Assembly (NCBI RefSeq): GCF_002754245.1
Contig: NZ_PEEX01000001.1
Coordinates: 4,320,001 to 4,384,000, forward strand
Direction of reading: 5' to 3'
DNA from: Chryseobacterium sp. 52
Lineage (GTDB): Bacteria; Bacteroidota; Bacteroidia; Flavobacteriales; Weeksellaceae
DNA: 64,000 bases
The position numbers were made by a program, and so were the translations under genes. The number at the start of each line of letters is the position of its first letter. Within the stretch, counting starts at the first letter, position 1. The notes beneath the pieces were generated by a model, which worked only from the letters and a program-made list of their open reading frames with translations, searched no databases and was not told where the DNA came from. Shown piece by piece: positions 1-64,000 of the stretch.

Positions 1-545
1 ATTCCGGCAACCGTTCCTCCGGTTCCGACTGCGGTGCAAAGATAATCAAAATCTTTTGTTTGATCATTGAGCATCATTTTCACGCCTGATACGGCTTCTT
101 CATTGGTCCCCCCTTCAGGAACGATCAGGGCATCAGGAAACTCGTTTTGCAGAAATTCCATCAGTTTGTCTTTATGACGATATTCTTCACGGGTTACAAA
201 CTTCAGGTTCATTCCGTTTTTTCTGGCAAAAAGTAATGTAGGATTATCCCTCCATTTATGCTCCAGTTCCTCTCCTCTGATGATTCCCAGTGTAGGAATA
301 CCGGATAAATTTCCAACGGCAGAAACCGCTGCAATATGATTGGAAAAAGCGCCCCCAAATGTAATGACGTATGGGTTTTCCGGATTTTTTTCCAGATAGT
401 GATTGATATTGTAGAATAGTTTCCAGTATTTATTTCCAGAAATCAAGGGATGGATTAAATCTTCTCTTTTAATGAAAAGTTTTATATTCTTATGAATGGG
501 GATTTCCTGAATAGGAATAGGTTCTGCCGAGGCTTTTAATAGCAT
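1..545 (-). CDS. PLP-dependent deaminase/desulfhydrase (ACC deaminase / D-cysteine desulfhydrase family), 3' end cut by window
   Basis: The minus-strand frame opens with ATG at 545 and runs off the window start without a stop, giving about 181 N-terminal residues. SGNKYWKL places the Schiff-base lysine at Lys39, and GGAFSNHIAA is the cofactor-phosphate and substrate loop of the fold-type II PLP family that contains 1-aminocyclopropane-1-carboxylate deaminase and D-cysteine desulfhydrase. These cytoplasmic enzymes release ammonia or H2S from small amino acids. The substrate cannot be decided because the C-terminal specificity residues lie outside the window. It stands apart from its neighbours, with about 330 bp of non-coding DNA upstream. 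Confidence 0.85.
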   Translation of the reverse strand, partial: MLLKASAEPIPIQEIPIHKNIKLFIKREDLIHPLISGNKYWKLFYNINHYLEKNPENPYVITFGGAFSNHIAAVSAVGNLSGIPTLGIIRGEELEHKWRDNPTLLFARKNGMNLKFVTREEYRHKDKLMEFLQNEFPDALIVPEGGTNEEAVSGVKMMLNDQTKDFDYLCTAVGTGGTVAG

Positions 546-763
546 TTTTGTTGTTTAACTATTATGTACAAAATTAGTAAAAGATTTGGATTTCATTTAC
601 TGTGAATTGTATGAATCAATATCTGTGGATTGTATTTTTATTTTAATGCTAAGAATGAAAAGGTTTTTGATAAGATCTATGTTTATAGGATCGTAAAGGT
701 GTTAATACTTAGCAGAGGTTTCGTTGTGGAGAATTGTAAGCTTGTGGAGGTGTTTGTATTTTT

Positions 764-830
764 AGGTTTTGGCTAAAGCCGGACAAATGTTATTTTTTTT
801 AAAGCGGGTTAAAACCCGCTCCTATTGATG
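764..830 (+). repeat. REP-like palindromic element, copy 1 (degenerate)
   Basis: It has the layout TAGGTTTTGGCTAAAGCC, a spacer of about 20 bp, then an imperfect palindrome AGCGGGTTAAAACCCGCT followed by CCTATTGAT. Three better-preserved copies with the same layout lie at 27.1-27.9 kb around a REP-associated tyrosine transposase. The second palindrome here has diverged (GGGTTAAAACCC instead of GGGCTAAAGCCC) but both arms changed together, so the hairpin is kept. The rest of the 546-874 gap shows only AT-rich sequence and the short tandem repeat listed next. Confidence 0.75.
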
Positions 831-843
831 TTTAAAAGGAAAA

Positions 844-871
844 TCTGGTATCTGGTATCTTGTATCTTGTA
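844..871. repeat. 7-bp tandem repeat, four units
   Basis: Four head-to-tail heptamers (TCTGGTA twice, then TCTTGTA twice) end three bases before the stop codon of the small minus-strand gene at 875-1201. It lies in that gene's 3' flank, so unit-number change would not alter any reading frame seen here. Confidence 0.8.
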
Positions 872-874
872 TCT

Positions 875-1201
875 CTACAAATATTTTCGGAAGTTCCAGA
901 ATTTTCTTTTTTGTAAATAATTCAGGTTGCTTTCATTTGCATAGGCTTCCCGTTCAAATGAGATTCTTTTATAGGCCAGGAATCCGTCTTTTAGTTTGAA
1001 AAACCAGTAATAATATTCGATGACATAAAAAATATAAAAGAAAACAATAAGCATTTCCAGCTGCTGTCTTAAATGGATTTTTTCGTGATTGATAAATACT
1101 TTATTTTCCTTATCTTCGGGTTTCCTAATGAAGATAAAGGGAAAGAGAGCAATGCCGTTAATTTTTAATTTTTTTAATGGCTTTTGGCATATAATTATCA
1201 T
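875..1201 (-). CDS. Small membrane protein with HExxH motif (minimal metalloprotease-like)
   Basis: A 108-residue protein of a kind I associate with Bacteroidota but cannot name. Visible: a basic N-terminus, HEKIH at residues 39-43 (HExxH zinc-binding pattern), a hydrophobic aromatic-rich segment at about 50-68 that could be membrane-embedded, and FEREAY near residue 85, whose glutamate could be a third zinc ligand as in minimal gluzincins. The order HExxH, membrane segment, then E-rich motif resembles stripped-down M48/M56 peptidases. Start is ATG at 1201. No partner is adjacent; the next gene is divergent. Enzymatic activity is inference from the motif only. Confidence 0.65.
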   Translation of the reverse strand: MIIICQKPLKKLKINGIALFPFIFIRKPEDKENKVFINHEKIHLRQQLEMLIVFFYIFYVIEYYYWFFKLKDGFLAYKRISFEREAYANESNLNYLQKRKFWNFRKYL

Positions 1202-1238
1202 ACTAACAAATATAAAGTTTTTTGACTTAGAGATTTAA

Positions 1239-1424
<186 letters not shown>

Positions 1425-1425
1425 A

Positions 1426-1953
1426 ATGAAAAAATATATTTTTATTTTGTTAGCTGCGGCTGCATTAGGCCTTACATCGTGCAGTCCTTTCCAGGTGCGT
1501 TCAGATTATGCAGAAAGTGCCAATTTTATGACGTATAAAACGTATAAGATAAGAATTGACGATCTGAAACTGAATGATATTGATAAAGACAGAGTGTTAA
1601 ACGAATTATCGAGACAGCTTCAGAGCAAAGGTCTTCAGTCTGGTGAAAATCCTGATCTGATCATCAATGTAAAAGCTAATCACAAAAAAGTGACGGATAT
1701 TAACAACAGTTCTCCTTACGGAATGTGGGGATGGGGCGGTTCTTTCGGATGGGGAGTAGGCATGAGCAGAACATGGACCAGCAACTATAATGAAGGGGCA
1801 TTGATCGTGGATCTTATCGATTCTAAAACGAACAAACTGGTTTGGCAGGGTATCGGAAGCGGAATTTCCGTAGATTCTCCTAAAGCTAAACAGAGACAAA
1901 TTCCTGAGATTCTGGCTGAGATCATGAAAAATTATCCTCCTCAGAGAAAATAA
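1426..1953 (+). CDS. DUF4136 domain lipoprotein
   Basis: This 175-residue protein starts with a lipoprotein signal peptide (LTSCSP; the cysteine at about residue 19 is the likely lipidation site). It then has the DUF4136 layout: an early FMTYKTYKI stretch, an NPDLIINV motif, a Gly/Trp-rich loop (GMWGWGGSFGWGVG), and a C-terminal ALIVDLIDSKTNKLVWQG motif. DUF4136 lipoproteins are common in Bacteroidota and proteobacterial envelopes; their role is unknown. It probably sits at the periplasmic face of a membrane. It follows the DUF5522 gene with 1 bp between them and ends shortly before a clear terminator. Confidence 0.85.
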   Translation: MKKYIFILLAAAALGLTSCSPFQVRSDYAESANFMTYKTYKIRIDDLKLNDIDKDRVLNELSRQLQSKGLQSGENPDLIINVKANHKKVTDINNSSPYGMWGWGGSFGWGVGMSRTWTSNYNEGALIVDLIDSKTNKLVWQGIGSGISVDSPKAKQRQIPEILAEIMKNYPPQRK

Positions 1954-1980
1954 AATGATTTAAATCAATTATCATATACC

Positions 1981-2013
1981 AAAGCCGCTACACAAAACTG
2001 TAGCGGCTTTTTT
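1981..2013 (+). terminator. Rho-independent terminator after DUF4136 gene
   Basis: A perfect 12-bp stem (AAAGCCGCTACA / TGTAGCGGCTTT) with a CAAAAC loop is followed by a T run. It lies 27 bp after the lipoprotein stop. Confidence 0.9.
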
Positions 2014-2196
2014 ATGCTCAAAAGAATTTGGGATTATCCTCAAAATTTCAATATCTCTATTTTGTAGATCGGTTCTCTCCACAATCTCTTTCTTCATTCT
2101 GCTCTTAATAAAACGGAATGCTGTACATGTCAAAATTAACAATTATGTAATTTTTTATTCAGTAAAATATAGTATTCTTACAGAAATTTTATTGAT

Positions 2197-3726
2197 ATGA
2201 AAAAAATTATCTTATGTACTGTAATAGCTGGGTTTGCCAATGCCCAGGCTCCTGCAGGATATTACAATTCCGCCAACGGACTCAGCGGTTCGGCACTGAA
2301 AACGGCATTAAGCTCTATCATTACCAGCGGACATCAGGACAAGGGTTACAATGGACTCTGGACCGGGTATAAAACGACTGATATTGATAAAAATTACGAA
2401 AATGACGGTTCCATTATGGATATTTATTCGGAAAAGCCTTCAGGTACGGATCCGTATAAATATACTCCGGGTACTAATCAGTGTGGTACATATTCTGTAG
2501 AAGGGAATTGCTACAACAGGGAGCATATTGTTCCTCAAAGTTTATTCAATGAATCTTCTCCCATGGTTTCAGATATTCATTTCATCAGAGCGACAGATGG
2601 AAAAGTGAACGGGATGAGAAGTAATTATCCTTTCGGAAAGGTAGGATCAGCAACATTTACTTCTAAAAACGGATCAAAACTGGGAAGTTCTTCTTCTTCA
2701 GGATATGCAGGAACGGTATTTGAACCGATTGATGAGTTTAAGGGTGACGTAGCAAGGATGATCTTTTATTTTGTAACGCGCTACCAGAGCAAGCTTTCTT
2801 CTTTTTCTTCGGGTAATATGCTGGGAAGTTCCACATTTCCGGGACTTCAGACCTGGGAGCTGAATGTTCTTCTTGCATGGCATAATCAGGATCCTGTTTC
2901 TGCAACAGAGATCGGCAGAAATAATGCTTCTTACAGTTATCAGGGGAACAGAAATCCATTCATAGATAATCCTAATTATGTCAACCAGATCTGGGGTTCT
3001 TCCAATCCGGGACCTGTAGATCCGGGAACGCCAACCAATCCGGGAACCAATTGTATCAATGAAACTTTTGAAACGATTCCTGCGGCCAATGCTTCTTATA
3101 CAACCAGAACATGGACAGGAAGCGGTATTTCATGGACTGCTACTGATGCAAGAACGGATCAGACGATCAATACCAAGGCAATAACAGTAAGAAGTGGTTC
3201 TCTAACTTCGGGAAGTTCTGCAAATGGTATCGGATCATTAACGGTAACTACGCAACTTAAGTTTTCGGGAAGCGACGGTACTTTTGACGTGAAAGTAAAC
3301 GGTACAACAGTCGGAACAATCCCTTACGGCGCTACAGCAGCAACGACGACCATCAGTAATATCAATATCTCAGGAAATGTTACGGTAAGTCTTGTTAACA
3401 GTTCGTCAAGTAACAGAGTGGCTATTGATGATCTTAAATGGACGTGCTATTCAGGAACTGCCAGACAGGCACAAAGAATATCGGCAGACGAACCTGTAAT
3501 ACAGGATCTTCAGGTATATCCTAACCCGATCTCAGGACAGGAAATCTTCGTCAAAGGTGATACCCAGAATATCAAAAAAGCGGAGATCTATAATCTTCAG
3601 GGGAAAACACTCCAAACGATTAACAGTCCTTTTAAAAACGGAAATTCTATCAAAATAAAAAATCTTGAGCAGGGAATTTATATTTTAAAATTAGATCAGT
3701 CTACGTTGAAGTTTATCGTGAAATAA
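2197..3726 (+). CDS. Secreted endonuclease I (EndA/NucM-type) with T9SS type A sorting domain
   Basis: A 509-residue protein. Residues 1-16 form a signal peptide. The catalytic domain (about 20-265) contains the beta-beta-alpha-metal signature YNREHIVPQSLF with the general-base His at 110, and the SDIHFIRATDGKVNGMRSNYPFG-type region typical of endonuclease I (extracellular or periplasmic non-specific nucleases). A Pro/Gly linker near 270-280 leads to a beta-sandwich domain, and the last 70 or so residues (LQVYPNPISG to LKFIVK) are a type A T9SS C-terminal domain, so export across the outer membrane by type IX secretion is expected. A likely role is digestion of external DNA for nutrients or biofilm. 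It has its own terminator. Confidence 0.93.
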   Translation: MKKIILCTVIAGFANAQAPAGYYNSANGLSGSALKTALSSIITSGHQDKGYNGLWTGYKTTDIDKNYENDGSIMDIYSEKPSGTDPYKYTPGTNQCGTYSVEGNCYNREHIVPQSLFNESSPMVSDIHFIRATDGKVNGMRSNYPFGKVGSATFTSKNGSKLGSSSSSGYAGTVFEPIDEFKGDVARMIFYFVTRYQSKLSSFSSGNMLGSSTFPGLQTWELNVLLAWHNQDPVSATEIGRNNASYSYQGNRNPFIDNPNYVNQIWGSSNPGPVDPGTPTNPGTNCINETFETIPAANASYTTRTWTGSGISWTATDARTDQTINTKAITVRSGSLTSGSSANGIGSLTVTTQLKFSGSDGTFDVKVNGTTVGTIPYGATAATTTISNINISGNVTVSLVNSSSSNRVAIDDLKWTCYSGTARQAQRISADEPVIQDLQVYPNPISGQEIFVKGDTQNIKKAEIYNLQGKTLQTINSPFKNGNSIKIKNLEQGIYILKLDQSTLKFIVK

Positions 3727-3748
3727 GCAATTTTTAATTATATACAGA

Positions 3749-3780
3749 AGTCGGTTCAATATTGTTGAACCGGCTTTTTT
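3749..3780 (+). terminator. Terminator after endonuclease I gene
   Basis: An 11-bp stem (AGTCGGTTCAA / TTGAACCGGCT, one G-T pair) with a five-base loop is followed by six Ts. It starts 22 bp after the stop. Confidence 0.9.
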
Positions 3781-3965
3781 ATTTTTTAAACGCAAAGATG
3801 TATTTATAGATGTTTGATTGTAAGGAAGGCAAAAGAAAGATCAGCAGAGCTGGTTTGGTAAATCAAGTGTTATAAGTGCTGAAAATATTTGCCTGCAGTC
3901 TTTTAAGCGTTTGAAACGTATAAGTTTATTATGAGGAAGTATTTGTTTAGGTCTGTTGTTCAGTG

Positions 3966-4352
3966 TTACTTGCTGGAATTGTCTTTTTCTTTGATCAATT
4001 TTGACCAGTCTGTGAACATCTTGGTAATCGTATTGGTATTAATGATACTAAATGTGAACATTCCTGCAAGGATAGCCAGCCAGCAATAGGCTAATTTAAT
4101 TCCGTTTTTGTCGGTTATAAAGAAAAGGATAAGCATTGCAAAAGATCCGAGTACAAATGTAAACATGAGGGTATACAGCAGTGCGTGGATGATGTACATA
4201 TTAAGTTTGAGCTTTCTGAATATCCAGCCGATGACCGCTATTGGAATCAATAGTAGTAACGGGACAAACATGGCTCCGAATATGGCAGCTTCTGGATGAG
4301 CCGTAAGATCGTGCTCGAATCCAAAAAAGGTATTAAAACTGAATTCCATCAT
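3966..4352 (-). CDS. Small integral membrane protein, third gene of the GIDE-LemA operon
   Basis: I place the start at the double ATG at 4352/4349 rather than an upstream TTG, because this gives MMEFSFNTFFGFEHD with no basic extension. That makes 128 residues with three clear hydrophobic segments (FVPLLLLIPIAVIGWIF, a central one, and LAYCWLAILAGMFTFSII) and a charged C-terminus (SKLIKEKDNSSK). I do not recognise the family. Its start overlaps the end of lemA by about 20 bp, so it is translationally linked to the two upstream genes and probably works with them at the inner membrane. Confidence 0.65.
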   Translation of the reverse strand: MMEFSFNTFFGFEHDLTAHPEAAIFGAMFVPLLLLIPIAVIGWIFRKLKLNMYIIHALLYTLMFTFVLGSFAMLILFFITDKNGIKLAYCWLAILAGMFTFSIINTNTITKMFTDWSKLIKEKDNSSK

Positions 4353-4893
4353 ATTGTTTTTCTGAGTTGGAAACTTCCAATAACGTTTTGTTTTTGTACC
4401 CGAACATTTTGGCAAAAATCACATTGGGAAATTCATGAATTCCAATATTGTAAAGATTGACGCTGTCGTTGAAAAATTCTCTCCGGTCTGCTATTTTGTT
4501 TTCAAGCTCAGAAATTCTTTTCTGAAGTTCCAGAAAGTTATTATTGGATTTAAGCTCCGGATAATTCTCAGAAACGGCAAAGAATGATGATAAGGTTTTT
4601 GACGTTTCATTCGCCAGCTTTGTCTTTTTATCAGCATCAGAAGTATTATCGTAAGAAAACCTCAGCTCTGTAAGACGGGTGAGAATTTCTTTTTCATAGT
4701 TCATAAAATGTTTGGCCACACTTACCAGATTGGGGATTTCATCTGCTCTTTGCTTGAGAACAACATCTATATTGCTGTAGGCTTTTTCTGCATTGAATTT
4801 CATCATGACCAACTTGTTATACAGATTGATCAGAAAGCTGATTATGGCTACGGCAAGCAGTCCGGCCAGTGCTATTGCGGTAGTCTGGTTCAT
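4333..4893 (-). CDS. lemA: LemA family protein
   Basis: With the start at ATG 4893 the product is 186 residues: a short N-terminus, a transmembrane helix (IALAGLLAVAIISFLINLYNKL), then a helical periplasmic or cytosolic domain. The family signature is clear: NAEKAYSNIDVVLKQRADEIPNLV, and later NFLELQKRISELENKIADRREFFNDSVNLYN and FPNVIFAKMFGYK. LemA proteins are small coiled-coil membrane proteins of uncertain role, often next to GIDE-type or TPM-domain genes. The start codon shares a base with the stop of the upstream GIDE gene (TAATG), which fixes the start and implies coupled translation. Confidence 0.93.
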   Translation of the reverse strand: MNQTTAIALAGLLAVAIISFLINLYNKLVMMKFNAEKAYSNIDVVLKQRADEIPNLVSVAKHFMNYEKEILTRLTELRFSYDNTSDADKKTKLANETSKTLSSFFAVSENYPELKSNNNFLELQKRISELENKIADRREFFNDSVNLYNIGIHEFPNVIFAKMFGYKNKTLLEVSNSEKQYDGIQF

Positions 4894-5675
4894 TATTGTA
4901 TGAGGATGTATATAATGATTATAAGGACAGCAGAACAGGTGAATATAAATGACCGCAACAGTGGCTGGTATTTGTTCCACACAGAAATTCCTGATGCAGA
5001 GGTAATTCCTAATACCTTGTAATGATCATCTCTTCTGATCAATGAAATTCCGTTATCCGAATCTGCATATCCTACAAGCAGCATTTTCTGTCCGTTTTTG
5101 AGAAGAGTTTCTGTGTAGCGCTTATTTCCATTGCTGCTGACATTGGTTTCGTCTAAAAGCACAAGCTCAATTCCTTCAGCTACCACTTCTATGATTCCTG
5201 TATCGTCTTTAATCTGAAAAGAATTACACCTGGTTTCTCTATGAATTGTAGAATAAGAATTTCTGCCGTCAGAGTCTTTATCAATGTCTTCAATGGTGTA
5301 ATAATATCCTATGCATTCTTCATGGTCTACAGGTGAAATCAGCGGTTGGTTTATAACAAGGGTTCCTTCTATCTCTACCAGTCCTTTAGCGAGAGATTTT
5401 ATTTTTGAAGTGGGAATTGCTGCCTGTAATCTCAGAAAACGCTTGGCTGATGTAGGCCGGAGCATCTGTAAAGCTACAGCCATAAAAAATACCAGAGGCA
5501 GAAGAACGAAAGCACGTTCTGCATAAGTGTCATAATTTTTAGAAATTTCATACAGATATGAATGCAGAGGCATTTTTTCTTTGAAGATCAGCCACAAAAT
5601 AAAATACAGAAAACAAAACAGTACCACTCCTAAAAGTGCATAACCTGTTTTTGACATTCTACCTTTTCTCTCCAT
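4893..5675 (-). CDS. GIDE-domain membrane protein (MUL1/MAPL-like, no RING)
   Basis: A 260-residue protein with two N-terminal membrane segments (about 10-31 and 53-69), a large soluble domain, and a C-terminal membrane helix (FIFTCSAVLIIIIYILI). The middle region, with EGTLVINQPLISPVDHEECIGYYY, the Cys-containing ETRCNSF stretch and DDTGIIEVVAEGIELVLL, fits the GIDE domain shared with the eukaryotic mitochondrial E3 ligase MUL1. Bacterial members lack the RING finger, so this is not expected to be a ubiquitin ligase. Pairing with LemA is a recurring arrangement. It is the first gene of the three-gene operon; the stop overlaps the lemA start. Confidence 0.8.
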   Translation of the reverse strand: MERKGRMSKTGYALLGVVLFCFLYFILWLIFKEKMPLHSYLYEISKNYDTYAERAFVLLPLVFFMAVALQMLRPTSAKRFLRLQAAIPTSKIKSLAKGLVEIEGTLVINQPLISPVDHEECIGYYYTIEDIDKDSDGRNSYSTIHRETRCNSFQIKDDTGIIEVVAEGIELVLLDETNVSSNGNKRYTETLLKNGQKMLLVGYADSDNGISLIRRDDHYKVLGITSASGISVWNKYQPLLRSFIFTCSAVLIIIIYILIQ

Positions 5676-5793
5676 CTATTTTTTGTATTGGGTATAGGAT
5701 TTCGTTGTTGTAAACTCAAAAATACATTTTATTTTAGAATGGTATCCGTATTTATGAATACACGTTTCACATAAAAAACAAACTCTTGTTTTT

Positions 5794-6447
5794 TTACTGT
5801 CTGAAATACATGATCAACGTACACGTCCCATTGAGTATGCCTATGATCAGTGCAGCATATAAAGATAAAGCTATTCTTTTTCTGAAGGTATATTGTGTAA
5901 CATAAGTGGAAATTAAGCTGGCAAAAAATGCTGCAATTCCTGTGAAAACACCTCCAATAATAAACATCATTCCATTGATATCTATGGTATTGGCACTTCC
6001 TCTGGTATTTTTATCTGTAATGGGAAGTTTTTGTCCGATAGAAGGTGGATGATTGCTTGTCAGATCTACTGTTTTGATGATTTCATTTCCATCCGAATTG
6101 ATGTATTTCACTTTTGGGAAATAGGCAAATTTGTTGTCGTAAGTAGAATTGCGGAAATTCTGAGTTTTTACACTTTCTTTCTTATAGCCGATGACGACTG
6201 CTTCGTACTTGTTTTCGCTGATACTTCTGTATGCCTTTTCCCAAAAGAAAGTGTATGACAATATCATCGTCAATGAATTGATAGAAATCATTAACAGACA
6301 GATAAAAAATAAGACCAATCCTTTTTCAAAAAAGTTCCCCTCTCCTTTCACAGAGCTTTTCTTTTTAAGCACTTTATCAAAAATTCTATAGCCGATGTAT
6401 AATGAAAACAGATTGATCCCCAGAACAAAGTATCCAAAAAAAGTCAT
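5794..6447 (-). CDS. DUF3592-like membrane protein
   Basis: A 217-residue protein: two N-terminal membrane helices (about 4-22 and 46-69), a soluble domain (about 75-150), and two C-terminal helices (FIIGGVFTGIAAFFASLIS; LYAALIIGILNGTCTLIMYF). The soluble part has the DUF3592 pattern of a beta domain with YFPKVKYINSDGNEI and a late PSIGQKLPI motif. The function of the family is unknown. It lies 42 bp downstream of the lipocalin-like gene on the same strand and may be the end of that transcript. Confidence 0.7.
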   Translation of the reverse strand: MTFFGYFVLGINLFSLYIGYRIFDKVLKKKSSVKGEGNFFEKGLVLFFICLLMISINSLTMILSYTFFWEKAYRSISENKYEAVVIGYKKESVKTQNFRNSTYDNKFAYFPKVKYINSDGNEIIKTVDLTSNHPPSIGQKLPITDKNTRGSANTIDINGMMFIIGGVFTGIAAFFASLISTYVTQYTFRKRIALSLYAALIIGILNGTCTLIMYFRQ

Positions 6448-6489
6448 GCTTTCATCATTTTATAAGAAATGGACCTGACAACCCATTCA

Positions 6490-6843
6490 TTATTTCCGTT
6501 TTATATATTTATTTTCCATTCCTTCGTAGAGAATGGTCAACGTATCATCTTTAATGGTGTATTTACTTTCAGCTTTTTCTTTCGTGTCCTGGTCCAGGCT
6601 GATAATTTTATCATTTTGAACTTCAAAGGTTGATTCTATTGTATTCTGCATTTTGCCTTCACCCAGATGTTGACGAAATTTACCGTCTTTTGTAAATTCC
6701 AAAACAATCTTTTCCATTGAGCTTCCCGTTTTTGAATCTTTGAGAGAACCTTCCCATTTACCTATAAGTCTGGTATCTTGTTTTTTTTGCGAATGACAAC
6801 TCAGCGCCAAAAAACATCCTAAAATAGTAAAAATGTGCTTCAT
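6490..6843 (-). CDS. Lipocalin-like lipoprotein
   Basis: A 117-residue protein. The signal MKHIFTILGCFLALSCHSQ contains a lipobox-like LALSC, so lipidation is likely. The rest reads RLIGKWEGSL, FTKDGKFRQHLGEG, YTIKDDTLTILYEGM, which is the pattern of Bacteroidota lipocalin-like domains (a small beta-barrel opening with GxW). No ligand can be inferred. It follows the minus-strand membrane protein at 6883-7359 after 39 bp, so it may belong to the tail of the T6SS cargo transcript, although nothing else ties it to secretion. Confidence 0.65.
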   Translation of the reverse strand: MKHIFTILGCFLALSCHSQKKQDTRLIGKWEGSLKDSKTGSSMEKIVLEFTKDGKFRQHLGEGKMQNTIESTFEVQNDKIISLDQDTKEKAESKYTIKDDTLTILYEGMENKYIKRK

Positions 6844-6882
6844 TTTATTTCTTATTATTATTTTAAAACAAAATTACAAACT

Positions 6883-7359
6883 TCAGTTACACTCCAACGA
6901 CAGTTCTTTTTTAATCCAATTCTTAGCTTTATAATAGTTGAATATATCAGCTACTAAAAAGCCTAACGGGATTACTGAAATTGAAGCTATCAGAAGTCTA
7001 TCAGTAAAATCAACTACATGGGGCTTATGATCAATTTTTATGATCTCCACAAATACAGCAGGCAATATACTTATTCCCAGTGCAACCACGATGCATAAAG
7101 CTATCGAAAAGTAGTTGGGTTCATAACGAATCATTACTTTTGATCTTTTCTCTGCCGCAATAAAAGATATTTTTGCAGACAAGTAGAAAAGAGACTTTGA
7201 AAACCCATTATTCTTAAAATGAAATGATACATACCTGACCCCAGCCTTTCTTTTAATATTAATATATCTGTAGCTCAGATAGGTAAACCGTTGATAAAAC
7301 TCCTCTTCAGAAAGAGAGGTCTCACAGTTTTCTTCGTAGATTAAAAAATATTTAAACAT
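6883..7359 (-). CDS. Uncharacterised membrane protein, candidate immunity protein of the T6SS island
   Basis: A 158-residue protein I do not recognise. The N-terminal half is soluble and Tyr-rich (EEFYQRFTYLSYRYINIKR); the C-terminal half has two membrane helices (ALCIVVALGISILPAVFVEII and LLIASISVIPLGFLVADIF). Its ATG shares a base with the stop of the upstream lipoprotein gene (TAATG), so the pair is made together. It sits directly after the large PAAR-linked OmpA-domain protein and a lipoprotein, the position where T6SS immunity genes usually lie; that role is inference from position only. Confidence 0.6.
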   Translation of the reverse strand: MFKYFLIYEENCETSLSEEEFYQRFTYLSYRYINIKRKAGVRYVSFHFKNNGFSKSLFYLSAKISFIAAEKRSKVMIRYEPNYFSIALCIVVALGISILPAVFVEIIKIDHKPHVVDFTDRLLIASISVIPLGFLVADIFNYYKAKNWIKKELSLECN

Positions 7360-8330
7360 TAATAGATTTCAAATTCTGTCTTTCCTTTTGGAATATGCAA
7401 TAAATAATCTAATTCAGCTCCGGACCAACTTCCTTCTTTTTTAAATTTACAGAGTAAGGCAGAAGCTCCCCTAAAGCCTTTATCCTTCTTTATGCTTTTC
7501 AATCCTACCAGCCTTCCATCTCCATAGAAAACCAATTCGTAATGATCTAATGGCATAAATTCTAAACTTTCAGCTTTTGCAATAGAAGTCAACTCTTCCC
7601 ATCCTTCCTGTACTTCATCTTTGTCGAAATACTGCGAGACTGCCTGATCTTTTATTTTATTGTAAGAAAACTGGGCAATCTTATCCATATCTTTTGCTTT
7701 AAATGCAGCCTGGATCATTTTATAGGCTTCAAGTACCTTGGCTTCCAATATTTTTGCATCAAAATTTCTCAGATCCTGACTGCTTTTCCAACCATCTATG
7801 GTATAAGGTACATTGGATAGCTTAAATGTTTTTGTTTCTTCAAAACGATTTTCCCCTGCATGTTTAAACAATTTATCATTATCCTTAGGGGCTTGATAAA
7901 CGAACAAATTATCTTGCTGCTTTTCGGCTGAAAGTTTGTCGGTATTTTCATAGGATTCCACTTTTACATCAAACTCTGTCTGACCATCCAGTTTTCCTAA
8001 ATCTTCCCGTGGATAAAGAACGACTTTTAATGTATTGCTATTTCCCGTAAGATATGGGTTGATCTCATTTCCAGTACTGAATGACTCATTATTAAAGCTT
8101 TTCGTAACCTTAATATCATTGATGAAAATTTCAAAATTACACATACCGTTAGTATGATAAATAACGTATCTAGGCTCTTGTGAATAATGTTTTATATGCT
8201 GAAGTGTTTTTTCTATAATATTTTTAGAATTAATCTCTGAATTCTGTTTCATATTTAATTGATTTTTAGAAGTTTGAGAACAGTTTAAAGTGGTAAATAA
8301 TATTGTTAACAATAAAATATATCTTTTCAT
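7359..8330 (-). CDS. Uncharacterised lipoprotein of the T6SS island
   Basis: A 323-residue protein with the lipoprotein signal MKRYILLLTILFTTLNCSQ (lipidated Cys at 17), so it should be anchored facing the periplasm. The N-terminal third contains a beta-rich domain (NFEIFINDIKVTKSF, NTLKVVLYPRED), and the C-terminal part a helical stretch (MIQAAFKAKDMDKIAQFSYNK) followed by another beta domain (DHYELVFYGDGRLVGLKSIKK). I recognise no named family. It begins 4 bp after the 944-residue protein and is coupled to the membrane protein downstream. A periplasmic lipoprotein next to a secreted-cargo gene suggests immunity or an accessory role (inference). Confidence 0.7.
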   Translation of the reverse strand: MKRYILLLTILFTTLNCSQTSKNQLNMKQNSEINSKNIIEKTLQHIKHYSQEPRYVIYHTNGMCNFEIFINDIKVTKSFNNESFSTGNEINPYLTGNSNTLKVVLYPREDLGKLDGQTEFDVKVESYENTDKLSAEKQQDNLFVYQAPKDNDKLFKHAGENRFEETKTFKLSNVPYTIDGWKSSQDLRNFDAKILEAKVLEAYKMIQAAFKAKDMDKIAQFSYNKIKDQAVSQYFDKDEVQEGWEELTSIAKAESLEFMPLDHYELVFYGDGRLVGLKSIKKDKGFRGASALLCKFKKEGSWSGAELDYLLHIPKGKTEFEIY

Positions 8331-8334
8331 AATA

Positions 8335-11169
8335 TTATATTTTCAGTAAATAAATTTTAAATAACCTAACTCTGTCCGGAGCAAGCAATTCATATTCTTT
8401 TGGCTTATCTTTTTCATCACCCACGCTAAAATCAAAGATGGTATATTTGATGATAATTAATTTCGCTTTTGCACTTAAAGTTACTTTAAGCCCTGAGAAA
8501 GAAATATAGTTCTCTATATAAAAGCCTTCAGTATCTTTTCCATATGATTGATACAATCCAATTAATGCACTGCCTTTAAATTCAAGATTTCCTTCAAATT
8601 TATGATAAATAAGACCAAAAATGAAATCTTCATATGCCATTTTTAATTTTACTTCCGCTGCTAACTTTACATACTGTCCGTAGGCAACAACTCCCTTCGC
8701 TTCATCGTAAAAATTTCCGGCTTGTTTTGAAAAAGCGTAAGATTTTGTGAGGAAATTATATTTTATATTTTGTTCTATGCTTATACCTCCCACAATCGAT
8801 ATGGAAGCCGCAATGTTATTAAGTTTATCCTCGTAGGTTCCCTTTGCTTTATCCCTTATATCTTCAAAGTCTTTTTGTTTTTGTTTACCGGTAATCTTAT
8901 CTTTTACAGTCTTGTCGGTAATATAATCCAAAAGGTCAAATTCCTTTTTATACTCTACTGCCACTACGGGTTCTATTTTCAGATCAGCTTCCCATATCAA
9001 CGCAATTCTTCCATCTGCCTGTTTATAGTAGTGGAGACCACTTCTATATGCCATAGAAGGACCTAATATTTCCACATCCTCAGGCAGGCTGTCCATTAGC
9101 TTCTTTACTTTTTTCAGTCCTTTAGCCAGCTTTTTAATCTTCTTCAACTTGCTGATTCCACTTCTTCCTCTGGTAAGAAGCAAAATAAGGATTTCCACCA
9201 CAATCTGAAGACAGACAAAACCATACATTGCTGCACTTGTAGCATACTTTGTATATTTTGTTTGAGCAATAAAATCTACGGTAGTCCCGGTAAGGCTTAA
9301 TGCTGCGCCTTTTTTTTCCTGGGTACGGTTATGTATGGCATGCAGCCCGATTTCTATTTTCTGGGCTTCAGCTTTTATATAATCAAGAAGTACTTTCTTC
9401 ACCATATAGTCCGCCATATTCAAGGAAGTCCATTTATAAATGCTTTCTATTAAAGATTCAAATTCCGGAGCCAGTCCCTTTTGCAGGCTTAAACTATGAT
9501 TATGGAAGAAATAATCTTCTTCATAGTCATATTTCCCGTGTGCCAGCCAAACAATATCCGGATAAGTTTTTACATGGATTGTAGGTTTCTCCTGTTGCGG
9601 ATAATAGGTACAGCTGTTGATATAGAAATAGTAGCTTTTGTGTATCGATGAAAAATAATTGATGTATTTTCCAAAATACACTATATAATTTTTAATGAAA
9701 TCATCTCCTATATTAGCATTTACAGGGTAAGTAATTGTGTTTTTCGGCTCTGTTTTGGAAATGGTTCCATCCAATACTTTGATTTCATCTTTGTGACTGC
9801 CGCGGCAGCCTTTTCTTTCCTTGCCTACAGCACTTACTGTCAATTTCTTTGTTTTCCCGGCAAAAGGTGCAATAGTTTCAAAAACAATAGGTGAAAAAGT
9901 ATTTTCATAGTAATTGAACCGAATCGAAGCACGTCTGTTCTGCTGATGCTGTACTTCCGTAAGATTTGCTCCTTTATATTTCAACTGGCTTTCACCATGT
10001 CCGTGACATTGAAATTTTGAACTCCCCAATCCATTACTTTTCAGGAAATTCATTATTGCTTCTGATCTGTCCTGTGATAGTTTCAGGTTATAATTTCCAG
10101 GTCCTCTCTCATCAGCATGTCCATCTATTATAATTCTGGAATGTTGATTGGCTTTCAGTAAAGAAATTAAAGGATTCAATACACTTTGTGCATCTCCCCT
10201 CATGCCTGTTTTACCAAAATCAAAAAACACAAAATGCTTTTCTTCCAAAGGAGTGGTAGAAATAGGTTTAACCTTTGTTTTTCCATCAACAAAAACGAGG
10301 AATTCATCGGTTTCATTGATCTTGATCTGTTTAAATGTACAGGATCCAACTCTTGCAATATTGTTATTCGGCTGGCCGATGATCAGAGGAGTCTGATTGG
10401 AGGGTTTGGCTTTATTGACTGCCTTAAGCTGGTTTTTAATGTTCAGATATTGACCGTGTCTGTCATTTCCTTCCTTGTCTTTGAGATAAGGCCCGTTTTT
10501 TCTTTTAATTTTTACATAAAATTCTTCATTATCCTGAATCTGCTTTATGTGGGCTTTCCACTGTGAAGTGTTTGGAATTTCAAGGTTGATCTGTCCGTCC
10601 TTAACTTCTACATTGTAAATTGTACGCATCTTGTAGTCTCCGTTCCACATTTCATTGTGAACTTCTATGACCATTATTTCTCCGTTAACACCTTCTGTTC
10701 TGGCATGAAAATGCACGACCTCTCCATATGCTAAACCGAAGTTTTGACTATTTTTATTTTTAATGGTTTTTCCTCCTCTGGTTCTGCTCCACGCACTGGA
10801 AACAATAAGCGGATCACAGTATCCGCTTAAGAACAACCCTGTAAAAGTGGCGTCTGGTTTGCCTGTCATACTGGCTTCGATATAGTAAGGGTAACCACAA
10901 AGATTTTTAGGGATCTTATAAGAGAACAGCTTATCCGTCATACATTCAAGACGGTCAATGATATTTTTTCTATCCTTGTCTAAAACAATCCAGTAAATCT
11001 TTCCTTTCTTCTGGGCATCAGTTGTTTCGTTATGCCAATCCTTGATATGAAAATGTGCTTTTTTATTGGCCGGAACGCACGCCCATCTATCCGGACTAAA
11101 TTTGGAATTTGAATTATTAGCTTCATTGGCTATGGATACAAATTTTATTTTTTTTATTCCTTTTGGCAT
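8335..11169 (-). CDS. Large OmpA-domain protein linked to PAAR-like protein, candidate T6SS cargo
   Basis: 944 residues without a signal peptide. Residues 1-300 are beta-rich and hold Ig-like segments (FGLAYGEVVHFHARTEG). Residues 313-420 are an OmpA-like peptidoglycan-binding domain: FVFFDFGKTGMRG, IIIDGHADERGPGNYNLKLS, and QQNRRASIRF. Residues 420-940 are unrecognised; a single strong hydrophobic segment (FVCLQIVVEILILLL) near 650 is followed by a Lys-rich helix (GRSGISKLKKIKKLAKGLKK) and a beta-rich C-terminus. The gene starts 3 bp after the PAAR-like gene and is followed within 4 bp by a lipoprotein. Lack of a signal peptide plus this linkage fit an effector delivered by the T6SS tip, with a pore-forming or envelope-acting C-terminus as one possibility (inference). 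Confidence 0.7.
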   Translation of the reverse strand: MPKGIKKIKFVSIANEANNSNSKFSPDRWACVPANKKAHFHIKDWHNETTDAQKKGKIYWIVLDKDRKNIIDRLECMTDKLFSYKIPKNLCGYPYYIEASMTGKPDATFTGLFLSGYCDPLIVSSAWSRTRGGKTIKNKNSQNFGLAYGEVVHFHARTEGVNGEIMVIEVHNEMWNGDYKMRTIYNVEVKDGQINLEIPNTSQWKAHIKQIQDNEEFYVKIKRKNGPYLKDKEGNDRHGQYLNIKNQLKAVNKAKPSNQTPLIIGQPNNNIARVGSCTFKQIKINETDEFLVFVDGKTKVKPISTTPLEEKHFVFFDFGKTGMRGDAQSVLNPLISLLKANQHSRIIIDGHADERGPGNYNLKLSQDRSEAIMNFLKSNGLGSSKFQCHGHGESQLKYKGANLTEVQHQQNRRASIRFNYYENTFSPIVFETIAPFAGKTKKLTVSAVGKERKGCRGSHKDEIKVLDGTISKTEPKNTITYPVNANIGDDFIKNYIVYFGKYINYFSSIHKSYYFYINSCTYYPQQEKPTIHVKTYPDIVWLAHGKYDYEEDYFFHNHSLSLQKGLAPEFESLIESIYKWTSLNMADYMVKKVLLDYIKAEAQKIEIGLHAIHNRTQEKKGAALSLTGTTVDFIAQTKYTKYATSAAMYGFVCLQIVVEILILLLTRGRSGISKLKKIKKLAKGLKKVKKLMDSLPEDVEILGPSMAYRSGLHYYKQADGRIALIWEADLKIEPVVAVEYKKEFDLLDYITDKTVKDKITGKQKQKDFEDIRDKAKGTYEDKLNNIAASISIVGGISIEQNIKYNFLTKSYAFSKQAGNFYDEAKGVVAYGQYVKLAAEVKLKMAYEDFIFGLIYHKFEGNLEFKGSALIGLYQSYGKDTEGFYIENYISFSGLKVTLSAKAKLIIIKYTIFDFSVGDEKDKPKEYELLAPDRVRLFKIYLLKI

Positions 11170-11172
11170 AAC

Positions 11173-11673
11173 TTACAATTTGGGGGATTCTCCGGCTTCT
11201 AAACCTTCATGTGTGGGCTGCTCTTTATACATCTCCTCAGAACTTACAAGTGGGTTGATCTGCTGCTGCACATCCTGATCTGCATTTTTAAAATTCTGCG
11301 CACTTCCTTCTGTCCTCTGTCCATGATCTATAATCTCAATACATGGTGTTCCGGCAACGGCACAGATTGCTTTGCTGTTTTCTAAAATGATATATCCACC
11401 GTTATTGAGCTGTACTTTTTCATAAAAATCTTTCCACTCGGTGACCATGATTTTGCAGGGCGGTGGCGGAACTCCCATTTTTGTACAATTCCCAAATGTA
11501 TTTTTTTCAAAAGTAGCAGCTCCTATTTCTTTCGTGGTTACGATCAGTTTTTTGGAAGCGTCTTTATCATTGGCATATTCTTTCTGGTGTGAGAGTACTT
11601 TGAGCTTGTCCGGCATCTGTCCGAACTGGCATTTGCACATAGCACCCTGTACTACAATATGTTTTTCTGCCAT
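11173..11673 (-). CDS. DUF4280 PAAR-like spike protein
   Basis: A 166-residue protein starting MAEKHIVVQGAMCKCQFG, the hallmark of DUF4280: a Cys-containing start, a central NTFGNCTKMGVPPPPCKIM segment and a later AICAVAGTPCIEIIDHGQR. These proteins are structurally related to PAAR tips that cap VgrG in T6SS and extracellular contractile systems. It lies in the same operon as vgrG and directly upstream (3 bp) of the 944-residue protein, so it probably caps VgrG and carries that protein. The C-terminal 35 residues are acidic and Gln-rich and unlike the core domain; they may contact cargo (inference). Confidence 0.9.
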   Translation of the reverse strand: MAEKHIVVQGAMCKCQFGQMPDKLKVLSHQKEYANDKDASKKLIVTTKEIGAATFEKNTFGNCTKMGVPPPPCKIMVTEWKDFYEKVQLNNGGYIILENSKAICAVAGTPCIEIIDHGQRTEGSAQNFKNADQDVQQQINPLVSSEEMYKEQPTHEGLEAGESPKL

Positions 11674-11675
11674 GG

Positions 11676-12716
11676 TTAAAATTCTTTATTTGAAATGACT
11701 AATCGGGTTAAATATTCATTTCCGAATTCCAGACGCACAAAAGTGGCATTCATCTTAAAAGTAACAACCGTTAATGCTTTAGAGGAGTTTTCATCGGTAT
11801 CCACAGTTGTTTGATAAAGCTGTGCATTATACCTAGCAAATTTTTGTTTACATTCGGATGGTGAACTATCATTAAAAACCAACCCATGTGGTAATCCTGA
11901 AACTACATTCTCTCCATAATACTGAATGGCATAATACTCCAGTCCGGTATTCATACTGGCATAGATCATATTAAAATCGTCAAAATCCCAGTTAGAATAT
12001 TTTCCTCCTTTACAGTCTTTACATTCCAGGTCACTGGGACTTGTCTGTAAAAGTTTTGTAAAAGTTCCTGATGAAGAAGGCAATGCAATAAACTGTTTTT
12101 TACTGAATAGATTCTGTAACTTTTTTGATGTTTTTTTCTGCTTCGGATTGTCCGCGATCATATCTGTCGTTGTCGGAACGGTAGTATAGGTAGTGGCAGC
12201 TGTACTATCAGCTTCAGACGCATCATTATCATCCGAAGGTTCTGCCCGCTTATAGTTTAAAAGAAATTCTTTAATTTCTTTCTCTAGTTTGCCTGTGGAT
12301 TTGGTCAGTTTTGTATCTACCTCTTTCTTCGACCAGCTGTCCGGGATTATTTTCTCAAGGAAAACAGTGACTTTGGTACTTTTTGCTGAGACCTTTTTCA
12401 TATTGATATTCCAGATTGCCTGCTGGATAAACTGTTTGGGTTTTGCTCCACTTTTTACAGCCAAATCCAGATAAGGATTTTTTTTATCTCCTTCATATTT
12501 TAAATGATAAAGGTCAACAGTGGTTGAGAAATCACTGTCGGATGCAGCAGCAGCTTTCGCTTCATCTTTTGTAAAATCATTTTTAAAATCAAAAATAGAG
12601 TTTTGTAAGGTCTCAATATCTTTGGGTATATTAAACTCTACTTTTTGCCCAAAATACAGGCTAAAGCTTAAGATAAAGACAAGTATGGAAAGTTTATGAT
12701 TTAATTTTAGTTTCAT
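11676..12716 (-). CDS. Uncharacterised exported protein of the T6SS island
   Basis: 346 residues. The signal peptide (KLSILVFILSFSLYFG-QK) predicts export to the periplasm. After it come an acidic alanine-rich segment, a Lys-rich domain (KKVSAKSTKVTVFLEKIIPD), a low-complexity Ser/Thr/Asp linker (about 155-195), and a C-terminal domain with four cysteines nearby (LECKDCKGGKY and a later SECKQKF). I do not recognise a family. It ends 2 bp before the PAAR-like gene, inside the cargo operon. Because it is exported on its own it is more likely an immunity or envelope accessory protein than cargo (inference). Confidence 0.65.
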   Translation of the reverse strand: MKLKLNHKLSILVFILSFSLYFGQKVEFNIPKDIETLQNSIFDFKNDFTKDEAKAAAASDSDFSTTVDLYHLKYEGDKKNPYLDLAVKSGAKPKQFIQQAIWNINMKKVSAKSTKVTVFLEKIIPDSWSKKEVDTKLTKSTGKLEKEIKEFLLNYKRAEPSDDNDASEADSTAATTYTTVPTTTDMIADNPKQKKTSKKLQNLFSKKQFIALPSSSGTFTKLLQTSPSDLECKDCKGGKYSNWDFDDFNMIYASMNTGLEYYAIQYYGENVVSGLPHGLVFNDSSPSECKQKFARYNAQLYQTTVDTDENSSKALTVVTFKMNATFVRLEFGNEYLTRLVISNKEF

Positions 12717-12734
12717 TTTGTTACGTTTTTTTTA

Positions 12735-13775
12735 TTATTCTGTCAAAGCAGCAATTACTACTGATATTTTCTTTTCCTGTTCAAGCCCGATATCACATTC
12801 CAAATACAATGATTCTGAGAGTAAATTTTCTCCATTCAGAAAATATGCCACTTTGAAATTCCCTTCCTGATTCATCACCGGATCATCCTCAATGATCAGA
12901 GAAAAAGGGGCACCATTCATGAAATCATAGACTGTTCTTTCATCGTTTAATGTTCCTTCACCCACAATCCGGATCAGGTTATATTCATCTTTAAGCGGAT
13001 CGATCTCTAATTTTATTTTATATTTCGGTTCTACAGCATTATTCACAATAGGGAAACTCTCCGTTATATCTATTTCATAATTCTGTCCGAAACTCTTATA
13101 CATTCCAAAAAATAAGGTTCTGATGAAATAATCATTTTTAAGATAAAGACTTATAGCATCAGGCTCGTATATTATTTTTTTTATTTTTTCGCAGTAGATG
13201 CCTACCGTTTCTCCTTCAAATTCTTTATAAACCTCTTCTTTTACCGCAGGCCATCTTTCTTTAAATACAGAAAGGTTTTCTACAGCATTGAATTTCCCCT
13301 GCTCATCCACACTGATGTGTAGAGGATACAAAACCTTAGATGTTTTATAAGCCAGCAAATCGGCTATTTCATTCACTTCTTCTTCGTTCAGATACAGATT
13401 TGAAGTTCTGTCTATTTCAAAAAAATGAAGTTTATTCTCCGTTTTCAGCCAACGGACTGAAGTTTCATATTTCAGTTCATTTTTATGATTATTGCTTTCA
13501 ATAGTAATTGTCACGCCATATCTGTTCAATGAATTCTGTGGCTGGAAAACAAGACTGTTTCCTCTTCCAAACGGTACCAATCTGTTTTTATCTACCACAA
13601 CTGTTCTCGGTAAAAACAACTCCTTCTGCCCTGTAAGATCTATCAGGATCATATCTTTTACGTTGCAATGGTTATTATGAAATAACTTTAAAGCATCGGT
13701 ATCCAGATTGTAAAGCGAGCTTATACTTTTTAAAGTTTCCTCTTTCTGGACGGTATGTATGTTAAATTTCTGCAT
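12735..13775 (-). CDS. LysM-like domain protein of the T6SS island
   Basis: 346 residues, no signal peptide. Residues 1-58 are a LysM-like module (IHTVQKEETLKSISSLYNLDTDALK, then LPRTVVVD). The rest is an all-beta domain without recognised motifs, containing RWLKTENKLHFFEIDR and a long acidic C-terminal part. LysM modules often occur on baseplate and adaptor proteins of contractile injection systems as well as on peptidoglycan-binding proteins. Its position between the lipase gene and the exported protein suggests an adaptor that loads an effector on VgrG or PAAR (inference). The gap to the next gene is 18 bp. Confidence 0.65.
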   Translation of the reverse strand: MQKFNIHTVQKEETLKSISSLYNLDTDALKLFHNNHCNVKDMILIDLTGQKELFLPRTVVVDKNRLVPFGRGNSLVFQPQNSLNRYGVTITIESNNHKNELKYETSVRWLKTENKLHFFEIDRTSNLYLNEEEVNEIADLLAYKTSKVLYPLHISVDEQGKFNAVENLSVFKERWPAVKEEVYKEFEGETVGIYCEKIKKIIYEPDAISLYLKNDYFIRTLFFGMYKSFGQNYEIDITESFPIVNNAVEPKYKIKLEIDPLKDEYNLIRIVGEGTLNDERTVYDFMNGAPFSLIIEDDPVMNQEGNFKVAYFLNGENLLSESLYLECDIGLEQEKKISVVIAALTE

Positions 13776-13836
13776 AAAAATAATCCGGCATCCTGTTCTC
13801 TATCTGTTTATCTTACTTAATTCTTTATCTATGGTA

Positions 13837-15252
13837 TTAATGAAGTACTCTTACTCTGTCTGATGTAGGATCCATTCCGATTCCTTCTCTTCTTGCTGAA
13901 CGGTGCAGGTATTTGTTTCTGAGTGTTTTCAAGTCATCCTGTTCTTTCATTTCTCTCTGATAATCTGCATATTTCTGTTCAGGTATTGATGTTCCGCCAT
14001 AAGCTGTTTCAATATCTTTGTACCTCTTATAGACATATTGTTTTCCATCTCCCATCGCATAAGGTCTTAAACGGTTTTTTACTCTCACCAATAAATCATC
14101 AGATGAAATGGAATACTTTTCGTCGGTAAGTTTTTTTAAGGTCAGTGGAACTTTTTTCTCAACACCATATTCTCCCATAAAATGCAAAGGAATATAACTG
14201 TAGGTTTTTTTAATCAATTTACGGTCTCCCCTTAATGCCAGGTAAAAGCCCGGAGTAATGGTGATTTCTTCATCTGTATACCAATATTCTGCTATCAGTT
14301 GGCTTCTTAATGTCTTTAATTTTGCACTGGTTGTCCAGGACGTTTCAAGCTCTTCCCAGATTTCGGGTCCTTCTTCATAGGCACCTCCAACATCACAATG
14401 CACACCGGGAAATGTTTTCTCTATACCTACATGCACATTTGTAAGGTCAAAGTTTTCCCTGTGTTCGTTTTCTGCCACAAAGTGAATAACTGTCTGCGCT
14501 CTTCCAATATCATTCAGGCCAAGCTCTTCCACATCATTGTGAAAGTTGGGCATAGCAGAAAAGTTTTTTGAATAAGAGGAAACGGTATCGTAAATACCCA
14601 GAAACCTCACTTTCAGTACATCAACTGTAATTCCGGCTTCCTGTAATTTCAGACCCAAATGTCCCCATTTCGGCAGTTCTTCACCTTCTACTCCGGTTCC
14701 ATCGCTGTCATAGCGGGATGTAACGGTCATTCCTTCATGTGAAACTGTAGTTGTGGTTGCTTTATATTTTGATTTTCCTATCTCATGAACGAAATTTCTG
14801 GCGGCAGCGGCACCACGGCTGAAACCGAATACATCAAATGTCAGGACAGCAATCTTATCCGCTTTTTTTGCACTCTTGATGGTTTTCACCTTTTTCACGA
14901 TCTCTTCGCATCCTTTCCTCACCTTTGCCCGGATTCCGGTAGCTCCTGTCCCGAAAGCATAACCCAACATAGAGTCTTCTTCTTTATCTTCCGTACCAAT
15001 TCCTTCTATGTAGATTCCAAAGTTCTTATCATATTGATCCCACAAACGGGCTACATTACTCCAGTCGTTATTATAACTGTTATTATCGCTGGGTTTTCCT
15101 CCGTTTTTTTTGTAGTCAGCAGTTTGTCCTATCCTTTCTGTAGTATTGGTTTTATTATTCAAAGTTCCGTCAAAAAACATCCCAAGAGTAATGTCTAACA
15201 CTTCCTCTTTGGATATTTCAGGGGTATAATCTCCAAATTTATTATTGTGCAT
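13837..15252 (-). CDS. DUF2235 alpha/beta hydrolase, probable Tle1-type T6SS phospholipase effector
   Basis: 471 residues, no signal peptide. The N-terminal part has the DUF2235 opening LGMFFDGTLNNKTNT (oxyanion-side FFDGT motif), a nucleophile elbow GFSRG with Ser145 (DVFGFSRGAAAARNFVHEI), an Asp in FLGIYDTVSS, and a late GVHCDVGGAY that fits the His/Asp part of the active site. DUF2235 defines the Tle1 family of T6SS phospholipase effectors that attack membrane lipids of rival cells. It lies between the DUF2931 lipoprotein, a candidate immunity protein, and the LysM-like gene, within the vgrG operon. Substrate is not readable from sequence. Confidence 0.88.
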   Translation of the reverse strand: MHNNKFGDYTPEISKEEVLDITLGMFFDGTLNNKTNTTERIGQTADYKKNGGKPSDNNSYNNDWSNVARLWDQYDKNFGIYIEGIGTEDKEEDSMLGYAFGTGATGIRAKVRKGCEEIVKKVKTIKSAKKADKIAVLTFDVFGFSRGAAAARNFVHEIGKSKYKATTTTVSHEGMTVTSRYDSDGTGVEGEELPKWGHLGLKLQEAGITVDVLKVRFLGIYDTVSSYSKNFSAMPNFHNDVEELGLNDIGRAQTVIHFVAENEHRENFDLTNVHVGIEKTFPGVHCDVGGAYEEGPEIWEELETSWTTSAKLKTLRSQLIAEYWYTDEEITITPGFYLALRGDRKLIKKTYSYIPLHFMGEYGVEKKVPLTLKKLTDEKYSISSDDLLVRVKNRLRPYAMGDGKQYVYKRYKDIETAYGGTSIPEQKYADYQREMKEQDDLKTLRNKYLHRSARREGIGMDPTSDRVRVLH

Positions 15253-15301
15253 TGTTCTTATTTTTATATTAATGACAGAATACCTTCTTATCAGGTGGTA
15301 C

Positions 15302-16354
15302 TTATTCTATTTTACGGGATAATCTGATTTTTGCTTTTGTAATGGGAAGCACCATATTTTCACTTTTTAATGATAAAACGGCACCTGTATTATCTGCATT
15401 GACTTTAATCGTAAAATCTATATTTTTTTCTTTTCCAAGCTTTTGGAATACTTCAAAAATTTCTTTTTCATCAAAAGAATCTACCCATACCGCATATCTG
15501 TTTTTATTCTGATCTCTCCAATAAAAACCGCAGAATTTTGGAACCGCCCGTTTTTTATAAGTATCATTTGTCAGGCTTTCTCCGAAAAGATTTTCCTGCT
15601 CACCGTTATAATTCGTTAATCCAAAATCGATCCATTCGCTGCCTTCGGGTAGGATCACAGACGGTTTCCAGTTATATTTTTCTCTATAAACATCATATAG
15701 ATCTGCTGCAGGATACCCTTGCTGTTCTATTTTCGCTCTGATTTCCGGTTTAAATGTTTCATAAGAAGGATCTTTCAACATTCTGTCTGCAAAACCGTCT
15801 TTCAGCATATACTGCGCATTTTCGTATGCTTTTTCTTTGGTAATTATGGTGTCGTGAGCCTGGAAAACACCTACTTCTGTCTGATTTCCCGGACCATTGA
15901 TCCATAAAACGACACGTCCTTTGGGTGCCAGCCCAACAATAAAATTACTATAGGTTGCTTTTTTACCATTATCCTGGTCTATAAATCCTTTTTCAAAAAG
16001 ACCTTTTATTTTTTCTTTATCGAGATCCCATTTTCCGGTATAAAATTTATTTTCCACCAGAGAATACCAGGTAAATTCCAGTTTATTAGGTAAGTCCATA
16101 TTCGCGGTTTCTACACTCATTGTTCCACCTTCATTACCCCAGCCCGTATTCTGTGTTCCCCAGATGGCATCAAAGCCGTAGGTGAAATCATCTGCAACGA
16201 TGGCTCCTTTGTAAATTTCCATTGGATATTCCTGCGGTGCCGAGATGGTTCCTAACCAACTGTATTTTTCTTCCATTTTTTTATTTTGACAATTGATTAA
16301 TGAGAAACTACTTATAATAAAAAGAATAAAAATCCTTAATTTATTTGTTTCCAT
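15302..16354 (-). CDS. DUF2931 lipoprotein, candidate immunity protein for the lipase
   Basis: 350 residues with a lipoprotein signal (ILFIISSFSLINCQ, lipidated Cys at 22). The body fits DUF2931: WLGTISAPQEYPMEIYKGAIVADDF early, a GWGNEGGTMSV segment, then ELEFTWYSLVENKFYTGKW-type strands, and a second copy of beta structure at the C-terminus. DUF2931 proteins are envelope proteins that often sit next to T6SS lipase genes; neutralising DUF2235 lipase in the periplasm is a fair inference. Its ATG lies inside the 3' end of the small upstream gene (14-bp overlap), and the lipase gene follows after 49 bp. Confidence 0.82.
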   Translation of the reverse strand: METNKLRIFILFIISSFSLINCQNKKMEEKYSWLGTISAPQEYPMEIYKGAIVADDFTYGFDAIWGTQNTGWGNEGGTMSVETANMDLPNKLEFTWYSLVENKFYTGKWDLDKEKIKGLFEKGFIDQDNGKKATYSNFIVGLAPKGRVVLWINGPGNQTEVGVFQAHDTIITKEKAYENAQYMLKDGFADRMLKDPSYETFKPEIRAKIEQQGYPAADLYDVYREKYNWKPSVILPEGSEWIDFGLTNYNGEQENLFGESLTNDTYKKRAVPKFCGFYWRDQNKNRYAVWVDSFDEKEIFEVFQKLGKEKNIDFTIKVNADNTGAVLSLKSENMVLPITKAKIRLSRKIE

Positions 16355-16511
16355 GAGACATTATTTTCTTATTGCTTGCCAAAACAAGGTTGTTTTTCTG
16401 TGCTTCTACATTAATTTTCTGAGCAATTTTTTCAACCTTTTTGCCAACGTTCAGATGATAAGAGTCTGTGACTTTTATCTGTATATTCTTAGCTGTTTTT
16501 ATAATAGCCAT
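16341..16511 (-). CDS. 56-residue protein directly after vgrG
   Basis: ATG at 16511 lies one base after the vgrG stop, giving MAIIKTAKNIQIKVTDSYHL and on to 56 residues rich in Lys and Asn, with a repeating hydrophobic/polar strand pattern (KNIQIKV, VEKIAQKINVEAQK, NNLVLASNKKI). The pattern resembles the beta-prism tail repeats of VgrG, so it may extend the spike or act as an adaptor; it could also be the head of a former larger effector. I know no family name. It overlaps the following DUF2931 gene by 14 bp, so it is embedded in tight coupling on both sides. Confidence 0.6.
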   Translation of the reverse strand: MAIIKTAKNIQIKVTDSYHLNVGKKVEKIAQKINVEAQKNNLVLASNKKIMSHGNK

Positions 16512-16512
16512 A

Positions 16513-18444
16513 TCAGAAAAGTTTTGATTTTTCAGCACTGTTGAATTCTACAATCTTCCCACTTTGCATCGTCATATTTTCCAGCTCGCTGAACATGGAT
16601 ATTTCTCCGGCTATTTCATTAGACGTTTCAGACTGTCTTTTGAATTCTTTTTCTACCATTTCTGTTCTGGTATCCGAAGATTCCCGGATATCACCTGAAG
16701 CGGTCTGAACAATATCTTTTCCGGCTGTAGAAATAATACTGTCATTAGCAGCGCTGTTGATTCCTTCTCCAGCACTGATTGAGATTTCTTTTCCGGCGGT
16801 TATATTGATGTTATCTCCGGCATTCAGGGTAAAGTTTTTAGGCGCTTTCATGCTGATATTTCCTGCTCCATCCATAAAGTAGATATTTCCGCTCGGATCC
16901 ATTATTTTCACACTTCCTTCCTCGTCATTCATCAAAATTCTGATTCCGCTTCTGGTTTGGATCGATTTCAGATGGTTATTGATTCCACCACCTAAGCCTA
17001 TTCCACCATGGAACATTCCTCCCATAACGAAAGGTCTGTCGGGATGGCTGTGGACAAAGTTGATCATCACCTGATCTCCCACTTCGGGAATGGCTACATA
17101 ACCTCTGTTTTGTGTAATTTGATCTGTTCCTCCTGCATCCGGGCTCATCATCCTGATAAAATGTGTTGTATCACTGGTCTGCCAGTCAAACTGCACCTGT
17201 ATCCTGCCCTGACCTTCCGGATCTGAATTGGATATCACGACTGCCGTTTGCGGTTCAGCTTTTGGGATTTTGTATTCCGGTCTTGGAAGAAATCCTGTAT
17301 CTGCTGCTATTCCTATAAAACTTCCGTTATAATGCCCTATTGTATCAATCTCATGCTCAGCTTCTGTGATCATTATTCTTGTGAAATAAGAAGTCTCATT
17401 AGAATCCGGTTTCCTCATCTGAACATCGGCTATACATCCCGGGTGAAGGAATGGAACCGTCGTATTTCCTGAAATAGAAAAAACATTCACGGCTTCACTT
17501 CCTGAAGCACTTTTCTGTGAATACTCAACGTCAAGATGGGTTGATGCTTTGATAGGTGCTATCTGAAGCGCAGGGGTTTTATAAATATTGTTGTTGTGAT
17601 CGTAAGCTGTCTTTGCAATGTCACTTACATGCTGAATAGGTGTAGAACCTGATGTAAGTTTTTCATTTTTATTGCTGTTATATCCGTAAAACTGAGGCTT
17701 GGTATGTATTGCTTTCAGTTCAACTTTGATATCATTGGCACTGCTTCCGTAGGTCAGGATAATGGGTTTGTTCTGAGGCGGAAGTTTCCCGAAATGCAGG
17801 ACTTCACCGTCATAAAAGAACTGTTCCCCATAGGCTTCAGCCATTCTTGCCAGATAGTTATAATGGGTTTCATCATACTGACTGCTGTAAATGATCTGGG
17901 AAAAATTATTGGCATCTATTCTGATATCAAAACGACCTTTATCAATCCCTTGTTTAATCACTTCTTCAGCAATAATTCCCATGTTGACAGGCTGATTTCC
18001 TCCAAAACTCTGGATATGGGATGCTCCATCCAACAGAATAGTAGGACTGCAACCGGTAAGCACTATGTTTCCAAGGCTCATTTTTTCCTGGCTGAATGCC
18101 ACTCCTGTAATGATTCCTACAAAGGTTCTTTCAGGACTGTTGTCTATATCTTTATAGGAAATCACTGCGGTCAGACGTTTACCGAGAAACTTATTGGCAT
18201 CTTCCAGTGAATGGGTCTGGCGGTCTCCTAAAGTATCGTGTGCCAGAGTCAGCGTAAATTCATGATGACGCTGGCTACTCTGTTTAAGTTTAAAATGCTT
18301 ATAAAATTTAATAATCTTTCCCTCTATGACCAAGGAAAGCTTTACAAGACGGTTAATGCCTGTATGATGATTCTCGGACACTCCATCTGCATTTTGTGCA
18401 GGACGAAAAGCTGCTCCCGTTGATTTTTCAGGTATAGTAGACAT
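16513..18444 (-). CDS. vgrG: VgrG, T6SS tip protein (Bacteroidota T6SSiii type)
   Basis: 643 residues. The N-terminal phage gp27-like part (about 30-370) includes RTFVGIITGV, ARMAEAYGEQFFYDGEVLHFG, and PFLHPGCIADV. The gp5-like OB domain follows (SDPEGQGRIQVQFDW, AGGTDQITQNRGYVAIPEVGDQV, HSHPDRPFVMGGMFHGG), and a C-terminal repetitive beta-helix prism carries NITAGKEISISAGEGI-type strands. It trimerises to form the puncturing spike on the Hcp tube. It is the first gene of the cargo operon, about 160 bp after hcp, from which it is separated by a terminator. No core secretion genes are in the window, so it must use an apparatus encoded elsewhere. Confidence 0.95.
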   Translation of the reverse strand: MSTIPEKSTGAAFRPAQNADGVSENHHTGINRLVKLSLVIEGKIIKFYKHFKLKQSSQRHHEFTLTLAHDTLGDRQTHSLEDANKFLGKRLTAVISYKDIDNSPERTFVGIITGVAFSQEKMSLGNIVLTGCSPTILLDGASHIQSFGGNQPVNMGIIAEEVIKQGIDKGRFDIRIDANNFSQIIYSSQYDETHYNYLARMAEAYGEQFFYDGEVLHFGKLPPQNKPIILTYGSSANDIKVELKAIHTKPQFYGYNSNKNEKLTSGSTPIQHVSDIAKTAYDHNNNIYKTPALQIAPIKASTHLDVEYSQKSASGSEAVNVFSISGNTTVPFLHPGCIADVQMRKPDSNETSYFTRIMITEAEHEIDTIGHYNGSFIGIAADTGFLPRPEYKIPKAEPQTAVVISNSDPEGQGRIQVQFDWQTSDTTHFIRMMSPDAGGTDQITQNRGYVAIPEVGDQVMINFVHSHPDRPFVMGGMFHGGIGLGGGINNHLKSIQTRSGIRILMNDEEGSVKIMDPSGNIYFMDGAGNISMKAPKNFTLNAGDNINITAGKEISISAGEGINSAANDSIISTAGKDIVQTASGDIRESSDTRTEMVEKEFKRQSETSNEIAGEISMFSELENMTMQSGKIVEFNSAEKSKLF

Positions 18445-18549
18445 ATTTTATAAAGTGATTTGTGTTATAATGTGTATATTATTCATCAAATAGGGAATTT
18501 TTGAAAATAAACAAAGATTCTCTACCGGAAAACAGTATTCATATCAGGT

Positions 18550-18577
18550 AAAAAAAGACCGTCTTGAGGGACAGTCT
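18550..18577 (-). terminator. Terminator between hcp and vgrG
   Basis: On the minus strand a 7-bp stem (GACTGTC / GACGGTC, one G-T pair) with a 6-base loop is followed by a run of seven Ts, about 25 bp after the hcp stop. It should make hcp mostly monocistronic, which suits a tube protein needed in large excess over VgrG; vgrG would get read-through or its own promoter. Confidence 0.8.
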
Positions 18578-18602
18578 CTTTATATTTTGTTCTATTCAGG
18601 AC

Positions 18603-19007
18603 TTAGCTTAATGGCCAGAATCCGTCATAAAGTGAATTTCCGTAAGTGATGCTTTCTGCACTGATTACAAAGCTTACCAACATGCTATTGCTGTCGACAG
18701 CGTCAAAATCCATTTCATGCTGAATGACGTATCCGTTTTCCCATTTCAGGGTGATCAGCGTTCCTTCTTCATGAGATTTATTGAAAGTTACTTCACCGCT
18801 TGTCGGTTTATATTTTCCGTTCAATAAACTTTCCAGAATATCAGATTTCTCGGTTGCTTCGATGGTTACTTTAATCAAAGCGTTTGACGGATCAGACGCT
18901 ACACGTCCTGAAACATCTGTAGATCTTGAAACACTGTAGTTTAATTTTAACAACTTTTGCCCTTCACCTCCATTGAATTTTAAGATTCCTCTTGAATTTC
19001 CTGCCAT
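18603..19007 (-). CDS. tssD: T6SS tube protein TssD (Hcp)
   Basis: 134 residues beginning MAGNSRGILKFNGGEGQKLL with a GxxKxNG-like start and a core such as VSRSTDVSGRVASDP, LIKVTIEAT and TLITLKWENGYVIQHEMDFDA, which is the Bacteroidota TssD pattern (Hcp-fold beta-barrel). Hexamers stack into the inner tube that carries small effectors and is topped by VgrG. There is no signal peptide, as expected. The gene has its own -7 element and a terminator, so it appears to be transcribed separately from the vgrG operon on the same strand. Confidence 0.93.
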   Translation of the reverse strand: MAGNSRGILKFNGGEGQKLLKLNYSVSRSTDVSGRVASDPSNALIKVTIEATEKSDILESLLNGKYKPTSGEVTFNKSHEEGTLITLKWENGYVIQHEMDFDAVDSNSMLVSFVISAESITYGNSLYDGFWPLS

Positions 19008-19052
19008 ATTCTTACATTTTAATCATTTATGATTATACTATTCATAAAGTTT

Positions 19053-19069
19053 GTCTAACAAAGATAGAC
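19053..19069 (-). promoter_or_regulatory. Putative hcp promoter -7 element within a short inverted repeat
   Basis: On the minus strand TATCTTTG (19059-19066) matches the Bacteroidota -7 consensus TAnnTTTG, 52 bp upstream of the hcp ATG. It is flanked by an inverted repeat GTCTA / TAGAC (19065-19069 and 19053-19057) that could be an operator. The -33 region holds TTT rather than TTG at the usual distance, so a regulated promoter is possible. Confidence 0.5.
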
Positions 19070-19190
19070 TTCATGTTCTAATTTAAAAAGTTTTTCCCTA
19101 ACAGATTCATATTTTGTAGTAATTCTACGACTTTCTTCGGATCACTCCCTTTGGATATTAAAAAAATATCGTTTTCAGTTTTATTTTTTT

Positions 19191-19484
19191 TCAGTGAGCA
19201 TGAATGTAAAAATGTTTATAATAATAAGATATGATCATAATAACCAGATTTACGGCAACCATAATCATCAGAATATTGCCATACTTCCTTTTTTTATCAA
19301 CAAAACTCAGGCCTAATGTAAAAAAAAACACCAGCAATGTATAAACGGCAGGATACAGATGAAAGGCTTCTGAAAATTTTCCTTCAAATACGAGTACAAC
19401 CGCTCTCTGAGCACCGCATCCCAAGCACTCTACTCCCAGAAATTTTTTACTGGGACAGGTCAGCATAAAGTCTTCAATCTTCAT
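19191..19484 (-). CDS. DUF2752 membrane protein
   Basis: 97 residues. The N-terminus matches DUF2752: LTCPSKKFLGVECLGCGAQRAVVLVFEGKF, with the typical CxxxxxxGxxCxGCGxQR pattern and a following helix FSEAFHLYPAVYTLLVFFF. A second membrane helix follows (GNILMIMVAVNLVIMIISYYY). It is an inner-membrane protein of unknown function. It lies 7 bp downstream of the flavin oxidoreductase gene on the same strand, so the two are co-transcribed. Confidence 0.85.
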   Translation of the reverse strand: MKIEDFMLTCPSKKFLGVECLGCGAQRAVVLVFEGKFSEAFHLYPAVYTLLVFFFTLGLSFVDKKRKYGNILMIMVAVNLVIMIISYYYKHFYIHAH

Positions 19485-19491
19485 CGGAATC

Positions 19492-20544
19492 TTAGGATGA
19501 AATTTTTGCTCTTGTATACTGGTGAGGGAAGAAACAGTTTTCTTTCATTTCAAATGCTCCCTGAATAGCAATATATGGATTTCTCAAGATCTCTCTTGCC
19601 ACAAATATCAGATCTGCATCTCCTTTCTGTAAGATTTCTTCAGCCTGATTTACGGTGGTAATTAATCCTACGGCTGCGGTTTTTACTCCCGCTTCATTTC
19701 TGACCTGTGATGAAAACGGAACCTGATAGCCATCAAATACAGGAATTTTCGCTCCATGAATATTCCCTCCACTTGAAACATCTACCAGATCTACAGCATG
19801 TTCTTTTAAAACTTTGGCCAGCTCTACACTGTCGGTGATGTTCCATCCGTTTTCAGCATATTCGGTTCCTGAAATTCTTACAAAAAGGGCTGTATTATCA
19901 TCCAGCTCTTCATTGACTGCATCTACAATCTCCAGGAGGAAGCGAATCCGGTTTTCAAAACTTCCGCCGTATTCGTCTGTTCTGATATTGGAAAGCGGTG
20001 ATAAAAACTGGTGAACCAGATATCCGTGTGCTCCATGAATTTCTATGCTGTCAAAACCGGCATGTACCGCTCTTTTCGCTGCCTCTTTAAAATTTTGAAC
20101 CTGTTCCTTGATTTCTTCCACGGTAAGAACGTGTGGAATTCTCTCAGAAGGATGATAAGGAACAGCACTCGGTGCAACAGTCTCCCAGCCTTCTTCAAGA
20201 GGAATCTGCAGATTATTCCAGGTGGAACCTTTTCTTCCGGCGTGCGCAAGCTGGATTCCGATCTTGCTTTCTGAACGGTTATGAACAAAATCAACAATTT
20301 TTTTCAGCGCTTCTGCCTGCTGATCATTCCAGATTCCCATACAGTGATTGGTAATTCTTCCTCTGGGCTCAACTCCGGTGGCCTCAACCATAATCAGTCC
20401 TGTTCCCCCTTGTGTTCTGCTTCCGTAGTGAACAAAATGGAAATCATTGGCCATCCCGTTTTCGCATGAATACATACACATGGGAGACATTACCCATCTG
20501 TTTTTTAACTCTATATTTCTGAATTTTATGGATGTATATAGCAT
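19492..20544 (-). CDS. NADH:flavin oxidoreductase, old yellow enzyme (YqjM/NamA-like)
   Basis: 350 residues forming a single TIM barrel that binds FMN. Visible marks of the thermophilic-like OYE class: SPMCMYSCENG with Cys23 near the flavin, IQLAHAGRKGS, the substrate pair in SIEIHGAHGYLVHQFLSPLSN, and a C-terminal ILQKGDADLIFVAREILRNP. Such cytoplasmic enzymes reduce activated C=C bonds of enals, enones and nitro compounds using NAD(P)H; the physiological substrate is unknown. It is divergent from cdd with 100 bp between them, and heads a two-gene unit with the DUF2752 gene. Confidence 0.93.
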   Translation of the reverse strand: MLYTSIKFRNIELKNRWVMSPMCMYSCENGMANDFHFVHYGSRTQGGTGLIMVEATGVEPRGRITNHCMGIWNDQQAEALKKIVDFVHNRSESKIGIQLAHAGRKGSTWNNLQIPLEEGWETVAPSAVPYHPSERIPHVLTVEEIKEQVQNFKEAAKRAVHAGFDSIEIHGAHGYLVHQFLSPLSNIRTDEYGGSFENRIRFLLEIVDAVNEELDDNTALFVRISGTEYAENGWNITDSVELAKVLKEHAVDLVDVSSGGNIHGAKIPVFDGYQVPFSSQVRNEAGVKTAAVGLITTVNQAEEILQKGDADLIFVAREILRNPYIAIQGAFEMKENCFFPHQYTRAKISS

Positions 20545-20587
20545 TTTATTTTTGTGAATTTCAATTTAATGATGAATAAAAAAAACA

Positions 20588-20618
20588 TTGTCCAACTGCT
20601 GAAAAAAAGGTAAATTTA
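20588..20618 (+). promoter_or_regulatory. Putative cdd promoter
   Basis: TTG at 20588-20590, a 20-bp spacer and TAAATTTA at 20611-20618 (one mismatch from TAnnTTTG), 26 bp upstream of the cdd ATG. Confidence 0.5.
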
Positions 20619-20644
20619 GCCCCCCTTTTTAGTCTGACTAATAT

Positions 20645-21127
20645 ATGAAAAAAGACATACAGATCAGTTACGAGCATTTTAAAAATAGCAGTGAACTGAG
20701 CGATATAGAAAAAACATTATTTGAGAGAGCAATACAGGCCCGTGAAAATGCTTATGCTCCTTATTCGAATTTCCTTGTAGGATGTTCTGTTTTGCTGGAG
20801 AACGGTGAAATTTATTCCGGAAACAATCAGGAAAATGCGGCTTATCCGTCAGGATTGTGTGCAGAAAGAACGACTCTTTTCTGGGTAGCAGCCAATTTCC
20901 CGAATGTAAAAGTGAAAAAGATTTTTGTAGTGGGTGGTCCTAAGGAGTTCCACGAAAAAAATCCTCCAATTCCACCTTGTGGAGCCTGCAGACAAAGTTT
21001 AATAGAATATGAAACGAAGCAGAACGAAAATATAGATCTCTATTTTTCAAGTATGAATGATGAAGTGGTGAAAGTACATTCCATCAAGGATCTGTTACCG
21101 TTTTATTTTGATTCGACATTTTTGTAA
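20645..21127 (+). CDS. cdd: Cytidine deaminase
   Basis: 160 residues of the homotetrameric type. The zinc site is complete: CAERTTLF (Cys72, catalytic Glu74) and PPCGACRQ (Cys112, Cys115). The substrate side shows NAYAPYSNFLVGCSVLLENG and NQENAAYPSGLCAE. It hydrolyses cytidine and deoxycytidine to uridine and deoxyuridine in pyrimidine salvage. The N-terminal 20 residues are longer than in Bacillus Cdd but typical for Flavobacteriia. It is a single-gene unit; a large inverted repeat follows the stop. Confidence 0.95.
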   Translation: MKKDIQISYEHFKNSSELSDIEKTLFERAIQARENAYAPYSNFLVGCSVLLENGEIYSGNNQENAAYPSGLCAERTTLFWVAANFPNVKVKKIFVVGGPKEFHEKNPPIPPCGACRQSLIEYETKQNENIDLYFSSMNDEVVKVHSIKDLLPFYFDSTFL

Positions 21128-21155
21128 ATAATGGCTCATTTTTTATGAATCGTGA

Positions 21156-21234
21156 AATTTTACTTCGCAAGGGCGAATGATCAAAGCTGAAAAGCTATAA
21201 ATATCATTCATGTGTGGTCATGCGAAGTAAAATT
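21156..21234. repeat. Long inverted repeat with nested arms downstream of cdd
   Basis: A perfect 14-bp pair (AATTTTACTTCGCA at 21156-21169 and TGCGAAGTAAAATT at 21221-21234) encloses a second pair (GAATGAT / ATCATTC) and a small AGCTGAAAAGCT hairpin. The whole 79-bp unit could fold into one branched stem. There is no T run right after it, so it is not a classic terminator, though it may protect the cdd mRNA 3' end. It could also be a small palindromic mobile remnant. Confidence 0.75.
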
Positions 21235-21275
21235 GATCTTTCTTTATTGAATTTTATCCTTTTATTTTTGCCTTT

Positions 21276-21305
21276 TTGTGCAATACATTTAAAAAGTTAT
21301 CTTTG
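21276..21305 (+). promoter_or_regulatory. Promoter of the cobalamin-controlled operon
   Basis: TTG (21276-21278), a 19-bp spacer and TATCTTTG (21298-21305), a full match to the Bacteroidota consensus TTG-N19-TAnnTTTG. Transcription would start just before the riboswitch. Confidence 0.75.
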
Positions 21306-21314
21306 CAAAAAATT

Positions 21315-21465
21315 TTGGTTTCCAGCGTATTGGAAATAATAGGGAATTGGGTGGAATCCCCAAACTGTCCCCGCAACTGTAAATCGCATTATCAATTTCT
21401 GCAAAAAACCACTGTTCATACGGGAAGGTGCAGAAAGCGAAAGTCAGGAGACCTGCCAAGATGAT
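21315..21465 (+). ncRNA. Cobalamin riboswitch (B12 element)
   Basis: The conserved blocks appear in the right order: GGTGGAATCCCC-type helix at 21350-21361, the ACTGTCCCCGCAACTGTAAA region at 21364-21383, CACTG at 21410-21414, GGGAAGG at 21422-21428, and the B12-box-like GAAAGTCAGGAGACCTGCC at 21438-21457. It lies between a consensus promoter and the TonB receptor gene. The usual action is to bind adenosylcobalamin or related cobamides and reduce expression when B12 is plentiful. No strong intrinsic terminator hairpin with T run separates it from the ATG, so control at translation initiation is the simpler guess; a GGAGG at 21488-21492 may be part of the expression platform. Confidence 0.95.
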
Positions 21466-21506
21466 AACTAAAAAACACATTGCTTTCGGAGGAAAAGTAA
21501 AATAGT

Positions 21507-23348
21507 ATGGATATAAAAAGATCTTTATTACTGCTTTGTACATCTTATGGCAGCTTTCTTTTAGGACAGGAGAAGGCTATAGATACCATTTATATTTTCG
21601 ACAGCCAGATGAGCAAAGTAAAACTTTTTCATCCGGTCCGTACGATCACTCAAAAAGACATTGAGAAAAACTCAACCAACCTTTCTGATCTTTTACGCTT
21701 TCAGTCTTCTATATACATCAAAGAAAACGGACGAGGAGCTGTTTCTTCTCCATCATTCAGGGGAACAACGGCACAGCAGACTGCTTTTGTCTGGAACGGG
21801 ATTAACATTAATTCCAATTTTTTAGGACAGGGAGACGTCAATAATATTCCACTGTTTGGCTATGACCAGATTGATATAAAAGCGGGTGGAGGAAGTGTGG
21901 TGTATGGCAGCGGGGCTGTTGGAGGAAGTATTCATTTAAATAATGTTTTAGATTTTAACAGGGGTTTTAAGGGTTCTCTTTATTCGGAAGCGGCTTCGTT
22001 TGATACTTATAATAATTTTGCACAGGCTTCGTTCAGCAATGAGAAGTTGAGTGTTAAGGTTTCTGGAAGTTATTTAACGAGCCAAAATGATTATAAGGTT
22101 CCTGAATTTGTAGTGGGCAGTACGGGTTTCCATAATATCAACGGAAGATATTATAATACGTCAGTCAATATGGGTGCATCGTATAAAATTGCCGATCATC
22201 AGACTATTTCATGGCAGAATCAGATTTTTGATGCGTCACAGCATTATCCTATATTCGAGCAGAACGGTAATAAAACAAAATACAACGCACAGACTTTAAG
22301 AAGTCTGATTGCCTGGGATATTAATACATCCAATCTTTCCAACAGTTTAAAAGTGGCTTATACGGAAGATAATTTCCAGTATTTTTCGGATCTTAATCTT
22401 CCTAAAGCAAGTGGTGCGGATGGAAAAAATTACATCTTTAAAAATGATTTCAATTATTTCATCACACCAAAGATTAACATCAATGCTATTGGGGAATTTC
22501 AGGTCAATAAGGGTGAAGGTTATCAATCCGGAATTGGATCTGTCAGCAGAAATGTAGGTTCTTTAGCTGGTTTGATCAGGTATTTCGCGACAAAAGATCT
22601 TCGTTTTGAAGCAGGGATCAAGAAGGATTTTGTAGAAGATATCTCTTCTCCCCTTCTGTATTCTTTTTCCGGAAAATGGAATGCTACGAAATGGTATCAT
22701 GCAGGAGTTAATTTTTCAAGGAACTTCAGATTCCCTTCGTTTAATGATTTATACTGGCAGCCCGGGGGAAACCTGAATTTACTTTCTGAAACTTCCACGA
22801 ATATTGATATGAACCATGAGTTCAGCTTCGGAGATTTTAAAATTACTTTAAGTCCTTATTACATGGACATCAAAAATCTTATCAACTGGCTTCCTACCTC
22901 TTTTGGATATTGGTCACCTGTCAATACAAACAGGGTTGAATCTTACGGTTTGGAATCACAGGCTACCTGGAATAAAAAATTCGGAAAACATGCTTTGAAG
23001 CTGGATGCCGGTTACACTTATTCAAAATCAATCAATAAGGATACTCAACTGCAGAGAATGTATGTTCCGCTTCACAAGGCAGTGGGAAATATAGAATATG
23101 GATATGCTTTCATTACGGTTTATGCTCAGGGGCTCTTCAACGGACTTACTTATACTACGACCGATGAGCAAAGGTCTACGGCTATTGATCCTTATTTTGT
23201 TCTCAATACAGGGATTTCCGCAAAAATTTTCAAGAAATACACTTTAGGATTTAAAGTGAATAACATTACCAATACTGTTTATCAGACCGTGTCATTGTAT
23301 CCGATGCCTAAGAGAAATTACAGTGTTTATGCAACAATTAATTTTTAA
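21507..23348 (+). CDS. btuB: TonB-dependent cobalamin receptor, BtuB-like
   Basis: 613 residues with a signal peptide (MDIKRSLLLLCTSYGSFLLGQ), a plug domain (about 40-150: RTITQKDIEKNS, LSDLLRFQSSIYIKENG, IDIKAGGGSVVYGSGAVGGSIHL) and a 22-strand outer-membrane barrel ending in an aromatic residue (YSVYATINF). This is the usual layout of small TonB receptors that import vitamin B12 without the long CarboxypepD-like extension of SusC proteins. The cobalamin riboswitch upstream identifies the ligand class. The downstream lipoprotein gene is almost contiguous (13 bp) and is a likely surface partner. Confidence 0.92.
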   Translation: MDIKRSLLLLCTSYGSFLLGQEKAIDTIYIFDSQMSKVKLFHPVRTITQKDIEKNSTNLSDLLRFQSSIYIKENGRGAVSSPSFRGTTAQQTAFVWNGININSNFLGQGDVNNIPLFGYDQIDIKAGGGSVVYGSGAVGGSIHLNNVLDFNRGFKGSLYSEAASFDTYNNFAQASFSNEKLSVKVSGSYLTSQNDYKVPEFVVGSTGFHNINGRYYNTSVNMGASYKIADHQTISWQNQIFDASQHYPIFEQNGNKTKYNAQTLRSLIAWDINTSNLSNSLKVAYTEDNFQYFSDLNLPKASGADGKNYIFKNDFNYFITPKININAIGEFQVNKGEGYQSGIGSVSRNVGSLAGLIRYFATKDLRFEAGIKKDFVEDISSPLLYSFSGKWNATKWYHAGVNFSRNFRFPSFNDLYWQPGGNLNLLSETSTNIDMNHEFSFGDFKITLSPYYMDIKNLINWLPTSFGYWSPVNTNRVESYGLESQATWNKKFGKHALKLDAGYTYSKSINKDTQLQRMYVPLHKAVGNIEYGYAFITVYAQGLFNGLTYTTTDEQRSTAIDPYFVLNTGISAKIFKKYTLGFKVNNITNTVYQTVSLYPMPKRNYSVYATINF

Positions 23349-23361
23349 ACTTAAAAATATT

Positions 23362-24405
23362 ATGAAACTGAACAAAATTCTACATTTTCTTTTTGCTTTT
23401 ACCCTTCTTTTAGGCATTGTGTCCTGTAACAGTGATAACAATGATGAGCAGGAAGTATTCTATGGCAACGGTTTTTTAATCGCCAATGAAGGTACTTTTG
23501 GAAAACCTGAAGCAGACGTAACGTTTGTAAGTGCAGACCTTAACCTTAAACAGGATAATATTTTCTCCCTTAATAACGGAGGTGCTAAATTAGGGGATGT
23601 ATTACAGATGATTGCTTTCAATGGTGATAATGCTTATCTGCTATTGAATAATTCTAATAAGATCCAAATCGCAAACCGTTCTAACTTTAAAGCGACTGGT
23701 GAAATTACAGCTGAACTGAATACTCCGCGTTATATGGCTTTTGCCAACAACAATATCTATGTAACCAATGATAAATTTGGAGGGGCTAAGTTTGTAAGTA
23801 TCTATAAGGTTTCTGACCGTTCTTTCATCAAAAAAATATCTTTTACAGATGCTGCCGAGAGAATTGTAGAAGCTGGAAATAACATCTTTGTACAGAATGC
23901 TTCATTCGGTTTTGGAAATAAGATCACTTATATCAATACGTCTACTAACGAAGTACAGTCTACCATCACATTACCAAGCGGAAACATCAACAAAATCATT
24001 TCAAATAATCAAAATGTATACGCTATTGCTGCGGGAACAGCTGATTCTTATATCTATCAGATCTCAAATACAGGAAGCATTACAAAGACAACGACTTTAA
24101 CAGGGATTGCGAATGCTACCAATCTGGAAATTTCAAATGGTAAGTTTTATTTCTCTTCAGGAAAAAATGTGTACACAATGGATATGAGCGCAACAACAGT
24201 ACCTACTGCACCATTATTCACAGTAGCGAACAGTGTTGATGCCTATTCTGCTTTATATGGATTCAGCGTGATCAATGACAAAATTTTCACTTCGGATTCA
24301 AATGGATTTACCCAAGCCAGTAAAATTGTGGTTTACAGCACTTCGGGAGCTATTATCAGATCATTTACGACAGGTATCGGTTCAAATTCTGTATATCCTA
24401 ACTAA
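23362..24405 (+). CDS. BtuG-like beta-propeller surface lipoprotein (DUF5074/YncE-like)
   Basis: The start is set at ATG 23362, which gives MKLNKILHFLFAFTLLLGIVSCNSDNN, a lipoprotein signal with Cys22 followed by acidic residues. The 347-residue product has regularly spaced blade-like repeats (NAYLLLNNSNKIQIANR, PRYMAFANNNIYVTND, AERIVEAGNNIFVQN, NKIISNNQNVYAIAAG), consistent with a propeller of about seven blades. In Bacteroides the B12-binding lipoprotein BtuG is such a propeller, encoded next to BtuB, and caps the receptor to pass it cobalamin. Position behind the B12 riboswitch and btuB makes the same role likely here; B12 binding itself is inferred. Both plus-strand genes end at the 24466 terminator. 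Confidence 0.8.
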   Translation: MKLNKILHFLFAFTLLLGIVSCNSDNNDEQEVFYGNGFLIANEGTFGKPEADVTFVSADLNLKQDNIFSLNNGGAKLGDVLQMIAFNGDNAYLLLNNSNKIQIANRSNFKATGEITAELNTPRYMAFANNNIYVTNDKFGGAKFVSIYKVSDRSFIKKISFTDAAERIVEAGNNIFVQNASFGFGNKITYINTSTNEVQSTITLPSGNINKIISNNQNVYAIAAGTADSYIYQISNTGSITKTTTLTGIANATNLEISNGKFYFSSGKNVYTMDMSATTVPTAPLFTVANSVDAYSALYGFSVINDKIFTSDSNGFTQASKIVVYSTSGAIIRSFTTGIGSNSVYPN

Positions 24406-24465
24406 GATATTAATACTCCGGTATTATCTATAAATTTATTTTTTTTCATCATTTGTGTTTTTTTT

Positions 24466-24494
24466 CAGGCCGCTTCTTCGAAGCGGCCTGATTT
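24466..24494 (+). terminator. Terminator of the btuB operon
   Basis: An 11-bp perfect stem (CAGGCCGCTTC / GAAGCGGCCTG) closed by a TTC loop, followed by ATTTTGTTT. Confidence 0.88.
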
Positions 24495-24495
24495 T

Positions 24496-24551
24496 GTTTG
24501 TAGAGGAACCCTCTACAAACAACTTCGGCGGGACAAAGTCCCGCCGAAGTT
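24496..24551. repeat. Two adjacent perfect hairpins between convergent genes
   Basis: A 10-bp stem GTTTGTAGAG / CTCTACAAAC (24496-24520, GAACC loop) touches a 14-bp stem AACTTCGGCGGGAC / GTCCCGCCGAAGTT (24521-24551, AAA loop). The second is GC-rich in an AT-rich genome. On the plus strand it is followed by GTTTTATTT; on the minus strand the cca gene ends 18 bp away, so it may terminate cca. The exact abutment with the btuB terminator is unusual. Confidence 0.8.
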
Positions 24552-24569
24552 GTTTTATTTCGCTATAAT

Positions 24570-25991
24570 TTAGTTATATTTCAATCCCAGTTTTTCAGCT
24601 TCAGCAATGACAAACTTTTCAGCTTCTTCTTTATCATTAAGGATCTCGCCTTCCAGAATAGCTTCCTTCACTTTTTCTTTCAGAATTCCGATTTCTTTTC
24701 CGGGTTTAAGATTAAACATCTGCATGATCTCTTCTCCTGTAATTGGGGGCTGGAAATTACGTACCTGATCCTTCTCCTCCACTTCTTTGATTTTCACGGC
24801 TACATATTCGAAATTCTTTTTGAATCTGTCCTGCTTTTTGGAGTTTTTGGTGGTAATATCTGCTTTACACAGGGTAAAAAGATCCTCCAGGTTTTCTCCG
24901 GCATCAAATAAAAGTCTTCTCAATGCAGAATCTGAGGCATCATCAGTGATCAGGGCAATGGGGCGTGATGAAAGCTTTACCATCTTCTGGACATATTTCA
25001 TGTCGCTTCCCAACGGCTGTTTCAGTCTGTGGAAAAGGGTCTTTACCATTTTTGAACCTAAAAATTCATGTCCGTGGAAAGTCCATCCTGTTCCTTCTAC
25101 AAATTTTTTAGTCGGTGCCTTCCCTACGTCGTGCAGTAGTGCTGACCAACGCAGCCATAAATTGTCTGTATTTTCAGAAATATTATCTACAACTTCCAAC
25201 GTGTGGTAGAAGTTATCTTTATGAGTCTGTCCTTCTACTTCTTCTACTCCTTTCAGCTCAATAAGTTCAGGAATAATCAGTTTCAGAAGGCCTGTTTCTT
25301 CCATTAATCCCAATCCGACAGAAGGTTTTCTGGACATCATGATCTTATTGAATTCTACCATGATTCTTTCCATAGAAACAATCTTGATTCTTTCAGCTTC
25401 CTGTTTGATAGCATTCAGAGATTTTTCTTCAATAACAAAGTTTAATGTTGAAGCAAAACGAACGGCTCTCATCATCCTCAACGGATCATCAGAATAGGTC
25501 TGGGCAGGTGCCAGCGGTGTTCTTAAAATTCCGTTTTCCAGATCTTCAACTCCGTTGAAAGGGTCTATCAGTGCTCCGAAATTTTCTTTATTTAAAGAAA
25601 TCGCCATTGCATTGATGGTAAAATCTCTTCTTTTCTGGTCATCTTCCAGCGTTCCGCCTTCTACTTCAGGCTTACGGCTGTTCTCTGTATAACTCTCTTT
25701 TCTGGCTCCTACAAATTCAAGTTCAAGATCTTTATATTTGATCATGGCTGTTCCATAGGTTTTGAAGACAGAAACTTTTAATTTAGGATCAATATCTCTC
25801 GCAACAGTTTCCGCAAGTTCAATACCGCTCTGCTCTGTCACAAAATCAATATCTGTAGATGCTTCTCTCTTCATGAGAAGGTCCCGGACATAACCGCCAA
25901 CAATGTATACGGACTGGTTATTTTTCTCAGCCGCATCAGCAATGATCTTGAATAGTTTTAAATTTTTATTTTGGGTAATATTAATTTTCAT
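24570..25991 (-). CDS. cca: CCA-adding tRNA nucleotidyltransferase with HD domain
   Basis: 473 residues. The class II nucleotidyltransferase head is intact: VYIVGGYVRDLLM, the metal pair in STDIDFVT, RRDFTINAMA, and DPLRMMRAVRFA. A helical neck and body follow, then an HD phosphohydrolase module (HTLEVVDNI ... WSALLHDVGKAPTK). It adds or repairs the 3' CCA end of tRNAs from CTP and ATP; the HD part may have phosphatase or 2',3'-cyclic phosphodiesterase activity. It is a single gene, convergent with the btuB operon. Confidence 0.93.
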   Translation of the reverse strand: MKINITQNKNLKLFKIIADAAEKNNQSVYIVGGYVRDLLMKREASTDIDFVTEQSGIELAETVARDIDPKLKVSVFKTYGTAMIKYKDLELEFVGARKESYTENSRKPEVEGGTLEDDQKRRDFTINAMAISLNKENFGALIDPFNGVEDLENGILRTPLAPAQTYSDDPLRMMRAVRFASTLNFVIEEKSLNAIKQEAERIKIVSMERIMVEFNKIMMSRKPSVGLGLMEETGLLKLIIPELIELKGVEEVEGQTHKDNFYHTLEVVDNISENTDNLWLRWSALLHDVGKAPTKKFVEGTGWTFHGHEFLGSKMVKTLFHRLKQPLGSDMKYVQKMVKLSSRPIALITDDASDSALRRLLFDAGENLEDLFTLCKADITTKNSKKQDRFKKNFEYVAVKIKEVEEKDQVRNFQPPITGEEIMQMFNLKPGKEIGILKEKVKEAILEGEILNDKEEAEKFVIAEAEKLGLKYN

Positions 25992-26035
25992 CGTTAATAA
26001 ATAGATCGTCTTTTTCTAGTAATGTATCTTTTCCA

Positions 26036-26380
26036 TTAATCATAATGGGCATACATTTTATTAATTTTTCCTTCATCATCAAAAAACATGACTTCCACAG
26101 CATATTTATCCATTATGGATTTATAAAACAAAGCTACTGAATGAACACCTTCCGTTGATTTTACCAGTTCGAAATGCAAATCAGGGAATTTATCCAATGC
26201 TTTCTCCCAATATTCACGTACAGCTTCTTTTCCCTTTAATGTACTTTCTTTTCCTCCTGTAGCCAACGTGATCATGGGTGTTGTCACCTCGATATTTTCA
26301 GCATAATGAGACAGTATATCTTCAAGATCATGGGAATTCCAAGCACTAATCCATTTTTCAGCAAATTTCTGGTGGTTCAT
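26036..26380 (-). CDS. SnoaL-like / NTF2-fold protein
   Basis: 114 residues with the typical opening of SnoaL-like cone-shaped domains (FAEKWISAWNSHDLEDILSHYAENIEVTTPM), a KGKEAVREYWEKALDKFPDLHFEL middle and final strands VALFYKSI and VEVMFFDDEGKI. Such proteins include small-molecule isomerases and hydrolases and non-catalytic binders; no substrate is readable. It has no signal peptide and stands alone between tsaC and cca. Confidence 0.8.
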   Translation of the reverse strand: MNHQKFAEKWISAWNSHDLEDILSHYAENIEVTTPMITLATGGKESTLKGKEAVREYWEKALDKFPDLHFELVKSTEGVHSVALFYKSIMDKYAVEVMFFDDEGKINKMYAHYD

Positions 26381-26487
26381 GGCATGTCTTTTATTAGTTG
26401 AAGTACTGCAAAGATAGAAATTAAAAAAAAGAAATCCTGCCGATATAGATTGACAAGATTTTAAAATACAGAAATTATTGCAGGATT

Positions 26488-27036
26488 TTATTCGCGGAGA
26501 ACCTTAATCCTGTTGTCACTCCATATTTTTATCACTGAAGAACCTGAATATTTTGAAACTTTTTCTCGGTCTTCTTCTACTGCATAATCGACCAGTTTAA
26601 TCATCTCAGGTGAAATATCTGAAAACTTCAACGGACTTTTATCACCACTGAAATTGGCCGATGTAGATACCAAAGGTCTGTTCAGTTTGGTAATCAGTTT
26701 TCTGCAAAAATCTGTTTTTATCAGTCTGATTCCGATGCTTCCGTCTTCTGCAAGCAGCTCCTTCGGCAGTCCGCGGGGATTTTCATAAACAATGGTTACC
26801 GGCTTTTCACTAAGGTCAATAATCTCCCATGCCATTTCCGGAACGTCTACCAGGTCCTGAAGTCTTTTTTCAGACTCCACTAAAATGATCATTGATTTGT
26901 TTTTTTCCCTTTTTTTGATGTCAAATATTTTATTGACAGCTTCTATATTGGTTGCATCACAGCCTATTCCCCAGATGGTATCTGTAGGGTAAAGAATCGT
27001 GCCTCCGGATTTTAGTATTTCGATAATGTTTTCCAT
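26488..27036 (-). CDS. tsaC: L-threonylcarbamoyladenylate synthase (TsaC/YrdC/Sua5 family)
   Basis: 182 residues, the short form without a Sua5 C-terminal domain. Motifs: GGTILYPTDTIWGIGCDA, KKREKNKSMIIL (the basic patch that binds nucleotide and tRNA), and RPLVSTSANFSGDKSP. The enzyme makes threonylcarbamoyl-AMP from Thr, bicarbonate and ATP, the first step of t6A37 modification of ANN-decoding tRNAs. It is a single-gene unit with about 300 bp of repeat-containing DNA upstream. Confidence 0.92.
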   Translation of the reverse strand: MENIIEILKSGGTILYPTDTIWGIGCDATNIEAVNKIFDIKKREKNKSMIILVESEKRLQDLVDVPEMAWEIIDLSEKPVTIVYENPRGLPKELLAEDGSIGIRLIKTDFCRKLITKLNRPLVSTSANFSGDKSPLKFSDISPEMIKLVDYAVEEDREKVSKYSGSSVIKIWSDNRIKVLRE

Positions 27037-27132
27037 AATTTAAAAGGGTATAAAACCTGCGTATAAAGGTAAAAAAACAGAAAGGTTCATCCAAAGAATA
27101 TGGAGATAAATGTTTTGTTTGGGTGTATATTC

Positions 27133-27203
27133 TAGGTTTTGGCTAAAGCCGTTGTAATGGATCTCTATGTGAAAACGGGCTAAAGCCCGTTCCTATTGAA
27201 TTT
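27133..27203 (+). repeat. REP-like palindromic element, copy 2
   Basis: TAGGTTTTGGCTAAAGCC, a 22-bp spacer, then the palindrome AAACGGGCTAAAGCCCGTT and CCTATTGAATTT. It is nearly identical to copy 4 in the second palindrome and tail, and lies in the gap 27037-27345 between tsaC and the RAYT gene. Confidence 0.85.
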
Positions 27204-27268
27204 TTACATCTATATCGCATATTCATTACCTAAATATACTCTGTATTTTTATGTATTACACCCGATAT

Positions 27269-27338
27269 ATTCAATAGTAATGGGCTTTAGCCCATTCAAT
27301 AAATGGTTATAAAATCTTTCAGGCTTTAGCCAAAACTT
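27269..27338 (-). repeat. REP-like palindromic element, copy 3 (inverted)
   Basis: The same element in reverse orientation: read on the minus strand it gives AAGTTTTGGCTAAAGCC, a spacer, ATGGGCTAAAGCCCAT and ACTATTGAAT. It ends a few bases from the stop codon of the RAYT gene. The outer pairs of the second palindrome differ from copies 2 and 4 but remain complementary. Confidence 0.85.
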
Positions 27339-27345
27339 ATAAAAA

Positions 27346-27762
27346 CTAATTTTTTTCAAGAAATTCTTTGTATTCTTCTGCAAAGCTTTTTTTCTGATGG
27401 TGCTTTTCCTGATTTTTTATATACTCCCTCAAAACATCCAACCTGGATTCAGAGACAGAAAAAGCGAAATATTCGTCTTGCCATGAAAATTTATCCTGTG
27501 TAAGCTGGTTTTTATTAATCCAATAAGAAGACTCCCCTTTCAACAGCTGTACTACTTTTTCTATATTCTGACCGGACCCTAATGAAATAAGGCAGTGACA
27601 ATGATCCGAATAACCATTAATCATATCTAAATAGATTCCTTTTTCTGAAGCATTCTCCTTAATATGTTTCCATACTTTTACTCTTAGATCGAATGTATTT
27701 AAATAAGGTACTCTATTTCTTGTTGAAAAGACAAGATGAATATAAATTTTAATAAAAGGCAT
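27346..27762 (-). CDS. REP-associated tyrosine transposase (RAYT; TnpA_REP, IS200/IS605-like Y1 HUH)
   Basis: Start at ATG 27762 (MPFIKIYIHLVFSTRNRVPY) gives 138 residues. Motifs: HLVFSTRNR at the N-terminus, the HUH metal pair in SDHCHCLISL (His54 and His56), and a catalytic Tyr114 in VLREYIKNQEKHHQKKSF. These single-domain Y1 enzymes nick single-stranded DNA at palindromic hairpins. Unlike full IS200/IS605 elements it has no TnpB and is immediately flanked by REP-like palindromes on both sides (copies 3 and 4), the layout of a domesticated RAYT that spreads REP sequences. It appears intact. Confidence 0.88.
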   Translation of the reverse strand: MPFIKIYIHLVFSTRNRVPYLNTFDLRVKVWKHIKENASEKGIYLDMINGYSDHCHCLISLGSGQNIEKVVQLLKGESSYWINKNQLTQDKFSWQDEYFAFSVSESRLDVLREYIKNQEKHHQKKSFAEEYKEFLEKN

Positions 27763-27800
27763 TTGTGTTGTTTTAACCAAAAATAATATTTTTTATCTAT

Positions 27801-27869
27801 TTTTTTGGCTAAAGCCATTTTGGATGATTTTTATTATAAAAACGGGCTAAAGCCCGTTCCTATTGAATT
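27801..27869 (+). repeat. REP-like palindromic element, copy 4
   Basis: TTTTTGGCTAAAGCC, a spacer, the palindrome AAACGGGCTAAAGCCCGTT and CCTATTGAATTTT, just upstream of the RAYT start. Copies 3 and 4 form an inverted pair around the transposase gene. Confidence 0.85.
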
Positions 27870-27905
27870 TTATATATGTCTTTTAAAATTTTGATTTCTC
27901 AAAAC

Positions 27906-28412
27906 CTACTTCAACCCTGGAAGATATCTCTCCTCAATTATAGTCAAATGATGATAATTATGACCAATAATCAGCTTGGCAATGGTTTCAACGGAGATTT
28001 CGTTTCCATTGGCGATACCTGTATTATTTAAAACAGATGATTCAAGGTTTTCAATCAGGATTTGTGAAGACTTTCTTACCAGTTTATATTCTTCCAGCAG
28101 GGATTCTAAAGACCTGTTGTCTGCAAAAGAATTTGCGGCATAAAGCTCTTCGTCGTAGCCAGGAAGCGAAGCTTTCTCACCCCTGGAAAAAGCCAGAATC
28201 CGGTACTGAAATACTCTTTCGGCATCTGATAAATGTAGAAGAACTTCTTTCAGTGACCACTTCCCTTCAGCATAGGCAAAAAGCGACTGCTCTTCTGTAA
28301 ATCCAGCATACATTTCAATTGTTTTATCCCCTGATTTCTGTAGTTCGCCCATCCAGTCTCCGGAAGGAATCTGATCTAAATACCGTTGTACATATTTTTG
28401 AAAATCGGACAT
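27906..28412 (-). CDS. DinB family protein
   Basis: 168 residues of the DinB/YfiT four-helix bundle: a first His in KEVLLHLSDAERVFQYRIL and a C-terminal HNYHHLTIIEERYLP supply the three-His metal site. Family members are metal-dependent thiol transferases or hydrolases such as bacillithiol transferases; the true substrate here is unknown. It is a cytoplasmic, single-gene unit between the REP cluster and a GNAT gene. Confidence 0.9.
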   Translation of the reverse strand: MSDFQKYVQRYLDQIPSGDWMGELQKSGDKTIEMYAGFTEEQSLFAYAEGKWSLKEVLLHLSDAERVFQYRILAFSRGEKASLPGYDEELYAANSFADNRSLESLLEEYKLVRKSSQILIENLESSVLNNTGIANGNEISVETIAKLIIGHNYHHLTIIEERYLPGLK

Positions 28413-28521
28413 GTTTTTTGTTTTTTTGGTTATAAAATGATGGAATAAGAATTGAGAGCTAAAAATGAGTAATCAATTGCCAAAAATTCATTATTAACCA
28501 TTAAGTACTCTCTTTTTATTT

Positions 28522-28974
28522 TTAATTCTCCCTGTTCGTCCATTCATAAAAGTTCACAGAGTCATACAGTTCAAAGCCGCAAGCGGGATATAACTGATTT
28601 CCGACCTCATTGCTTTTTCCTGTTTCCAGCAAAACTCCGCAGGCATTTGATGACCGGCACAGTTCTTTTGCCTGTTCGATCAGCTCTTTGGAATAGCCTT
28701 TTCCTCTATGATTTTCGTTGACATAAAGATCATTCAGCAGCCAGTAACGCTGCATTCTTGTGGATGAGAATATAGGATACAATTGGACAAACCCGGTCAG
28801 TTTTCCATCATCTTCCGCCACAAAAATTTCAGAATCTTTGTTATTGATTCTTTCTTTCAGAAAATTTTCAGCAGCAGGTATATCTGATTCTTTATGATAA
28901 AAAATCCTGTATTGATCAAATAATTCCGCTAATTGGTTCAAATCTTCAATGGTTGCTTTTCTGGTGTTTTTCAT
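28522..28974 (-). CDS. GNAT family N-acetyltransferase
   Basis: The start is placed at ATG 28974 (MKNTRKATIEDLNQLAELF), 5 bp after the previous stop, since a longer version would run into the upstream gene. The 150-residue product has the GNAT core: EIFVAEDDGKLTGFVQL, LNDLYVNENHRGKGYSKELI (acetyl-CoA pyrophosphate loop RGKGYS), and a C-terminal YPACGFELYDSVNFYEW. The acceptor is unknown. It is the last gene of the operon that begins upstream with the gldC-lipoprotein-CGS series. Confidence 0.88.
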   Translation of the reverse strand: MKNTRKATIEDLNQLAELFDQYRIFYHKESDIPAAENFLKERINNKDSEIFVAEDDGKLTGFVQLYPIFSSTRMQRYWLLNDLYVNENHRGKGYSKELIEQAKELCRSSNACGVLLETGKSNEVGNQLYPACGFELYDSVNFYEWTNREN

Positions 28975-28979
28975 ATTGA

Positions 28980-29474
28980 TTATAAATGATGGTCGTAGCT
29001 TAAAACTCTTTTCATTTTCCACTGCTTATCCTCCAGAATCCATAAAATAGTAAACTTTGCACGGCTTCCCTGATTCCATTTTCCCTTGGAGAATTCAAAA
29101 AAATCATGTTCCCCTTCTTCTATAAAAGCATACAAAACAGTATTGGTATACAAAGGATATACTTTCATACTATTGGGAACAAGATCCCGTCTTACTTTGT
29201 TGGGTCCGCCACAAATATTATTTTTAATGGAAGCCGTAAAGGCTTTCTCTCCTGAAGTAATTCCTCCTTTATCATGATAAAACTCCAGGTCGTCACTGAC
29301 TATAGATTTATAATGAGAAAGATCACATTTATTAAATCCGATATCAAATATCAGACTGTCCAGTTTCTTGGCCGTTTTATACAATTCATCGGTAGTTTTC
29401 ACCTGTGAATATGCAATCTGGCTGAAAAAACTTAAGATCAGAAAAAATTGAATCTTTCTCATTATACTATTCAT
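28980..29474 (-). CDS. Exported DUF4440/NTF2-like protein
   Basis: 164 residues with a signal peptide (IQFFLILSFFSQIAYSQ); translation may start at the fifth residue Met. The mature part is a DUF4440-like NTF2 fold: LDSLIFDIGFNKCDLSHYKSIVSDDLEFYHDKGG and KFTILWILEDKQWKMKRVLSYDHH. Such domains bind small ligands, but no active site is evident. It lies 9 bp after the transsulfuration enzyme and 5 bp before the GNAT gene, in the same operon. Confidence 0.8.
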   Translation of the reverse strand: MNSIMRKIQFFLILSFFSQIAYSQVKTTDELYKTAKKLDSLIFDIGFNKCDLSHYKSIVSDDLEFYHDKGGITSGEKAFTASIKNNICGGPNKVRRDLVPNSMKVYPLYTNTVLYAFIEEGEHDFFEFSKGKWNQGSRAKFTILWILEDKQWKMKRVLSYDHHL

Positions 29475-29483
29475 TTTAAAGTA

Positions 29484-30623
29484 TTAAGAAAAAGCTTTCT
29501 CAAGATCTGCAATAAGATCTTCTGCATCTTCAATTCCAACGCTTAAACGAACCAAATCGTCTGTAATCCCCAATTCCTCACGTTTATCTGCAGGAATAGA
29601 AGCATGCGTCATTAAAGCCGGGTGATTCGCTAGAGATTCTACACCGCCTAAAGATTCTGCTAAAGTGAAAACTCTTACTTTTTCAAGGAATTTAACAGCA
29701 TCTTCTTTTTTACCGGATTTGAACGTGAATGAAACCATTCCTCCTGATTCTTTCATCTGAGATTTGGCAAGTTCATACTGAGGGTGAGATTCTAATCCCG
29801 GATAGATCACTCTATCCACTGCAGGATGAGTTTCAAGATATTTGGCTACAGCAAGCCCGTTGTCCGAATGTCTCTGCATTCTTAATGCCAAGGTTTTGAT
29901 TCCTCTTAAAACCAGATAAGAATCGTGAGGTCCTAAAATACCTCCGCTTGCAAACTGAATAAAATGAAGTTTTTCTCCAAGCTCAGCATCTTTTGCAATC
30001 AATGCTCCGGCAATAACATCCGAATGCCCACCTAAGTATTTTGTAGCTGAATGCATCACGATATCTGCTCCAAGATCAATAGGTCTCTGAATATAAGGTG
30101 TCGCAAAAGTATTATCTACAGCCACTAAAATATCTTTTCCTTTTGCCATTTCAACAACAGCTTTGATGTCTACCAGCTTCATCAAAGGATTCGTAGGAGT
30201 TTCTATCCAGATCAGCTTTGTTTTGTCTGTAATAACGTCAGCAATTTTAGAAACATCATCAAAATTCACGAACGTAAATTTCAGCTGATATTTTTCAAAA
30301 AGTCTTGTAAACATCCTGTAAGTACCTCCGTAAAGATCATCTACTGCTACTACCTCATCACCAGGATTCAGTAATTTCAATACACAGTCGATGGCTGCCA
30401 GTCCTGACCCGAAAGCAAGACCTCTCGCTCCGTTCTCAATACTTGCCAAAGAATCTTCTAAAGCCTGTCTTGTAGGGTTCGCCGCTCTTGAATATTCATA
30501 TCCGGAATGTACTCCGGGACTTTTCTGTGCAAACGTTGACGTTAAAAATACAGGAACATTAACAGAACCTGTTGCAGACTCGTGGTGCTGCCCTCCGTGA
30601 ATTACTTTTGTATTAAAATTCAT
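29484..30623 (-). CDS. metB: Cystathionine gamma-synthase / transsulfuration PLP enzyme
   Basis: 379 residues, full length for the Cys/Met metabolism PLP family. Visible: STFAQKSPGVHSGYEYSRAANPTR, GARGLAFGSGLAAID, DDLYGGTYRMF, WIETPTNPLMK, and the Schiff-base lysine in MHSATKYLGGHSDVIAGA, then SLGGVESLANHPALMTHA. Best read as cystathionine gamma-synthase (O-succinyl- or O-acetyl-homoserine plus Cys), but gamma-lyase cannot be excluded by sequence alone. It is co-transcribed with a lipoprotein gene 13 bp upstream and two small genes downstream, which have no evident link to methionine. Confidence 0.88.
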   Translation of the reverse strand: MNFNTKVIHGGQHHESATGSVNVPVFLTSTFAQKSPGVHSGYEYSRAANPTRQALEDSLASIENGARGLAFGSGLAAIDCVLKLLNPGDEVVAVDDLYGGTYRMFTRLFEKYQLKFTFVNFDDVSKIADVITDKTKLIWIETPTNPLMKLVDIKAVVEMAKGKDILVAVDNTFATPYIQRPIDLGADIVMHSATKYLGGHSDVIAGALIAKDAELGEKLHFIQFASGGILGPHDSYLVLRGIKTLALRMQRHSDNGLAVAKYLETHPAVDRVIYPGLESHPQYELAKSQMKESGGMVSFTFKSGKKEDAVKFLEKVRVFTLAESLGGVESLANHPALMTHASIPADKREELGITDDLVRLSVGIEDAEDLIADLEKAFS

Positions 30624-30636
30624 AATATTTTATTTT

Positions 30637-31197
30637 TTATAAGCCTCCCATAAAAAAATCAAGGCTTTTTGAAACGTTATCAGATTTTCTTTTGACTTCC
30701 AGTTTTCCGTTAAAAGCATACGCCAGAACTTCTATATCTTCCGGAACTTTATCAGGAATCGTGGTGGTATAAGAAGCCTGATATTCGCTGTTTTCGTATT
30801 GGTCCTTCCCTGTTTCTTTAAGTTCTTCGAATTTTCCGTTGATCTTGAGAATTATTTTTTTCAGGGAATCATCTATATAAGCAATATCTGAGCCGTTTCC
30901 TTTAATGAAATCTTCCATAGCAGGGACAAGCTCCATAATAGATTCGCCTTCCATATCATGAGGATGGAGGCTCCCTTTTAACATCATGGAAGGAATCTCT
31001 TTTTCTTTGAATAAAGCAATATCCAAAGCCTTATTTTCAGCAACTTTCTCCGTCCCTGAAAGATCATTATTTTCAGCAGCGGGAAGTTTTTCTGTCTGTA
31101 TCACAGAATCCCCTGTTTTGGCTTCGGTTACTTCCTTTTTTTTACTGCATGCGGCCAACAATACCGCTGTACTGATGAGTAAAACTATGTTTTTCAT
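30637..31197 (-). CDS. Uncharacterised lipoprotein downstream of gldC
   Basis: 186 residues. The signal MKNIVLLISTAVLLAACSKKK has a strong lipobox (LLAAC, Cys17). The mature protein is acidic with a Glu/Asn-rich segment (about 20-65), a conserved-looking MKGSLHPHDMEGESIMELVPAMEDFI-type region around residue 75-95, and a C-terminal beta part (DIEVLAYAFNGKLEVKRK). I know no family name. It follows gldC by 33 bp, so an envelope role alongside the Gld proteins is possible but unproven. Confidence 0.7.
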   Translation of the reverse strand: MKNIVLLISTAVLLAACSKKKEVTEAKTGDSVIQTEKLPAAENNDLSGTEKVAENKALDIALFKEKEIPSMMLKGSLHPHDMEGESIMELVPAMEDFIKGNGSDIAYIDDSLKKIILKINGKFEELKETGKDQYENSEYQASYTTTIPDKVPEDIEVLAYAFNGKLEVKRKSDNVSKSLDFFMGGL

Positions 31198-31230
31198 ATT
31201 ATTTTGTGATTGGTGTAGGTTTTTTTGATA

Positions 31231-31557
31231 TTACGATCTGATGGCCGATTTAATAGCAAATTCGTCCGCGATCTGCTCCAGCCACTGTGCTACATCCTCT
31301 TCTCCGGTTGCTCTCTGATAGGTACTTCCTAAAGATACCAGAATCTGATGGATAAACATTTTCATCTGGTCTACCGGCATTTCTTTTGTCCAAAGATCGA
31401 TTCTTAAAGCCTCCATCGTTTTGTCATCCCAAACAGAGATCATTGTTGCTCTTGTCTCTTCTTTTTCCACACCTCCGTCCTGAGCGTTCCAGGTTATACT
31501 TTCAGGAATGTGGTTCTCATCCAACTCTACATCTATTGTAATCTGAGTTTTTCTCAT
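31231..31557 (-). CDS. gldC: Gliding motility protein GldC
   Basis: 108 residues matching GldC along its length: MRKTQITIDVELDENHIPESITWNAQDGG, ATMISVWDDKTMEALRIDLWTKEMPVDQMKMFIHQ, and TYQRATGEEDVAQWLEQIADEF. In Flavobacterium johnsoniae GldC is a cytoplasmic accessory protein needed for full gliding and stability of GldB. Normally gldB and gldC are adjacent; here about 3.2 kb carrying an ABC exporter lies between them, and gldC follows the permease gene by 25 bp as part of that transcript. Many Chryseobacteria keep these genes without gliding. Confidence 0.95.
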   Translation of the reverse strand: MRKTQITIDVELDENHIPESITWNAQDGGVEKEETRATMISVWDDKTMEALRIDLWTKEMPVDQMKMFIHQILVSLGSTYQRATGEEDVAQWLEQIADEFAIKSAIRS

Positions 31558-31582
31558 ATCAATCTAAAATTTTTCCGCAAAG

Positions 31583-33784
31583 TTAATACTTCTTCAGCTT
31601 ATCTAAAATTTCTACGAAATTATCTTCATCAGGAAATGGCGTATTAAAATTAAAAATCCTGCCCTCCGGATCTACAATGATAAATCTTGGGATAGACTGT
31701 ATCTTGTATTTATTCATAAACTGCCCGGCATTGGTAAGCCAGAACTGAGGAACATTGGATGTTTTTGTTTTCAGATAATTCTGCCATTTCGATTTATCCT
31801 GATCCAGACTTATTGAGATAAACTGGATATTGTCATAGTATCTGTACTGATGGCTTCTGGTCTCAAATACAGGACGGATCTGCTTGCACGGTCCACACCA
31901 GGTTGCCCAGAAATCGATCACCACATATCTTCCTTTATATTTTGAAAGTTTGTTCGTTTTGTCTTTATCATTAAGAAGAACAAGATCAGGAAAAACAGAA
32001 CCTTTCTGAGACCTGTTGATCTGCTCGATCTTCAAATACAATAATTGTTTATAGTCTGTATTGTTTACTTTACTGATCTCAGCAGCAAAAAGCTTATTTC
32101 TGGTCAGACTGTCTGTCTGCAGTTCAATATTTTTCGCTAAATGTTTGGCAAGAAGCTGATCTTTAAAAATTCCTTTTGGCATCTGGTCAATCTTTACAAA
32201 AAGAATACTGTCCGGATTGGAAGTCTGATCCTTATCAGAAAGCAGCTGATCTAATTTATACTGCAGATAATTATCATTTTTACTTAATAATGATCCGGGT
32301 TTCTGAATATTTTCATTCAATTCTTTAATAAAAGGGGCAGGGGCAGCGAATTTAGGATCACTCAGTGAAGTCATTTTCCTATAATTATTAATTTCGTTCA
32401 GGTATTCAATGGCCATCAGTTGTCTTCTGTATACTTTGTAATCTTCTGAAAGTGCATTATTCTGAGGATCTGCAAAGACATTTAAAATTCTTTTGTTCTC
32501 TTTCCAGTCAGATTCAGCCACTTCATAAAACATTTTCGGATCATTATTATAATTCTGTTTTTCCAGGGCATAAGCAAATTCATTTCCAAAAGAATTCTCT
32601 GTATTCTTATATTCCTGATCTGCTTTTCGGTTAGATTTAACGTATGATACCATGTTTGCCCCATTCAGTTTAATTTCAATATCAAACCAGTCGCCACTTC
32701 CCATCACGATATCCAGTTTTTTATTTCCCACCTCAAGTATATATTCGTCCAACGGTAATACCTGAGTGGTACTCCAACTGAAAGTATGATCTTTAACTGC
32801 AACAGCTCCAATTTTCTTGTGAAAATCTTTGGAATAAATCTTTACAGAATCTATTTTAAGATCACTTTCCAATGTACCTTTAATAGACACTCCTGTTCCG
32901 TCACTCTGATACGGTTTCGGTTTCTGAAAAACATAAAGAAATCCCGCTCCTATAATCAGTAATGCTGTTGACAACATAATCTGCTTTTTATTTTTCAGAA
33001 AAGCATTTTTAAATCCTTTTTTACTGTACCAAAAATAGCCTACTGCAAGAAAAACAACCATCCAGAAGAGACTCATATATTCCGAATGGGAGATAAAACT
33101 GTTCAGGTCTCTCACTTCCGGAGACTTCCAGAATGCATATAATGAGCTGTAAGGATTAAAGAAAAAAGACTGTTTCTGTACCACAGAAGTAATATTGGAA
33201 GCCATTCCCAGCGAACCGATGAGAAATGACCAGATGAACCCCTGAAATACCACAGAAACACAAAGCTGCAAAGCTGCAATTCCTAAAATACTCAAAAAAA
33301 CCCTTACCATTGTTTTAATCATCCACATCGTATCGAAAGTAAGCAGTTTCGCAGGATCCGGATGGATATAATAATTAATGAGAGATAAGAGGATACTGAA
33401 TCCGAAATAGGAAAGTATACATATAACACCCAGCAGCACTACAATAATATATTTTGAAAAATAAAGATTGAATCTACTGACCGGCTGTGTTTCCATCAAC
33501 TGCCAGCCGTTATTTTTATGATCTGTCTGAGCCACTCTGTTTGCAGCAATAATGATAAACAGAAGCAGTATAAAAAAAGTAAAAGATCTAATGGCATCTC
33601 CGCCTATGGCATCTTCAAAAACAGAATACGGAAGCTTTCCTTCTATGAGAAGTTCTGAGGTGAAAAATCCGGGAATATAACTTATCAAAGGAATCAAAGC
33701 TCCCAGAATAATGGCAATATAAGATAATCCAAGCCCTTTTGTTTTCAGCCATTCTACATTGACTGCTGTTATTAATTTTTTCAT
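31583..33784 (-). CDS. ABC-2 type permease fused to a DUF4369-like region and a TlpA-type thioredoxin domain
   Basis: 733 residues. Residues 1-295 are an ABC-2-like permease with about six membrane spans (AIILGALIPLISYIPGFF; FTFFILLLFIIIAANRVAQ; IIVVLLGVICILSYFGFSILLSL; and three more). Residues about 300-380 have beta structure like the DUF4369 module of Bacteroidota thiol reductases; 380-600 are helical; 605-733 are a thioredoxin/AhpC-TSA domain with an intact WATWCGPCKQ motif (Cys630, Cys633) and cis-Pro in SIPRF (Pro699). The usual stand-alone reductase thus hangs on the end of a permease and should face the periplasm. The ATPase gene lies 7 bp upstream. Substrate unknown. Confidence 0.88.
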   Translation of the reverse strand: MKKLITAVNVEWLKTKGLGLSYIAIILGALIPLISYIPGFFTSELLIEGKLPYSVFEDAIGGDAIRSFTFFILLLFIIIAANRVAQTDHKNNGWQLMETQPVSRFNLYFSKYIIVVLLGVICILSYFGFSILLSLINYYIHPDPAKLLTFDTMWMIKTMVRVFLSILGIAALQLCVSVVFQGFIWSFLIGSLGMASNITSVVQKQSFFFNPYSSLYAFWKSPEVRDLNSFISHSEYMSLFWMVVFLAVGYFWYSKKGFKNAFLKNKKQIMLSTALLIIGAGFLYVFQKPKPYQSDGTGVSIKGTLESDLKIDSVKIYSKDFHKKIGAVAVKDHTFSWSTTQVLPLDEYILEVGNKKLDIVMGSGDWFDIEIKLNGANMVSYVKSNRKADQEYKNTENSFGNEFAYALEKQNYNNDPKMFYEVAESDWKENKRILNVFADPQNNALSEDYKVYRRQLMAIEYLNEINNYRKMTSLSDPKFAAPAPFIKELNENIQKPGSLLSKNDNYLQYKLDQLLSDKDQTSNPDSILFVKIDQMPKGIFKDQLLAKHLAKNIELQTDSLTRNKLFAAEISKVNNTDYKQLLYLKIEQINRSQKGSVFPDLVLLNDKDKTNKLSKYKGRYVVIDFWATWCGPCKQIRPVFETRSHQYRYYDNIQFISISLDQDKSKWQNYLKTKTSNVPQFWLTNAGQFMNKYKIQSIPRFIIVDPEGRIFNFNTPFPDEDNFVEILDKLKKY

Positions 33785-33791
33785 CTGTGTT

Positions 33792-34694
33792 TTAGTTTTT
33801 AGTTATTTCCATGAACCAGTCTTCAAGGCCTGCACTGTTTTTAATTTCAAAAATCTCAGCATTATTCAGAACCAGTTTTTTGATAAGAGCGGCAATATTT
33901 TCTTTGGATTCAGCGGTGATTTCGATGGTTCCCGAATCAATCATTTTAGGGGCGTAGCTTTCCGGAATCTGTTCAATAAATTCGGATGCATGATTCAGTC
34001 CAATTCTGATGTGGTCATATCTGTAGAGCTCATTAAGATCTTTTATGCTTCCGGCAAAACGGATTTCACCATGGGAAATAATGGCAAGATGGGTAATCAT
34101 TTTTTCAATTTCCTGAAGCAGGTGACTTGAAATGAATATGGTTACTCCCTCTTCCCTGTTAAGTTTGATTAAAAGCTCCCGCATTTCCAGCATTCCGTTC
34201 GGGTCCAGACCATTTACAGGTTCGTCCAGGATCAGCAGCTCAGGTTTTCCCAAAAGGGTCATAGCTATGGAAAGTCTTTGTTTCATCCCCAGAGAATATC
34301 TTTTCATTTTCATATTTCTGCTTTCCCAAAGATCGACCAGATGGAGTACTCTTTCACACTCAGACTCAGGAAGGTTTCTGAACCTGGAAATAATAAGAAG
34401 ATTTTCCCATCCTGAAAGATGGTCGTAAAAAGCTGCGGTATCAATCAGGCTTCCTATTTTATGAAAGCCTTCCGGATAAAGTGCTGACAGGTTTTTATTA
34501 AAGATCTGAATAGCCCCGAATTCATCAGGAATACTCCCGATCAGCATTTTCATAGTTGTAGACTTACCCGCTCCGTTGGCACCGAGAAATCCGAAAATAC
34601 TCCCTTTCGGAACTGAAAGATTAATATTTTTAAGAACAGGTTTATCCCTTGAAAACTCAAAGGTTAGATTCTGAATCTGGATGATATTTTCCAT
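33792..34694 (-). CDS. ABC transporter ATP-binding protein
   Basis: 300 residues. Walker A GANGAGKST, the Q-loop region, signature YSLGMKQRLSIAMTLLGKPELL, Walker B LLILDEPVNGLDPNG, and the switch His in TIFISSHLLQEIEKM are all present. The C-terminal 80 residues match the extra domain common to ABC-2 exporters of the bacitracin-resistance/lantibiotic-immunity type. It powers the permease-thioredoxin protein encoded 7 bp downstream, possibly for export of a lipid or peptide. A consensus promoter lies 22 bp upstream of the start codon. Confidence 0.93.
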   Translation of the reverse strand: MENIIQIQNLTFEFSRDKPVLKNINLSVPKGSIFGFLGANGAGKSTTMKMLIGSIPDEFGAIQIFNKNLSALYPEGFHKIGSLIDTAAFYDHLSGWENLLIISRFRNLPESECERVLHLVDLWESRNMKMKRYSLGMKQRLSIAMTLLGKPELLILDEPVNGLDPNGMLEMRELLIKLNREEGVTIFISSHLLQEIEKMITHLAIISHGEIRFAGSIKDLNELYRYDHIRIGLNHASEFIEQIPESYAPKMIDSGTIEITAESKENIAALIKKLVLNNAEIFEIKNSAGLEDWFMEITKN

Positions 34695-34715
34695 ATTGAT
34701 AGATTAGATGTAAAA

Positions 34716-34745
34716 CAAAAATACAATTTAAATAGTAATATGCAA
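34716..34745 (-). promoter_or_regulatory. Promoter of the ABC exporter-gldC operon
   Basis: On the minus strand TTG (34743-34745), a 19-bp spacer and TATTTTTG (34716-34723), a full match to TTG-N19-TAnnTTTG. It lies between the gldB terminator and the ATPase start. Confidence 0.7.
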
Positions 34746-34783
34746 TACAAAGTAGTATGTTTTTAAAAATTATTTTAAAAAAG

Positions 34784-34817
34784 CAAAAAAATAGCCTCCA
34801 AATTACTTTGAAGGCTA
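34784..34817 (-). terminator. Terminator of gldB
   Basis: On the minus strand an 11-bp stem (TAGCCTTCAAA / TTTGGAGGCTA, one T-G pair) with a four-base loop and seven Ts, 16 bp after the gldB stop. It separates gldB from the exporter-gldC transcript. Confidence 0.88.
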
Positions 34818-34833
34818 TCGTTTATTTTGATTG

Positions 34834-35817
34834 TTACGGTGTTTTAGGTTTGTACACCGCTTCATTAAAGACCTTAGTGGCATCAAGCTTTAAAAAGTCA
34901 ACCAGCTTGGTTTCCGGTTTCTGCCTGAAATAGGCTTTACAGATCTGCCATCCTGTAAATATTCCGATCTGGGGTGAAGATTCATTATCTATCTCTGTAT
35001 AAAATTTGGAGAAAGGTCCCGGAGAAATAAAACGCTCCACCAATCTTGGGTCATCTCCAAAAATCAGATTGCTTTCTACAAAATAGTTCCAGATATTCGC
35101 TTCATTGGCTACAGCCCATTCATATTGCTTTCTGGTATAATTCATTTTCAGATAATCCGGTGTATCAGGAAGGAAAGCATCCTGCATCACCATGATTTTT
35201 CCGTTCAGAATAACTTTGTCTATGAATTTCTGATGGTCAGGAGATTCTGTCACAATATTTTCAGCAAAGATCTGTGAAACTTTGGGAACGATATTCTGTG
35301 GATTCATCGACTTCTGGAAATAAAGCTCAAGTCCTTTGTAATTGGCATTTCCATCTCCCATAAATCCAGTGATATCTATAAACAGAAGGTTTCCTTTTGA
35401 ATCATAAAAAATAGGATCCTGAACCATCTGCAATGCCGATGAGAACAAGTATACCTTAGGACTTTTGAACTGCGGAAAATAATATTTGATATGTGAAAAC
35501 AGATCCTGAAGCTCTTTCTGAAGTTTTGCCTGGTCTATTTTCCCTATTGCTTCTTTATAGATTTTTATCTCTTCTGCATCTCCTCTTCTTTTTCCAAAAT
35601 CTGCATCAGAGACTGTTCCCTGAAACCATGGGAATTTAGCTTTAAACTGATCCAGAGATGCATCCTGGTTATAAAATTCTTTGGAAATATCCGTCATTTC
35701 GATTTTTCCGGCAGGTTCTTTTACTTCTACTTTCCATAGGTTTTCGGTTTCTTTTTTACAGGAATCCAAAGTGAGAACTAAAATAGAAGAAAGCGCGATA
35801 ATTCTAAAAATCTTCAT
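34834..35817 (-). CDS. gldB: Gliding motility lipoprotein GldB
   Basis: 327 residues with a lipoprotein signal (IALSSILVLTLDSCKKE, Cys20). The body fits GldB: FYNQDASLDQFKAKFPWFQGTVSDADFGKRR, KELQDLFSHIKYYFPQFKSPKVYLFSS, LLFIDITGFMGDG and EWAVANEANIWNYFVESNLIF. GldB is an essential lipoprotein of Bacteroidota gliding. Here gldB has its own terminator and is no longer next to gldC. The start is ATG at 35817; a TATTTTTG -7-like element (35843-35850) lies 25 bp upstream. Confidence 0.93.
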   Translation of the reverse strand: MKIFRIIALSSILVLTLDSCKKETENLWKVEVKEPAGKIEMTDISKEFYNQDASLDQFKAKFPWFQGTVSDADFGKRRGDAEEIKIYKEAIGKIDQAKLQKELQDLFSHIKYYFPQFKSPKVYLFSSALQMVQDPIFYDSKGNLLFIDITGFMGDGNANYKGLELYFQKSMNPQNIVPKVSQIFAENIVTESPDHQKFIDKVILNGKIMVMQDAFLPDTPDYLKMNYTRKQYEWAVANEANIWNYFVESNLIFGDDPRLVERFISPGPFSKFYTEIDNESSPQIGIFTGWQICKAYFRQKPETKLVDFLKLDATKVFNEAVYKPKTP

Positions 35818-35869
35818 TATTTTTACATGAAATTTAAGTGTACAAAAATAAGGATTAAAAAGACAATTG

Positions 35870-36511
35870 ATGGTGAAAATTAAAATATTTGCAACCCTCG
35901 GCCTGATTATTTCAGGATTATCTCTTTTCTATGCCCAAAAGCTTCATTTTAAAGATCAAAACTTTGAAAAAGCTGTACTTGAAAATTTTGACGTTAATAA
36001 AAACGGTTCGCTGGAAAAGCCGGAAGCAGATGCAGTTATGAATTTGTTTATGGTTCAGAAAGGAATTACCTCAGCAGAGGACACCGGGCTTTTTATCAAT
36101 ATCAAAATGATTGTGCTGGATGACAATGCAATTTCCAATGTTTCTATAGCCGGACTCCCCTATCTTGAACTGTTTTCCTGTACAGGATGCAGGATGTCTT
36201 TCTTTAAAGGAGAAAATCTTAAAAACCTGACTGCCTTATATCTTGACCACAATATTTTGGAACATATTTCGCTGAAAGAAACTCCAAAAATCAATCAATT
36301 AACATTATCTTTAAATCAATTAAAAACAATTGATATCACACAGCTGAAAAGTTTAAGAAAGCTGAATATTGAACATAATAAAATCCAAAAACTTGATATC
36401 TCCGGAAATACAGGCCTTCAAACTCTTAATGTAGATGGGAATACAATGAAAGAATCAGATATTAAGAAGGGATTGAAAACCGATGTGACTATTTTCGGAA
36501 CTGAGCCATAA
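35870..36511 (+). CDS. Secreted leucine-rich-repeat protein
   Basis: Start set at ATG 35870 (the TTG just before it is less likely). 213 residues: signal peptide (FATLGLIISGLSLFYAQ), an N-terminal segment with an EF-hand-like DVNKNGSLEKPEAD stretch, then five to six LRR units of the Bacteroidota type (LTALYLDHNILEHISLKE, INQLTLSLNQLKTIDITQ, LRKLNIEHNKIQKLDISG, LQTLNVDGN). There is no T9SS domain, so it is probably periplasmic or outer-surface by another route. It is divergent from gldB with about 50 bp between starts, and followed by a GNAT gene 9 bp downstream. Confidence 0.82.
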   Translation: MVKIKIFATLGLIISGLSLFYAQKLHFKDQNFEKAVLENFDVNKNGSLEKPEADAVMNLFMVQKGITSAEDTGLFINIKMIVLDDNAISNVSIAGLPYLELFSCTGCRMSFFKGENLKNLTALYLDHNILEHISLKETPKINQLTLSLNQLKTIDITQLKSLRKLNIEHNKIQKLDISGNTGLQTLNVDGNTMKESDIKKGLKTDVTIFGTEP

Positions 36512-36520
36512 TTTATTCAT

Positions 36521-37051
36521 ATGAAACGAGAAACCCAAAGATTAATTTTAAGAAAACTTGAAGAAACAGATGTTGAACGGATGTTTCTGCTGGATTCTAA
36601 TCCGGAAGTCATGAAATACATCGGTGTTCCGGTGCTTACAGAGCAAAATCAATCTTTAGATGTGATCAGAATGATCCGGAAGCAATACGAAGATAACGGT
36701 ACAGGAAGGCTTGCCGTAATTGAAAAAGAAACCGGACTGTTCATCGGCTGGAGTGGTCTGAAATTACTTACTGAAGAAATCAACGGTTATAACAACATAC
36801 TGGATCTCGGCTACCGTTTTTTACCTGAATCATGGGGAAAAGGCTATGCATTGGAATCGGCAATAGCTTCTCTTGAGCTTGGTTTTAACGAAATGGATGC
36901 AGATATTATTTATGCTCATGCCCATGACGGAAATGACGGATCCAATCATATCTTAAAGAAATTAGGTTTTGAGAAAACCGGTGAATTCACAGAACCTGAC
37001 GGGATCTGTAACTGGTACGAGCTTAAACGTGAAAAATATAGGTCAGTATAA
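36521..37051 (+). CDS. GNAT N-acetyltransferase, RimJ/RimL-like
   Basis: 176 residues: TQRLILRKLEETDVERMFLLDSNPEVMKYIG is the RimJ/RimL-like opening, followed by LGYRFLPESWGKGYALESAIA (acetyl-CoA loop WGKGYA) and NDGSNHILKKLGFEKTGEF. Members acetylate ribosomal proteins, polyamines or antibiotics; the acceptor here is unknown. It is 9 bp downstream of the LRR gene. The 166 bp after it hold no convincing gene. Confidence 0.88.
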   Translation: MKRETQRLILRKLEETDVERMFLLDSNPEVMKYIGVPVLTEQNQSLDVIRMIRKQYEDNGTGRLAVIEKETGLFIGWSGLKLLTEEINGYNNILDLGYRFLPESWGKGYALESAIASLELGFNEMDADIIYAHAHDGNDGSNHILKKLGFEKTGEFTEPDGICNWYELKREKYRSV

Positions 37052-37217
37052 TTTCAATCATATGGATTTATCTGAAGCTTGGTGATGAAAAAAACCACTA
37101 ATTTTGAAACTTATTTTCCTTTTGAAATCCTTGACGTGAGCAGAATGGTTCCGGAACCGGCAAAAAAGGATTAAGAAATATAAAAAATACAGTAAAACAG
37201 ACTAAAAAATATAAATA

Positions 37218-38018
37218 ATGCAGACTCAAAAAGTAATAGATCATATTGTAGAATGGCTAAAAGATTATGCTGTAAAAGCTAAAGTAAACGGATATGTCAT
37301 AGGGGTTTCCGGAGGTGTGGATTCCGGGGTAGTTTCTACTCTTGCAGCCATGACCGGACTGAAAACACTGCTTATCGAAATGCCGATACGTCAGAAGCCT
37401 GATCAGATAGACCGCGCGTGGGAGCACATGAATGATCTGAAATCAAAGTTTCCGAATGTAGAAGCAATGTCTGTAGATCTGACTCCGGCTTTTGAAGAGC
37501 TTTATAAAACATTTGATGTAAAGGATGATCTGTATCCTAATGAAAAACTGGCTTTTGCCAATACAAGATCGCGTCTCAGAATGCTTACTCTGTACTATTA
37601 CGGGCAGATTAACGGACTTTTGGTGTGCGGAACAGGAAATAAAGTGGAAGATTTCGGAATCGGGTTTTATACAAAATATGGCGATGGTGGTGTAGATGTT
37701 TCTCCTATTGCTGATCTGTTCAAAACGGAAGTATATACTCTTGCAAAGGCTTTAAATCTGGTTAAAAACATTCAGGAAGCTATTCCTACAGACGGACTTT
37801 GGGATGTAGACAGAACGGATGAACAGCAGATTGGTGCTACCTATCCTGAGCTGGAAAAAATCCAGAAAGAATATGGAAACAAAACGGCTGACGATTATGA
37901 AGGCCGTGATAAGGAGGTTTTTTTAATTTTTGACAGAATGCATAAAGCCGCAAAACATAAAATAGATCCAATCCCGGTTTGTGATATTCCTGAAGAATGG
38001 AGGGAAAACCAGTTCTGA
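37218..38018 (+). CDS. nadE: NH3-dependent NAD+ synthetase
   Basis: 266 residues, the short ammonia-dependent form without a glutaminase domain. Motifs: GVSGGVDSGVVSTLA (pyrophosphate-binding SGGxDS), NTRSRLRMLTLYYYG, LVCGTGNKVEDFGIGFYTKYGDGGVDVSPIADLFKTEV. It forms NAD+ from deamido-NAD, ATP and ammonia in the last step of NAD synthesis. The barnase-like gene begins 21 bp after its stop, so transcription may continue into that operon. Confidence 0.95.
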   Translation: MQTQKVIDHIVEWLKDYAVKAKVNGYVIGVSGGVDSGVVSTLAAMTGLKTLLIEMPIRQKPDQIDRAWEHMNDLKSKFPNVEAMSVDLTPAFEELYKTFDVKDDLYPNEKLAFANTRSRLRMLTLYYYGQINGLLVCGTGNKVEDFGIGFYTKYGDGGVDVSPIADLFKTEVYTLAKALNLVKNIQEAIPTDGLWDVDRTDEQQIGATYPELEKIQKEYGNKTADDYEGRDKEVFLIFDRMHKAAKHKIDPIPVCDIPEEWRENQF

Positions 38019-38039
38019 ATTTTAAGTTATACATAATAT

Positions 38040-38552
38040 ATGAACGGTAAAATAAGATCGGTATTTTTTATTTGTCTGGGCCTCCTTTTCGGGATGTCTG
38101 TGATGTATATCTACAATAATTTTATTGCGGATAAAAAAGGAGATACCGGAACCACAAAAACAGAAACCTCCCAATACGGAAGTGCTTCTTCAAATTCTCA
38201 AACTAATCATAACCCATCCTCACCATCAATAGATCAATTGACCGAGGAAAAAACGGTTATTAATTATGTAAAGCAGAACCACGCGCTTCCTGCTTATTAT
38301 ATCACCAAAAATGAGGCTAAAAAGATGGGTTGGAATCCTTCCAAAGGGAATCTTTGTGATGTGCTCCCTGGAAAAGCAATTGGTGGTGATACATTCAGCA
38401 ATCGTGAAAAAAGACTTCCCGGAGACGAAAAATATTACGAAGCAGATGTGAACTACAGTTGTGGAAACCGAAATGCAGACAGGATTATTTTTACCAAAAA
38501 TGGCGATGTCTATCTAACAAAAAACCATTATAAAAGTTTTGAAAAGCAGTAA
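38040..38552 (+). CDS. Barnase-family ribonuclease with N-terminal membrane anchor or signal
   Basis: 170 residues. Residues 5-25 are a hydrophobic segment (signal or anchor), 30-65 a Ser/Thr/Asn-rich linker, and 66-170 a barnase/RNase N1 domain. All barnase catalytic positions are kept: Lys90 (YITKNEAKKMGW), Arg122 (SNREKRLPG), general base Glu134 (YYEADVNYS), Arg144 and Arg148 (CGNRNADRI), general acid His163 (KNHYKSF). An extra Cys pair (106, 141) may form a disulfide. It should cleave single-stranded RNA after purines, mainly G. A barstar homologue is encoded two genes downstream, as expected for self-protection. Confidence 0.93.
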   Translation: MNGKIRSVFFICLGLLFGMSVMYIYNNFIADKKGDTGTTKTETSQYGSASSNSQTNHNPSSPSIDQLTEEKTVINYVKQNHALPAYYITKNEAKKMGWNPSKGNLCDVLPGKAIGGDTFSNREKRLPGDEKYYEADVNYSCGNRNADRIIFTKNGDVYLTKNHYKSFEKQ

Positions 38553-39156
38553 TTTATTTGGTCTTGCCACTCTAATATTCTTGGCATTCTCATGCTCGGA
38601 AAAGCAGCAGCAGTCTGTAAAGAGTGGCAAACCGATGACTATACTGATTCAGCCGTTTAAAGATTTCACTCCTGAAAATGCAGCTGAAACAGCTGAAAAA
38701 ATCAGGAAGATCTACCCGAACGTAAAGATTCTTGATCCCATTGATTTCCCTAAAAACGCCTATTATCAGGCAAGAAACCGCTACAGAGCAGATTCTATCA
38801 TTAAATTTTTGAACAGCAGAACAAAAGAAGGTTTTGTGACTATTGGCCTGACCTCAAAAGATATCAGCGTTACCAAGGGAAAAATAAAAGACTACGGAAT
38901 TATGGGGTTGGGCTACAGACCCGGAAAAGCCTGTGTGGCCTCAAAATACAGACTCAATAAGAATAACGTGAATGAGCAGTTCTTTAAAATAGCCATTCAC
39001 GAACTGGGACACACCCAGGGATTGAAACACTGCCCTGAAAAAACATGCTTTATGAGGGATGCAGAAGGCGGAAATCCAACTGATTCGGAAACAGATTTCT
39101 GCCACAAATGCAAATTTTTTTTAAATAATAAAAACTGGAAATTTAATTCTATATGA
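38539..39156 (+). CDS. Archaemetzincin-family (M54) metalloprotease lipoprotein, TTG start
   Basis: 205 residues. The TTG at 38539 is the only start giving the lipoprotein signal MKSSNLFGLATLIFLAFSCSE (Cys19); an in-frame stop lies just upstream, and the first ATG would remove the signal. The zinc motif HELGHTQGLKHC (His154, Glu155, His158, His164) with following CxxxxCxM (Cys165, Cys170, Met172) and a CHKC pair (188, 191) fits archaemetzincins, which carry a second structural zinc. Substrate unknown. The gene overlaps the barnase gene by 14 bp and the barstar gene by 4 bp (ATGA), so the three are translated together. Confidence 0.88.
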   Translation: MKSSNLFGLATLIFLAFSCSEKQQQSVKSGKPMTILIQPFKDFTPENAAETAEKIRKIYPNVKILDPIDFPKNAYYQARNRYRADSIIKFLNSRTKEGFVTIGLTSKDISVTKGKIKDYGIMGLGYRPGKACVASKYRLNKNNVNEQFFKIAIHELGHTQGLKHCPEKTCFMRDAEGGNPTDSETDFCHKCKFFLNNKNWKFNSI

Positions 39157-39446
39157 AAACAATATATATCGATTTTACAGAAATCGGCGATTATGATGAT
39201 TTTTACACTCAATTAAAGGAAAAGGTTAGTCTTCCTGAACATTTTGGGGATAATCTCGATGCATTGGCCGATACCATTACCGGTGACCTGGAAATGCCGC
39301 TTCACCTTGAGTTTGTGAATATGACAGTAGACCAGCTGGAGATTTTTGAAGATCTGCTGATCACTCTCGAAGACGCCGAAGAAGAAACAGAAGATTTTAG
39401 TTTTACCTATTATCTGGAGCAGTATGAAGATGAAAATGAAGATTAA
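39153..39446 (+). CDS. Barstar-family ribonuclease inhibitor
   Basis: 97 residues matching barstar: LPEHFGDNLDALADTITG corresponds to the barnase-binding helix, with Asp36 and Asp40 at the positions of barstar Asp35 and Asp39; DLEMPLHLEFVNM follows as the next strand. The C-terminus is strongly acidic (YLEQYEDENED). It lacks a signal peptide and so should stay in the cytoplasm and block any barnase that is not exported. Its start overlaps the archaemetzincin stop by 4 bp. Tight coupling supports co-production with the nuclease. Confidence 0.93.
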   Translation: MKTIYIDFTEIGDYDDFYTQLKEKVSLPEHFGDNLDALADTITGDLEMPLHLEFVNMTVDQLEIFEDLLITLEDAEEETEDFSFTYYLEQYEDENED

Positions 39447-39522
39447 CAAAAAAATATATATATTATTTATACTGATAAATAATAATCATTAACTTTATTT
39501 CATAAAAAATCCCCCGCAAATC

Positions 39523-40773
39523 ATGAAAAGAATACAAATCCCTCTTGTATTGTTATTATTTAATCTTTCACTCACAAGAGCACAAGTAGGCATTAATAAT
39601 TTCGCTCCAGCTTCCACACTGGATATCTCGGCAAAGAATTCTACCGGAACCAGCACGGATGTTGATGGATTATTAGTCCCCAGAATTGACCGGCAAAGAG
39701 CCCAAAGCATGGCCGGTATCCCTTTATCAACAATGATCTACGTCAACAATGCGGCCACCGGCTCATTAGCTGGAACGGCGATAAATATTGATACTGTAGG
39801 CTATTATTACTTTAATGGAACATTATGGGTAAAATTAATTCCTTCAACAAATATTTATAATTCCAACGGGACATTATCCGGCTTACGAACCGTAACCACC
39901 AATGGAAATAGTCTGAGCTTTATAAACGGAGCAAATTCTGTAGCTATTGGTACTAATGCTATCGAAGGACGACTTGTGGCAACCGGCTCTTCAAGAGGCT
40001 CATTACTTTTAGCCGGAGGTTCCGGAAATATGGATTTTTACGTTGATGATGCCGGTGCTGCACAGATTAATTCTTATGGAAATTCCACGAAACTGAATGT
40101 GGGATCTACGAATGCCAGCCTTGTTGCATTAAAAGCAAACGGAATAGACCGATTAAATATTCTGGGTAATGGAAACGTAGGAATAAGAACAGCTTCACCT
40201 AATACAAAACTGGAAATCACTTCCGGTACTCCCAATATCTCAGGGACAAGACTTACCAATCTAACTTCGGCATCACCTATAAGCACAGGACAGACTTTAG
40301 GAGTGGATGCCACAGGGAATGTCATTACAGTAGCCAATCCAATGCCGGTAAGTGTAAATACTTCTTCCGTAAACAGTGTTACCGGGGCCAATTTTAATGT
40401 AAATGATATTAGTATTACGACCATTCCGGGCACTTCGCAAACCATAACGATTCCTACGGGTGGAAAAGCATTATTTATCAATTTCATGCTGGGAATAGAT
40501 TATGGTAACAACCCCGCTAGTAGTGGTTCATCATACTATGAAGCAAGATTGTATATAGATGGTGCAGCCACAGATTGTTATATGCGTACCCAAGAATATG
40601 GTCCCGGAGGACTAAGCGCACAGTTCAGTTTTAATACGGTAAAATTTCTTGCGGCAGGAAATCATACTGTTGATATAAGAATGACAAGGACATTTAATAA
40701 TGGTGTTGCTTCCGGGACTAATATGCTATGTGTTCCAATATCAATGTCATTTAACGCTACCTATTTAAATTAA
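39523..40773 (+). CDS. Secreted surface-type protein, array 1 copy A
   Basis: 416 residues, signal peptide then AQVGINNFAPASTLDI, the common N-terminal motif of flavobacterial secreted tail- or adhesin-like proteins. Layout: head (about 20-110, with DGLLVPRIDRQRAQSM and GYYYFNGTLWVK), a middle section with repeated short strands (GNVGIRTASPNTKLEI, like phage tail-fibre segments), a linker, and a C-terminal beta-sandwich (PTGGKALFINFMLGIDY, ARLYIDGAATDCYMRTQE). No T9SS domain. First of three paralogues; about 50 bp separates each. Function unknown; a surface adhesin or fibre is inferred. Confidence 0.8.
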   Translation: MKRIQIPLVLLLFNLSLTRAQVGINNFAPASTLDISAKNSTGTSTDVDGLLVPRIDRQRAQSMAGIPLSTMIYVNNAATGSLAGTAINIDTVGYYYFNGTLWVKLIPSTNIYNSNGTLSGLRTVTTNGNSLSFINGANSVAIGTNAIEGRLVATGSSRGSLLLAGGSGNMDFYVDDAGAAQINSYGNSTKLNVGSTNASLVALKANGIDRLNILGNGNVGIRTASPNTKLEITSGTPNISGTRLTNLTSASPISTGQTLGVDATGNVITVANPMPVSVNTSSVNSVTGANFNVNDISITTIPGTSQTITIPTGGKALFINFMLGIDYGNNPASSGSSYYEARLYIDGAATDCYMRTQEYGPGGLSAQFSFNTVKFLAAGNHTVDIRMTRTFNNGVASGTNMLCVPISMSFNATYLN

Positions 40774-40824
40774 ACTTTAAATAATGTATTAGTTCTATAA
40801 TAATACTAAGCTTAAACATTTCTT

Positions 40825-42072
40825 ATGAAAAAAATATTACTTCCTATTATATTGTTTTTAGCCGGTACATCACTGGCAAATGCACAAGTTGGGGTCAATA
40901 CCACATCCCCTGCGTCTACCCTCGATGTCGCAGCAAAAACCCCAACAGGTACGTCCACCGGTATTGATGGATTACTGATTCCCAGAGTTGACAGACAAAG
41001 AGCCCAAAGTATGGCTGCGGTACCAATCTCTACATTAATTTATGTAAACAGTATCGCTACAGGAACTTTGACCGGTACCGCAATAAATATCGATGCCGCA
41101 GGGTATTATTATTTTAATGGTACAGTCTGGACAAAATTAAATCCTGTTATCAATATTTATACATCAAATGGTACCTTAACGGCACCCCGAACGGTAACGA
41201 CCAATGGAAATTTTTTAAATTTTGTCAATGGAACCACTAATGTTGGTATTAATACAACCGCAACAGAAGGAAGAATTTCCGCAAGTGGTCCTTCAAGAGG
41301 TTCTATAACGTTCAACGGAGGTTCGGCAAATTTGGATATGTATGTAGACGATACTAATGCAGCTCAGATTAACTCCTCCGGAAATTCGACAAAACTGAGT
41401 ATGGGAACCACCAATACGGCTCCTTTGACATTGAAAACAAATGGAACAGAAAAGGTGAGCATACTGGGCAACGGAAATATGGGTATTGGAACAACTACTC
41501 CGAATACAACACTAGAGCTGGCCTCAGGAACAGCAAATACTTCAGGTCTAAGATTGACCAATCTTACCTCTGTATCCCCCATAGGTACCGGACAGGCAAT
41601 AGGAGTTGATTCAAGCGGAAATATAGTTACTGTTGCCAACCCCAATCCTACCAACATCAATACTTCTTCTGTAAACAGTACAGCAGGAACCAGTTTTAAT
41701 GTCAATGATCTCACAGCCAGTATTGTTTCAGGAACCTCACAGACCATTGCAATTCCCGTAGGAGGAAAAGCCCTGTTCATTAATTTTATGCTGGGAATAG
41801 ATTATACGAATAATCCTCCCGGAAGCGGCGTTGCTTATTATGAGGCCAGGTTATATATTGACGGAGTCGCAACAGACTGCTATATGCGTACTCAGGAAAT
41901 TGGAGTTAGTGCTAATGCATTTTTCAATATCAGTACTATAAAATTTCTGGCAGCGGGCAGCCATATCATTGATGTAAGAATGCTAAGAACATTCAATAAT
42001 GGTACAACTTCAGGTGCTAATATGGCATGTAACCCCATTTCAATGTCATTTAATAATTCATATTTAAATTAA
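40825..42072 (+). CDS. Secreted surface-type protein, array 1 copy B
   Basis: 415 residues, paralogous to copies A and C along the whole length. Signal peptide ending ANA-QVGVNTTSPAS; head with DGLLIPRVDRQRAQSM and GYYYFNGTVWTK; middle NMGIGTTTPNTTLELASG; C-terminal sandwich with VGGKALFINFMLGIDY and DGVATDCYMRTQE. Differences cluster in the loops between strands and in the stretch before the last strands (NISTIKFLAAGSHIIDVRM). Same strand and probably same transcript as copy A, 51 bp downstream. Confidence 0.8.
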   Translation: MKKILLPIILFLAGTSLANAQVGVNTTSPASTLDVAAKTPTGTSTGIDGLLIPRVDRQRAQSMAAVPISTLIYVNSIATGTLTGTAINIDAAGYYYFNGTVWTKLNPVINIYTSNGTLTAPRTVTTNGNFLNFVNGTTNVGINTTATEGRISASGPSRGSITFNGGSANLDMYVDDTNAAQINSSGNSTKLSMGTTNTAPLTLKTNGTEKVSILGNGNMGIGTTTPNTTLELASGTANTSGLRLTNLTSVSPIGTGQAIGVDSSGNIVTVANPNPTNINTSSVNSTAGTSFNVNDLTASIVSGTSQTIAIPVGGKALFINFMLGIDYTNNPPGSGVAYYEARLYIDGVATDCYMRTQEIGVSANAFFNISTIKFLAAGSHIIDVRMLRTFNNGTTSGANMACNPISMSFNNSYLN

Positions 42073-42125
42073 ATTTAAATATTGCTTTTTTACTTTTAAA
42101 AAGTTACCGATAAAAACATACAATT

Positions 42126-43376
42126 ATGAAACGAATTCAACTCTCAATTATATCGTTATTTTCAGGTATTTCACTTATGCTGGCACAGGTTGGAATCAAC
42201 AGTAACACTCCCGCCTCTACACTGGATGTCACAGCAAAAAATGCAACAGGCACCACCACCAATACTGATGGATTACTGGTTCCAAGAGTAGACAGACAGA
42301 GGGCGCAAAGTATGACCGGAGTTTCAGCTTCTACACTCGTTTATATAGATAACATAGCTACAGGAACTTTGACAGGCACTGCAGTAAATATGAATGCGGT
42401 AGGCTATTATTATTTCAATGGAACCGTCTGGGCAAAAATAGATCCTTCTGTAAATATTTATAATTCGGACGGATCCCTGCCAACATCCAGAACTGTAAAT
42501 ACTGCCGGAAACTCCTTAAGTTTTGTAAACGGGACAAATAGTGTCGGAATTGCAACAGGGACCACACAGGGAATTCTTTCTGCAAGTGGGTCTTCAAGAG
42601 GGTCTATAACCTTATCCGGAGGATCAGCAAATTTCGACATGTATGTGGATGATGCTAATTTAGCACAGATTAATTCTTCCGGAAATTCAACCAAATTGAG
42701 TATAGGAAGTATAAATGCCACTTCTACTACCCTGAAAACAAACAATACAGAAAGACTTTATATATTAAGTAACGGAAATATAGGCATCGGTACACCAACT
42801 CCTAATACCACACTGGAAATAGCATCAGGTACAGCCAATACCTCTGGGGTAAGATTAACAAACCTTACTTCTGCGGCTCCCATAGGTACCGGACAATCTT
42901 TAGGAATTGATGCAACCGGAAACATCATTACAGTTGCCAATCCAGCCCCGGCAAGTATCAATACATCTACTGTAAACAGTACCACCGGAGTAGATTATAA
43001 TGTAAATGATCTTGCATCTACCATTGTCCCCGGAACTTCACAGATTGTTACAATACCGGCAGGTGGAAAAGCTTTGTTTATCAATTTTATGCTGGGAATA
43101 GATTATGTGGGTTCTCCTGTAGGAGGTGGGCAGGCTACTTATGAGGCAAGACTCTACATAGACGGAGTGGCAACAGACTGTTATCTGCGCAGGCAGGAAG
43201 CCTCAATAGCCGGAGCCAATACCCAGTTTACAATCAATACCGTAAAGTTTCTTGGAGCCGGAAACCATACCATTGATGTAAGAATGATAAGAGCCGTTAA
43301 TAATGGTAGCACATCAGGTTCTGATATGCCCTGCAGACCTATTTCAATGTCTTTTAACGCTTCATACATCAACTGA
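42126..43376 (+). CDS. Secreted surface-type protein, array 1 copy C
   Basis: 416 residues, third member. Signal peptide ending in MLAQ; head STLDVTAKNATGTTT and DGLLVPRVDRQRAQSM; GYYYFNGTVWAK; middle NIGIGTPTPNTTLEIASG; C-terminal sandwich AGGKALFINFMLGIDY with DCYLRRQEA instead of DCYMRTQE. It is followed by a strong terminator at 43402. The last residues in the three copies (SFNATYLN, SFNNSYLN, SFNASYIN) are nearly the same, so the C-terminus is probably under constraint. Confidence 0.8.
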   Translation: MKRIQLSIISLFSGISLMLAQVGINSNTPASTLDVTAKNATGTTTNTDGLLVPRVDRQRAQSMTGVSASTLVYIDNIATGTLTGTAVNMNAVGYYYFNGTVWAKIDPSVNIYNSDGSLPTSRTVNTAGNSLSFVNGTNSVGIATGTTQGILSASGSSRGSITLSGGSANFDMYVDDANLAQINSSGNSTKLSIGSINATSTTLKTNNTERLYILSNGNIGIGTPTPNTTLEIASGTANTSGVRLTNLTSAAPIGTGQSLGIDATGNIITVANPAPASINTSTVNSTTGVDYNVNDLASTIVPGTSQIVTIPAGGKALFINFMLGIDYVGSPVGGGQATYEARLYIDGVATDCYLRRQEASIAGANTQFTINTVKFLGAGNHTIDVRMIRAVNNGSTSGSDMPCRPISMSFNASYIN

Positions 43377-43401
43377 TAACATTTCACTGATATAAAAAAC
43401 A

Positions 43402-43430
43402 AAACTCGCAGAAATTCTGCGAGTTTTTTT
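43402..43430 (+). terminator. Terminator of array 1
   Basis: A perfect 11-bp stem AAACTCGCAGA / TCTGCGAGTTT with an AAT loop and seven Ts, 25 bp after copy C. The same stem recurs at 47845-47875. Confidence 0.92.
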
Positions 43431-43465
43431 GGTCAAGTCTTCTTAAGTGCGTCTAATTTTTAATT

Positions 43466-44779
43466 TTACTGTTTGATAAATTTAAAACTCTGTGAATTTT
43501 CCCCTTTCACGAAAATCTGCAGAATATAAGTTCCTTTTGATAAAGAAGAAACATCTATTCTGTCTTCTACAGTATTGCTGATTTTTATTTTCTGACCGAC
43601 CATATTGTATACTTCCACTCTATCTATCCCGCTCATTCCTTTGAAATAAATAATATCTTTTACAGGATTAGGATAAATAGACAGGCTCGTCTTTTTTGTA
43701 TTTTCATTGGTAGAAAGCTGTATTTTAGAAAGATCCAGATAAAATGCAACGATCTGATTGGATGCATTGGTTCCTATTCCTGCAATTCTCATCCCGTCCT
43801 GGGATATGGCTAAAGGAAGAGACATTATCACCCCTTGTGTATTTACCCCTATACTTACTGCATAGTCATTCAGATTGATACGTCCTCCTGCAGCAGTCCA
43901 TATAAAGCCTTCTCCAGACATTGGAGGCGCCGCGAAAGCTCTGAAAAATCCGATTACTCTTTTACCGTCGGCAGAGATTCCGGTTGCTCCCCCTCTGAAG
44001 AAGGCTGAGGAATTTGGATGGGTTATATATGTAAGGCCGTTTGCACTGTTCCATACGTATGGATCAGGCATTGAGGCCCCTATAATTGTAGTTCCGTCGG
44101 CGGAAACATCTCCTGCCTCGCCGACGTAACCACCATTAATATCTGTAATAAAACTTTCAACGCCGTTTACCCATTTCGCTCCGCTGCGGGTTCCGTTATC
44201 CTGGTCCTGCCAGCCGACAATTACCGATCCGTCAGAACTAATGGCATTAGCCCGGGAACTTCTGTTAGGAACAATACTTCCAAGATCTGTCACTCCGTTT
44301 ACGGCATCCCATTTTACGGCATGTGCGCTTCCTGCTGTGATCCATCCCAGACCCACAACGGTATTTCCGTCCGAAGTCATTCCCCAGGTAGAGCTTACGC
44401 TCCCGTCCCAGCCTGTAGGAACCAGACCGCCATGATTAACCCAGGAGGAGGAAGCCGTGTCATAGGTGGATATTTCATTAAATCCTGTCCCTAAATTGGT
44501 TGTTGAAGAACTTATTTTAGTCCCGTCAGCAGTAATTAATGTTCTGCCTGCTGCAGGATATCCGTTAGAAATTGCTCCTATCTGGACCATACCGTTCAGC
44601 TCATCCCATTTAAAAATCTGGCCACCGCTGGTATGCATACTTACAATTCCACCATCAGAAATATCACCTACGGTATAATTTCCAACTGCCATCACAGTCA
44701 ACTGGGCATTTGAAACTGAAAACCCAAACAGAAAGCAAGCATATAAAACTTTCATTGAAATTTTGTAAACATTTTCCAT
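43466..44779 (-). CDS. T9SS-sorted extracellular protein with HAF-type repeats
   Basis: 437 residues, signal peptide (CFLFGFSVSNAQ), then a chain of repeats of the type seen in HAF-repeat extracellular proteins, each with a GMTSDGNTVVGLGW-, ISSDGSVIVGWQD- or ISADGKRVIGFFRA-like core, probably a beta-propeller. The last 75 residues (LSIYPNPVKDIIYFKG to SFKFIKQ) form a type A T9SS domain, so it should reach the cell surface or medium. It faces the TPR regulator gene across a shared upstream region, and its 3' end meets the array 1 terminator. Confidence 0.85.
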   Translation of the reverse strand: MENVYKISMKVLYACFLFGFSVSNAQLTVMAVGNYTVGDISDGGIVSMHTSGGQIFKWDELNGMVQIGAISNGYPAAGRTLITADGTKISSSTTNLGTGFNEISTYDTASSSWVNHGGLVPTGWDGSVSSTWGMTSDGNTVVGLGWITAGSAHAVKWDAVNGVTDLGSIVPNRSSRANAISSDGSVIVGWQDQDNGTRSGAKWVNGVESFITDINGGYVGEAGDVSADGTTIIGASMPDPYVWNSANGLTYITHPNSSAFFRGGATGISADGKRVIGFFRAFAAPPMSGEGFIWTAAGGRINLNDYAVSIGVNTQGVIMSLPLAISQDGMRIAGIGTNASNQIVAFYLDLSKIQLSTNENTKKTSLSIYPNPVKDIIYFKGMSGIDRVEVYNMVGQKIKISNTVEDRIDVSSLSKGTYILQIFVKGENSQSFKFIKQ

Positions 44780-44804
44780 AATTATTTAAGTTTAATATTT
44801 TGAA

Positions 44805-44834
44805 TTGGTGGAAACAATATTAATATTATATTTG
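44805..44834 (+). promoter_or_regulatory. Promoter of the TPR regulator operon
   Basis: TTG (44805-44807), a 19-bp spacer, TATATTTG (44827-44834): a full match to the Bacteroidota consensus. It predicts a 5' UTR of about 85 bases before the TTG start at 44929. Confidence 0.7.
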
Positions 44835-44928
44835 CCCTTTTAAAAGAATTTGGCTTGCATAATTCGTGAAATTTAAAAGAACAAAAACCATAAATAACTA
44901 AAATACAACCATATAATAAAAATCTATT

Positions 44929-46572
44929 TTGAGGACTGATGATCAGGAAACTGTAAGAAAAACCGAAAAAAAATTATTTTTCTGCCAGGATACTCTGGTC
45001 CGAACCCTTCCATTTCTGTGCATTCTTCTCTGTTCAGTTTTGATCAAAGGACAATCCGGTCCCGACTTCAGTATTTTAGCAGATAAAGCTTTTCAAAAAT
45101 TATATCAGAATCCTGATGAATGCATCAGTTATTCCCAAAGCCTGCTCATCAGCGACCTGAATCCGGAACACAGGATTGTGTTGCAGAATATTATTTCTCA
45201 GGCGTATGCGATGAAAGGAGACTATGTACAGTCTGTCAACACCTACAGCCAGAAGGAAGAGTCAAAGGAAAAAGAAAACCTCTCCTATTTCCTGCAGGCA
45301 GCCGGTGATTATAATCTGGCCGACCAGTACCAGAATCTGGATCTTTACAGCCAGTCCCAGCGGATTATTTCTGATCTTTTAGCAGACAATAAATTATTGA
45401 AAGGGAATAATCCCAGAATGAATGTTATTACCGCTAAACTTTACCAGCTTCAGGCCCTTAACCTCGGGATTAACAGAAATTATAGTGATGCACTGAACAA
45501 CCTCAGCAAAAGTGATGAGTATCTTGGTTTTAATAATCAGGAAAATCTGATCCTTGAAACAGAGAACAGCATATTCAGGGCTTCTTTTTTAATGAGGCAG
45601 AATAAAGTAGAACAAGCTAAATATATTCTGGAAAACACGTTGATCCTGTCTGAAAAAACGACAGATTATTACTTTCTACAGGCACTGGCTTATGAAAACC
45701 TGTCCCGGTATTATTTTTTTAAAGAAGAGTATTCTGTTGCCGCCGAAATGCTTGAAAAAGGGCTTTCCAGAATAGAAAATCTGCCTTACAACAGCTTAAA
45801 AATAAAGATCTATGAATCTTTGTCCAAAAACTATTTTGCTCTTCACCATGATGAAAAATACCATCAGTATAACAAGCTTTATACTGATCTCAGAATCAAG
45901 ATGGATTCAAGTACGAAAGAAGGCATACGGTATATTGTAAAGCTTGTGGAAACCAATCAGAATAACAATTTGGAATTTCAGAATCAGAAACAATTAAAAA
46001 GGACAGGTTTTATTGTTGCCGCTTTCCTGATCGTTATTATTGCCCTTCTTATCTGCTTTCTGATCTTAAAAACCAGCAATAAAGACCTTAAAAAACAGTC
46101 TGAGTTTTTTGAAAAGCTGAAAAAACAGGAACTCACCAATAGGGAGAATATTACAAAAGAAGAAGCTCCTATCAGTAAAACTGTAGAAAAAGATCCGAAT
46201 AAAATTTCAAAGGAAAAGGAAGATGAAATCCTGCAGAAACTGGAAGAATGGGAGAAGCAGCAACGTTATCTGGACAAAAGTATGACGCTTTCTATGCTGT
46301 CTTCGCAAATGGGTGTGAATACAAAATATCTTTCGGAGGTGATCAACAGCAATAAAGGGAAAAATTTCAACGGCTATATTAATGAATTAAGAATCAATCA
46401 TATTGCACGTCTGCTCAGAACGGATCCTGTTTACCTTACCTATAAGGTCAGCTATCTGGCAGAATATTCAGGCTTTTCCTCACACAGCGCCTTTACAACG
46501 GTGTTTAAATCTGTGACAGGAATGTCGCCCAATACTTACATTCAGGAAATCAGCAAAAGCAGAACATTATGA
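44929..46572 (+). CDS. TPR membrane regulator with AraC-type DNA-binding domain, TTG start
   Basis: 547 residues. Start at TTG 44929: an in-frame stop lies 12 bp upstream and there is no ATG before the signal/anchor segment (TLVRTLPFLCILLCSVLIKG). Residues 45-340 contain TPR-like helical repeats (AYENLSRYYFFKEEYSVAAEMLEKGLS and similar) and should lie outside the inner membrane; 359-381 is a membrane helix; 385-445 a charged coiled coil; 450-543 an AraC-type helix-turn-helix (MTLSMLSSQMGVNTKYLSEVI, YLAEYSGFSSHSAFTTVFKSVTGMSPNTY). It is a one-piece signal-transducing regulator. The next gene overlaps by 4 bp. Confidence 0.85.
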   Translation: MRTDDQETVRKTEKKLFFCQDTLVRTLPFLCILLCSVLIKGQSGPDFSILADKAFQKLYQNPDECISYSQSLLISDLNPEHRIVLQNIISQAYAMKGDYVQSVNTYSQKEESKEKENLSYFLQAAGDYNLADQYQNLDLYSQSQRIISDLLADNKLLKGNNPRMNVITAKLYQLQALNLGINRNYSDALNNLSKSDEYLGFNNQENLILETENSIFRASFLMRQNKVEQAKYILENTLILSEKTTDYYFLQALAYENLSRYYFFKEEYSVAAEMLEKGLSRIENLPYNSLKIKIYESLSKNYFALHHDEKYHQYNKLYTDLRIKMDSSTKEGIRYIVKLVETNQNNNLEFQNQKQLKRTGFIVAAFLIVIIALLICFLILKTSNKDLKKQSEFFEKLKKQELTNRENITKEEAPISKTVEKDPNKISKEKEDEILQKLEEWEKQQRYLDKSMTLSMLSSQMGVNTKYLSEVINSNKGKNFNGYINELRINHIARLLRTDPVYLTYKVSYLAEYSGFSSHSAFTTVFKSVTGMSPNTYIQEISKSRTL

Positions 46573-47696
46573 AAATTATTTTAAAAATCATTACTGCTGC
46601 TTTTTTAAGCTTCTCTGTTTTGGGTTTCGGACAGGAGATCTCTTTTGATACGCTAATGAAACAGGCCCGTCTGGAAATCTATGATAATCCGGATAATGCG
46701 ATCAGTATCGGAAAAGGGCTTCTGGGAAAGGAAAAAGACATTCATAAACAGATTAGCATTTATCAGATGCTTTCTACCGCTCATATTGCGAAAAGGGATT
46801 TCGACCGGTCACTTCAATATCTTTTAAAAGCCAAAGAAACGGCCCGGAAAACCAGCGATTTAAAGACCCGGACCAGTGTTCTGATTTCTGCTGCCATCCA
46901 ATATCAGCAGATGGAACTTTTCAGCAAAAGCCTTGAAACACTGAATGAGGCAGACCAATATCTGGTTCAACTTCCGGATGATCTTCCTGAAAAGCATATT
47001 GAAACAGCCAGAAGCTATGCGATCCGAGGAATGATTTATAAAAGCCAGTCGAATCCTGAAATTGCCCTTGAAAAATTTCTGATCTCCATTCGGAACTTTG
47101 AAAAGGTAGAACCTAAACAGACCAATGATTCCAATATGAGTGTGGTGTACTATAATATTGGGTATTGTTATCTGAATCTGAATCTGCTTGCAAAAGCACA
47201 TCAGGCATTTATCCGGTCTGCAGAATATGCACAGAGAAACAAAGCGAAAAGTCTGGAAGCATTTGCTTTAAAAGGTATGGCAGAAATGTATAAACAGAAG
47301 AAAGAGAATGAAACGGCTCTGCAGCTTCTTATCAAAGCTGAAGACCTCAGCAAAAACACCGGTGATCTGATCCTTAATGAAGGAATATATAAAGAAATGG
47401 CAGAAAATTATCTCGCCATGGGAAAACCTAATCTTTACCAAAGCTATAGTAAAAAATATTTTGAGATGCGTTTTCAGAGGGAGCAGAATGAACTACGCTC
47501 AATTAACCACTCTATCAACGATCATAATAAAGAAACCCTGAAAAAAAGCAGTGAGATAAAAACCCGTTATCGTTATCTCACAGGAATTATTCTGGGCCTT
47601 GGTACCCTGATTATCCTTCTACTGATTGTTCTCATTTTTAAAATCAGAAAACAAAATCTTCAATATAAAAGAAAAATCAAGGAACTGATTAAGTAA
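46569..47696 (+). CDS. TPR membrane protein, paralogue of the regulator without DNA-binding domain
   Basis: 375 residues with a signal peptide (LKIITAAFLSFSVLGFG-Q), a helical TPR region (IYQMLSTAHIAKRDFDRSLQYLLKAKE, YYNIGYCYLNLNLLAKAHQAFIRSAEYAQ), one membrane helix (YLTGIILGLGTLIILLLIVLIF), and a short basic cytoplasmic tail (KIRKQNLQYKRKIKELIK). It copies the layout of the upstream regulator but stops where the coiled coil and HTH would begin. ATGA overlap implies equal production. It may form hetero-oligomers with the regulator and tune its activity (inference). Confidence 0.8.
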   Translation: MKIILKIITAAFLSFSVLGFGQEISFDTLMKQARLEIYDNPDNAISIGKGLLGKEKDIHKQISIYQMLSTAHIAKRDFDRSLQYLLKAKETARKTSDLKTRTSVLISAAIQYQQMELFSKSLETLNEADQYLVQLPDDLPEKHIETARSYAIRGMIYKSQSNPEIALEKFLISIRNFEKVEPKQTNDSNMSVVYYNIGYCYLNLNLLAKAHQAFIRSAEYAQRNKAKSLEAFALKGMAEMYKQKKENETALQLLIKAEDLSKNTGDLILNEGIYKEMAENYLAMGKPNLYQSYSKKYFEMRFQREQNELRSINHSINDHNKETLKKSSEIKTRYRYLTGIILGLGTLIILLLIVLIFKIRKQNLQYKRKIKELIK

Positions 47697-47769
47697 TTTA
47701 TTCCTTTCCCAATACGATTACCGATGGTGTGGAAATACCAATCCACATTGACTTCGTTAATAGGATTTG

Positions 47770-47805
47770 ATATCAGCTGAGAAATTTTTGAATATCAGCT
47801 GAGAA
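47770..47805. repeat. 14-bp direct repeat, 22-bp period
   Basis: ATATCAGCTGAGAA occurs at 47770-47783 and 47792-47805. A 22-bp period is two helical turns, which fits paired binding sites for a regulator such as an AraC-type dimer. It lies after the TPR operon, before its terminator. Confidence 0.6.
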
Positions 47806-47844
47806 TCCTGGAAAATGCCGAAGAATAATTTTAATCAAATAATA

Positions 47845-47875
47845 AAACTCGTAGAATTTTTCTGCGAGTTTTTCT
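47845..47875 (+). terminator. Terminator of the TPR operon
   Basis: An 11-bp stem AAACTCGTAGA / TCTGCGAGTTT (one G-T pair), five-base loop and T run. The rest of the gap 47697-48085 is very AT-rich, with no gene seen; it should hold the promoter of array 2, but no full TTG-N19-TAnnTTTG match was found. Confidence 0.9.
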
Positions 47876-48085
47876 TGTTCAAGCAAAAAATATCATGAAA
47901 AAAAATTAATAATAAAAACTAAGTCATTATTTATCTCGTATATGCATACAAAAACAATTATGTAATGATAAAAAATAACCATAAACATTAATTCAATCAA
48001 TAACCATTTAATCATTAATTATTCACTAAAACACTAATCTAAGTATTAGAATAGTTCTTGAAAATTAAATAAAAACTAAACAGAG

Positions 48086-48877
48086 ATGAAAAAAATGAAT
48101 TGTATTGTTCCTTTTTTATTTGTCGGCTTTATACTCACAAAAGCACAAGTTGGAATAGGAATATCTTCTCCGAATACCAATGCTGCAGTAGATGTTACAA
48201 GTACCAATAAAGGCCTCCTCCTTCCAAGAATTGCACTGGTTTCTACCAATAGTGTATCTCCTCTTTCCGCCCATGTTGCAGGAATGACAGTCTATAATAC
48301 AGCTACGAATACTTCTGTAGCTGCCAGCCCCGTATATCCGGGAGAATATTACAACGACGGGACTCAATGGTTAAGAAAATCTACATGGAATGATGCCAGA
48401 ATGATTACCGGAGGAGGGATAGCTGATGCTATTTCATTGACCACAGCAGATATTGTTGCCGAAACTGCATCTACTACGATACTCAGTACCATTTCTTTTA
48501 CTTTAGACAGGCCGTCTACTGTAGAGTTTAGTGCTGATGTTTCTACACGCTATACAGCTTCGGGAAGCAATACCACGCCTTTATCCGACGGTGCTGTAAA
48601 ATTATGTACTCTTAATTTTCAGTTTACGACAGCACCTGCGGGAGTTTCTACAACAGCTTTTTTTGGTGATCATTCTACATCCTATACTACCGCAGTTTCT
48701 GCAGCAGGAACGGCAACGGGAGATGTTTATCTGAATCCTTACGGACTGGTTACCTTACCTGTAGGAAATTATGTTCTTAATTTACGAGGTAGTGCTTTAA
48801 GCGGAACTGCTTTCAGAATAGGTTATGGCGGAGGTACACATGATATGATCCAGATTAGAGCGACTCCATTACAGTAA
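48086..48877 (+). CDS. Secreted surface-type protein, array 2 copy A
   Basis: 263 residues, signal peptide then AQVGIGISSPNTNAAVDVTS, STNKGLLLPRIALVSTN, HVAGMTVYNTATNTS and VYPGEYYNDGTQWLRK (head, about 20-110), then a C-terminal beta-sandwich beginning around 125 (TTILSTISFTLDRPSTVEFSADV) and ending in DMIQIRATPLQ. The head shares its plan with array 1 (GINxxxPxxTLDV ... GLLxPR ... GYYxxNGTxW) but the C-terminal domains differ. No T9SS domain. First of three tandem paralogues. Confidence 0.8.
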   Translation: MKKMNCIVPFLFVGFILTKAQVGIGISSPNTNAAVDVTSTNKGLLLPRIALVSTNSVSPLSAHVAGMTVYNTATNTSVAASPVYPGEYYNDGTQWLRKSTWNDARMITGGGIADAISLTTADIVAETASTTILSTISFTLDRPSTVEFSADVSTRYTASGSNTTPLSDGAVKLCTLNFQFTTAPAGVSTTAFFGDHSTSYTTAVSAAGTATGDVYLNPYGLVTLPVGNYVLNLRGSALSGTAFRIGYGGGTHDMIQIRATPLQ

Positions 48878-48917
48878 TTGAAAAGCCATGCTTTGTAAAA
48901 CTATTTAAATATCCGAA

Positions 48918-49712
48918 ATGAAAAAAATTAAATATACAATCCCTTTATTCCTGGTTTTCTTTTCATTCACGAACGCTCAGATAGGTGTAGGACTATCCGC
49001 TCCAAATGCCAATGCGCAGCTGGATATCACGAGTTCCAATAAAGGTCTTTTATTACCCAGGGTGACCTTAACCGCTACTAATAATCCGGCCCCGATGACA
49101 GCTCATGTAGCAGGAATGATGGTATATAATACCGCAACCAATACTTCTGTTGCAGCCAATCCGGTATACCCCGGTGAATATTATAATGATGGAACCCAAT
49201 GGCAGAGAAAGTCTGCGTTGAATGATGTAAGAATGATAACCGGAGGTACCATCGCGGATATACTTTCATCCACTCCTATAGATATTGCGGCAGGCACACC
49301 CACCACTACTACCTTAAGTACATTTACTTTTACATTAGACAGGCCTTCCAGCGTAGAATTCAGTGGTAATATTTCTATGTCTTTTAATGCCAGTGGTGAC
49401 AGTACTATACCGGTAGGAGATTCAGCCGTAAAACTGGTGACTGCGAATTTCGTATTTACAACAGCGCCAAGCGGAATAGCGGTCAATGCACCATTTGGTG
49501 ACAGTACCATCACGTACATGAATACAACTACGGCCAATATTACAACCATCATAGGGAATTTCTATACAGCCCCCCATTCCACCCTTCTGTTGCCAGCGGG
49601 AAATTATGTGGTCAATTTAAACGGATTGGCATCAAGCAGCAATGCATTTAGAGTTACTTATGGATCCGGAGTTCGTGACATGGTTCAGATTAAGGCAACT
49701 CCTACAAAATAA
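48918..49712 (+). CDS. Secreted surface-type protein, array 2 copy B
   Basis: 264 residues, 40 bp after copy A. Signal peptide (IPLFLVFFSFTNAQ), head IGVGLSAPNANAQLDITSS, NKGLLLPRVTLTATN, AGMMVYNTATNTS, YPGEYYNDGTQWQRK, and a C-terminal sandwich (LSTFTFTLDRPSSVEFSGNISMSF to MVQIKATPTK). The head is almost the same as in copies A and C, while the strands facing outwards in the C-terminal domain differ, as in a ligand-binding or antigen-like domain (inference). Confidence 0.8.
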   Translation: MKKIKYTIPLFLVFFSFTNAQIGVGLSAPNANAQLDITSSNKGLLLPRVTLTATNNPAPMTAHVAGMMVYNTATNTSVAANPVYPGEYYNDGTQWQRKSALNDVRMITGGTIADILSSTPIDIAAGTPTTTTLSTFTFTLDRPSSVEFSGNISMSFNASGDSTIPVGDSAVKLVTANFVFTTAPSGIAVNAPFGDSTITYMNTTTANITTIIGNFYTAPHSTLLLPAGNYVVNLNGLASSSNAFRVTYGSGVRDMVQIKATPTK

Positions 49713-49752
49713 TGGGGAAATTTTGAATTTAAACTTACTAAAAACATAATCA

Positions 49753-50568
49753 ATGAAAAATATATTTGCTGCATTCATCATTTTTTCGGGGGTTCCATCC
49801 ATGATGATGGCACAAGTGGGAATAGGTATTTCTTCACCCAACACCAATGCTATGCTTGAAATAAGCAGTACGAATAAAGGACTGTTACTTCCGAGAGTAG
49901 CTCTTACAGCAACCAATAGCCCGTCACCTCTTTCAGCACATGTTGCAGGAATGAGCGTATACAATACAGCGACCAATACCTCTGCAGCAGCAAACCCTGT
50001 TTATCCGGGAGAATATTACAATGATGGAACACAATGGCAGAGAAAAACAGCCTGGTTTGAAAAAACAATGCTTTCAGGAGGTACAATAGGCGGCGATGCT
50101 CTTGCTACAGCAATTTTAGATATTCCTGCAGCGACCACTACAGGATCCGTCAGTACGATCACTTTGGCTACTCTATCATTTACTTTAAGTAAACCTTCTT
50201 TAGTTGAATTTGATTCTAATATCTCGGCAGTTTTTACCAACTCGGGGATCGCTCAGGGCAGTACAGGAGCGGGAATAACGGATAATGCCGTGAAACTTTG
50301 CAATGTTTATTACTCATTTACTGCTGCCCCTGCCAGCATACCTATCAATACCGTATTCGGGTTATCTTCCCTATCCTATACGAACAGTTTTTCAACTTTT
50401 GTCACTACAGGTAACTTTTATCTTGTTCCCCGTGCTACTTTAATATTACCTGCCGGAAACTACACGCTTACCGTCAATGGTGCCGGTGGAAGCGGTACTG
50501 CATTCAGAATAACATTTGGATCAGGAAACCGTGATGCCATTAATATCAGAGCAACTCCTTCCAAATAG
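49753..50568 (+). CDS. Secreted surface-type protein, array 2 copy C
   Basis: 271 residues, 40 bp after copy B. Signal peptide ending MMMAQ, head VGIGISSPNTNAMLEISST, NKGLLLPRVALTATN, HVAGMSVYNTATNTS, YPGEYYNDGTQWQRK. The C-terminal domain carries a short insertion (GTIGGDALATAILDIP) and otherwise keeps the strand order ITLATLSFTLSKPSLVEFDS to AINIRATPSK. It is followed by a terminator at 50617. Confidence 0.8.
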   Translation: MKNIFAAFIIFSGVPSMMMAQVGIGISSPNTNAMLEISSTNKGLLLPRVALTATNSPSPLSAHVAGMSVYNTATNTSAAANPVYPGEYYNDGTQWQRKTAWFEKTMLSGGTIGGDALATAILDIPAATTTGSVSTITLATLSFTLSKPSLVEFDSNISAVFTNSGIAQGSTGAGITDNAVKLCNVYYSFTAAPASIPINTVFGLSSLSYTNSFSTFVTTGNFYLVPRATLILPAGNYTLTVNGAGGSGTAFRITFGSGNRDAINIRATPSK

Positions 50569-50616
50569 TATTTTCTTTATTTGAAGTACTTGATTGGTTT
50601 GAAATGAGCACAGAAA

Positions 50617-50650
50617 AAAGAGATGTAGTTTCTGCATCTCTTTAATTTTA
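50617..50650 (+). terminator. Terminator of array 2
   Basis: A 12-bp stem AAAGAGATGTAG / CTGCATCTCTTT (one G-T pair) with a TTT loop, followed by an AT-rich tail (TTTAATTTTA), about 50 bp after copy C. Confidence 0.78.
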
Positions 50651-50711
50651 TTACTTTCTTCTCTGCCCGGGACCTGAAATATTAAAGTAATCAGATGACA
50701 AGGCTGCCCCA

Positions 50712-50870
50712 TTATATTTCTTCACAAATAGGGAGATGTACTATTTCGGTAGTTTTCAAACAAACCTGATTACAACAGATATGCTTAGGCGGGCATTTCA
50801 AGTCAGCAGAACATCCCATATTTCCACTCCCTTTGATCATTTTTAGATTTTCTCTTGATAATTTTTTCAT
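50712..50870 (-). CDS. Small Cys-rich bacteriocin-like peptide (leader-type precursor)
   Basis: A 52-residue reading frame with ATG at 50870. The start MKKLSRENLKMIKGSG resembles the Chryseobacterium bacteriocin-like leader (MKKLxRxxLKxIxGG) but has G-S-G instead of the double glycine. The remainder carries six cysteines (residues 20, 26, 32, 33, 37, 49) in GCSADLKCPPKHICCNQVC and a later PICEEI. It is isolated between array 2 and pafA on the minus strand. No processing enzyme or transporter is adjacent. It could be a secreted peptide precursor; the assignment rests on leader similarity. Confidence 0.7.
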   Translation of the reverse strand: MKKLSRENLKMIKGSGNMGCSADLKCPPKHICCNQVCLKTTEIVHLPICEEI

Positions 50871-51027
50871 GACTAATTATTTAATTAATTGTCTAAATAT
50901 AATAATATATCCCTAAAACAAGAATTAAATTAAAATATTGAAACTTATTATCAAACAATGATTCCATGTATTTCTTCACATCAAATTAAAACCCAGCTTC
51001 AAATTTTAATGAGTAAGACTATATATC

Positions 51028-51053
51028 AAAAAAAACATTCCCCGAAAGGAATG
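51028..51053 (-). terminator. Terminator of pafA
   Basis: On the minus strand a 6-bp CATTCC / GGAATG stem with a six-base loop (TTTCGG) followed by eight Ts, about 23 bp after the stop. Confidence 0.8.
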
Positions 51054-51075
51054 CTTTTATCATATGAGGTTTTAA

Positions 51076-52722
51076 TTATCTTCCAATAACTTCCGTGATC
51101 GGATTTCCTACGTTTCCACTCGGGAACTGAATTTTCAGTAATGATGAAACGGTAGGAGCAATATCTGTCATGTTATAGGCTTTATTGCTTTCTCCTTTCT
51201 GGATTCCCCAACCCATAAAGATCAATGGAATGTGGGAGTCATAAGAATTCCATACACTGTGTGTGGTTCCTGTTTTAGAATATGGAGGAAGCATGGAGTC
51301 GTGAGAAATCAGCTGAATATCACCGCTTCTCTGTCTGTTGATTCCGTTGATGATTCTCTGCTTGATTGGTTCCGGAATTGTAGCTTCCTGGATTTCATCT
51401 ACGGATACTGCATATAAAACCGTTGGATCTTTCTGCAATTCTCTGATTGTGAAATCTCTCAGATCATCCAGTTCAATTTTATTGTCCTGCATCAGCTTTC
51501 TGTCAAAATAGATCTGATAATTGTCTACTGCATTGATCAATTGATCAACTCCGAATTTATCTTTCAGCTTCTGGTTGATATCTTTTTCCATTCCTTCACC
51601 GAAAAATCCTGTAGTGATTTTATGTTCTTTCAGAAATCCTACTGAATGAGCTCCACCATGGTCAGCAGAAAGAAAAACAGTATACTCCCCTTTTCCTACT
51701 TTTGAATCCAGATAGCTGAAAAATTCTGCCAGATCCTGATCCAGTCTCAAATAGACATCTTCCACTTCAATAGAATTCGGTCCGTATTTATGGCCTGCAT
51801 AATCTGTAGAAGCCAGGTTGATTGCCAGAAAGTCTGTAATATTGTCGCCTCCTAACTTTTCTCCCTCTACAGAAGCTTCAGCCAGTTTCAGCGTCAGTGT
51901 ATTTCCAAAAGGGGTATAACGGATATTGTCTTTTTTGGTCTGATAATCTTTCGCTAAATTGTTATAAGGAAAAACAGGTGTTTTTGCGCTTCCCAACAGT
52001 CCTTCCCACGAAGAATTATCCGGAGAACTTTCCGTATATTGATTGATTGGCAGAAGCGTGTTCCAACCATTTGCCACTAATTTTTCAGGCAGATTCTGCG
52101 CATTGAAAGATTTCATCCATTGTGGCAGATCATTCATATACCAGGTACTCGTAATGAAGTTTCCTGTACTGTCATCAAACCAAAAAGCTCCGTTCGCAGT
52201 ATGCCCGGCAGGAAGAATAGAAGCACGGTCTTTCAAAGAAACCCCGATCACTTTCCCCTGAAAATTGGTAGCCAGTCTTAGTTCGTCTGTTACAGTAGTA
52301 GACCAAAGATTTTTAGGAGAGTGACTTCCTGTTTTAACATTGGGTGTCCCTACCGGCTGAACGCTTTCATCTGTGGTACAATATACATTTTTCCCGGTTT
52401 CTTTATCTGTCCAGTCATTTCCTGCAATACCATGAATTGCCGGTACAGAACCTGTATAGATGCAGGTATGTCCCAAAGCGGTAATGGTAGGTACGTAATT
52501 GATATGAACATTATTTAAAGAATATCCTGTATTCAAAAGTCTTTTGAAACCATCATTCCCGTATTTACCGTAAAAACGGTACAGATAATCCCACCTCATC
52601 TGGTCTACAACTAATCCTACGACTAATTTGGGTCTTTCTAACTGAGAATTTTTGTTCTTCTGAGCATTGATTGTAATTACGGACAATAAAGCCGCTGCCG
52701 CAATTGAAATTTTCCTAAGCAT
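51076..52722 (-). CDS. pafA: PafA-type alkaline phosphatase (phosphate-irrepressible)
   Basis: 548 residues with ATG at 52722; the upstream TTG would overlap the promoter. Signal peptide MLRKISIAAAALLSVITINAQ, then the periplasmic phosphatase: LVVGLVVDQMRWDYLY (metal-binding Asp), VPTITALGHT with nucleophile Thr81, HGIAGNDW (Asn102), SLKDRAS (Lys164, Arg166), FLSADHGGAHSVG and a late HSVWNSYDSHIPLIFMGWG. This matches the Elizabethkingia meningoseptica PafA active site (Thr79, Asn100, Lys162, Arg164) with an offset of two. It hydrolyses phosphomonoesters and releases phosphate whatever the phosphate level. Single-gene unit. Confidence 0.95.
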   Translation of the reverse strand: MLRKISIAAAALLSVITINAQKNKNSQLERPKLVVGLVVDQMRWDYLYRFYGKYGNDGFKRLLNTGYSLNNVHINYVPTITALGHTCIYTGSVPAIHGIAGNDWTDKETGKNVYCTTDESVQPVGTPNVKTGSHSPKNLWSTTVTDELRLATNFQGKVIGVSLKDRASILPAGHTANGAFWFDDSTGNFITSTWYMNDLPQWMKSFNAQNLPEKLVANGWNTLLPINQYTESSPDNSSWEGLLGSAKTPVFPYNNLAKDYQTKKDNIRYTPFGNTLTLKLAEASVEGEKLGGDNITDFLAINLASTDYAGHKYGPNSIEVEDVYLRLDQDLAEFFSYLDSKVGKGEYTVFLSADHGGAHSVGFLKEHKITTGFFGEGMEKDINQKLKDKFGVDQLINAVDNYQIYFDRKLMQDNKIELDDLRDFTIRELQKDPTVLYAVSVDEIQEATIPEPIKQRIINGINRQRSGDIQLISHDSMLPPYSKTGTTHSVWNSYDSHIPLIFMGWGIQKGESNKAYNMTDIAPTVSSLLKIQFPSGNVGNPITEVIGR

Positions 52723-52743
52723 CTGGTAAATTTTTATTGACCA

Positions 52744-52751
52744 CAAATTTA
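52744..52751 (-). promoter_or_regulatory. Putative pafA -7 element
   Basis: On the minus strand TAAATTTG fits TAnnTTTG, 21 bp upstream of the pafA ATG. No TTG at the usual -33 distance was found. Confidence 0.4.
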
Positions 52752-52881
52752 AGGGTTTTGAAAGTCTTGGAGTGTGAAATTTTATTTAAATTTGGATGAA
52801 TCATCTATTTAAGGTTTGGAAAGTACTACGCAGCTAATTACAGTTAAATCAATACACGAATTTCCCCATATTCATTATATC

Positions 52882-53229
52882 ATGAATAGTCCCCGTCATA
52901 AAAAGATTAGGATCGTTTTTAAAGATGCCGTTCAACATTTAAGAATCGTTTTTGGTGAGGATTTAAAGGAAAAGCTTCCTAATTTTCAAGTCGCTATTCA
53001 TCATCAGGAACCAGAAATAAATATTCGTAAACTGATGACAGATCAGGAAATAATAACCAATCGGCTATTTTTTGTACAGTGTGCAAAAGACTATAGAAGG
53101 CTGGGAGCTCAATTAGTTGAAAAGAAAAGATTAAAATTAAACTATTTAATCCAAAGACAGATTTTGAGAAGCGTGAATCCAATTTTTCAAAACTGTTACA
53201 ATTCTTTAAATTTTAATGATCTTAAATAA
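52882..53229 (+). CDS. Uncharacterised small protein
   Basis: From ATG 52882 the frame gives 115 residues (a TTG 66 bp upstream would add 22 residues, ITVKSIHEFPHIHYI and so on). The protein is basic with no signal or membrane segment: MNSPRHKKIRIVFKDAVQHLRIVFGEDLKE, then a helical LFFVQCAKDYRRLGAQLVEKKRLKLNYL. I do not recognise it. It lies 7 bp before the next gene on the same strand, which supports it being real. The start is uncertain. Confidence 0.45.
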   Translation: MNSPRHKKIRIVFKDAVQHLRIVFGEDLKEKLPNFQVAIHHQEPEINIRKLMTDQEIITNRLFFVQCAKDYRRLGAQLVEKKRLKLNYLIQRQILRSVNPIFQNCYNSLNFNDLK

Positions 53230-53236
53230 TTAAGAA

Positions 53237-54016
53237 ATGATTCTAGGAGTATACTGGTATTTTAAGTTTCCAGAAAACGTATATCACTTCCAATTTTTCA
53301 AATTTCTTAAAGGGTTTGGCGGTCATGCTGATAATCTTGCCGAACTGGAAGCAAGAGTGTCTGTAGAACATCCTGAAAATCTTTTAAAAAAACTGGAAGA
53401 GCTGCATGCCCGGTTCAAAAACACCTATATAGACATTCAGATAAATGCAGATAAATTCATGATTTCAACAGGCGATTATCATCTTTTTGACTGTCATTTT
53501 CAACTGGCTGAAGCCATAGAACAGCTTTTGATTTCTGAAAATGCAGTGTTGTTTGACAGCCCTTTTGAAATAAAATCGAGAAGGAGTTTTAGTCCGGAAA
53601 AGGGGGAATTTGAAACGATTGAACATCGTTTTATCCAGATCATTGGTTCAGATTTTAAAAAAGACAATGCTGAAAATCTGTCCATCAGAATTGACTGCAA
53701 TCTCCCGATAATTCATAAAAAAGACCTCATTAATGATCTGACCCGGATATGTATTGAAGAAAATATTCATGTTTTCTATTACAACAACCGTGATTATAAA
53801 GACCATTGCAACCTGATGCTTTTTTTCACCAACGGAAGACAGTTCGGGAATGCTACTCAAAAGGTTCAGATTAACTCTTTTGGAAGTAAGATCCGTCATC
53901 TGACCCAGAAATATCCGCTTCAATTCGGGCATTTCGGAGGGATGGAACATTACCCTTTGCATGGACCTTTTGTGCAGTTAATAAAAGATGAAGAATATAT
54001 TTTAAATAAAAAATAA
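53237..54016 (+). CDS. Uncharacterised conserved-type protein
   Basis: 259 residues, cytoplasmic (no signal peptide or membrane segment). Visible parts: MILGVYWYFKFPENVYHFQFFKFLKGFGGHADNLAEL, IEQLLISENAVLFDSPFEIKSRRSFSPEKGEFETIEHRFIQIIGSDF, then HIFYYNNRD-type acidic strands and a C-terminal GHFGGMEHYPLHGP. Repeated aromatic/His-rich patches suggest a mixed alpha-beta fold, but I cannot name a family. It lies between the small protein (7 bp) and a VOC gene (10 bp), a loose unit of accessory enzymes. Confidence 0.75.
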   Translation: MILGVYWYFKFPENVYHFQFFKFLKGFGGHADNLAELEARVSVEHPENLLKKLEELHARFKNTYIDIQINADKFMISTGDYHLFDCHFQLAEAIEQLLISENAVLFDSPFEIKSRRSFSPEKGEFETIEHRFIQIIGSDFKKDNAENLSIRIDCNLPIIHKKDLINDLTRICIEENIHVFYYNNRDYKDHCNLMLFFTNGRQFGNATQKVQINSFGSKIRHLTQKYPLQFGHFGGMEHYPLHGPFVQLIKDEEYILNKK

Positions 54017-54026
54017 GCCATTAATT

Positions 54027-54419
54027 ATGATCAAATTCAAATACGTCATTCTATATGTTGAAGATGTTGAAAAGTCAATGAACTTTTACCAGAATACATT
54101 TGATACCCCAATAAAATTCATCACCCCTGAAAAAGATTACGGGGAAGTGCTTACCGGAGAAACAAGCCTTTCTTTTGCGTCCGTAAGTCTTGCTAATTCT
54201 AATATCAAAAGGGGATTTTTATCTTCCAAAGCTGAAGAAAAACCTTTCGGAATAGAATTAGGTTTCACGACAGATGATGTAGAAACCCTCGTCCAAAAAG
54301 CCGTTAAAAACGGAGCTGTTCTGTATGAAGATATCACTATAAAACCCTGGGGACAAAAAGTGGCCTATATCAAAGATCTCAACAATTATCTGGTAGAGAT
54401 CTGTACAGAAATTCAATAA
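54027..54419 (+). CDS. VOC superfamily (glyoxalase-like) protein
   Basis: 130 residues with the two-module betaalphabetabetabeta fold: IKFKYVILYVEDVEKSMNFYQNTF at the start (VEDVEKSxxFY is the module 1 signature), EKDYGEVLTGETSLSFASV, then the second module (GIELGFTTDDVETLVQKAVKNGAVLYEDITIKPWGQKVAYIKDLNNYLVEICTE). Such proteins include glyoxalases, dioxygenases and resistance proteins that bind bleomycin or fosfomycin; the substrate is unknown. It lies 10 bp after the preceding gene. Confidence 0.88.
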   Translation: MIKFKYVILYVEDVEKSMNFYQNTFDTPIKFITPEKDYGEVLTGETSLSFASVSLANSNIKRGFLSSKAEEKPFGIELGFTTDDVETLVQKAVKNGAVLYEDITIKPWGQKVAYIKDLNNYLVEICTEIQ

Positions 54420-54443
54420 ACCCAATAACATTCTGTTTTTTCC

Positions 54444-54977
54444 ATGGAAATCAAAAAATTAGAAAAACTGACGTACAATCCTACCTCAAACTGGGGTTTT
54501 AACGGCTATACGACAAGCCAAATACTTTCGGTCTCTTTTGTTGAATATGCAGGTTCTTTTGAATTTATCTTAAGGGAAAAATCTCTGAGCTACCATAAAG
54601 TCTGGGAAACCAATGCCGGCGATATAGAAGACCTTAATGAGATGATTGATAAAGGACATTCTTTCGGAGTTTATGAAGACGGAGAATTAATGGGCTGGAT
54701 CATCTGTGAACACAGAACCTGGAACAACAGCTTCTATATAGAGAATATCCTGATCAGCGAAAAATTCAGAAGGAACGGTGCCGGAGCCCAGCTCATTAAA
54801 AATGCAGTCCGTGAAGCCCGAAATTTAAACTGCAGAATCATCGAACTTGAAACACAGAATACGAATTATCCGGCCATCCAGTTTTACAGAAGATTAGGCT
54901 TCAGTATTACAGGGCTGAATACAAGACTGTACGAAAACCCGGAGGAAACGGCTGTTTTTATGACTTTAGATTTATAG
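54444..54977 (+). CDS. GNAT family N-acetyltransferase
   Basis: 177 residues: GYEDGELMGWIICEH-like beta core (FGVYEDGELMGWIICEH), ENILISEKFRRNGAGAQLIKNAV with the acetyl-CoA binding RRNGAG loop, and a C-terminal NYPAIQFYRRLGFSITGLNTRLYENPEETAVFMTLDL. The last part is close to streptothricin-acetyltransferase-like GNATs, but resistance is not shown by sequence. It lies 24 bp after the VOC gene. Confidence 0.88.
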   Translation: MEIKKLEKLTYNPTSNWGFNGYTTSQILSVSFVEYAGSFEFILREKSLSYHKVWETNAGDIEDLNEMIDKGHSFGVYEDGELMGWIICEHRTWNNSFYIENILISEKFRRNGAGAQLIKNAVREARNLNCRIIELETQNTNYPAIQFYRRLGFSITGLNTRLYENPEETAVFMTLDL

Positions 54978-55049
54978 AGAAAATGCTGATTCAAGATCTC
55001 TACGCTTCTATTATCGACAGATTCTATATAATAGATTGATATTTTTATT

Positions 55050-55080
55050 TTGTACCAATTGGTACAATTATATACCTTTG
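55050..55080 (+). promoter_or_regulatory. TetR-family promoter with overlapping 18-bp palindromic operator
   Basis: TTGTACCAATTGGTACAA (55050-55067) is a perfect palindrome. Its first three bases are the -33 TTG, and after 20 bp TACCTTTG (55073-55080) fits TAnnTTTG. A repressor on this palindrome would block RNA polymerase. ATG of the regulator is at 55099. Confidence 0.85.
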
Positions 55081-55098
55081 TCTCAGAAAAACAATCTG

Positions 55099-55683
55099 AT
55101 GGCAGGAAGACCTAAAATATTTGATGAACAGGAAGCGGTGGCAAAAGCTACCGAAGTTTTCAGAGACAAAGGGTATGATACAGCCTCTGCTGAAGAATTG
55201 CTGGGAGCAATGGGTATTGGGAAAGGTAGCTTTTATCTTTGTTTTAAGGGTGGAAAGCAGGAACTTTATATCCGCTCTATCAGTCAGTTTTCAGACCGAT
55301 TTTATCAACAGCTTTCATCCGCTATTAATGCATCAAAGGATAAAATACACTTTATTAAAGAATTTTTCATCAGTCTTGCGTATGCATCCGACTGTGATAA
55401 AGAACGTGGCTGCTACCTGGGAAATGCTCTCGTACAGCTTTCCGAAAAAGATCATGAAATAAAAGAAATTACCGTTCAGCTCTTGAAAAAACTCCAGTCT
55501 CTGTTTGCAGAAACCATTAGAAATGCACAGAAAAACGGACAGATTCCAGGCACAGAAGATCCGGAAATAATCGGGTGGCATCTCAGCAATCTATGGAATG
55601 GAATTCACGTCACCAGAAGAATGGAAAGCTCACCGGAAATCCTCAAAAGCATCATTGAAATGAATCTAAAAATACTGGATTAA
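55099..55683 (+). CDS. TetR/AcrR family repressor
   Basis: Start at ATG 55099 (MAGRPKIFDEQEAVAKATEVF), because any earlier start would lie upstream of the promoter. 194 residues: DNA-binding part AVAKATEVFRDKGYDTASAEELLGAMGIGKGSFYLCFKGGKQELY (helix-turn-helix, residues about 10-55), and a helical ligand-binding part with two Cys in SDCDKERGCYLGNALVQ. Position and matching operators (here and upstream of the SDR gene) suggest autoregulation and control of the SDR. Confidence 0.9.
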   Translation: MAGRPKIFDEQEAVAKATEVFRDKGYDTASAEELLGAMGIGKGSFYLCFKGGKQELYIRSISQFSDRFYQQLSSAINASKDKIHFIKEFFISLAYASDCDKERGCYLGNALVQLSEKDHEIKEITVQLLKKLQSLFAETIRNAQKNGQIPGTEDPEIIGWHLSNLWNGIHVTRRMESSPEILKSIIEMNLKILD

Positions 55684-55699
55684 AATTTTTTAATCAATT

Positions 55700-55717
55700 T
55701 TGTACTAAATGGTACAA
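55700..55717 (+). promoter_or_regulatory. Second TetR operator, upstream of the SDR gene
   Basis: TTGTACTAAATGGTACAA differs from the operator at 55050-55067 in three central positions and keeps the outer TTGTAC and GGTACAA. It lies between the repressor stop and the SDR start. Confidence 0.8.
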
Positions 55718-55753
55718 TTTAAAAATACTTATTAATTTAAACAAAAAAATGTC

Positions 55754-56491
55754 ATGAACATTACCAACAACACCATTCTTATTACCGGCGGAGGCTCAGG
55801 AATTGGATTAGAAATTGCAAAAGCACTTCACCCATCCAACAAAGTTATTATTGCAGGAAGAAATAAAGAAAAGCTTGATGCAGCAGCAGAAGGTCTTGAA
55901 AATGTCTTTACGATTCAGGCTGACATTACGAATGAAAGTGATACAGATAGGCTGATTGAGGAAATTAAAGTAAACTTCGGTGAACTGAATATTCTGATCA
56001 ATAACGCAGGACACGCCTATGCTTATACCCTTTCGGACTCATCGGATACTTACAGCAAAGCAGTTGCTGAATTTGAAACCAATTATTTCGCCCCGATCCG
56101 TCTTACTGAAAAACTGCTTCCACTCCTGCAACAACAGGAAAATGCTGCAGTTGTAAACGTGACTTCTATTGTGGCCTTTGCTCCGGGCTCCCATGTTCCT
56201 ACCTATTCTGATTCTAAAGCCGCCCTTCATTCCTATACAAAACTATTAAGATATGAACTGGCGAAAGATACTTCTGTGAAGGTTTTCGAACTGATGCCCC
56301 CTCTTGTGAATACAGATTTTTCCGTAGAGATCGGGGGCAGGGAAAATGGTATCCCGCCTTCAGAAGTAGCGGAAAGTTTCGTAAAAGGACTTGTTGAAGA
56401 CACTTACGAAATCCGTGTAGGAAATACCGAAGTTCTGTACAGCAGCTTTTTTGCGGGTTCTGAAGGAGCTTTTGATGTCATGAACAAATAG
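55754..56491 (+). CDS. Short-chain dehydrogenase/reductase (DltE-like)
   Basis: 245 residues, classical SDR. NAD(P)-binding TGGGSGIGLE (residues 11-20), NNAG at 82-85, the catalytic triad Ser137, Tyr150, Lys154 (VNVTSIVAFAPGSHVPTYSDSKAAL), and a C-terminal SxxGRENGIPPSE region. The redox substrate is unknown; family members of this subtype include the DltE-like and cell-surface-associated oxidoreductases. The upstream palindrome marks it as the target of the TetR repressor. It ends 25 bp before a terminator. Confidence 0.92.
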   Translation: MNITNNTILITGGGSGIGLEIAKALHPSNKVIIAGRNKEKLDAAAEGLENVFTIQADITNESDTDRLIEEIKVNFGELNILINNAGHAYAYTLSDSSDTYSKAVAEFETNYFAPIRLTEKLLPLLQQQENAAVVNVTSIVAFAPGSHVPTYSDSKAALHSYTKLLRYELAKDTSVKVFELMPPLVNTDFSVEIGGRENGIPPSEVAESFVKGLVEDTYEIRVGNTEVLYSSFFAGSEGAFDVMNK

Positions 56492-56516
56492 CTGGTTCCA
56501 TATATCCGGCCTTTTT

Positions 56517-56552
56517 ACTGCGGGGAAGAATTGTTTCTTTCCCGCAGTTTTA
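56517..56552 (+). terminator. Terminator of the TetR-SDR unit
   Basis: A 13-bp stem ACTGCGGGGAAGA / TCTTTCCCGCAGT (one G-T pair), ATTGTT loop, then TTTTATT. Confidence 0.85.
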
Positions 56553-56709
56553 TTATGATCTTTTTTCAAAAAAATCTTTTCATTTTGCAATTTTTAAACC
56601 ATTATCATTATTAAATCTTTAAATTTTAATCAATATCATTTAAATCACAGCCAAGTGTATTAAAAAATTTTATATATTAGTAATCAACAAATTAAAAATA
56701 TTAACTGCT

Positions 56710-56943
56710 ATGAAAAATTTAAAAAAATTAACAAGAAAGCAGCTGGAATTCATTAGCGGAGGTGATATCGCCTATGCACTATGTGATATGGACGGAAACT
56801 GCCCGCCTACCATAGGATCTTATTATTGCAGCGGAGGAACATGTTACCGGTCTTCCGGCGGAGGCAATCCGGGTGGCGGATGTAATGAACCACAACGTCT
56901 GTGTCAGGAATGGGAAACGGGCTGTGGATGTGTATACTTTTAA
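56710..56943 (+). CDS. Double-glycine leader Cys-rich peptide precursor A
   Basis: 77 residues. Leader MKNLKKLTRKQLEFISGG (GG at 17-18) is of the bacteriocin/ComC type, cut by a C39-type ABC peptidase or similar. The 59-residue core has eight cysteines (25, 31, 40, 45, 58, 65, 72, 74), a Gly/Ser-rich loop (SSGGGNPGGGC) and ends CQEWETGCGCVYF. The cysteine number and spacing suggest a disulfide-stabilised or modified peptide. The gene has an own terminator, and a near-copy follows 86 bp downstream. No maturation or transport gene is nearby. Confidence 0.85.
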   Translation: MKNLKKLTRKQLEFISGGDIAYALCDMDGNCPPTIGSYYCSGGTCYRSSGGGNPGGGCNEPQRLCQEWETGCGCVYF

Positions 56944-56967
56944 AAGAAATATTGTTAGATAGATTGG

Positions 56968-56992
56968 GGGCGGTTTTTACCGCTCTTTTTTC
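56968..56992 (+). terminator. Terminator of peptide gene A
   Basis: GGGCGGT / ACCGCTC stem, TTTT loop, then a seven-base T run with one interruption. Confidence 0.85.
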
Positions 56993-57028
56993 TAATAAAA
57001 AATCAACAAATTAAAAATATGAATTGCT

Positions 57029-57271
57029 ATGAAAAATCTAAAGAAATTAACAAGAAAAGAACTGGGATCCATCGGCGGAGGTGATATTGCTTATGCCTTC
57101 TGTCTGAACGGAACCTGCCCGCCAGTCTCTCCCGGATATTCATCATACTGCAGCGGTGACTTCTGCTACAAAAGCTATAACGGAAGCGGAGGTTCTGGTG
57201 GAGGTGGCTGCACTGAACCGAAGAGATTCTGCCAGGAATGGGAAACAGGATGCGGATGCGTATACCCTTAA
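57029..57271 (+). CDS. Double-glycine leader Cys-rich peptide precursor B
   Basis: 80 residues, paralogue of A. Leader MKNLKKLTRKELGSIGGG, core AFCLNGTCPPVSPGYSS to CQEWETGCGCVYP. All eight cysteines are aligned with A (25, 30, 41, 46, 61, 68, 75, 77), while the stretches between them vary, including a longer Gly loop (GSGGSGGGGC). The 20 bp before the start region (AATCAACAAATTAAAAATAT at 57001-57020) also occur before A (56682-56701), so the promoter region was copied with the gene. Confidence 0.85.
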   Translation: MKNLKKLTRKELGSIGGGDIAYAFCLNGTCPPVSPGYSSYCSGDFCYKSYNGSGGSGGGGCTEPKRFCQEWETGCGCVYP

Positions 57272-57294
57272 GATCAGAATTATCAGATACATTG

Positions 57295-57317
57295 GAGCGG
57301 TTTTTACCGCTCTTTTC
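57295..57317 (+). terminator. Terminator of peptide gene B
   Basis: GAGCGGT / ACCGCTC perfect 7-bp stem, TTTT loop, TTTT tail; same hairpin as after gene A. Confidence 0.85.
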
Positions 57318-57504
57318 ATTTTGATACCCTACAATGATATAATATAGTTTTCATACCCACTTTTTTTCAGGACTTCCTGTACATTTACTTCTAAAACTCT
57401 GGTTCCGTTACTCCGATTTGAGATTTGGCTAAGACAAAAGTAGATTTGGATACATACGCTTTCTTATAATGACGGAATTTTGCTTCAACAAAAAACAAGT
57501 CAAA

Positions 57505-58404
57505 ATGAAAATTATCGTAACAGGTTCATTAGGAAACATCAGCAAACCACTGACAAAAGAATTAATAAGCAAAGGACATTCTGTCACCGTGATCAGCAGC
57601 AGCGCTGAGAGACAATCTGAAATTGAGCATTTAGGGGCAAAAGCAGCGATTGGATCTATGGAAAATGTAGATTTTTTAACAGAAACTTTTAAAGATGCAG
57701 ATATTGTGTATGCAATGGAAGCTCTGAATGCCGGTGCTTTTTTTGATCATAGCGTTGACTTTATAGAAGCCAATACCCAAATCGGAAGAAACTACAAAGA
57801 AGCTTTTGAAAGATCGGGGCTAAAAAACATTATTCATTTAAGTAGTATTGGTGCTCATATGCGTGAAGGAAACGGAATTCTTGCCTTTCATTATAATGTA
57901 GAAAAAATATTGAATGAACTTCCGGAAGATGTTTCTATTAAATTTATGCGTCCGGTTGGGTTTTACTACAATATGTATTCATTCATTCCAACCATTAAAT
58001 CACAAGGGGTGATTATTCAGAACTATGGCGGTGATAAAAAAGAACCGTGGGTTTCCCCTCTTGATATTGCAAGTGTCGTTGCCGAGGAAGTGGAAAAACC
58101 ATTCAACGGACGAGAGGTTCGTTATATTGCAAGTGAAGAGATTTCACCTAATGATATTGCTCAAACTTTAGGGGAGGAAATAGGAAAACCGGATCTTCAA
58201 TGGCTTAGTGTTGCTGATGAAGACCTTTTAAATGGTATGGTCAATGCAGGAATGAATCCTAAAACAGCCAAGGGTTTTGTGGAAATGAATGCAGCAAGAG
58301 GAAATGGCGTTTTATATGAAGATTATGAGCAAAACAAGCCTGTTTTAGGAAAAATAAAGCTGAAGGATTTTGCCCAACAATTTTCAGCAGCTTATCATCA
58401 ATAA
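57505..58404 (+). CDS. NmrA/SDR-a7-like NAD(P)-binding protein
   Basis: 299 residues from ATG 57505 (MKIIVTGSLGNISKPLTKELI); a start 36 bp upstream gives only a poor extension. The Rossmann motif is GSLGNIS rather than GxxGxxG, as usual for NmrA-like proteins; the typical Tyr/Lys pair is absent. Later: IIHLSSIGAHMREGNGILAFHYNVE, FMRPVGFYYNMYSF. Such proteins act as quinone reductases or redox sensors. It is followed after 16 bp by an AraC regulator, which probably controls it or responds to the same signal. Confidence 0.88.
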   Translation: MKIIVTGSLGNISKPLTKELISKGHSVTVISSSAERQSEIEHLGAKAAIGSMENVDFLTETFKDADIVYAMEALNAGAFFDHSVDFIEANTQIGRNYKEAFERSGLKNIIHLSSIGAHMREGNGILAFHYNVEKILNELPEDVSIKFMRPVGFYYNMYSFIPTIKSQGVIIQNYGGDKKEPWVSPLDIASVVAEEVEKPFNGREVRYIASEEISPNDIAQTLGEEIGKPDLQWLSVADEDLLNGMVNAGMNPKTAKGFVEMNAARGNGVLYEDYEQNKPVLGKIKLKDFAQQFSAAYHQ

Positions 58405-58420
58405 TAATTAATTTTGTGAT

Positions 58421-59335
58421 ATGAAACAGCCCATCAGACTCAAAACAATCAGTGAATTTCATGAATTCCGAGGCCTGGCAAAACCCGAGCATCCGCTCAT
58501 CAGTGTGGTAGATTACAGCACCATGAAGGATGATTCAAAAGAAACTGAACTGAGCTGGGTTCTGGATTTTTATTCTATTTCAGTCAAACGAACTTCGCTT
58601 ACCAAAATAAAATACGGTCAGCAGGGATATGATTTTGATGAAGGATTCATGTTTTTTATGGCTCCGGGGCAGGTTTTCAGTATTACAAGAGATCCTAATT
58701 CAATTGCAAAACATACGGGATGGATCTTGCTCATCCATCCCGATTTTCTCTGGAACACTCCTTTGGCCAAGACCATAAAAGAATATGAATACTTTGATTA
58801 TAAAGCCAATGAAGCTTTATTTCTTTCCGAAAAAGAGGAAAATGTCATCCGTAATATTGTTGAGAATATTCATCAGGAATACCATTCCAATATTGATACA
58901 TTCAGTCAGAACATTATTATTTCACAGATTGAGACGCTGCTCAATTATTCGGAACGCTTTTATCAGCGTCAGTTTATCACGCGCAAAATTTCCAGTCATA
59001 AAATTCTTGATTCCCTGGAGGAACTACTGGCTGATTATTTTAATCACGAAGACCTCATTACGAAAGGACTTCCAAGTGTTCAGCATATCGCTGACCAACT
59101 GAATGTGTCCCCAAGTTATTTAACCGGGTTATTAAAAGTTCTTACGGGTCAGAATACGCAACAGCATATTCACGAAAAACTGATTGAAAAGGCGAAGGAA
59201 AAACTATCCACGACCCAATTGTCAATCAGTGAAATTGCGTATGAATTAGGTTTTGAGCATCCGCAATCATTCAGTAAATTATTTAAAAATAAAACCCATC
59301 TTTCGCCACTGGAATTCAGAAAGTCTTTTAGCTGA
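58421..59335 (+). CDS. AraC family transcriptional regulator
   Basis: 304 residues. The N-terminal sensory part (about 1-190) has a cupin-like segment GFMFFMAPGQVFSITRDPNS and an unusual helical stretch (NIIISQIETLLNYSERFYQRQF); the C-terminus (about 205-304) holds two helix-turn-helix units (SVQHIADQLNVSPSYLTGLLKVLTG; SISEIAYELGFEHPQSFSKLFKNKTHLSPLEFRKSF). Direct link to the NmrA-like gene (16 bp) suggests local control in response to a redox-active or xenobiotic compound (inference). Confidence 0.92.
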   Translation: MKQPIRLKTISEFHEFRGLAKPEHPLISVVDYSTMKDDSKETELSWVLDFYSISVKRTSLTKIKYGQQGYDFDEGFMFFMAPGQVFSITRDPNSIAKHTGWILLIHPDFLWNTPLAKTIKEYEYFDYKANEALFLSEKEENVIRNIVENIHQEYHSNIDTFSQNIIISQIETLLNYSERFYQRQFITRKISSHKILDSLEELLADYFNHEDLITKGLPSVQHIADQLNVSPSYLTGLLKVLTGQNTQQHIHEKLIEKAKEKLSTTQLSISEIAYELGFEHPQSFSKLFKNKTHLSPLEFRKSFS

Positions 59336-59412
59336 AAAAAAACGTTCCTATTCAAGTATATTTTTGTTATAACTAATCAAATGGTTTGAGATAAAAATAA
59401 TATATTAGTGCG

Positions 59413-60009
59413 GTGAAATATTTAGAAAAAATTCAAGGTTTACTTCCTTTAGGCTATTTATATTTAATTATCCTTGGGCTTTTAAAAGAAACTATTCTCT
59501 TTACCCAACTGCAGATCAATATCCTAAAATACTCTTCTATTACGGACATTCTGCTCAGTCCTATTTCTGATATGATTTCCAATCCGATACTGATTATTAT
59601 TGTGCTTTCGGTAGTGCTTCTTTTCTTTTCACTTCAGCTCATTCTGATCAAGAACAGTCATAAAAACTGGGCTCAGAAATTTTTAAAACCCTATATATTT
59701 AATCAGGATATAGAAAAAAGACAATTGCGGAAAGCGATGATACCAGCCTTTGCCCTATTGGCCGGATTTGAACTTCTCGCTTTATTTGTTGGGCTGGGAA
59801 TAGGTGAAGGAATGAAAATTAAAAAGAGGCTGGACAACCAGGATTTAAAGTACAATTACATCCTTACATCAACCTCTGAAAAGGATTCGACTATCTATCT
59901 CATAGACATCAACAGTACTTATTATTTTTACGTAAAAAAAGGCGAAAAACAAATCAAGATAGCTCCTGTCGGAAGCATCACTACTCTTGAAATCATCAAT
60001 AAAAAATAG
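59413..60009 (+). CDS. Uncharacterised membrane protein, GTG start
   Basis: 198 residues beginning with GTG (MKYLEKIQGLLPLGYLYLIILGLLKETILF). There are three membrane segments (about 10-27; 54-77 with LIIIVLSVVLLFFSLQLILI; and 110-127 with IPAFALLAGFELLALFVGLGIG) and a C-terminal beta domain (YNYILTSTSEKDSTIYLIDINSTYYFYVKKGEKQIKIAP). I do not recognise a family. It is a single-gene unit. The 380 bp downstream to the next gene seem non-coding. Confidence 0.7.
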   Translation: MKYLEKIQGLLPLGYLYLIILGLLKETILFTQLQINILKYSSITDILLSPISDMISNPILIIIVLSVVLLFFSLQLILIKNSHKNWAQKFLKPYIFNQDIEKRQLRKAMIPAFALLAGFELLALFVGLGIGEGMKIKKRLDNQDLKYNYILTSTSEKDSTIYLIDINSTYYFYVKKGEKQIKIAPVGSITTLEIINKK

Positions 60010-60391
60010 TACAGGAAGCAAACTGATCTCCCGTACATGCTCAGGAATTGATCCCGTTCCACAAATCATCGCTATTCTTCAGACTCTTCTTCAGGTCTGG
60101 GCTATTATTCTATTATTTAAAGTTTCTAATATCCCGAAAGCTTGCATTGAAGAGACAGAAAAACAGACGCAAGCAATACCACTAAAACCCTCAATTTATC
60201 GTGAGTTTCCTATTTTAACAATCATTCTATTTTTACTTAAAACAAAGCTAATAAACAATTATTAATAAATAATTTAAACTAAAATAAATTTATTTATTAA
60301 ATATATTCATTAAAATATTTATATCACTGGTAATTGATTATTAATCATTTTTTATTACTTTTACAAAAATCAATAAAATATTACGATAACT
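60010..60391. other. Intergenic stretch without a convincing gene
   Basis: About 380 bp of AT-rich DNA. A frame across 60010-60265 has no good start of its own and would overlap the previous gene; I do not call it. The last 60 bp hold the putative promoter of the following lipoprotein gene. Confidence 0.6.
60334..60363 (+). promoter_or_regulatory. Putative promoter of the small lipoprotein operon
   Basis: TTG (60334-60336), a 19-bp spacer, TACTTTTA (60356-60363; one mismatch from TAnnTTTG), 28 bp upstream of the ATG at 60392. Confidence 0.55.
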
Positions 60392-60760
60392 ATGAAAAGA
60401 ACATTTTTTCTACTTATGGCAAGTTTTGCATTGCTTACCTCATGCAACAATGAGAGTATTCCAACGGTAGCACAGGAAAATCTGAAAACAGAAGCTGTAC
60501 AGAATTTCAAGCGTGCCATCACAACCGTTAATAATTCTAAAGATCTTCCCCAGAGTGAAGAAAGACAGAGCTCTGACTACCAGTTTCCTCAATTAAGTGA
60601 AAAAAGAAAAGATATCCTGGTTCCTGCGGCAAAATCTCTTATAAAATCTACCGGAGTAAAAGACGAACAGATTGAGAAAGCTACCAATGGTGATAAAACC
60701 AAGATCATACTATGGGCTATGGAAATTTTCCAGGAAAACTATACAAACTCTTCTTTATAA
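60392..60760 (+). CDS. Small uncharacterised lipoprotein
   Basis: 122 residues. Lipoprotein signal MKRTFFLLMASFALLTSCNNES (lipobox LLTSC, Cys18). The mature part is a mainly helical 100-residue domain (LKTEAVQNFKRAITTVNN, PAAKSLIKSTGVKDEQIEKATN, ILWAMEIFQENY). No family recognised. The next gene, a secreted protein, follows after 27 bp, so the two are likely co-expressed. Confidence 0.72.
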   Translation: MKRTFFLLMASFALLTSCNNESIPTVAQENLKTEAVQNFKRAITTVNNSKDLPQSEERQSSDYQFPQLSEKRKDILVPAAKSLIKSTGVKDEQIEKATNGDKTKIILWAMEIFQENYTNSSL

Positions 60761-60787
60761 CCTTTACGCTTTAATTACTCAATCCAT

Positions 60788-61300
60788 ATGAAAAACATCT
60801 CACTATTCCTTTTACTATTAATTGGAACTTTTGCATACGCTCAATCAGGATCAATAACTATTTATAATTTCTCAGCGCATAGTGTTTCATACAGACTTGT
60901 GGGCACTAACGACAACAGCTACCCCATAGACTGTCAGCCTATAGTTGAAGGAACTCCTGCAACTTCACTAGCACCGTCCGCTATGGTAGCCTATTCCCAG
61001 TACAATACAAGCCATTTGGTAAATCCTCCCATCAATCAATGGGCAGTCATTTCAGATGCTATAGGAATTCCCAGCCAGACCTACAATGTATCAGGTGGCC
61101 TAACGATTGGAACTGCGATCACCTCTATCACCTCATGGCAGTCTATAAACATGAATTTTTCAAATGGGGAATTTTTACAGCTTGGAAGAGATTGCGGATA
61201 TGTGGACAGTCATCATGGAGCCTTCAACGGTTCAACGCCAAGTGGTACCACCGCAACATGGAACTATTTAGGAAATAATGTTGTTGTATTCATCAATTAA
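60788..61300 (+). CDS. Uncharacterised secreted protein
   Basis: 170 residues with a signal peptide (LFLLLLIGTFAYAQ). The mature part (SGSITIYNFSAHSVSYRLVGTNDN, CQPIVEG, LQLGRDCGYVDSHHGAFNGS, GNNVVVFIN) is all-beta with two cysteines that could form a disulfide and a His pair near the end. The strand pattern recalls small beta-sandwich lectin- or thaumatin-like domains, but I cannot name a family. It follows the lipoprotein gene and is closed by a terminator. Confidence 0.72.
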   Translation: MKNISLFLLLLIGTFAYAQSGSITIYNFSAHSVSYRLVGTNDNSYPIDCQPIVEGTPATSLAPSAMVAYSQYNTSHLVNPPINQWAVISDAIGIPSQTYNVSGGLTIGTAITSITSWQSINMNFSNGEFLQLGRDCGYVDSHHGAFNGSTPSGTTATWNYLGNNVVVFIN

Positions 61301-61328
61301 TACAATATACATTCTATACAATACAAAG

Positions 61329-61358
61329 GCAGATTCATCATATGAGTCTGCTTTTTTT
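61329..61358 (+). terminator. Terminator of the lipoprotein-secreted protein unit
   Basis: A 10-bp stem GCAGATTCAT / ATGAGTCTGC (one T-G pair), CAT loop, seven Ts, about 28 bp after the stop. Confidence 0.88.
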
Positions 61359-61409
61359 ATAAAACCATCCGGGAAGTAATAAAAATAAGAGTTCAACTGT
61401 TATTATGAT

Positions 61410-62327
61410 ATGAAAACCATCTCATTTTTTATACTTTTCTTTCTGTCTGCAATTGTGATTTCAGCTCAGAAAACCAGTCCTGCAGAATTTTTTGAAACCT
61501 CTGACCATGTTAAAATTAAATATAAAGTTTCCGGAAAAGGTGAAGCCTGCATTTATGTTCCGGGAGGTCCCGGACAAGGCTATTATTCTTTCGAACTGTT
61601 AGGCGGAAGCAGCCTTGAAAAAAACATGAAAATGGTGTATATGGATCAGCGGGGTTCCGGTGAATCAGGAACAGCAGAGAACTATCATATGGATGCCATG
61701 GTTCAGGATATTGAAGAATTAAGACAGCGTCTTAAGCTTGAAAAAGTGTTTCTGCTGGCACATTCTTTTGGAGGTATTATCGCCGTTAATTATGCTAAAA
61801 AATACCCTCAACACACAAAAGGTTTAATTCTGACTAATGTAACTCTTCATTTTCTGAACAACGAATCTGTCCAGGAGCAGATCGAATATGGTAACAGTCT
61901 TCTTCAGCAGAACAACAAAGCCGTTCCTAAAGACAGTTTATCTTCTGAGTTATCAAAAATAAGCAGTGCATTAAGAAAGAAAAGAATTGGATATAAGTTT
62001 CTGACTGAGGATATTGAAACCATCAAACAGATGGACAAAATAGATTCTCTTCATCCGAGAATCATAGATTTTGGGATGGCAGTCATCTCTAAACCTAAAG
62101 AATTTCCTGAATATTATACCGATTACGCTCCGTTGACAAAAGAGATCCATGTTCCGGTATTAATTATCACCGGAAAGAAGGATAAAGCGGTAGGCACACA
62201 GCATTACAAAACATTTCAGTTTCCTGACCAGAAAGTAGTTTCTATTGATGGAGGACATTTATTGTATTATGAAAAAAATAAGGAGTTTATCAATGCCGTC
62301 AAGCGATTTACCGATAAAGAAAAATAA
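61410..62327 (+). CDS. Secreted alpha/beta hydrolase (proline iminopeptidase-like)
   Basis: 305 residues with a signal peptide ([15 protein letters not shown]). The hydrolase motifs are [12 protein letters not shown] (oxyanion HGGPG-type loop), [10 protein letters not shown], nucleophile elbow [11 protein letters not shown], an acidic residue in [13 protein letters not shown], and the His in [12 protein letters not shown]. This is the layout of prolyl aminopeptidases and related hydrolases. Export to the periplasm fits peptide scavenging. The S41 protease gene begins about 110 bp downstream. Confidence 0.88.
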
Positions 62328-62440
62328 ATGTCAATATTTGCGAAATACCTGTTTTCAAAACTCCAATTCTTTCTATCCGGACTATGAAATTTTATCTGCG
62401 AAAAAAGCATATCTTTTCCACTGTTATTTCAAATTAAAAT

Positions 62441-64000
62441 ATGAAGAAACTCATTATCCTTTTTTTTATAATGATTAGTCAGTCATTGGTTTACGGCCAG
62501 AAAGACCAGTATACTATTTTCATTAAGACCTGGAATTTCTTAAAATACTATCATCCGGATATTGCAGGTGGAAAAACAGAGGCCGACAGCTTATTTTTAG
62601 CCACTGTTGGCAAGGTGAATCATCAACAGGATATCAATTCAGTTATTAAACTTTTATCTAAAGATCTGAATAATCAGTTTTCAGGAACTGTGGTCACCGA
62701 TCACTCAAAAGAGGTGCTGTCTGTCAATCAAGATTTTAACTGGTTTCAAAAAAATAAGAAAATCAGTTCTGAAAATAAAGCATTCCTAAACAGTGTTTAC
62801 AATCACAGATTCATTGCAGAATCTGTAAAAAAGGACAAGCCTACCGATAACAACAAGAAGGACCAGTTCACAAAGGATGAAAACCTCCCTTTAGCATACC
62901 GCTTGCTTATATTCGCAAAAATCCAGGGTTCTATCGATTATCTTTATCCTCACAAATATCTGATGCCTAAAGATTCCGATACTTACTTTAGCGATTTATT
63001 AGATCAGGTTATTCAATGCCCCTCAAGAAAGGATTTTGAGATCATCCTTGCAAAAGCAGTGGCTAAAATGGAAGACACCCACGCCTTTAGGTTTTACGAC
63101 CAGCTGAAGTATAAAAATGAAATTTTTCACCGACTTTATTTTCCTCCATTTGACTACGTTATTTTTGATGATCATATTCTAATTACCGATCTTATTTTTC
63201 CTGAAATCTGCTCTAAAGCTACTATTCACACCGGAGACAGAATCACGGAAATCAATGGTAAAAGTATTCGCCAGGTGTTGAAAGAAAAGCAGGCACTGAT
63301 TTCCACTTCCAATACTGAAACATTTCTGGATATGATGTCTGACTATCAGAGAAACCTGATATGGACAGATGATAACGCGCAAAAGGAACTGAAAATAGAG
63401 TCAAAAAAAGATCATAAAACCTATACATCAAAAGTTGATTTTATCAATTTCAAAGATAAAGAGGATCTGGCCAGGGTTACAGAATATATAAAAGGGAAGA
63501 TCCATACAAAGGACAGCTATAAAATAACCCATAAAGATATTGCCTATTTTAAAATCAATGATGCATTTAAACTTATAGAAAACACTCCGGATGAACAGCA
63601 GGATAAACATATGGACAGTATCTTTACTGAAGCTTCATCTAAAAAAATGATGGTCTTTGATATGAGAGGCTACCCGGACTGGGGAGGATTTGTATTTAAT
63701 TATATTTATAAATACTTCGCTCCTGTTGAGAATTATTTTGGATTATACTACAAACCAAATCCAAGGAATACCGGGACCTATATCCCTATCAGCTATAAAG
63801 AGTTTGGCCATTATTATCCAGACATCGAAAATAAAACAATTCACCCGTATAAAGGAAAAGTCTTCATCATCGTGAATGCTGAAACTTTAAGTATGAGCGA
63901 ATGGAATACCATGAACCTGCAGAATATTTTTCCTCAGGCGATCACCATTGGTCAGAAGACAGCGGGTGCTGACGGAGATATCACCACAGTAGCCCTTGCG
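62441..64000 (+). CDS. S41 family C-terminal-processing-type peptidase, 3' end cut by window
   Basis: ATG 62441 opens a frame of 520 codons that is still open at the window end. Signal peptide MKKLIILFFIMISQSLVYGQ, then a helical region with IFIKTWNFLKYYHPDIAGGKTEAD, typical for Bacteroidota S41 peptidases; a PDZ-like segment around IHTGDRITEINGKSI; and the protease core starting near residue 360 (DIAYFKINDAFKL, VFDMRGYPDWGG, and VNAETLSMSEW with likely catalytic Ser484, then GQKTAGADGD). It should act in the periplasm on peptide C-termini. Confidence 0.88.
   Translation, partial: MKKLIILFFIMISQSLVYGQKDQYTIFIKTWNFLKYYHPDIAGGKTEADSLFLATVGKVNHQQDINSVIKLLSKDLNNQFSGTVVTDHSKEVLSVNQDFNWFQKNKKISSENKAFLNSVYNHRFIAESVKKDKPTDNNKKDQFTKDENLPLAYRLLIFAKIQGSIDYLYPHKYLMPKDSDTYFSDLLDQVIQCPSRKDFEIILAKAVAKMEDTHAFRFYDQLKYKNEIFHRLYFPPFDYVIFDDHILITDLIFPEICSKATIHTGDRITEINGKSIRQVLKEKQALISTSNTETFLDMMSDYQRNLIWTDDNAQKELKIESKKDHKTYTSKVDFINFKDKEDLARVTEYIKGKIHTKDSYKITHKDIAYFKINDAFKLIENTPDEQQDKHMDSIFTEASSKKMMVFDMRGYPDWGGFVFNYIYKYFAPVENYFGLYYKPNPRNTGTYIPISYKEFGHYYPDIENKTIHPYKGKVFIIVNAETLSMSEWNTMNLQNIFPQAITIGQKTAGADGDITTVALA

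Follow-up and report, generated by a model that had tools for sequence, protein, structure and literature searches.

The window analysed here, a stretch of 64,000 nucleotides from Chryseobacterium sp. 52 (whose genome is a single contig of 5.3 Mb), contains four consecutive genes on the + strand, the last three of them tightly packed. The first, nadE, encodes NAD synthase (37218..38018) and is a directly upstream neighbour that is not part of the system. It is followed by a gene for a 170-aa barnase-family RNase (38040..38552), recognized by PF00545 and by matches to barnase chains, by a gene for a 205-aa archaemetzincin-type lipoprotein of family M54 (38539..39156; PF07998), which starts at a TTG codon within the end of the barnase gene, and by a gene for a 97-aa barstar-family RNase inhibitor (39153..39446; PF01337), whose ATG overlaps the M54 stop by 4 bases. 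The original prediction had announced three fully overlapping genes at 38040-39446. The open reading frames of the window do contain the 14-bp and 4-bp (ATGA) overlaps that it gave, and with overlaps of these lengths its title was overstated. Directly downstream of barstar (39523-43376) lie three tandem genes for secreted proteins of 415-416 aa that are mutually related.

A regular-expression scan revealed a promoter-like site of Bacteroidota type upstream of nadE (TTG, 17 bases, TAATTTTG; 37079..37106, + strand), which holds the only TAnnTTTG found on the + strand within 36900-39600. TAnnTTTG preceded by TTG is the promoter motif of Bacteroidota; because seven such pairs occur on the + strand across the window, the site is weak evidence. 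Consensus scans of the window revealed no + strand TAnnTTTG from nadE to barstar and no excess of sigma-70-type sites over shuffled sequences (8 versus 8.1), which speaks against a promoter belonging to M54. No terminator-like site was found on the + strand from the end of nadE to barstar. Barnase, M54 and barstar are probably co-transcribed with nadE.

The barnase matches PF00545 (E 1.5e-15, 57.9 bits for a cut-off of 24) and solved barnase chains (E 2e-32). It is made of a membrane anchor (residues 7-24 approximately), a linker (approximately 25-65) and an RNase domain that begins at residue 66. Residues Lys90, Glu134, Arg148 and His163 (and also Arg144) align with the catalytic positions of the barnase chains, and the first four are kept in 105, 107, 107 and 106, respectively, of the 107 relatives described below. 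The barnase family and the complete set of catalytic residues that had been proposed are therefore confirmed. Departures at the catalytic positions were listed only in G081, G090, G025 and G115; in the latter (locus L055) the matched frame contains a stop and has no residue at the His102 position, which suggests a possibly broken RNase beside a retained barstar. The proposed N-terminal export or anchor segment held as well, since 106 of 107 barnases have a predicted hydrophobic stretch: 27 out of 27 in loci bearing M54 and 79 out of 80 in loci lacking it, the exception being cut by a contig end. G082 (L010 / L140, Chryseobacterium defluvii) has an altered anchor that ends in ...FFVSNC and could act as a lipoprotein signal rather than simply as an anchor. 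All 107 barnases have Cys106 and Cys141, located at Cys positions of the 1bne chain that presumably form an engineered disulfide in that protein. From this alignment, the pair is a probable natural counterpart of the 1bne disulfide, and such a bond would fit life outside the cytosol.

The inhibitor matches PF01337 (E 4.9e-19, 68.5 bits for a cut-off of 23.4) and solved barstar chains (E 1.1e-8). Both key aspartates attributed to it are indeed conserved, D36 being D in 103 and D40 in 107 of the 107 relatives. No export signal is apparent in the window barstar. Since M54 has a lipobox and barstar has no such signal, the two proteins would be expected in different compartments, and this argues against the earlier suggestion that M54 degrades barstar. 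Judging from these signals, the RNase and M54 are probably located outside the cytosol and barstar inside. A further barstar domain (PF01337, E 7.7e-8) forms the C-terminus of a 236-aa protein outside the window (G000:C1:4416055-4416765; L252:756-1466), with no barnase match within 3 kb.

The protein encoded between both matches PF07998 (E 5.7e-9, 36.7 bits for a cut-off of 24.4) and, in sequence, the solved archaemetzincins (E 9e-12). A structure model built on an 18-row alignment (pLDDT 82.3, pTM 0.76) gave five PDB matches with E <= 0.001, namely four archaemetzincin chains and the archaeal zinc-dependent peptidase 3lmc; 3zvs_B was matched with a Foldseek E of 6.5e-12. According to this model, M54 has a metzincin fold of the archaemetzincin type. 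Its zinc-binding motif, HELGHTQGLKHC, lies at 38998..39033 (+ strand) and is found in its extended form in 25 of the 27 family copies. The description of M54 as a lipoprotein with the archaemetzincin zinc motif is supported. The archaemetzincin fingerprint reads HEXXHXXGXXHCX4CXMX17CXXC in PMC3427221. Every residue named in it is present in the window M54, which shares fold and HEXXHXXGXXHC...C.M...C..C motif with AmzA from Archaeoglobus fulgidus (3zvs/4axq) and with the Methanopyrus kandleri protein 2x7m. It differs from these by its lipoprotein signal and by having 15 residues, not the 17 of the fingerprint, from the Met-turn to the last Cys pair. It also stays under the cut-off of the NCBIfam archmetzin profile NF033823 (119 of 145 bits). 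A lipobox-like Cys is present in 49 of the 50 unbroken M54 proteins encoded between barnase and barstar (an arrangement hereafter called triad), and L153 has a Tyr.

We searched 148 Weeksellaceae genomes for the three families. Whole-genome matches were obtained for M54-like proteins in 34, for barstar in 116 and for barnase in 83, this last count being too low, for the PF00545 search missed the barnase of the window itself as well as five or more others in this genus. Presence was therefore judged from the DNA around barstar, using profiles built in this analysis. These surroundings were scored in 115 of the 116 genomes, leaving out G055, which has a weak barstar match elsewhere. A barnase gene lies beside a full barstar gene, on the same strand, in 107 of the 115; the other eight are six loci without barnase and two with a partial barstar. 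M54 is found between both genes in 27 of the 107 loci, 24 of them with an unbroken frame, and is absent from 80, where 78 show no trace and two a scar. Seen from the side of M54, 27 of the 34 M54-positive genomes have barnase, M54 and barstar in the same order, the co-occurrence that the original prediction had proposed to look for. The remaining seven comprise G060 and G120, with a distant paralog elsewhere, and five genomes (G007, G022, G055, G071 and G088) with a solitary, more distant M54 that has no barnase or barstar nearby. This demonstrates that the placement of M54 between barnase and barstar exceeds chance. What stands of the proposed system is a real, packed arrangement in one orientation, kept across several genera; what does not is its indispensability, since a toxin system of three fixed genes would retain all of them wherever the pair is present, and 80 of the 107 pairs do without M54. 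The upstream neighbour varies too. nadE was present in the examined stretch of 23 of the 27 M54-bearing and 54 of the 80 M54-less loci, and the Epilithonimonas loci examined, both with and without M54, have another gene upstream and no nadE in the stretch. An intact triad in this genus implies that the arrangement has outlived a change of neighbourhood.

The 20 Chryseobacterium genomes comprise 13 with an unbroken M54, two with a broken one, two with scars and three without M54. Among the broken copies of the family, that of G010 is interrupted by a single in-frame stop, perhaps a sequencing error, that of G020 has stops and a frameshift, and that of G043 is devoid of its first half. In G060 and G120 the scar consists of only the last M54 codons before barstar. 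Five losses or breaks of M54 are hence caught in the act, and in all five genomes barnase and barstar are kept, their key residues not being among the listed departures.

The gap between barnase and barstar has also received other DNA. A GIY-YIG open reading frame (PF01541, E 2.3e-14) is present there in seven of the 107 loci (G060, G072, G103, G108, G120, G136 and G142). It spans about 100 aa directly behind the barnase stop (L005:1119-1427, and the gaps of L006-L009, L062 and L070) and is accompanied by inverted repeats (CATTGCGAGGA... / ...TCCTCGCAATG), the L006 copy seeming frameshifted. This insert looks like a small mobile element. Three loci of genus g9 (G068, G101 and G138; L063, L064 and L065) carry in the gap a 5-kb efflux operon with OEP/TolC-like, HlyD-like and ABC-2 permease genes, which a DDE transposase gene interrupts in G068. 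In G134 the gap (L066:928-1512) is a tandem repeat of short GCAAGAATATA-like units and contains no gene. The space between an RNase gene and its inhibitor gene can thus accept unrelated genes over long times and, as a consequence, a gene found between a toxin and its inhibitor should not be presumed to belong to the system.

A scan of named genomes, from which the best 80 of at least 157 M54 relatives were kept, extended these observations beyond the family sample. Barnase and barstar surround M54 in 51 of these best 80 of at least 157 loci, and 49 of the 51 are labelled Chryseobacterium, Epilithonimonas, Halpernia, Cloacibacterium, Soonwooa or Weeksellaceae. In the M54 tree, the two triads with looser labels, L151 and L160, cluster with these genera. 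The other 29 of the best 80 of at least 157 belong to Chitinophagaceae, Flavobacterium, Cytophagales, Sphingobacterium, Dysgonomonas and unnamed Bacteroidota. These solitary lipoproteins are of the same family as the window M54 (48-59 % identity among the loci listed) and differ in their surroundings: up to 3 kb on each side, and less for some, none of the 29 has a barnase or a barstar. Likewise, among 296 genomes of the same order, none of the 11 stronger M54 matches outside the family adjoins a barnase or barstar gene; family f3 added about nine weak paralog matches. The neighbours of 24 solitary M54 genes, read by eye, showed no common theme.

In a quick tree of 87 M54 sequences, from which the broken copies L155 and L163 were left out, a single branch (SH-aLRT 97) separates the 50 triad copies from the 37 solitary ones; 17 of the 84 inner branches of this tree are starred and some of its rows are long. 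All copies of the triad clade that were seen lie in the barnase-barstar gap. On the tree of the 107 barnase+barstar pairs, the M54 state (29 pairs with M54 or a scar) needs at least 15 changes, four of them forced by starred branches. The single M54 branch and these changes of state together fit one entry followed by repeated loss. The at least 15 changes could also reflect repeated exchange of whole cassettes instead of one gain and many losses.

Selection on the genes was compared in 61 close pairs drawn from 46 loci with nadE, again without L155 and L163. The median dN/dS of M54 was 0.095 (60 pairs), and those of its neighbours were 0.046 for barnase (58 pairs), 0.030 for barstar (56) and 0.031 for nadE (61), all of them rough values because the synonymous distances in these pairs are high (medians 0.78-0.95). 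M54 is under purifying selection, although weaker than that on its neighbours. This dN/dS and the archaemetzincin fold argue against a pseudogene or a chance reading frame. Furthermore, the distances of M54 correlate with those of barnase (Spearman 0.86; 0.78 with nadE taken into account) more closely than barnase correlates with barstar (0.73; 0.60 with nadE taken into account), a sign of common history and perhaps also of a functional tie.

We think it rather likely that M54 is an accessory exported peptidase that was added to an older RNase-inhibitor pair. The starting state would be a chromosomal barnase-barstar pair of Weeksellaceae, usually behind nadE, whose RNase would be exported and held at the membrane by its N-terminal anchor and a linker of about 40 residues, while cytosolic barstar would neutralise the RNase left unexported. 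The ancestor of Chryseobacterium, Epilithonimonas, Halpernia, Cloacibacterium and Soonwooa would then have gained, in the gap, a gene encoding an exported M54 lipoprotein such as those found as solitary genes in other Bacteroidota. This gene would be read with barnase and barstar and maintained by purifying selection, and would often have been lost without harm to the pair. Its product would most likely be an accessory hydrolase that acts alongside the RNase outside the cytosol, for example in the breakdown of cell debris, and the RNase would be independent of it. Two observations speak against a mere accessory, namely the intact triad of Epilithonimonas without nadE in the stretch and the M54-barnase correlation exceeding that of barnase with barstar, but both fit a functional tie or simple packing alike. 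The confinement to the gap of every triad-clade copy seen also speaks against it.

A tighter tie would exist if M54 were a dedicated sheddase that cuts the linker of the tethered barnase and so releases a toxin or a scavenging RNase. Both proteins are predicted to be exported and to be made from one transcript, the long linker looks soluble, and the strong distance correlation and the persistence of the triad would fit as well. However, if M54 cut the linker, differing linkers would be expected where M54 is absent, and their lengths do not differ: anchor and linker are alike in the 80 loci without M54, the variable linker after the hydrophobic segment having a median of 40 aa in both sets. The sole linker motif noticed, Y[GS]S, tracks genus rather than M54, as it is found in Chryseobacterium in 13 of 15 M54-bearing and four of five M54-less loci, and in other genera in none of 12 M54-bearing and none of 75 M54-less loci. 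Moreover, M54 is lost while the pair persists, and the solved archaemetzincins, which are archaeal, showed no activity on standard substrates according to PMC3427221. The earlier idea that M54 frees the RNase from its linker thus finds no support, and we regard such a sheddase as unlikely. It would take its most complete form, which we find quite improbable, if a co-transcribed archaemetzincin lipoprotein switched a tethered periplasmic RNase from anchored to released, with the cytosolic inhibitor serving as a safety catch. If true, this would be a three-part, export-linked device for RNase release and would provide the first specific substrate of a bacterial archaemetzincin.

At the other extreme, M54 may be a passenger in a tolerant landing site, functionally unlinked to the RNase, as could be expected from a gap that also houses GIY-YIG frames (7/107), an efflux operon (3) and tandem-repeat filler (1), from the lack of M54 in 80 of 107 loci and from a dN/dS two to three times that of its neighbours. 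Yet M54 is under purifying selection, its stop overlaps the barstar start by four bases in 35 of 50 unbroken triads, and no member of its clade was seen away from the gap, all of which makes a passenger doubtful. Very improbable, in our opinion, is a contact- or lysis-dependent antibacterial unit with the RNase and M54 as effectors and barstar as immunity protein. In its favour, PMC3482391 reports, for toxins trafficked outward, a toxin-then-immunity order and a wide distribution of simple barnase-barstar pairs. On the other hand, proteins of 170 and 205 aa with only an anchor or a lipobox have no delivery domain, M54 has no second immunity gene and the pair is conserved, not polymorphic. Polymorphic toxin systems combine a large N-terminal delivery region with an exchangeable C-terminal toxin, and the 170-aa protein found here consists of anchor, linker and RNase. 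PADLOC gave no match either, though it covers defence and not delivery; a defence system was rejected as the three proteins had no match in it.

Like the Bacillus barnase/barstar and the other simple pairs of PMC3482391, the locus has the catalytic residues, the two aspartates and the toxin-before-inhibitor order; it differs from a simple pair by an RNase with a membrane anchor and linker instead of a plain secretion signal, and by the presence of M54 in the gap. No description of a barnase-M54-barstar arrangement was found in the titles and abstract beginnings of the open-licence papers searched. The arrangement is real, conserved and apparently undescribed in those papers; it looks like an optional extra of a known kind of pair, and not like a three-part system of fixed composition. 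Archaemetzincins are peptidases without a well-established substrate, the solved archaeal ones having been inactive in standard assays (PMC3427221), and an exported M54 clade kept in one RNase-inhibitor locus over several genera offers a concrete place for a substrate hunt. An M54 gene of another sort lies in G000 outside the window (G000:C1:1272211-1272519; L001, L253). This second, distant copy has a frame of about 293 aa that gives no match to the lipoprotein kind, and is present in several other genomes of the genus.
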